A DNA stretch of 18,624 bases from Akkermansiaceae bacterium (GTDB taxonomy: Bacteria > Verrucomicrobiota > Verrucomicrobiia > Verrucomicrobiales > Akkermansiaceae), in the NCBI GenBank assembly GCA_028293225.1, contig JAQGPE010000761.1, forward strand, positions 1 through 18,624, given 5' to 3'. The notes beneath the pieces are model-generated. The model was given only the letters and a program-made list of their open reading frames with translations. It made no database searches and had not been told where the DNA came from. A program made the translations under genes and the position numbers. Position 1 is the stretch's first letter. Every line of letters starts with the position of its first letter. Below are positions 1-18,624 of this stretch, one piece after another.

Positions 1-2
1 TG

Positions 3-416
3 ACGCATCCGGAGGCGGACGCTCTGGACCGGGCGATGCTGGAAGTGCTGGAGGAGCATGAGGTCGAGCTGATCGTGCTGGCGGGTTTCATGAAGAAGAT
101 CGGGCCGCGGGTGCTGGAGGCCTTTGAAGGCAGGATCCTGAATATTCATCCCTCGCTGCTGCCGAAGTTCGGCGGCCGGGGCATGTTCGGGCAGCATGTG
201 CACCGGGCGGTACTGGCTGCCGGGGAGACGGTCACCGGGGTGTCGATCCACTTGGTGAATGGCGAATACGATCAGGGACGGATCCTGGCGCAGGCGGAGG
301 TTCCGGTGATCGATGGGGATACCGTGGAGACACTGGCGGCGCGGGTGCTGGAGCGGGAGCACGCGTTCTTTGTCGAGACGCTGGCGGCTCTAACAGAGGG
401 TAGATTGAGGCTTTGA
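3..416 (+). CDS. purN: Phosphoribosylglycinamide formyltransferase, 3' part (5' end outside window)
   Basis: This is the C-terminal part of the folate-dependent GAR transformylase, which makes formylglycinamide ribonucleotide in cytoplasmic purine synthesis. The reading frame is open from base 3, before the first ATG at 36, so the gene begins upstream of the window. The visible residues include the family's NIHPSLLPKF segment, with the catalytic Asn and His, and further on HLVNGEYDQGRI, with the catalytic Asp. The rest reads as a normal PurN C-terminus and ends in TGA at 414-416. The next gene follows with a possible 4-base overlap or an 8-base gap, so the two are probably co-transcribed. Motif order and spacing make the identification very secure; only the missing N-terminus is unseen. 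Confidence 0.95.
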   Translation, partial: THPEADALDRAMLEVLEEHEVELIVLAGFMKKIGPRVLEAFEGRILNIHPSLLPKFGGRGMFGQHVHRAVLAAGETVTGVSIHLVNGEYDQGRILAQAEVPVIDGDTVETLAARVLEREHAFFVETLAALTEGRLRL

Positions 417-424
417 GCGGATCG

Positions 425-958
425 ATGGGCAGGCGCATTCTGGTTACCGGAAATGCAGGGTCGGGGAAATCGACGCTGGTCCGGGAGATCGCAGAGAATC
501 TGCGGATCCCCTGTCATGGTCTGGATGCGATCGTGTGGGCACCAGGTTGGCGGAAGACGCCTGCGGAGGAGCGGGATCGCCGCATCCTGGAGCTGATCCA
601 AGGGGAAGCCTGGGTGGTCGATGGCGTCTCGTTTCTTGCGCAGGCGGCCGCGGACACGGTGATCTTTCTGGATGTGCCGCGGCGGGTGTGCTTCTGGCGG
701 GTGGCGAAACGGAACTGGCGTTATCTCTTCCGTTCGCGTCCTGGATTGCCGGCAGGCTGTCCTGAGATCCTGATCGTTCCCGCGCTGTGCCGGATCATCT
801 GGAATTTCCCGGCGCGGGTACGGCCGCGGATTTTGGAGCGAACGGAATCGGGGGGCGGACCGAAGTGCATCTTCCAGGTGAAGAGCCGGGGAGATCTTGA
901 CACCTTCCTGACGATGATGAAAACGGCAGGGAATAAAGTCCGGTTGCTTTCTTCGTAA
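425..958 (+). CDS. P-loop NTPase, adenylate kinase / FlaR-like
   Basis: This is a 177-residue cytoplasmic nucleotide-binding protein. Residues 9-17, GNAGSGKST, form a perfect Walker A loop right after the first beta-strand. A Walker-B-like strand FLDVP lies near residues 81-85, followed by an arginine-rich stretch (RRVCFWRVAKRNWR) that resembles the lid of small kinases. Size and layout match proteins annotated as 'topology modulation protein' or AAA-family ATPase, whose real substrate is mostly unknown. I chose ATG 425 because the P-loop then falls at the usual distance from the N-terminus. A TTG at 413, overlapping the purN stop as TTGA, would add four residues and cannot be excluded. The gene probably forms an operon with purN, but nothing visible ties it to purine synthesis. 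Confidence 0.8.
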   Translation: MGRRILVTGNAGSGKSTLVREIAENLRIPCHGLDAIVWAPGWRKTPAEERDRRILELIQGEAWVVDGVSFLAQAAADTVIFLDVPRRVCFWRVAKRNWRYLFRSRPGLPAGCPEILIVPALCRIIWNFPARVRPRILERTESGGGPKCIFQVKSRGDLDTFLTMMKTAGNKVRLLSS

Positions 959-973
959 AAAATTTCTTATTAA
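944..973 (+). promoter_or_regulatory. Candidate promoter for the DUF7660-like gene
   Basis: TTGCTT at 944-949 is followed after 17 bases by TTATTA at 967-972 (or after 18 bases by TATTAA). This resembles a sigma70-type -35/-10 pair. It overlaps the end of the kinase gene and the only AT-rich patch in this part of the window. The start codon of the next gene is at 988, so the leader would be very short. The assignment rests on pattern alone. Confidence 0.3.
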
Positions 974-987
974 CTCTGATCCATCTC

Positions 988-1293
988 ATGAGCGGCAAAA
1001 ATCGGGATCTGTTTACCCTGGCTGACGAAGTTGTGGACGAGCCAAGCTTTATCGATTTTCTGTGTGCGCTCGCCGCCGATCGGGAGGATGAAATTCTGAA
1101 GGAATCCATTTCCCCGTCATCTCCGTATGGTCCCGGCGCGAATGGATGGGAGAACGGGACGATCGAGGACTTTTTGGGCACGGCAGCGGGATGGGCGGAG
1201 GGATCAAGAAATGGGATGCCTCTCTACGAGGTTCCTGCCAACCCGTGGACGCGCTGTGCGCAGATCCTCCTGATGGGAAAGGTCTACGAGTAG
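988..1293 (+). CDS. Small DUF7660-like protein of unknown function
   Basis: This is a 101-residue soluble acidic protein without signal peptide or membrane segment. It opens with a DLFTLADEV..SFIDFLCAL segment, has WENGTIEDFLGTAAGWAEG in the middle and ends with a W-x-x-x-A-QILL-x-x-K-V-Y-E motif. I recognise this pattern as the DUF7660 family: small stand-alone bacterial proteins with a conserved WEN..L/I-x-x-FL core and an 'A.iLl...vYE' tail. No biochemical role is known to me. The family is scattered among genomes and some small proteins of this shape are immunity proteins, but nothing here supports that. ATG 988 is chosen because the family's N-terminal motif starts directly after it. No Shine-Dalgarno sequence precedes it. 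The gene is convergent with the GH16 gene 17 bp away. Confidence 0.7.
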   Translation: MSGKNRDLFTLADEVVDEPSFIDFLCALAADREDEILKESISPSSPYGPGANGWENGTIEDFLGTAAGWAEGSRNGMPLYEVPANPWTRCAQILLMGKVYE

Positions 1294-1310
1294 TGACGAC
1301 GACGCTTTGA

Positions 1311-2888
1311 TCAGTTGCCCTGATAGACGCGGACGTAGTCGACGTACATATCGGCGATGCCGGCGTAGCGGCTGAGGTCTTTTTTCCAGCCGCTGATGCC
1401 GCCGATGGCGAAGTTGATGAAAAAGAAGAAGGGTTCCTCCTTCGACAGGCGGCCGGTGGGGTGGCGGCCGATCTCGACATTGTCGCAGTAGTAGATGGTG
1501 TCGTCCTTGCCGACCTTCACGCCGTAAGTATGAAACTCATCGTACCAACTGGAGCCGCGGAGGCCGGGAAGGGTGGTCATGGAGATGGGGCCGTGGATGC
1601 CGGGCTGGGCGGTGTCCTTTTTGCCGTCGTCGCCCTGGTTCCAGTAGTGGCTGGTGGCTTCGTAGCCGGGGAAGTTCGGGTTGCCGGGGCCTTCGCCGCC
1701 GTAGGCTTCGATGACGTCGAGTTCGTCGACCGGAGTATTGCCGCCCTTGTAGGTTTGCTGGGTCATCAGCCAGAAGGCCGGCCAGGTGCCGGTGGCGGAT
1801 TGGGCGATGAAGCGGCACTCAAAATAACAGGGGGCCTTGGCGACGATGCCGGTGCCATCGGCGCGGAGTGAGGAGAGCAGGCCGGTGGAGTTGAGGGCTT
1901 CGCTGGCGCGGATGCGCAGCAGGCCATCGCGCTGGGAAAAGGGGTTGGCGGGGCCGGAGGGGTCGGCAAAGGGGATGCCGCTGAAGTCGCCGCCGCCGGG
2001 CTTGTGGGCGGCATAGGTGGCGTCCTTGCCGCTGGGGGAGATGGCGGGCAGGCGGTCGAAGTCATCGACGAAAAGTTCCTTCATGCCCTTGGCCTGGGGA
2101 GGGGCGGCGCCGGCCTTGGCTTTGTCGGGGCCGCTGGTGTGGTAGAGGACCAGGAAACAGTTGTCGCTTTCCGTGCCATTGGTGCCGTGGAGCTTCAGGG
2201 TGATAGGGCCGCGCGGAAAGCCATCGGCTTTGAAATCAAAGGAGCCGCCGCCGGTTTCGCTGAGTTGCAGGGTGGCCAGCTTCACGGGCTTGCCGTCTTT
2301 CCAGGTGGTGATCTCGATTTCCTTCAGGCCGGGGGCGAGGATTTCGATCTTGGCGCCGGCGGCGATGTCCGAGCCGTATTCGGGAGCTACGACGGCCACT
2401 GTATTTCGCGGAATGCCGCGTGGCGGCGGAGGCCCGGCGGCGTGGATCATTTCCCACTGGCCGGACCAGCGGTCCTGCTCGGTGGGGGCGGCGTCCATGT
2501 CGGAGGCGGGGCCGCCGAGGCGGTGCTCGATGTTCAGGTATTTTCCCTGATCCGAGCGGAAGCTCTGCCAGTGGGCGGAGATGGTGGCGGGGGTCCACCA
2601 TTGGTTGGGGGCCTCGTTGCGGGTGGCGGCGCAGGGGGTGACGCCTGAGGCGGCGGCTTCGAGGGCGTGGCCGGTGGCTTTATTGAGCAGGCGGAGTTTG
2701 CCGTCCTTTTCCTCGGTGCGCCAGCGGAAGGCATCGCCGTCGCCTTCCTTGCAGACCGCCTGGCCCTGTTCTTCGCCGAGCCACTCGTTCTGATACCAGC
2801 GGCTGTGGATTTTGAACCAGGTGGGTTCGGCGGCGTGGAGGAGACCGCCGAGGGTCAGAAAGAGGAAGGGCAGAAGGCGGGGAGGCAT
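1311..2888 (-). CDS. Secreted glycoside hydrolase family 16 protein with ricin-like N-terminal domain
   Basis: This 525-residue secreted enzyme probably cleaves beta-1,3 or beta-1,4 glucans or galactans. Residues 1-20 are a signal peptide (MPPRLLPFLFLTLGGLLHAA). Residues 24-150 look like a beta-trefoil/ricin-like carbohydrate-binding domain (SDQGKYLNI, DRWSGQWEMI). Residues 160-250 look like an Ig-like strand-rich linker. The catalytic GH16 jelly roll runs from about residue 270 to the end. Its signature ExDxxE is present as E389-L-D391-V-I-E394, giving the nucleophile, the assisting Asp and the acid/base. The SHYWNQGDD and MYVDYVRVYQ segments are also typical of GH16. The start at 2888 is fixed by the signal peptide. 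Substrate cannot be read from sequence. The gene stands alone: divergent from a membrane-protein gene and convergent with the DUF7660-like gene. Confidence 0.9.
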   Translation of the reverse strand: MPPRLLPFLFLTLGGLLHAAEPTWFKIHSRWYQNEWLGEEQGQAVCKEGDGDAFRWRTEEKDGKLRLLNKATGHALEAAASGVTPCAATRNEAPNQWWTPATISAHWQSFRSDQGKYLNIEHRLGGPASDMDAAPTEQDRWSGQWEMIHAAGPPPPRGIPRNTVAVVAPEYGSDIAAGAKIEILAPGLKEIEITTWKDGKPVKLATLQLSETGGGSFDFKADGFPRGPITLKLHGTNGTESDNCFLVLYHTSGPDKAKAGAAPPQAKGMKELFVDDFDRLPAISPSGKDATYAAHKPGGGDFSGIPFADPSGPANPFSQRDGLLRIRASEALNSTGLLSSLRADGTGIVAKAPCYFECRFIAQSATGTWPAFWLMTQQTYKGGNTPVDELDVIEAYGGEGPGNPNFPGYEATSHYWNQGDDGKKDTAQPGIHGPISMTTLPGLRGSSWYDEFHTYGVKVGKDDTIYYCDNVEIGRHPTGRLSKEEPFFFFINFAIGGISGWKKDLSRYAGIADMYVDYVRVYQGN

Positions 2889-3005
2889 GCGATCGAGGGA
2901 TACCGCGCGGCTTTACAAAATCTGTCGGAGTCCGATCTCGAGTGGCGGCTTGATTTCCGGAATCGCGCGTGGCACTGTACCCGGTGCGATAACCCGCGAT
3001 ACGAT

Positions 3006-3374
3006 ATGAGGAGCGAAACCTTGCATGCCTGGCGGTCAGTGGACCGCAATCTGATTGCCCTGCTGGCGAGCGTCATTCCTGGGGCCGGCCATCTTTACAA
3101 ACGTCACTACCTGATCGGGTTTACGATCCTGATCGGGGGGAACCTGTTGATGGTTTTCACCGCGGTGCTGTTGGGCTTCGCGACCTTCGGGCTGTCGATG
3201 ATTGTGGTGCCGGCGCTGTATATCGCGGGGGTGGCTGCGTATGCGTATGACATTGAGGATCTGCACGGGAAGCACCGCTGGCTGCATCCGTGGCGGGCGG
3301 GGGAGGGGGTGGTGGAGACGCCAGACTTGAAGAAGCCAGACGCTGGACCTGAGGAGGGTGAGGCGAGGTCTTGA
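3006..3374 (+). CDS. Small integral membrane protein of unknown function
   Basis: This 122-residue protein has the motif SVIPGAGHLYKRHYLIG at residues 22-38, a typical 'ends in a P-G-x-G-H-x-Y' turn seen in TM2-like and related small membrane proteins. It is flanked by hydrophobic stretches at about 15-28, 36-58 and 62-80, followed by a charged tail (YDIEDLHGKH, then acidic residues). I read it as a two- or three-helix inner-membrane protein of unknown role. ATG 3006 is the first canonical in-frame start outside the GH16 gene. The frame stays open upstream to before 2889, and the sequence just before the ATG encodes WHCTRC, so the true N-terminus may be longer. The gene is divergent from GH16 and its 3' side leads into an intergenic repeat. 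Confidence 0.65.
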   Translation: MRSETLHAWRSVDRNLIALLASVIPGAGHLYKRHYLIGFTILIGGNLLMVFTAVLLGFATFGLSMIVVPALYIAGVAAYAYDIEDLHGKHRWLHPWRAGEGVVETPDLKKPDAGPEEGEARS

Positions 3375-3420
3375 GAAGAGCGGCCGCGGCGGGACGCCGG
3401 GGAGGAGGAGCTTGAGGGCG

Positions 3421-3506
3421 CGTCCGTCGTGCGTGCTTGCGCACGGTGGTTTGCCAGGGGTTTCACCCTTGGCTGTCTCATTTCGCACCTTTGGTGCTCT
3501 TTGAAC
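3421..3506 (+). repeat. Three-hairpin intergenic repeat, copy 1
   Basis: Bases 3441-3506 match 12341-12406 at 63 of 66 positions. Three consecutive inverted repeats are visible: CGTGC/GCACG around 3432-3445, CCAGGGG-TTTCA-CCCTTGG at 3454-3472 (one G-U pair on the plus strand), and GCACC-TTT-GGTGC at 3485-3497. The left end differs from copy 2 by 7 extra bases. The element sits between convergent genes and ends 4 bp before the reverse-complemented stop codon of the AIM24 gene (3511-3513). I see no long U-tract, so this is not a standard terminator. A REP- or MITE-like element is more likely. Confidence 0.85.
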
Positions 3507-3510
3507 TGGC

Positions 3511-4506
3511 TCAGTCGCCGAAGAGATTGCCGATGCCGCCGAGGACGGAGCCTTCGCCCTTGCCGCTGGAGTACATGCTGGTGATGCGGTGGGCCAGGCG
3601 GGAGAAGGGCATGCTCTGGAGCCAGACGGTGCCGTGGCCCTGGAGGGTGGCGAGGAAGAGGCCCTCGCCGCCGAAGACCATCGACTTCAGGCTTCCGGAG
3701 CGCTGGATGTCGTAGTTGATGCCCTTGGTGAAGGCGACGATGCAGCCGGTATCGACGAAGAGCTTTTCGCCCTTCAGCTCCTTGCGGACGACGGTGCCGC
3801 CGGCGTGAACGAAGGCCAGGCCATCGCCGTTGAGGCGCTGGAGGATGAAGCCCTCGCCGCCGAAGAGTCCGGCGCCGAGCTTCCTGTTGAAGGCGACGCC
3901 GACCTGGGTGCCGAGAGCGGCGCAGAGGAAGGCGCCTTTTTCACACATCAGTTCGCCGCCGTGAACGGAGAGATCGACGGGGACCACCGTACCGGGATAG
4001 GGGGCGGCAAAGGTGACGCGCTTCTTGCCCTGGCCCTGGTTGGTGAAGTGGGTCATGAAGATCGACTCGCCGGTCAGGGCGCGTTTGCCGACCGCCATCA
4101 GCTTGCCCATGAAGCCGGAGTCGGGCGTGGAGCCGTCGCCCATCTTCGTTTCGAAGACGATGCCGTCCTCCATGTAGTTCATGGCCCCGGCCTCGGCGAT
4201 GACGGTCTCGCGCGGGTCGAGTTCGATTTCCACCATCTGGATCGACTCGCCGATGATCTCGTAGTCGATCTCATGGGAGCGGCGGCCGGACGGGGCGGCG
4301 CCGGATGGCGGCAGTGGCGGCGGGGGAGCGCCCGCGCCCTTGAAGAGGTCCGGCAGGACCCCGGAAGCGGCTTCCCAGCCGGCCATGCCCGCGGTCCAGA
4401 CCAGGGTCGCAGGGGTGATGATGCCGCCCTCGACCAGTTCGGCGAGGTTTTCTTCGGAGGTGGAAGCCTGCGATCCGGAGGCCGAGTGGTAGTGCCAAGT
4501 TTTCAT
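3511..4506 (-). CDS. GYF_2-AIM24 (TIGR00266) family protein
   Basis: This 331-residue protein has two parts. Residues 1-55 ([13 protein letters not shown]..., [14 protein letters not shown]) match the GYF_2 domain found at the start of many bacterial membrane-associated proteins. A Pro/Ala-rich linker follows at 58-75. Residues 78 to about 320 form the AIM24/TIGR00266 beta-sandwich, with family hallmarks [26 protein letters not shown], the [15 protein letters not shown] repeat and the [12 protein letters not shown] segment. AIM24 proteins are named after a yeast mitochondrial protein; bacterial members have no settled function, and membrane or protein-scaffold roles are suggested. No signal peptide is seen. 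The start at 4506 begins the GYF_2 domain exactly. It is the last gene of the minus-strand run, 60 bp downstream of the GIY-YIG gene. Confidence 0.88.
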
Positions 4507-4566
4507 CTCAGTGGAGTATTTAAGATCAATCTGCTTACGCAGTTGAAATTTCTGACAGTAATTCCA

Positions 4567-5265
4567 CTAGGCCGGGGCTGTGCCCTGGCTGCTAAATTTG
4601 CCCATCTGGGTGTTGAGCAGATGGTTTGCGAAGCTTCGGATTAACAATGCTTCCAAGTCCTTGATTAACACGTCAGCGACGTGATAGGCGCTGAAGTAAT
4701 AAGCCAAATGATGTAATGGAACGAAGTGCTCTGCGATTTGACGCGTTTTTTCGTTGCTCGTGCGGTACGCCATTTTTCTATCGGGGTGGCTCACTTTGCG
4801 AATCTTCTGAACTTCACCACGGTCCCTATTGAAGACAGAATTGATTTCCTTCCAAAGGCTCTGCCTCTTGGCTTGTCCCGCGTAAATTGCATGACCTCTG
4901 CTGTCGAAGAATACGTATATGCCATGGTGCTCCATGAGCTCCTGTTTCAGGCCACTGCGATATGGATGAATCTGGCCTTTTTCCAGATGGCTGAAAATCC
5001 GAAAGGTTTGTGAGTTCAACCTGGCAGTGACCTTTTTGATCGGAAAGAACTCTACCAGTGGCCTGATTGCATTTCTCTGCAGTTCCTGATTGCCGCCTTT
5101 GTTAGCTTGGTTTGCAAGCCGCGCTACGTCAGTCGGGCTCACCGCTTCTTTGTTCTTCCATGTGTGGATCGTTTGAGGAGTCACTCCCAACTTAATTGCC
5201 AGAGTTCGATCTGTGGGGGCGTTGAACTGCTTTTTAAGTGCTTCGATAACGGAAGATCCTGTCAT
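4567..5265 (-). CDS. HTH (CI-repressor-like) / GIY-YIG domain fusion protein
   Basis: This is a 232-residue protein. Residues 5-55 form a helix-turn-helix like the phage CI-repressor N-terminal domain (TLAIKLGVTPQTIHTW, then AVSPTDVARL). Residues 113-225 look like a GIY-YIG nuclease: GIY at 115-117, exactly ten residues, then YAG at 128-130 in place of YIG, basic and aromatic residues after it, a candidate metal-binding Glu in DLEALLIRSF (E205) and an Asn in HLLNTQMGKF (N218). GIY-YIG domains usually nick or cut DNA; activity here is inferred. ATG 5265 is chosen because the longer open frame upstream would overlap the previous gene's Gly/Cys-rich tail and cross the likely promoter. GC is low: 26 of 60 bases at 4681-4740 against 46 of 60 at 4321-4380. 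This suggests recent acquisition. It could be a regulator with a degenerate nuclease, a defence gene or a homing-type remnant. Confidence 0.75.
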   Translation of the reverse strand: MTGSSVIEALKKQFNAPTDRTLAIKLGVTPQTIHTWKNKEAVSPTDVARLANQANKGGNQELQRNAIRPLVEFFPIKKVTARLNSQTFRIFSHLEKGQIHPYRSGLKQELMEHHGIYVFFDSRGHAIYAGQAKRQSLWKEINSVFNRDRGEVQKIRKVSHPDRKMAYRTSNEKTRQIAEHFVPLHHLAYYFSAYHVADVLIKDLEALLIRSFANHLLNTQMGKFSSQGTAPA

Positions 5266-5277
5266 GATGGGCGGGAG

Positions 5278-5294
5278 GTTTGATGATATCAAAC
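5278..5294. promoter_or_regulatory. Palindromic operator candidate (GTTTGAT-GAT-ATCAAAC)
   Basis: This is a perfect 7-bp inverted repeat with a 3-bp spacer, 12 bp upstream of the ATG of the HTH/GIY-YIG gene. It overlaps the putative -10 box. Palindromes of this size are typical binding sites for CI-like dimers, so self-repression by the encoded HTH protein is a reasonable inference. I noticed no second copy in the window. Confidence 0.6.
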
Positions 5295-5316
5295 GATCTT
5301 CTAACAGGCGTGCCAA
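5288..5316 (-). promoter_or_regulatory. Candidate promoter of the HTH/GIY-YIG gene
   Basis: Read on the minus strand, TTGGCA (5316-5311) is followed after exactly 17 bases by TTTGAT (5293-5288). These match the sigma70 consensus at 5 of 6 and 4 of 6 positions. Transcription would start near 5281, about 16 bases before the ATG. The -10 box lies inside the palindrome at 5278-5294, which fits a self-repressed promoter. No Shine-Dalgarno sequence lies between it and the ATG. Confidence 0.5.
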
Positions 5317-5335
5317 TCTAAAACATGTCGATCTT

Positions 5336-6370
5336 TCAGTCGCCGCCACCGCCACCGCATCCTCCACAACCGCTGCTGCCGCAACTGGATCCGCCGCCGC
5401 TGTCCGAGGAGGAACTACAGCTTGATCCGCCGCCGCTGTCGGAGGAACTACAACTGGAGTAGGTGGAGGTGCTGCAGCCGGAGGAGGAGCCGCCGTCGCC
5501 GCCGGCGGGGGCTGGCTGGCCCAGGCGGGGATTGCGCATCATCCAGGTGGATACCTCCGGAAATTCGGTGGCGGCCGCCACGGCGGCGGCGCCGAAGAGG
5601 GCGGGACCGATCGCCCACAAGGCGAGGTTCGGGCTGCTTTCCTCGAGGGTTGAGGTCGTGGTCCACTGGTTCCGGATGCGGACTTTTTCCAAGGCCGCCT
5701 GGCCCGCGGCGGTCAGGCCCCCACGACGATTGGACGCGTGTTTCATCATCAGCGATTTCGTGAGCACCGTGATGGCCACCGCGATGAACAGGAAGCTGAC
5801 CGGGCGGCCGCGGTCAAGGCCGACGAGGATCTTGATGCCGCCGAGCACGGCGAGTGCGATCAGGGGCGTGCCCTCGCCGTGGTTTTTCCGCCACTCCTTG
5901 GCGGTGGGACGGAGGCCCTTAGCGGCCAGTTTGGCCTCCAGTTGTTCAAACTCCGGATTCAGCGCGGAGTCAATCGCGGCGACATGCCACCCGCCAGTGC
6001 CCGTCCCCCGGATGCGGTCGATCAAGGTACGCTCCAGCAGGTTCAGTCCGGATGGCAGGGGTGCTTCCGTCGTGACCAGGCGGGGAGTGGACCATTGGCT
6101 GTCCCAGGCGATCACGCCGGACTTGAGCATTTTCAGCAGCAGGACCTCCATGACGCGGGGCTTGCCGCCGGCGAGGAGGGCGATCTCGTAGGGATCGCTG
6201 AGTTCCTGTGGCGGAGCGGGAATATCGTAGCGGGCATTGCGGGCGCGGATGCGTTGCCAGGTCCAGGCGGTGGCGATGAGGTAGGCGACGGCGTAAAAGA
6301 GGAGGAAGTCGGGGCCCTTCCAGTCGATCAGCGGGATTTCAGCGATGAGAGCGGGGGAGGAGGCGATCAT
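5336..6370 (-). CDS. TIGR04222 domain-containing membrane protein with Ser/Cys/Gly-rich tail
   Basis: This 344-residue membrane protein has predicted helices near residues 21-38, 168-185, 190-205 and 248-267. The cytoplasmic part after the first helix carries the DPYEIALLAGGKPRVMEVLLLKML motif (59-82), which is the hallmark of TIGR04222. The C-terminus (about 294-344) is a low-complexity tail with repeated SSSDSGGGSSC units ending in GCGGCGGGGGD, also usual for this family. Function is unknown. The ATG at 6370 overlaps the stop of the glycine-rich-domain gene by 4 bases (ATGA), so the two are translationally coupled. The same pairing is, as far as I recall, frequent in other bacteria, which suggests a shared envelope function. 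The cysteines in the tail could bind metal or form disulfides; that is speculation. Confidence 0.85.
   Translation of the reverse strand: MIASSPALIAEIPLIDWKGPDFLLFYAVAYLIATAWTWQRIRARNARYDIPAPPQELSDPYEIALLAGGKPRVMEVLLLKMLKSGVIAWDSQWSTPRLVTTEAPLPSGLNLLERTLIDRIRGTGTGGWHVAAIDSALNPEFEQLEAKLAAKGLRPTAKEWRKNHGEGTPLIALAVLGGIKILVGLDRGRPVSFLFIAVAITVLTKSLMMKHASNRRGGLTAAGQAALEKVRIRNQWTTTSTLEESSPNLALWAIGPALFGAAAVAAATEFPEVSTWMMRNPRLGQPAPAGGDGGSSSGCSTSTYSSCSSSDSGGGSSCSSSSDSGGGSSCGSSGCGGCGGGGGD
5388..5452. repeat. Short tandem repeat in the Ser/Cys/Gly tail
   Basis: Two near-identical units begin with GATCCGCCGCCGCTGTC at 5388 and again at 5424, and each ends in GGAACTACA (5411-5419 and 5444-5452). On the minus strand they encode the repeated SSSDSGGGSSC peptide of the TIGR04222 protein. 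The units differ by 3 bases in length, as expected for a repeat that expands or shrinks by slippage in frame. Confidence 0.75.
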
Positions 6371-6921
6371 GCGAAGGGATTGGAGTTTTTGCGGGCGAGA
6401 GGATTTTTCGGAATGACCCAGTGGCTGGCGGTATCGACCCAGCGTTTCGGACCCGGCTTTCCGGATGGAGTCTCCGGCCGTGGCCAGATGTCGGCGGGTG
6501 GCTCCTGGCCGAAGTGGGTCCGATAGCTTTCCAGGGTCCGGGCGTACCAGTCGGTGAATTTTTCGGTCTCGCTGCGCCCGCCGCGGGTGGGCTCGTGGTG
6601 GAGTTCGAAGCCGAGGAGATCCCGGCAGAGGTCCTGCCAGTAGCTGCGGGTGTAGAGCAGGTGCAGGTGCCAGGCATGGTCGACCGCATCGGGCGGGGAG
6701 ACCGGGTGGCCAGCGACGGCGGCGAGGAACAGGAAGCGGCGGTATTCGCCGATGGCGCGGGCCGCCTCGGCATGGGTCCAGCCGTGCTCGCGGGCGAGAC
6801 GGCTGGAGAAGGGGAAGGCCGAGCCGGGGTCATCCAGCTCGAAGTCTTCCAGGCGCTCCCACAATTTCAGGTGCAACTCCTGCACGGCTCCCGGTCTAGA
6901 GGGGATGCCGATTCCATACAA
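6367..6921 (-). CDS. Glycine-rich domain-containing (GRPD-like) protein
   Basis: This 184-residue soluble protein carries VDHAWHLHLLYTRSYWQDLC (residues 80-99). That matches the core of the plant-like glycine-rich domain protein family (DUF1399-related), where the phrase 'vDexWHlHlL.t..Y' is highly conserved. A second family-like stretch, KFTDWYARTLESYRTHFG, follows at 121-138. The His and Trp cluster could bind metal, but no activity is established. The stop overlaps the ATG of the TIGR04222 gene by 4 bases. The next upstream gene ends only 29 bp away. ATG 6921 is the only Met in the protein, and no ribosome binding site is seen before it. Confidence 0.75.
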   Translation of the reverse strand: MYGIGIPSRPGAVQELHLKLWERLEDFELDDPGSAFPFSSRLAREHGWTHAEAARAIGEYRRFLFLAAVAGHPVSPPDAVDHAWHLHLLYTRSYWQDLCRDLLGFELHHEPTRGGRSETEKFTDWYARTLESYRTHFGQEPPADIWPRPETPSGKPGPKRWVDTASHWVIPKNPLARKNSNPFA

Positions 6922-6950
6922 GCGGCGGATTTCCGATCGGCCGGTCGGCT

Positions 6951-7355
6951 TCAGGGGAGGCCGGCCTGGCTCTTGAACTGGCCGAGCAGTTTCGCTTCGC
7001 GCGGAGTCATGGGATAGGGCCCGGCGAATTCCATGCCGGCGCCGGGGATCCGCTTCGAGCGGCCGGCGAAGGCGTGGCGGCCTTTCAGATAGTACAGGAT
7101 CAGATACTGGCGTTGCTCGCTGGAGGTCTCGGCGATGAAATCCGGCTGGCCTTTCATCCCAAGAAACATCCTCAAGTCCGGATGATCGATCGATTGGTGC
7201 ACCAACCGGCGGTGGCCGAGGGTTTCCGGCTGATCACGAACCAGCATGATGCGGTCCTGGGCCGCGCGCTCGGTCCAGCCGGCGTCGAAGCCGCGGCTGA
7301 CAGGTCCGCAGGAAGCCAGGAGGAGCAGAGGAGTGAGGGCGAGCCAATGGATCAT
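6951..7355 (-). CDS. Small lipoprotein of unknown function
   Basis: This is a 134-residue protein. Residues 1-16, MIHWLALTPLLLLASC, form a lipoprotein signal peptide with lipobox LASC and the acylated Cys at 16. The mature part has no domain I recognise; it is rich in charged and aromatic residues (QRQYLILYYLKGRHAF, GPYPMTPREAKLLGQF). The frame is open further upstream, but that part is Arg/Pro-rich shadow of the protease gene. ATG 7355 is fixed by the signal peptide, by a strong AGGAGGT five bases before it, and by a 4-base overlap with the protease stop. Co-translation with a periplasmic-type protease suggests a partner or inhibitor, but this is inference from position only. Confidence 0.72.
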   Translation of the reverse strand: MIHWLALTPLLLLASCGPVSRGFDAGWTERAAQDRIMLVRDQPETLGHRRLVHQSIDHPDLRMFLGMKGQPDFIAETSSEQRQYLILYYLKGRHAFAGRSKRIPGAGMEFAGPYPMTPREAKLLGQFKSQAGLP

Positions 7356-8152
7356 GACGCACCTCCTACGTTGGCGGCGGCGGGCCTGTTGCGGCGATCG
7401 CGTTCGATCAGCTTTTGCAGGGCGTGGACGTTCGGGCGGTTCGCTTCGGACTCGATGAAGAAAGCGGTCTCGATCGGCACCAGGTACTCGACGGCGGAGT
7501 TCACGCCGATCAGGCGGCCGTAGGCGTCGATGACCGGGCCACCGCTGTCGCCGGGCTGGAGCGGGACGTCGTATTTGAAGCGGCCGAAGGAGTTGGGGGC
7601 AAAGCCGGTGACCATTTTTCCGGGCGTGCTTTTGAAGCCGGTGGCGATGCCGGCGTGGATCACGCCGGTGCCTTCCGGGATCCACTGGTTGGAGGGCGCC
7701 CACTCGTAGTAGAGCGGCGTCGGCACATCGATGTGCAGCAGTGCGACATCGCCCGATCCCGAGCGCCAGACGATCCGCGCTTTCACCGCTTTCAGGGTGC
7801 CGGTCTGGCCTTCCAGCACGAAAACGTTGCGACCCGGTGAGTGGGTCAGCACGTGGTCGGCGGTGATGAAATAGCCATCGGGAGTGATCGGCACGGCGGA
7901 GCCGCCATCGGCGTCTTCCGGCCCGCGGCCCTTGCGGAAGCTGCTCTCGACCCAGGGGTTCAGCTCATCCTTTGACGACACCACCACCGCGGTCATGCGG
8001 CGTGCGGCCAGGTGATAGACCTTGGCGCCGGGCACGGCAGGATCGGCCGGCGGAGAAATCGGGGTGCATGCCGGGATCCATAGGGCGGCCAGAAAGGCCA
8101 TCGACATGCGGGAGAAGAGCATCCGCCGACAACTAAGCAAAGGAGCGGTCAT
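7352..8152 (-). CDS. Trypsin-like serine protease, lipoprotein
   Basis: This 266-residue S1-type protease has the triad in the usual order: H100 in ITADHVL, D135 in GSGDVALLH and S203 in QPGDSGGPV. The oxyanion-hole Gly and the GVNSAVEYLVP strand fit the DegP/trypsin-like fold. There is no PDZ domain; the protein ends after the protease domain with a short charged tail. The N-terminus has a hydrophobic stretch ending WIPAC (C29), so it is likely a lipoprotein anchored facing the periplasm. ATG 8152 lies 3 bp after the mutY stop. A start at residue 11 (8122) would give a more usual signal-peptide length. It probably degrades or processes envelope proteins; the substrate is unknown. Confidence 0.85.
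   Translation of the reverse strand: MTAPLLSCRRMLFSRMSMAFLAALWIPACTPISPPADPAVPGAKVYHLAARRMTAVVVSSKDELNPWVESSFRKGRGPEDADGGSAVPITPDGYFITADHVLTHSPGRNVFVLEGQTGTLKAVKARIVWRSGSGDVALLHIDVPTPLYYEWAPSNQWIPEGTGVIHAGIATGFKSTPGKMVTGFAPNSFGRFKYDVPLQPGDSGGPVIDAYGRLIGVNSAVEYLVPIETAFFIESEANRPNVHALQKLIERDRRNRPAAANVGGAS
7361..7367 (-). promoter_or_regulatory. Strong Shine-Dalgarno sequence AGGAGGT
   Basis: On the minus strand AGGAGGT precedes the ATG at 7355 by five bases. It lies inside the 3' end of the protease gene. It decides the start of the small lipoprotein and is the only perfect ribosome binding site I could find in this window. Confidence 0.75.
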
Positions 8153-8155
8153 TTC

Positions 8156-9193
8156 TCACGCGATTTCTTCGGCGGCGGTGAGGATCGCCTGCAATGCGGC
8201 CCGATCGGCGGGCGGGAGCACCAGGGCGGTCAGTTCGCCCAGTTCCCGCCACACTTCGCCCTCCCGCGGTTGGAGGGCGCCGGCGGGAACCTGGTGGACA
8301 TGGAGGGTGACGCGGTAGCGGGTGATGGCGTACTTGCGCTGATGAACGACGGGGAATGCGGCCAGCTCCGCGGCGGTTCTTTCCGGCAGCCGCCACATGC
8401 CCTCGCGGCGGCCCTTGCCGAGGCGGCGCAGCAGGATCAGGCCATCGGCGACCGCGCAGGCGGCGTGCTCGGCGATGTCTTCGGAGACGGCTTTTTTGCT
8501 CTTGCGCGGCAGCGTCTCCGGCTCGCGGGTGGCGCAGAAATCCGCGACCGGGCACGAAAGGCAATCCGGCACGCCGGGGCGGCAGACGGTCTGGCCCAGC
8601 TCCATCAGGGCGGAGTTATAGATCCGCGGGTGCTGGTGATCCAAGACGATCTCCGCCGTTTCCCACAGCCAGCGCAACATCGCGGGTGAGTCGATCGCTT
8701 CCGGCCGGTCGAAGAGCCGGGAGAACACGCGGGCGACATTGCCATCGACGAGGGGGGCGGGCCGATCGAAGGCGAACGACAGGACGGCTCCGGCCGTGTA
8801 GCGGCCGACTCCAGGCAGGGCCAGGATTTCGGCGTGGCTGTCCGGGAAGCGGCCGCGGTGGCGGTCCATCACGGCCCGGGCGGCGTCGCGCAGCATGCGG
8901 GCGCGGCGATAGTAGCCGAGGCCTTCCCAGGCTTTCAGCAAGGGATCGTCCGCGGCGGCGGCAAGAGATGCCAAGTCGGGGAAGCGCTCCAGGAAACGGC
9001 TGTAGAAACCACGGCCTAACACGGTCGCGATCTGGGTCTGCTGCAGCATGACTTCCGACACCAGGATCGCATACGGATCGCGGGTCCGGCGCCAGGGGTA
9101 GTCCCTGCCGCCGCGGGCAAACCATTCGCACAGGCGGGCGCGGAAAAGCTCTGCCGATCCGGGCAGAGGATGATGACAAACCGGCTTCAGCAC
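8156..9193 (-). CDS. mutY: A/G-specific adenine glycosylase
   Basis: MutY removes adenine mispaired with 8-oxoguanine, protecting the genome from G-to-T changes. The 345-residue protein shows catalytic Glu in SEVMLQQTQ (E47), the helix-hairpin-helix LPGVGRYTAGAV (126-137), the essential Asp in LVDGNVARV (D150) and a 4Fe-4S cluster site C204-x6-C211-x2-C214-x5-C220. The C-terminal third (about 235-345) fits the NUDIX-like 8-oxoG recognition domain (GMWRLPE, then ITRYRVTLHVH). The start is GTG 9193, 10 bp after the previous gene's stop. This places the LFRARLCEWF motif at the expected distance. The 3 bp to the protease gene suggests one transcript, though the functions look unrelated. Confidence 0.95.
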   Translation of the reverse strand: MLKPVCHHPLPGSAELFRARLCEWFARGGRDYPWRRTRDPYAILVSEVMLQQTQIATVLGRGFYSRFLERFPDLASLAAAADDPLLKAWEGLGYYRRARMLRDAARAVMDRHRGRFPDSHAEILALPGVGRYTAGAVLSFAFDRPAPLVDGNVARVFSRLFDRPEAIDSPAMLRWLWETAEIVLDHQHPRIYNSALMELGQTVCRPGVPDCLSCPVADFCATREPETLPRKSKKAVSEDIAEHAACAVADGLILLRRLGKGRREGMWRLPERTAAELAAFPVVHQRKYAITRYRVTLHVHQVPAGALQPREGEVWRELGELTALVLPPADRAALQAILTAAEEIA

Positions 9194-9203
9194 GGGCCGC
9201 GGG

Positions 9204-9506
9204 TCAGCGGGAAATTTTCAATTCCAGCACGTGGCCTTTCGGAATCCAGTGCTCGGTGGAGCCATCCTTCACGCCCACCCACTCGGGGGAGTCGGCGACC
9301 AGGGTTCCGGAGATTTCCGGGCTGCTGAGAGAGATGGAGGTTTCGTTGCCACCGTATAACTTCAGCGTGCACTTGGCGCCAATCATCGGAGCGGACGGCA
9401 AATCCTTGCTCGAAGAAGAGGACTGGGCTTGGCTGCGTTCGCAACCGGTTTGGGCCAGAATCCCGGCCGCGAGAACCGGAGCGAGCAGCGGGAAAGGAAT
9501 CTTCAT
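9204..9506 (-). CDS. Small secreted protein, possibly a lipoprotein
   Basis: This is a 100-residue protein. Residues 1-22 form a signal peptide (MKIPFPLLAPVLAAGILAQTGC). The lipobox is weak because Gln rather than Leu is at -3 to C22, so ordinary signal-peptidase cleavage is possible. A Ser-rich linker follows at 26-34. Residues 41-100 alternate short beta-strands (CTLKLYGG, ISGTLVADS, WVGVKDG, HWIPKGHVLELKI) in a way that resembles a small SH3/Sm-like barrel, but no family can be named. It is the first gene of the minus-strand run that continues into mutY, and is divergent from rnhC with only 61 bp between the start codons. Confidence 0.6.
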   Translation of the reverse strand: MKIPFPLLAPVLAAGILAQTGCERSQAQSSSSSKDLPSAPMIGAKCTLKLYGGNETSISLSSPEISGTLVADSPEWVGVKDGSTEHWIPKGHVLELKISR

Positions 9507-9567
9507 CCCGCACCGTTAGTTTGAATCCGCCGGTCCAGCAAGTATCCGTTTTCTTTTCCCCTCCGCC

Positions 9568-10509
9568 ATGGCCCTGACCTCCCACACCGCGCCGCTGACC
9601 CCCGCCCAGGCGAAGTTGTTGCGGCAGTCGCTGGAGGATCACGGCTTCGATTTCGAGACGAAGCCATACACCCTCTACGCGGCGAAGAAGGGCAAGCTGA
9701 ACGTGGCGGTCTACGAAAAGGGGCCGAAGGTGCTGGTGCAGGGCAAGGACACCGAGGACTTCATCCGCTTCATCCTGGAGCCGGAGGTGCTCGGCGAGGC
9801 CAAGCTGGGCTATGAGGAGATCGCCGACCCGGAGATGTTCGCCCCCCATTTCGGAATCGATGAGAGCGGCAAGGGCGACTATTTCGGCCCGCTGGTCATC
9901 GCCGGGGTCTACACCGACGCCGCGATCACCCGGCAGCTGATGGCGGCCGGCGTCATGGATTCGAAGCGGATTTCCTCGGCAAAAAAGATTCGCGATGTCG
10001 CAGCCCGGATCCGGGATACCCCGGGGATCGTCACCGCTGTCGTGGCGATCGGACCGGAGCGCTACAACGAAATGCACACTTCCTTTGGCAATCTCAACCG
10101 TCTGCTTGCCTGGGGGCACGCCCGGACGATCGAGAGCCTGGTCCGGCAGCGGCCCGATTGCCCGCGCGCCTTGAGCGACCAGTTCGCCAAGCCGGAGGTG
10201 CTGGCCCGCGCCCTGAAAAAGCAGGGTGTGGAGATCCAGCTCGACCAGCGGACCAAGGGAGAATCCGACATCGCGGTGGCCGCGGCCTCCATCCTGGCGC
10301 GCGAACGTTTCGTCGATTGGATGGACAAAACCTCCGAATCCGGGGGAGTGAGGCTGCCTTTGGGCGCTTCCGAGGCCGTGGTGGAGGCTGCCATACAGGT
10401 TGTGGAGCGTCACGGGCTCCCCGGACTGGGCAAGGTCGCAAAGCTACACTTTAAGACAACTGCAAGGGTTTGCGGCGATTCAAACGGGTCTGGCATGGAT
10501 TCCGCATAA
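9568..10509 (+). CDS. rnhC: Ribonuclease HIII
   Basis: RNase HIII cuts the RNA strand of RNA-DNA hybrids. The 313-residue protein starts with a TBP-like substrate-binding domain (DUF3378, about residues 8-85), which separates HIII from HII. The catalytic domain has GIDESGKGDYFGPL with D98 and E99, MDSKRI with D131, SDQFA with D204 and ESDIAVAAASILAR with D234. The paired D-E at the first site is the HIII signature. ATG 9568 is the natural start; no Shine-Dalgarno sequence precedes it. The short C-terminal tail after HFKTTARV looks unstructured. It shares the 61-bp gap upstream with the divergent small secreted protein. Confidence 0.94.
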   Translation: MALTSHTAPLTPAQAKLLRQSLEDHGFDFETKPYTLYAAKKGKLNVAVYEKGPKVLVQGKDTEDFIRFILEPEVLGEAKLGYEEIADPEMFAPHFGIDESGKGDYFGPLVIAGVYTDAAITRQLMAAGVMDSKRISSAKKIRDVAARIRDTPGIVTAVVAIGPERYNEMHTSFGNLNRLLAWGHARTIESLVRQRPDCPRALSDQFAKPEVLARALKKQGVEIQLDQRTKGESDIAVAAASILARERFVDWMDKTSESGGVRLPLGASEAVVEAAIQVVERHGLPGLGKVAKLHFKTTARVCGDSNGSGMDSA

Positions 10510-10596
10510 TTTTGTTGGATTTTTCGCGGGACAAAAGGGTGCCCCTATGTTGTCCAATCCGCCCCGCACCCCACGAACTCAATCACCCGTACGTCC

Positions 10597-10914
10597 ATGG
10601 CAACCATCACTAAGCGCGAGCTCGTCATCAAGATTTCGAACGAAACCGGTCTCACTCAGCAGCAGGTTTTCGACGTGATCCAGCGCACGCTGGACTCGAT
10701 CACGGACTCCCTCTCCAACGGCGACACCGTCGTTATGAGAAATTTCGGCGCCTTTCAGGTGAAAGAGACCAAGGCCAAGATCGGCCGCAACCCGAAGGAT
10801 CCTGACAAGGATGTGCCGATCCCGGCCCGTGCCGTGGTGAAGTTCAAGCCCGGCAAGGAAATGAAGGAACAGGTGGCGCGCACGCTGCCGATGATCCGCG
10901 AGCGCAAAAAATAA
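10597..10914 (+). CDS. HU/IHF family DNA-binding protein
   Basis: This 105-residue nucleoid-associated protein bends and compacts DNA as a dimer. It has the helical N-terminal half (TKRELVIKISNETGLTQQQV), the MRNFGAF turn at 48-53 and the DNA-binding arm starting GRNPKDPD at 63-70 with the conserved intercalating Pro. The C-terminus is about 10 residues longer than the usual 90-95 and ends in a basic RERKK. It is more IHF-like than HU-like in length, but which subgroup cannot be decided by eye. ATG 10597 starts the fold and no ribosome binding site is seen. The gene probably has its own promoter in the 87 bp after rnhC. Confidence 0.92.
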   Translation: MATITKRELVIKISNETGLTQQQVFDVIQRTLDSITDSLSNGDTVVMRNFGAFQVKETKAKIGRNPKDPDKDVPIPARAVVKFKPGKEMKEQVARTLPMIRERKK

Positions 10915-10920
10915 GCATCA

Positions 10921-10937
10921 GGGCCGCCTCCCGGCCC
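10921..10937 (+). terminator. Weak terminator-like hairpin after the HU/IHF gene
   Basis: A perfect 6-bp stem GGGCCG / CGGCCC with loop CCTCC lies 7 bp after the stop codon of the HU/IHF gene. There is no T-run after it, so it may not end transcription by itself; it could pause or protect the transcript end. Confidence 0.35.
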
Positions 10938-10981
10938 GCGACGGCTTGCGGCGTCAGCGAGTCGCCGCTACCAATCCGGCC

Positions 10982-11491
10982 ATGCAGCGCCAAATCCTGC
11001 CGCTGGCCGTCCTGGCCCTATCTCTGGCCTCCTGTGCCTATCCTGGCGGGAGCTACCGGGGCTACATGACGCGCTCCTATCACGAAAAGGGCGCCGACTG
11101 GCACCCGATGGGGGTCGATGAGGCCCTTCATTACGACGAAACCGGGATCGCCTCCTGGTACGACGAGTCCAGTTTTCTCGGATTCAAGCGTGGCCAGACC
11201 TCGCTGGGGGAAAAAGTGATGCCCTGGCATCTGATCGCCGCCCACAAGACGCTGCCGCTGCCCTGCATGGTCAAGGTGACCAATGTTCAGAACGGGCGGT
11301 CCGTGAAGTGCCGCGTCAATGACCGGGGTCCTTTTGTGGCCAACCGGATCATCGATCTTTCCCCGCGCGCCGCGAAGAAACTGGGTTTTCGTGACAACGG
11401 GCTCGCCCAGGTCGAGGTGAAAGTGATCTCGGTGGGGGATGGCTCCTACAAGCGGACGGCCGGGCGGAAGTGGTTCTTCGGACTGTTCTAA
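10982..11491 (+). CDS. rlpA: RlpA-like double-psi beta-barrel lipoprotein
   Basis: RlpA proteins are lipoproteins that cleave stripped peptidoglycan strands, mainly at the septum. In this 169-residue protein residues 1-18 are a lipoprotein signal peptide with lipobox LASC (C18). Residues 55-150 are the DPBB domain: TGIASWYDESSFLG, then AAHKTLPLPCMVKVTN (H88), RVNDRGPFVANRIIDLS (D114). These His and Asp are the residues needed for lytic transglycosylase activity in known RlpA proteins. There is no C-terminal SPOR domain. I chose ATG 10982 because it starts the signal peptide; a TTG at 10946 would add an unlikely arginine-rich extension. The amidase gene follows 83 bp later, so both cell-wall enzymes are probably expressed together. 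Confidence 0.88.
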   Translation: MQRQILPLAVLALSLASCAYPGGSYRGYMTRSYHEKGADWHPMGVDEALHYDETGIASWYDESSFLGFKRGQTSLGEKVMPWHLIAAHKTLPLPCMVKVTNVQNGRSVKCRVNDRGPFVANRIIDLSPRAAKKLGFRDNGLAQVEVKVISVGDGSYKRTAGRKWFFGLF

Positions 11492-11516
11492 CGGCCGGGC
11501 GGGGAGTTTCCGAAGT

Positions 11517-11546
11517 GGCAACTGTTGCCTGATTTGGTTCGCCAAA
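11517..11546 (+). promoter_or_regulatory. Two adjoining inverted repeats in the amidase leader
   Basis: GGCAAC-T-GTTGCC at 11517-11529 is a perfect 6-bp inverted repeat. It is followed at 11533-11546 by TTTGG-TTCG-CCAAA, a 5-bp stem with a TTCG tetraloop. Both lie between rlpA and the amidase gene, just before an AAGGAGG at 11545-11551. They could be an operator, or a leader structure that controls access to that sequence. Confidence 0.4.
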
Positions 11547-11574
11547 GGAGGAGCGGCGGGACGATGTTGAGGCC

Positions 11575-12324
11575 GTGAAACTTTGGATCGCCACCGCCCT
11601 CGGAGCCGCCTGGATGCTTTCCAGCTGTGCCGGCCCTTCCACCGGACGCGCCGCCTCCGGGTCCGGCAGCAGCCTGCGGCCGGATGAATGGGGCCACCGC
11701 GCGGGGCCGCAGGGTTTCCGCACGGTGATTATCGATGCCGGTCACGGCGGCAAGGATTCCGGGGCGGTCTCGCCCTGGAACGGCGTGAAGGAAAAGGATC
11801 TGACGCTCGACACGGCCCGGCGCGTCCAGAGCCTGCTGTCCGGCAAGGTGAAGACCCAGCTGATGCGCGGCGACGATACCTTCGTGGAGCTGGATGACCG
11901 CGTCGCCAGGGCCAGCAGCCGCGATGCCACCATCCTGGTCAGCATTCACTATAACTCCGGGCCGGCCGGTCTGCGCGGGCCGGAGACGTATTACTGGCGC
12001 GTCGACAGCCACGGCCTCGCGACCCGCATCCAGCGGAATATTTCCTCCGTCGCTCCCGCGCAGTCTGGCAACCGCGGGCTGGTGCGCCGCCGCATCCGCC
12101 TGACCCGCAACCCGAACGTGCCGTGCGTGCTGGTGGAGGTCGGCTACATCAGCAGCCCGGGCGAGGTGAAGCTGTGCTCGGATCCCGCCTACCGCGACCG
12201 GATGGCCAGGGCCATCGCCGGGGCGATCCTGGATCAGCAGCAGAAGGGCGATGCGGGGACGGGGCCGCTGCCGCGTCCGCTGAATGAGCCGCCGAGCCGT
12301 CCGAGCGATCCGGCGGGGTCTTGA
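11575..12324 (+). CDS. N-acetylmuramoyl-L-alanine amidase (Amidase_3), lipoprotein
   Basis: This zinc amidase removes stem peptides from peptidoglycan, probably during cell division or recycling. It is 249 residues long. Residues 1-18 are a lipoprotein signal with lipobox LSSC (C18). The Amidase_3 domain runs about 50-222, with zinc ligands H57 (IIDAGHGGKDSGA), E73 (VKEKDLTL) and H125 (SIHYNS) and the catalytic E188 in VLVEVGYISSP. The tail after 223 is Pro/Gly-rich and likely disordered. The start is GTG 11575; its TGA-overlapping context (GTGA) follows a tiny in-frame-independent reading frame ATG TTG AGG CCG TGA at 11563-11577. The stop is 3 bp before the second copy of the intergenic repeat. 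Confidence 0.9.
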   Translation: MKLWIATALGAAWMLSSCAGPSTGRAASGSGSSLRPDEWGHRAGPQGFRTVIIDAGHGGKDSGAVSPWNGVKEKDLTLDTARRVQSLLSGKVKTQLMRGDDTFVELDDRVARASSRDATILVSIHYNSGPAGLRGPETYYWRVDSHGLATRIQRNISSVAPAQSGNRGLVRRRIRLTRNPNVPCVLVEVGYISSPGEVKLCSDPAYRDRMARAIAGAILDQQQKGDAGTGPLPRPLNEPPSRPSDPAGS

Positions 12325-12327
12325 AGT

Positions 12328-12406
12328 CGTCCGTGCTTTCGCACGGTGGTTTTCCAGGGGTTTCACCCCTGGCTTTCTCATTTCGCACCTTTGGTGCTCT
12401 TTGAAC
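12328..12406 (+). repeat. Three-hairpin intergenic repeat, copy 2
   Basis: The core 12341-12406 matches 3441-3506 at 63 of 66 bases. Three perfect hairpins are present: CCGTGC-TTTC-GCACGG (12331-12346), CCAGGGG-TTTCA-CCCCTGG (12354-12372) and GCACC-TTT-GGTGC (12385-12397). The element fills the gap between the amidase stop (12324) and the reverse-complemented stop of the PEP-CTERM gene (12410-12412). Orientation relative to the flanking convergent genes is the same as in copy 1. Confidence 0.88.
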
Positions 12407-12409
12407 CGA

Positions 12410-13093
12410 TCAGGCCGCCGGGCGGCGCTTTCTTTTCAGCAGGCTGCCGGTGGCTGCGACTCCCAACAGGAGGGCGGAGGAGGATTCCGGGACGGTGTCG
12501 CCGGTGATGACCATGCCCCAGCTTTCGACGACATGGGTCTGGCCGCTGGAAAGGTCGGCGACGAAGAGGGACCAGTTGCCCTCGGCGCTGGTGCTGTGGA
12601 AATTCGACAGCAGGGCTGTGACCGGGGAGGCGTCGGTCACCGAATTCGGATTGACGTTGCGTCCGTCCGGCTGCCAGGTGCCGGTCAGGGGGCTTCCGGC
12701 GACCGGAGTGAAGGTGGCCTGATAGGTGTGGATGTTGCCGTTGGTGGCGACGTCGTCGAAGGTCACGTTGAAGCCGGAGTCGCCGTAGCCGAAGGCGTCG
12801 CCGGCGGTCTTGCCGGTGCGGTTGAGCAGTACGCTGACGGCGCTTTCGCTGGAGACGTAGGCGTAGAGGTCGCCATTGAAAGCGCCGGTGATCGAGAGGG
12901 TGATCTGGATGGAGTCGATCGACCGGATGGATGAAGTGAGCGCCTGGGAGTTGAGGGCGCCGGCGGGGTTGCCGTCCGGCACCGCCAGGCCGAGTCCGGA
13001 GAAGTTATAGGTCTCGGTGATGACCGCGCCGTCCGCAGCCGCGCAGGCCAGGACAAGACCGGCAACCAGGGCCGGGAAATGGAATGATTTCAT
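12410..13093 (-). CDS. PEP-CTERM protein with proprotein convertase P-domain
   Basis: This is a 227-residue exported protein. Residues 1-23 are a signal peptide. Residues 28-198 resemble a subtilisin-type P-domain (SIDSIQITLSITGAFNGDLYAYV, then TGTWQPDGRN, EGNWSLFVADLSSGQ, VESWGMVITG). The C-terminus is a PEP-CTERM sorting signal: VPESS at 201-205, the hydrophobic LLLGVAATGSLL and a basic KRKRR. The motif is PES rather than PEP, a variant often seen. PEP-CTERM proteins are cleaved and released by exosortase and relate to extracellular matrix in Verrucomicrobiota. It has no protease domain, so the P-domain acts as a binding or structural module. The 25 bp to the upstream 1001-residue gene suggests co-transcription. 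Confidence 0.88.
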   Translation of the reverse strand: MKSFHFPALVAGLVLACAAADGAVITETYNFSGLGLAVPDGNPAGALNSQALTSSIRSIDSIQITLSITGAFNGDLYAYVSSESAVSVLLNRTGKTAGDAFGYGDSGFNVTFDDVATNGNIHTYQATFTPVAGSPLTGTWQPDGRNVNPNSVTDASPVTALLSNFHSTSAEGNWSLFVADLSSGQTHVVESWGMVITGDTVPESSSALLLGVAATGSLLKRKRRPAA

Positions 13094-13118
13094 GGCAATG
13101 GAAGTGAGTGAGAGAGAT

Positions 13119-16100
13119 TCAAGGAGTCACGACGCGGTAGAAACGCGTGGCAGGCAGTGGGGCGGGATCGGTGAATTGGAATTTGCCCAGCGCATCGGTC
13201 GTCAGCGTGGCGCGGTCGACCCAGGAGCCGGGATTCAGTGTATCCGAGGATTGGATGCGGTAGGTCGCTCCGAGGATGCCGTTGAAGGTGATTTTCATGG
13301 AGCCGTCGGGCTGGGGTTCCAGCTTTGAGATGGTTTGAGCCTGCGCGTCGGGATCGGCGGCGATGGCGACGGTGACCGTGCCGGTGGCGGTGCCGCCGTG
13401 GCCGTCGCTGATGGTGTAAGTGAAGGAGTCGCCGGTGAGGAACCCTTCGTTGGGCAGGTAGAAGACGGTGCCGTTGGCGACGGTGACGGTGCCGTGGGCG
13501 GCGGTTCCCGCCGAGACGAAGACCGGAGTGTCGCCGTCGACGTCGGTGTCATTGGCCAGCAGGGTGGCGACCGGGACTTTGACGGAGCCGGTGGGGAAGC
13601 GGGTGATGGTATCGGCGCCGGCGACGGGATCGTCGTTCACCGGGGTGACGGTGATGCTGACTGTCGCCGTGGCGGCGGAATCGGTGGTGCCGTCATTCGC
13701 CTTGAAAGTGAAGCTGTCGGTGCCGTGGTAGTTCAGGGCCGGGGTGTAGGTCAGGTTCGGGGCGGTGCCACTGAGCGCGCCGTGCTGCGGAGGGGTGATC
13801 ACGGTGAAAGTGAGCGGGCTGTTCTCCACGTCCGAGCCGCCGAGGGTGATCGCTTTCGCGGTGTCCTCGGAGGTGGTCACCACCTGGGGGGCGACGACCG
13901 GGGCGTTGTTGAGGATCTTCAGCGTCCCGGTGGCGGAGCCGCTGCGGTTGGAGTCGTTGATGGTGGCGACCACGGCGTAGGAGCCGACCGCGGTGGGCGG
14001 AGTGGCGGAGCCGTCGTAGGTGAAGCCGACGGTCAGGCCGGCGGGCGTGGTGGTGGCGGTCGCGGCGTGGGGGCTGCCGTCGTAGTTGACGCTGAGATTG
14101 CCCAGCGCGACGGTGGCCGCCGCCTTGTCGATGACCAGAGTGCCGGAAGCGGAGCCCTGATAATTGGTGTCACTGATGACCGCACTGACCGCGTACGAGC
14201 CGGCATTGACCGGCACGGTGGCCGATGCGTCGTAGGTGAAGCCGAGGGTCAGCCCGGCCGGAGTGGTGGTCGCGGTGGCCGCGTGCGGGCTGGAGTCGTA
14301 GGTCGCGTGGAGGCTGCCGGCATTGAGGGCGATGGTGGCGGTGGCCTTGGCGATGGTGATATGCAGGGTGGCGGTGCCGGTGTTGCCGAGTGCGTCGGTG
14401 GCGCTGATGGTCACGTCGCTGGCACCGGGCTGGGTGGGCGTGCCGGAAATCAGGCCGCTGGTGGCATTCACGCCAAGGCCTGGGGGCAGAACCGGAGCGC
14501 CATAAGATACGGCGCCTCCCGTAGCGGCGATGGTGTAGCTGAAAGAGCTGCCGTAGGTGCCGGAGGCAGTCGCAGCGCTGCTGATGACCGGCGGAGTGTG
14601 ATCGACGCTAAAGGCCGAGCTGGGGCCGGCGGCCGGGGCGGCATTTCCGAAAGTATCGGTGGCGGTGCCCGCGGCGATCGTGATGCTCAGCGTTCCGGTG
14701 CCGCTGAGGCCGGAGAGCGTCACGGTGCGGGTGGTTCCGCTGCCGGTGACGACCACGGAGGAAGCTGCGGCATCGCCGGTGTGGTTCACCGTGATGTTGG
14801 ATGTGGCGAGGGTGGCCGAGCTGAAATGGTCATCGGCGTAGGTCACCGTGTAGCTGACTGGGTCGTCCTTCGTGAGCGAGGAGGACGGGGCGCCAATGCT
14901 GACGCTTGGGGGCGTGGTATCGGCAGCGCTGATGGCATAGACTAGGGTCGCCGTTCCGCTGCCGCCGCTGTTGGTGGCCTTGATGGTGGCGTTGAAAGTG
15001 CCGCTGGCGCTGGGGGTGCCGGTGATCTGGCCGTTGGCCGCATTCACATTCAGGCCGCCCGGCAGTCCCGTGGCGCTGAAACTGGTGGGGGAGTTCGAAG
15101 CGGTGATGGTGTAGGTGCTGATGGGGACGCCGACGGTGCCGCTGGCCGTGAGCGTGCTACTGATGACCGGAGCGGGAGCTGCGATGGTCAGACCGGTGGG
15201 GACTGCCGCGGTCGTCAGAAAAGGGGAAACGGCTCCGGAGGTGAGATCCACGGCGACGATCTTGTTCACGCCGGTGAAACTGTCGGCGACGAGAGCCCGG
15301 TTGCCGGCGAGGTCCAGGACGAGTTCGGAAGGGTTTCCGGCGATGGCGGTTGCTACCGTAACCGAGGTGCCGTCCGAGAGTTTGGCGTAGAAGAGCGCGT
15401 CGCTTGGCGCCGGGGTGGCTCCGCCTCCGCCGTTGGTCGTGTAGTAGAGACGCTGGTTTGTCGAATCGAGCGCCAGGGCCGTGGCGATGCTGGAGGTGGT
15501 GGCAAAGGTCGAGACCGCGCCGTTGCTAAGATCCACGCTCATGATCTTGTTCACTCCGGTGAAGGCGTCGCTGACGAAGGCGCGGTGATTCGCGAGATCC
15601 AGGGCGAGAGCCCCAGGAGCGCCGGCGATGTTGGTTGCCACGGTGCTCATCACCCCCGCACTGGTGATTTTCACCAGGGCATCGGTGGCGGAGGGGGTCG
15701 AGGTGGAACCGCCCTGGACCGCCAGGTAGACATCGCCGGTGGCGACATCGATCTTGATATCGGTTGGGGCGCCGATCAGGCCGGTGGCAAAGGTCGTGAC
15801 CGTCCCGGAACTGAGATCGATGGCGAAGATCTTGTTCACCCCGGCGAAGCCATCGGGCACCAGCGCGCGGTTATTGGCCAGATCGATCGCCACGCTGGTG
15901 GGAGCGCCGGCGACACCTGCTTTCACGATGCCCTGATTGGTTGCATCCAGGTCGGCACGGACCAGTGCGTCGAGGGTATCGGGAGTAGAGGTCGTGCCGC
16001 CCGAGGTCACATAGTAGACCTTTGTGGCGGATGCCGCACCAGCCCCACTCAAACCCGCAACATATGCCAAACAGGTTGAAAACAAGGCGTTCCTTGCGCC

Positions 16101-16124
16101 ACGAAAGCGGAGATTGGGTTTCAT
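13119..16124 (-). CDS. Large secreted beta-propeller / Ig-like / MBG repeat protein
   Basis: This 1001-residue extracellular protein has a signal peptide at 1-31. A propeller-like region at about 35-314 is built from three ~93-residue units, each with a GVNKI..VDLSSGxV motif. Putative Ig (He_PIG) modules follow at 318-399 and 511-592, with another Ig-like module at 403-510. Two MBG-type modules at 593-667 and 668-738 are nearly identical (SPHAATATTTPAGLT). Two cadherin-like/VCBS-type modules follow at 740-832 and 833-923 (NYHGTDSFTFKANDG, TGDSFTYTISDGHGG). The C-terminal module at 930-1001 ends in RFYRV, a form common in Verrucomicrobiota secreted proteins. No PEP-CTERM signal is seen. No catalytic motif is visible, so adhesion or surface structure is most likely. 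The start at 16124 is fixed by the signal peptide. Confidence 0.85.
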   Translation of the reverse strand: MKPNLRFRGARNALFSTCLAYVAGLSGAGAASATKVYYVTSGGTTSTPDTLDALVRADLDATNQGIVKAGVAGAPTSVAIDLANNRALVPDGFAGVNKIFAIDLSSGTVTTFATGLIGAPTDIKIDVATGDVYLAVQGGSTSTPSATDALVKITSAGVMSTVATNIAGAPGALALDLANHRAFVSDAFTGVNKIMSVDLSNGAVSTFATTSSIATALALDSTNQRLYYTTNGGGGATPAPSDALFYAKLSDGTSVTVATAIAGNPSELVLDLAGNRALVADSFTGVNKIVAVDLTSGAVSPFLTTAAVPTGLTIAAPAPVISSTLTASGTVGVPISTYTITASNSPTSFSATGLPGGLNVNAANGQITGTPSASGTFNATIKATNSGGSGTATLVYAISAADTTPPSVSIGAPSSSLTKDDPVSYTVTYADDHFSSATLATSNITVNHTGDAAASSVVVTGSGTTRTVTLSGLSGTGTLSITIAAGTATDTFGNAAPAAGPSSAFSVDHTPPVISSAATASGTYGSSFSYTIAATGGAVSYGAPVLPPGLGVNATSGLISGTPTQPGASDVTISATDALGNTGTATLHITIAKATATIALNAGSLHATYDSSPHAATATTTPAGLTLGFTYDASATVPVNAGSYAVSAVISDTNYQGSASGTLVIDKAAATVALGNLSVNYDGSPHAATATTTPAGLTVGFTYDGSATPPTAVGSYAVVATINDSNRSGSATGTLKILNNAPVVAPQVVTTSEDTAKAITLGGSDVENSPLTFTVITPPQHGALSGTAPNLTYTPALNYHGTDSFTFKANDGTTDSAATATVSITVTPVNDDPVAGADTITRFPTGSVKVPVATLLANDTDVDGDTPVFVSAGTAAHGTVTVANGTVFYLPNEGFLTGDSFTYTISDGHGGTATGTVTVAIAADPDAQAQTISKLEPQPDGSMKITFNGILGATYRIQSSDTLNPGSWVDRATLTTDALGKFQFTDPAPLPATRFYRVVTP
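13911..14348 (-). repeat. Tandem MBG module duplication
   Basis: Residues 593-667 and 668-738 of the large secreted protein are two adjacent copies of the same ~72-residue module, sharing the segments SPHAATATTTPAGLT, GFTYD-S-AT and GSYAV. The DNA copies show clear parallel substitutions, so the duplication is not recent. Confidence 0.75.
15183..16022 (-). repeat. Three ~93-residue repeats forming a propeller-like region
   Basis: Residues 35-130, 131-223 and 224-314 of the large secreted protein align: each contains a (V)Y(Y/L)xxxGG-x-(S/A)TP-loop-D(A)L start, an AGxPxxxxLDLAxxRA(L/F)V segment and a FTGVNKI-x-(A/S)VDLS-GAVS segment. Each unit holds two likely blades, so six blades in total. 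Confidence 0.7.
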
Positions 16125-16131
16125 AATGAAC

Positions 16132-16167
16132 TGAGAAAAAAAGAGCCGTGACGGGTTGAATCACGGC
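16132..16167 (-). terminator. Intrinsic terminator in the leader of the 1001-residue gene
   Basis: On the minus strand GCCGTGA (16167-16161), loop TTCAACCCG, then TCACGGC (16151-16145) form a perfect 7-bp stem, followed by TC and a run of seven T (16142-16136). This is a textbook rho-independent terminator. It ends only 11 bp upstream of the ATG at 16124, so any transcript of the large gene must read through it unless its promoter lies inside or below it. It may be an attenuator or the end of a small RNA. Confidence 0.72.
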
Positions 16168-16299
16168 AAGCCAAGGGCAGACGGGTGCAACTTTCAGTTA
16201 TTTACTATCAGATTTACAAGATAAAATATGACGTGATGCGATAAAGCCGCGATGACTGCTCCGTAATTTTGCTATCGGACCGTGCTGAGGCATTTCCCC

Positions 16300-16337
16300 T
16301 AACAACAAGCGCGCGGATGGCATTCCATCCGCGCGCT
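16300..16337 (-). terminator. Terminator of the PVC cytochrome gene
   Basis: A perfect 13-bp stem, AGCGCGCGGATGG (16308-16320) and CCATCCGCGCGCT (16325-16337) with loop of 4, lies 28 bp after the stop codon of the cytochrome gene. On the minus strand it is followed by TGTTGTTAGG, an imperfect U-rich tail. Strong stem and location make a terminator very likely. Confidence 0.75.
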
Positions 16338-16365
16338 GTGAGTGACAGGGTTTCCCGGGACCGGG

Positions 16366-18624
16366 TTACTGCTTGCCTAACAGATAGGCCAGCAGGTCTT
16401 TCAACTCGTCCGGATTCAGGCGCCCGATGAGGCCGGGCGGCATCGGGGAAATCGGCGATTTCTTCAGCTGCTTGATGTCGCTTTTCGGGATCTCGATGGT
16501 GGCGCTGAAATCGAAGGGATTGGTGGCGACGATGTCGGTTTCATCCTTTTCCTCGATCAGCTTGCCGACCACCTGCGAACCGTCGCCGCGGGTGATGAGG
16601 TCGAAGGCGTACTGGTCGGAGATGACCTTGCTCGGATCGAGGATCGCCTCCGCCACATCGTGGACGGTGAAGCGGCCGCCGAGCGCGCTGAGGTCCGGGC
16701 CGGCCGAGCCGCCCTCGCCGCCGAAGCGGTGGCAGGCGACACAGAGCGAGCCGCGGAACATGTTGCGGCCATTCTCCTTGTTGCGGCCCTCCAGGCCTTC
16801 CGCGGCGACCTTCTCGACATCCTCCATGGTCCAGTTGCGACCCGGGCCTTTCGGCTGGGGCAGGTTGGCCAGGATGCCCGGCACGGCGGCGGGGGCCAGC
16901 TTCACCAGCCACTCGCGCTCCTCCGGAGTGGCGGTCGCCAGGGCCTGCTTGCGCAGATCCTTGATAAAGCCGACGTAGCTGTTGCCGCCGCTCTTTTCCT
17001 CCAGCCGGTCAAACCAGCCGAAGAAGCGTTTGCGGTCGTCCACGCTCCACGGGCCTTTCACCACCCGGAGGCAGTAGGCGTAGTGAATGACCTGGGCGGG
17101 AGGCTGATTGGCCATCATGCGCTCGACATCGCCACCGTAGGTGGGGTTGCGCTTGGCCACGGCGACCCAGTCCGGTGGCGGAGTGGGGCCGGCGGTGTCC
17201 ATGAGGCCAAGAGTGCGGCCGACGATGCCGGGCGCCTGGAGGTAGCAGAGCATGCGGCACAGTTCGCGATCGAGCTCGGTATCGGCGGCGGGAAAGGCGG
17301 TGTCGATCTTCGCCAGGATCTTCGCGCGTTCCGCTTCACCCGGCTCGCCGGTGCGGGCGAACACGAGACCGGTGGCGCGCAGCCAGTTGATGCGCTGCTG
17401 CTTGTCCAGCTTGGTCCAGTTGACGCGATCAAGAGCTGCGAGGATCACCGGCCGGTCGGCCGCGGTGCCGGTGCGGGCCAGGCCGATCGAGGCGCTGATG
17501 ATGGTCCATGGATCGTTCTCTTTAGCGAGTCGCGCCGGGAACGAGTTCGCCCCCTCCGCCTCCAGGGCGAGACGCGACTGATAGCGGGTCAGGCGCTCGG
17601 GGGAGCCGAGGTTTTCCCACGCGTCGGCGGTGCCGCCCAGTTCGAGCGTCTTCGTCTTGTAGGCCACAGGCGCGGTCGATTCCGTACCGGTGTAGGTGAT
17701 GCGCCACAGGGCGGAGTTGGTGCGGCGTCCGCCGGTCAGGAAATAGAGCGCGCCGTCGCTGCCGACGCTGACGTCGGTCAGCGGCAGTCCGGAGCCGGCC
17801 AGGAATTCATCCTGCCTGGCCTCATAGCCGCGGCCATCGGGGGTGAGATAGATCGCGTGGATGGTGGCGTAGGTCCAGTCGAGCGCGTAGATCGCCCGCT
17901 GGAATTTCTCCGGAAACTTCGCGCCTTTGCCGGAGGCCATGCCGGTAGGTGAGCCGGGGCCCATTTCCAGCTGGGGATACATACTATCTTCATAGTAGGT
18001 AGGAAAGGGTCCGGAGCCGTTGCGCCAGCCGAACTCCGCGCCGGGGACAATGTGGCAGATGCGGGTGGGGCGGTACCAGGGCATGCCGAGATCCCATTCC
18101 ATGTCGGAATCGTAGCCGAACAGGTCGCCGTTTTCATTGAAGGCGATGTCGTAGGTGTTGCGGAAGCCCATGGCGAAGAGCTGCCAGTCCTTGCCATCCG
18201 GACGGAAGCGCGCGACCCAGCCGCCGGGGGCCATGCGGTCGGCGGCGTGGCCGTTGGCATCCGGGCGCCGCGGCAGCAGCTGGTCCTCCGCCCAGTTGCG
18301 GATCGGCAGGGAGGAGTCCATCGGCGGCAGGTCGGTGAAGTTGCCGGCGACGGTGTAGATCCATTTGCCATCGGGAGACGCGACCAGCGCGTGCGGGCCG
18401 TGTTCGCCGCGGCCCTTGATCGCTTTGATCTCGACGGCCTTGTCGAGCTTGCCGTCGTTGTTGCTGTCGGTGACGCGCCAGATCCCGCTCTGCTCGTCGC
18501 TTTCGTTGACGGTCACATAGAGGGAGCCCTGGAACCAGAGCAGGCCGTGGGCGCCGCCGATCGGAATTTCCGTCTGCTCGACGGTCGTCTCGCCGCCCGC
18601 GAGGGGCGGGGGAGTCACCAGCAC
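16366..18624 (-). CDS. PVC-type CxxCH heme-binding / sorbosone dehydrogenase-like protein (5' end outside window)
   Basis: This is the C-terminal 752 residues of a large periplasmic redox-like protein. The frame is open to the window edge; the in-frame GTG there is at the edge and not a credible start. The first ~330 visible residues look like a glucose/sorbosone dehydrogenase-type propeller (GSLYVTVNESD, HGPHALVASPDGKWIY, GFRNTYDIAFNENGDLF, IVPGAEFGWRN). A HEAT-like helical region follows. The C-terminal module has the heme motif CVACH (C628, C631, H632), GGSAGPDLSALGGRF after it, and a likely axial Met in SPMPPGL (M728). This is the TIGR02603 arrangement that is abundant in Planctomycetota and Verrucomicrobiota, where such proteins are linked to polysaccharide or sugar oxidation. 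Substrate and electron acceptor are unknown. A strong terminator follows 28 bp after the stop. Confidence 0.9.
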   Translation of the reverse strand: MLVTPPPLAGGETTVEQTEIPIGGAHGLLWFQGSLYVTVNESDEQSGIWRVTDSNNDGKLDKAVEIKAIKGRGEHGPHALVASPDGKWIYTVAGNFTDLPPMDSSLPIRNWAEDQLLPRRPDANGHAADRMAPGGWVARFRPDGKDWQLFAMGFRNTYDIAFNENGDLFGYDSDMEWDLGMPWYRPTRICHIVPGAEFGWRNGSGPFPTYYEDSMYPQLEMGPGSPTGMASGKGAKFPEKFQRAIYALDWTYATIHAIYLTPDGRGYEARQDEFLAGSGLPLTDVSVGSDGALYFLTGGRRTNSALWRITYTGTESTAPVAYKTKTLELGGTADAWENLGSPERLTRYQSRLALEAEGANSFPARLAKENDPWTIISASIGLARTGTAADRPVILAALDRVNWTKLDKQQRINWLRATGLVFARTGEPGEAERAKILAKIDTAFPAADTELDRELCRMLCYLQAPGIVGRTLGLMDTAGPTPPPDWVAVAKRNPTYGGDVERMMANQPPAQVIHYAYCLRVVKGPWSVDDRKRFFGWFDRLEEKSGGNSYVGFIKDLRKQALATATPEEREWLVKLAPAAVPGILANLPQPKGPGRNWTMEDVEKVAAEGLEGRNKENGRNMFRGSLCVACHRFGGEGGSAGPDLSALGGRFTVHDVAEAILDPSKVISDQYAFDLITRGDGSQVVGKLIEEKDETDIVATNPFDFSATIEIPKSDIKQLKKSPISPMPPGLIGRLNPDELKDLLAYLLGKQ

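Follow-up and report, generated by a model that had tools for sequence, protein, structure and literature searches.

Putative HTH-GIY-YIG nucleases form a sporadically distributed family with some members lodged in type I restriction operons

Introduction

GIY-YIG nuclease domains recur in several described systems, and the gene reported here is best read against them. The N-terminal domain of UvrC has the same fold, with GIY, YxG, Glu and Asn in equal order; UvrC, however, has no HTH, and the stretch from helix 1 to the helix bearing the Glu is longer in the protein studied here. R.Eco29kI, a GIY-YIG type II restriction enzyme, is a further structural match; no partner methylase was recognised in the window (the whole stretch of DNA analysed, 18,624 nucleotides), and we know of no CI-like HTH in R.Eco29kI. 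In CMoRE/PD-T4-3 the GIY-YIG domain is N-terminal and has a third tyrosine (GIYxY), whereas in the present family it is C-terminal, with F119 in 120 of the 120 homologues listed. The catalytic domain of the T4 seg nucleases and I-TevI, which are also of the GIY-YIG type, is N-terminal too, opposite to the present family.

The T4 seg genes are solitary, being free-standing GIY-YIG nucleases of intergenic regions as described in parts of PMC2988022. The wH-GIY-YIG enzymes Ahi29725I and Apa233I share the layout of the present family, a single gene in which a DNA-reading helical domain is fused to GIY-YIG; in passages of PMC11037411 their winged helix is said to read Gm6ATC, and four such genes lie near an EcoRI-like adenine methylase. 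The present family differs in carrying a CI/Cro-type HTH, which does not qualify as a winged helix. Another precedent is PrrC, a latent nuclease embedded in a type I operon (sections of PMC3874165).

Uzume (UzuA) likewise ends in a GIY-YIG-like motif, and the PADLOC UzuA models weakly match the start of the GIY-YIG domain in 21 of 46 family members (best E 7e-5). Its N-terminal domain is nevertheless different, and hhalign aligns residues 104-157 only, at a probability of 7%, against a UzuA profile of 11 model matches from the window's phylum that include a wrong ORF (L158) and a truncated one (L157). Among 387 genomes sampled from the phylum, 18 have UzuA-model matches, some of them weak or partial (L152-L162; L158 is from congener G003); the longer of these carry a GIY-YIG-like motif at their end.

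Relatives of the gene described here are patchy in several phyla, and some of them sit inside anti-virus gene clusters. The gene therefore probably encodes a previously undescribed nuclease of small size that acts by itself, either in defence or selfishly.

The gene and its product

The window belongs to a 4.5-Mb assembly that is 62% complete, and by the appearance of its genes the source is presumably a member of the Verrucomicrobiota. The gene is an intact minus-strand ORF of 232 codons encoding 232 amino acids, with its ATG at 5265 and its stop at 4567-4569. The features referred to below are as follows.

4567..5265, minus strand: ORF with an N-terminal CI/Cro-type HTH and a C-terminal GIY-YIG nuclease-type domain (ORF, Pfam, alignment, AlphaFold2 model, structure comparison)
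5068..5259, minus strand: HTH domain, residues 3-66, with helices at 3-13, 19-26, 30-37 and 44-66 (AlphaFold2 model, pLDDT 89.3; sub-threshold Pfam Phage_CI_repr at 6-51; VIA-align to HigA2/SinR/Cro)
4585..4968, minus strand: GIY-YIG domain, residues 100-227, with GIY 115-117, YAG 128-130, E140, R147, R149, E205 and N218 (homologue alignment, profile and structure comparison, model)
5278..5294, no strand: inverted repeat GTTTGAT-GAT-ATCAAAC, a candidate operator (repeat statistics, assembly search, upstream comparison)
4507..5335, no strand: the gene with both flanking intergenic gaps, from the AIM24 gene to the 5336-6370 gene (GC in 700-bp windows)

The Phage_CI_repr match to residues 6-51 (E 0.0023) lies under the curated cut-off for the window protein. 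The same model is matched at E<=0.01 by 27 of 46 aligned family members, the window protein included, and the N-domains of family members also match the YdaS_toxin and HTH_3 models and lambda-repressor-like structures. The HTH resembles those of C.AhdI, SinR, HigA and Cro, and phrog_638 of PHROGs, a 'transcriptional regulator', matches the window protein in the HTH only (E 1.7e-6).

The nuclease-type residues are the most conserved part of the protein, with G115, Y117, Y128, G130, E205 and N218 each present in 120 of the 120 homologues listed. The hallmarks of the GIY-YIG superfamily, namely the GIY...YxG strands and a late Glu and Asn, are all found; profile and structure matches agree, the latter leading from the window protein to UvrC, Eco29kI and I-TevI. 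The position of the helix-1 catalytic Arg of UvrC, however, aligns with E140/W138, and invariant R147 and R149 stand further along. A library of viral structures gave no match at E < 0.001; its hits were mostly to the HTH, with one low-ranked GIY-YIG protein (rank 14, probability 0.13). The preliminary description, which had proposed a 232-residue ORF with a CI-repressor-like HTH (residues 5-55) and a GIY-YIG-like module (GIY 115-117, YAG 128-130, E205, N218), is borne out in these points, and its C-terminal part falls to a nuclease fold rather than to a non-nuclease family.

The inverted repeat at 5278-5294 has perfect 7-bp arms and a 3-nt spacer and lies 12 bp upstream of the ATG, where the HTH may bind and hold expression down. 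An equally good repeat arises in 2.6% of first-order Markov sequences of the same make-up and in 19 of 531 70-bp windows of the contig. The assembly has no second exact copy of the site and one further place at 1 mismatch; the 10-nt stretch GATCGTTTGA, which overlaps a half-site, occurs again within the gene at 5167-5176. Comparison of the DNA preceding 31 other copies showed no motif in common; in this set at least 7 start points lie inside the reading frame, and the upstream DNA of restriction-linked copies is mostly hsdM. The gene's 'own operator', as first proposed, therefore stands as a well placed palindrome and a modestly supported candidate, with no motif common to relatives. Self-repression, also suggested at the outset, finds nothing beyond this one palindrome to argue for it; I-TevI, an autorepressor according to parts of PMC2988022, would be a precedent.

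The GC content of the gene is 0.489 against 0.646 in the remaining window, lower than in all 166 other 700-bp windows. The AIM24 gene (3511-4506; Pfam E 4e-72) is 60 bp away, and 70 bp upstream lies a codirectional gene at 5336-6370 without a Pfam match. The tail of the protein encoded there is rich in Gly, Ser and Cys, and a 29-nt direct repeat (5382, 5418) falls in the same part. No direct repeats flanking the low-GC block and no tRNA in the window were found.

Distribution of the family

A single search gave 230 homologues from 455 candidates, and a profile search gave 627 matching proteins from 7998 scored, 120 being listed in each case. Where sources name family members, they do so as hypothetical protein or HTH regulator. 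The Pfam and NCBIfam matches to the window protein are below cut-off, and no scanned model covers the whole family, PHROGs contributing the HTH alone and PADLOC a weak UzuA match only; some 600 profile matches over several phyla are thus without a model for the entire nuclease-type family. A literature search over titles and openings of abstracts, conducted outside subscription journals and REBASE, found no description of it among the papers listed, in keeping with the earlier statement, whose author knew of no named system with this exact architecture. Variants include a duplicated HTH (P0012, P0022, P0026, P0030), a C-terminal DUF3489 (P0060) and a near-identical pair without the HTH that keeps the nuclease residues and could be truncated copies (L024, L025).

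Of 57 genomes drawn from the genus up to the order, the window's own is the sole carrier of the gene, and 0 of 17 congeners have it. When 387 sampled genomes of the phylum were searched, with at most 7 candidates scored per genome, 9 gave matches, and again only the window's own genome has a full-length family member. Seven of these matches were set aside since they lie within ORFs of 490-599 aa that are UvrC by eye, and another (L081) since it is confined to the HTH part. L021 is titled Stenotrophomonas, and the gene occurs in 2 of 91 genomes of its genus. Scans of viral and genome contigs with the single sequence gave no relative, whereas an alignment-based search found relatives at 32 loci of genome contigs (72 stretches fitting a pattern) and at 4 of viral contigs (15 stretches); the former are titled Verrucomicrobiales, Acidobacteria, Deltaproteobacteria and several proteobacterial groups. 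Plasmid and phage records gave no tblastn match to the window protein at E 1e-5.

In 28 of 28 loci examined for GC, the window included (copies in L011, L022, L023, L025, L030-L033 and L037 were omitted), the gene has a lower GC content than the remainder of the locus, which points to continuing horizontal movement; amino-acid make-up may contribute. The low GC and foreign origin first claimed for the gene are accordingly upheld, by this chronic deficit and by absence from all 17 congeners, and syntenic, GC-matched homologues were not found in those congeners. The accompanying picture of a run of vertical-looking genes finds no support. Orthologues of the AIM24 gene exist in congeners, yet none of 15 other window proteins tested lies beside AIM24 in 14 of 14 congener stretches (9-16 kb), and relatives of the upstream neighbour (5336-6370) occur in 4 of 18 genomes of the genus, its own included. 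With a different neighbourhood in each of the 14 stretches, the genus of the window offers no definable empty site.

Genomic neighbours and type I restriction operons

Relatives are found alone, beside phage genes or beside defence genes. Neighbours were tallied, without a control set, in 105 nearest ORFs chosen by hand, almost all of them taken from a list of 258, and excluding the near-duplicate loci L022, L025 and L031; two are integrases. Defence neighbours, sought with 10 proteins of which 3 had no match, are AbiEi/AbiEii (L012), IetA (L011) and GajA/GajB in the same operon (L019), with a partial AriA match in L014 and a HEC-05/PDC-M55C match, DUF262-like by eye, in L024. The GajA and GajB genes form a Gabija pair between the second hsdM gene and hsdS (L019:12195-15766, titled Xanthomonas nasturtii). 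Other neighbours are a methylase with ORF6N (L006) and ThiF/E2 (L027), while L009, L010 and L016 have housekeeping genes, as at the window. An X-Tfes XVIPCD domain occurs in 3 of the 105 proteins; the tally itself carries no loci, and the domain was assigned to L017/L021 through an ORF family common to L017, L021 and L022.

Some copies lie in type I restriction operons. In 5 of 36 loci (L002, L004, L018, L019, L023) the gene occupies exactly the junction of two hsdM genes, and in L002 and L004 it overlaps each of them by 4 bp. In L003 it abuts an hsdM of the second type; a first hsdM upstream was considered and rejected, and because the 210-aa ORF there has no similarity to HsdM1 this locus counts as gene-then-hsdM2 only. 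First-position HsdM proteins are 66-91% identical across loci and second-position ones 63-91%, against 48-56% between the two positions, and all eleven full-length HsdMs have NPPF or NPPY together with motif I. An hsdS-type gene then occurs in all six hsdM2-linked loci and an hsdR-type gene in four (L003, L004, L018, L019), names that were assigned by eye, Methylase_S having been confirmed in 2 of the 105 neighbour proteins. HsdM is found farther off in L027 (0.26 kb downstream) and L012 (about 8 kb upstream).

In 30 of 36 loci, on the other hand, the gene does not directly precede hsdM2, and membership of type I operons is not obligate, since five related operons have adjacent M genes with nothing between them (L109, L110 and L113 from the window's phylum, L115 from a Streptomyces plasmid and L116 from an Exiguobacterium plasmid). 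Elsewhere the same position holds PDDEXK_3 (L107), two ORFs without a Pfam match (L108), HEAT repeats (L111) or Schlafen AlbA_2 (L112). Being either empty or filled with varied genes, the junction is a cargo slot and the nuclease-type gene one of its guests, and two-hsdM operons are thereby an easy starting point in the search for more accessory nucleases. The gene had at first been called solitary; this holds for some relatives, while others are guests of type I restriction operons. The defence, homing-derived or anti-element setting proposed with it draws support from the defence and phage neighbours of some relatives and from the gene-free versions of the L029 site described below.

Possible modes of action

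Sequence and context fit most likely a horizontally mobile, single-gene nuclease that is steered by its HTH and works like a small restriction enzyme, a reading to which we give a probability of about 0.5. The HTH head would dock on a specific or modified DNA target, the GIY-YIG tail would make the cut, and the gene would persist either by itself or as a guest in defence operons, particularly between two hsdM genes. If active, such a protein would extend the defence repertoire by a nuclease that is guided by an HTH and encoded in one gene.

The main rival, possible though unlikely, is a free-standing homing-type selfish gene that cuts alleles lacking it and is copied in by repair, any benefit to the host being incidental. 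It would account for decay and for the repeated junction nearly as well, and the two readings are not exclusive. No integrase or transposase was recognised by eye beside several copies. The six genes before hsdM2 do not form one clade, requiring 6 changes, at least 5 of them forced by the starred branches, where shuffled labels average 5.9; database proteins were scored as outside, and the locus rows alone also give 6. In L002, L003 and L004 identity is 54-63% among the nuclease-type genes and 80-84% among the M genes, and in L018 and L019 the figures are 73% and 91%, which indicates replacement or faster evolution of the nuclease-type gene. Copies are split in L009, L023 and L026 and reduced to fragments in L030-L032, L030 and L031 also being without G115 and Y128; those of L033 and L037 are at contig ends. 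At the L029 site (titled Variovorax; 9632-11216 compared with L146-L149) two congeners lack a 1.6-kb stretch that contains the gene, a different 2.1-kb stretch is present in another, and the nearest relative retains 157 bp of the gene. The intergenic T4 seg nucleases would be the precedent (parts of PMC2988022). Among the copies of the present family, the gain and decay seen are of a kind typical of homing genes.

Against a homing gene stands the domain order, opposite to that of I-TevI; the analysis also identified no target site. Unrelated genes (PDDEXK_3, HEAT, SLFN_AlbA_2) occupy the junction too, so the slot may attract cargo by itself. The tree was built quickly, has long branches and partial rows, and includes database proteins without their genomic context, so that an ancestral restriction-modification association followed by losses would also be possible. 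Doubtful is a combination in which self-spreading HTH-GIY-YIG nucleases repeatedly colonise the hsdM1|hsdM2 junction and double as an extra restriction or guard activity; if true, the family would naturally link homing endonucleases with restriction enzymes.

Less probable still is a type IV-like, modification-dependent restriction enzyme whose HTH would read methylated DNA by analogy with Ahi29725I. The layout shared with the wH-GIY-YIG enzymes (passages of PMC11037411) and the methylase genes adjoining some copies are consistent with it, but the HTH is CI/Cro-like, and in six loci the copy, which is split in one of them, immediately precedes an HsdM gene that has both catalytic motifs, next to which a general m6A-dependent nuclease would presumably be endangered.

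It is improbable, too, that the protein is a transcription regulator with a regulatory or vestigial nuclease domain. The regulator-like HTH, its phrog_638 match and the upstream palindrome would suit such a role, whereas conservation peaks in the nuclease-type residues, which the HTH-less pair L024/L025, possible truncations notwithstanding, retains.

Least probable is a PrrC-like component or guard of type I systems, restrained by the M subunits until a failure of restriction sets it free, for although the hsdM1-hsdM2 position, the overlapping gene ends, the likeness of the M genes across loci and the PrrC precedent (sections of PMC3874165) speak for it, that position is confined to 5 of 36 loci, five two-M operons run without the gene and no HsdM_N was found in the window's 62% complete genome.

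As to sequence change within the family, the window copy has outlier residues, Q131 and G222, at positions near-fixed in the listed homologues, perhaps a sign of early relaxation. The close pair L021/L022 differs almost entirely by synonymous changes (dN 0.002, dS 0.066).
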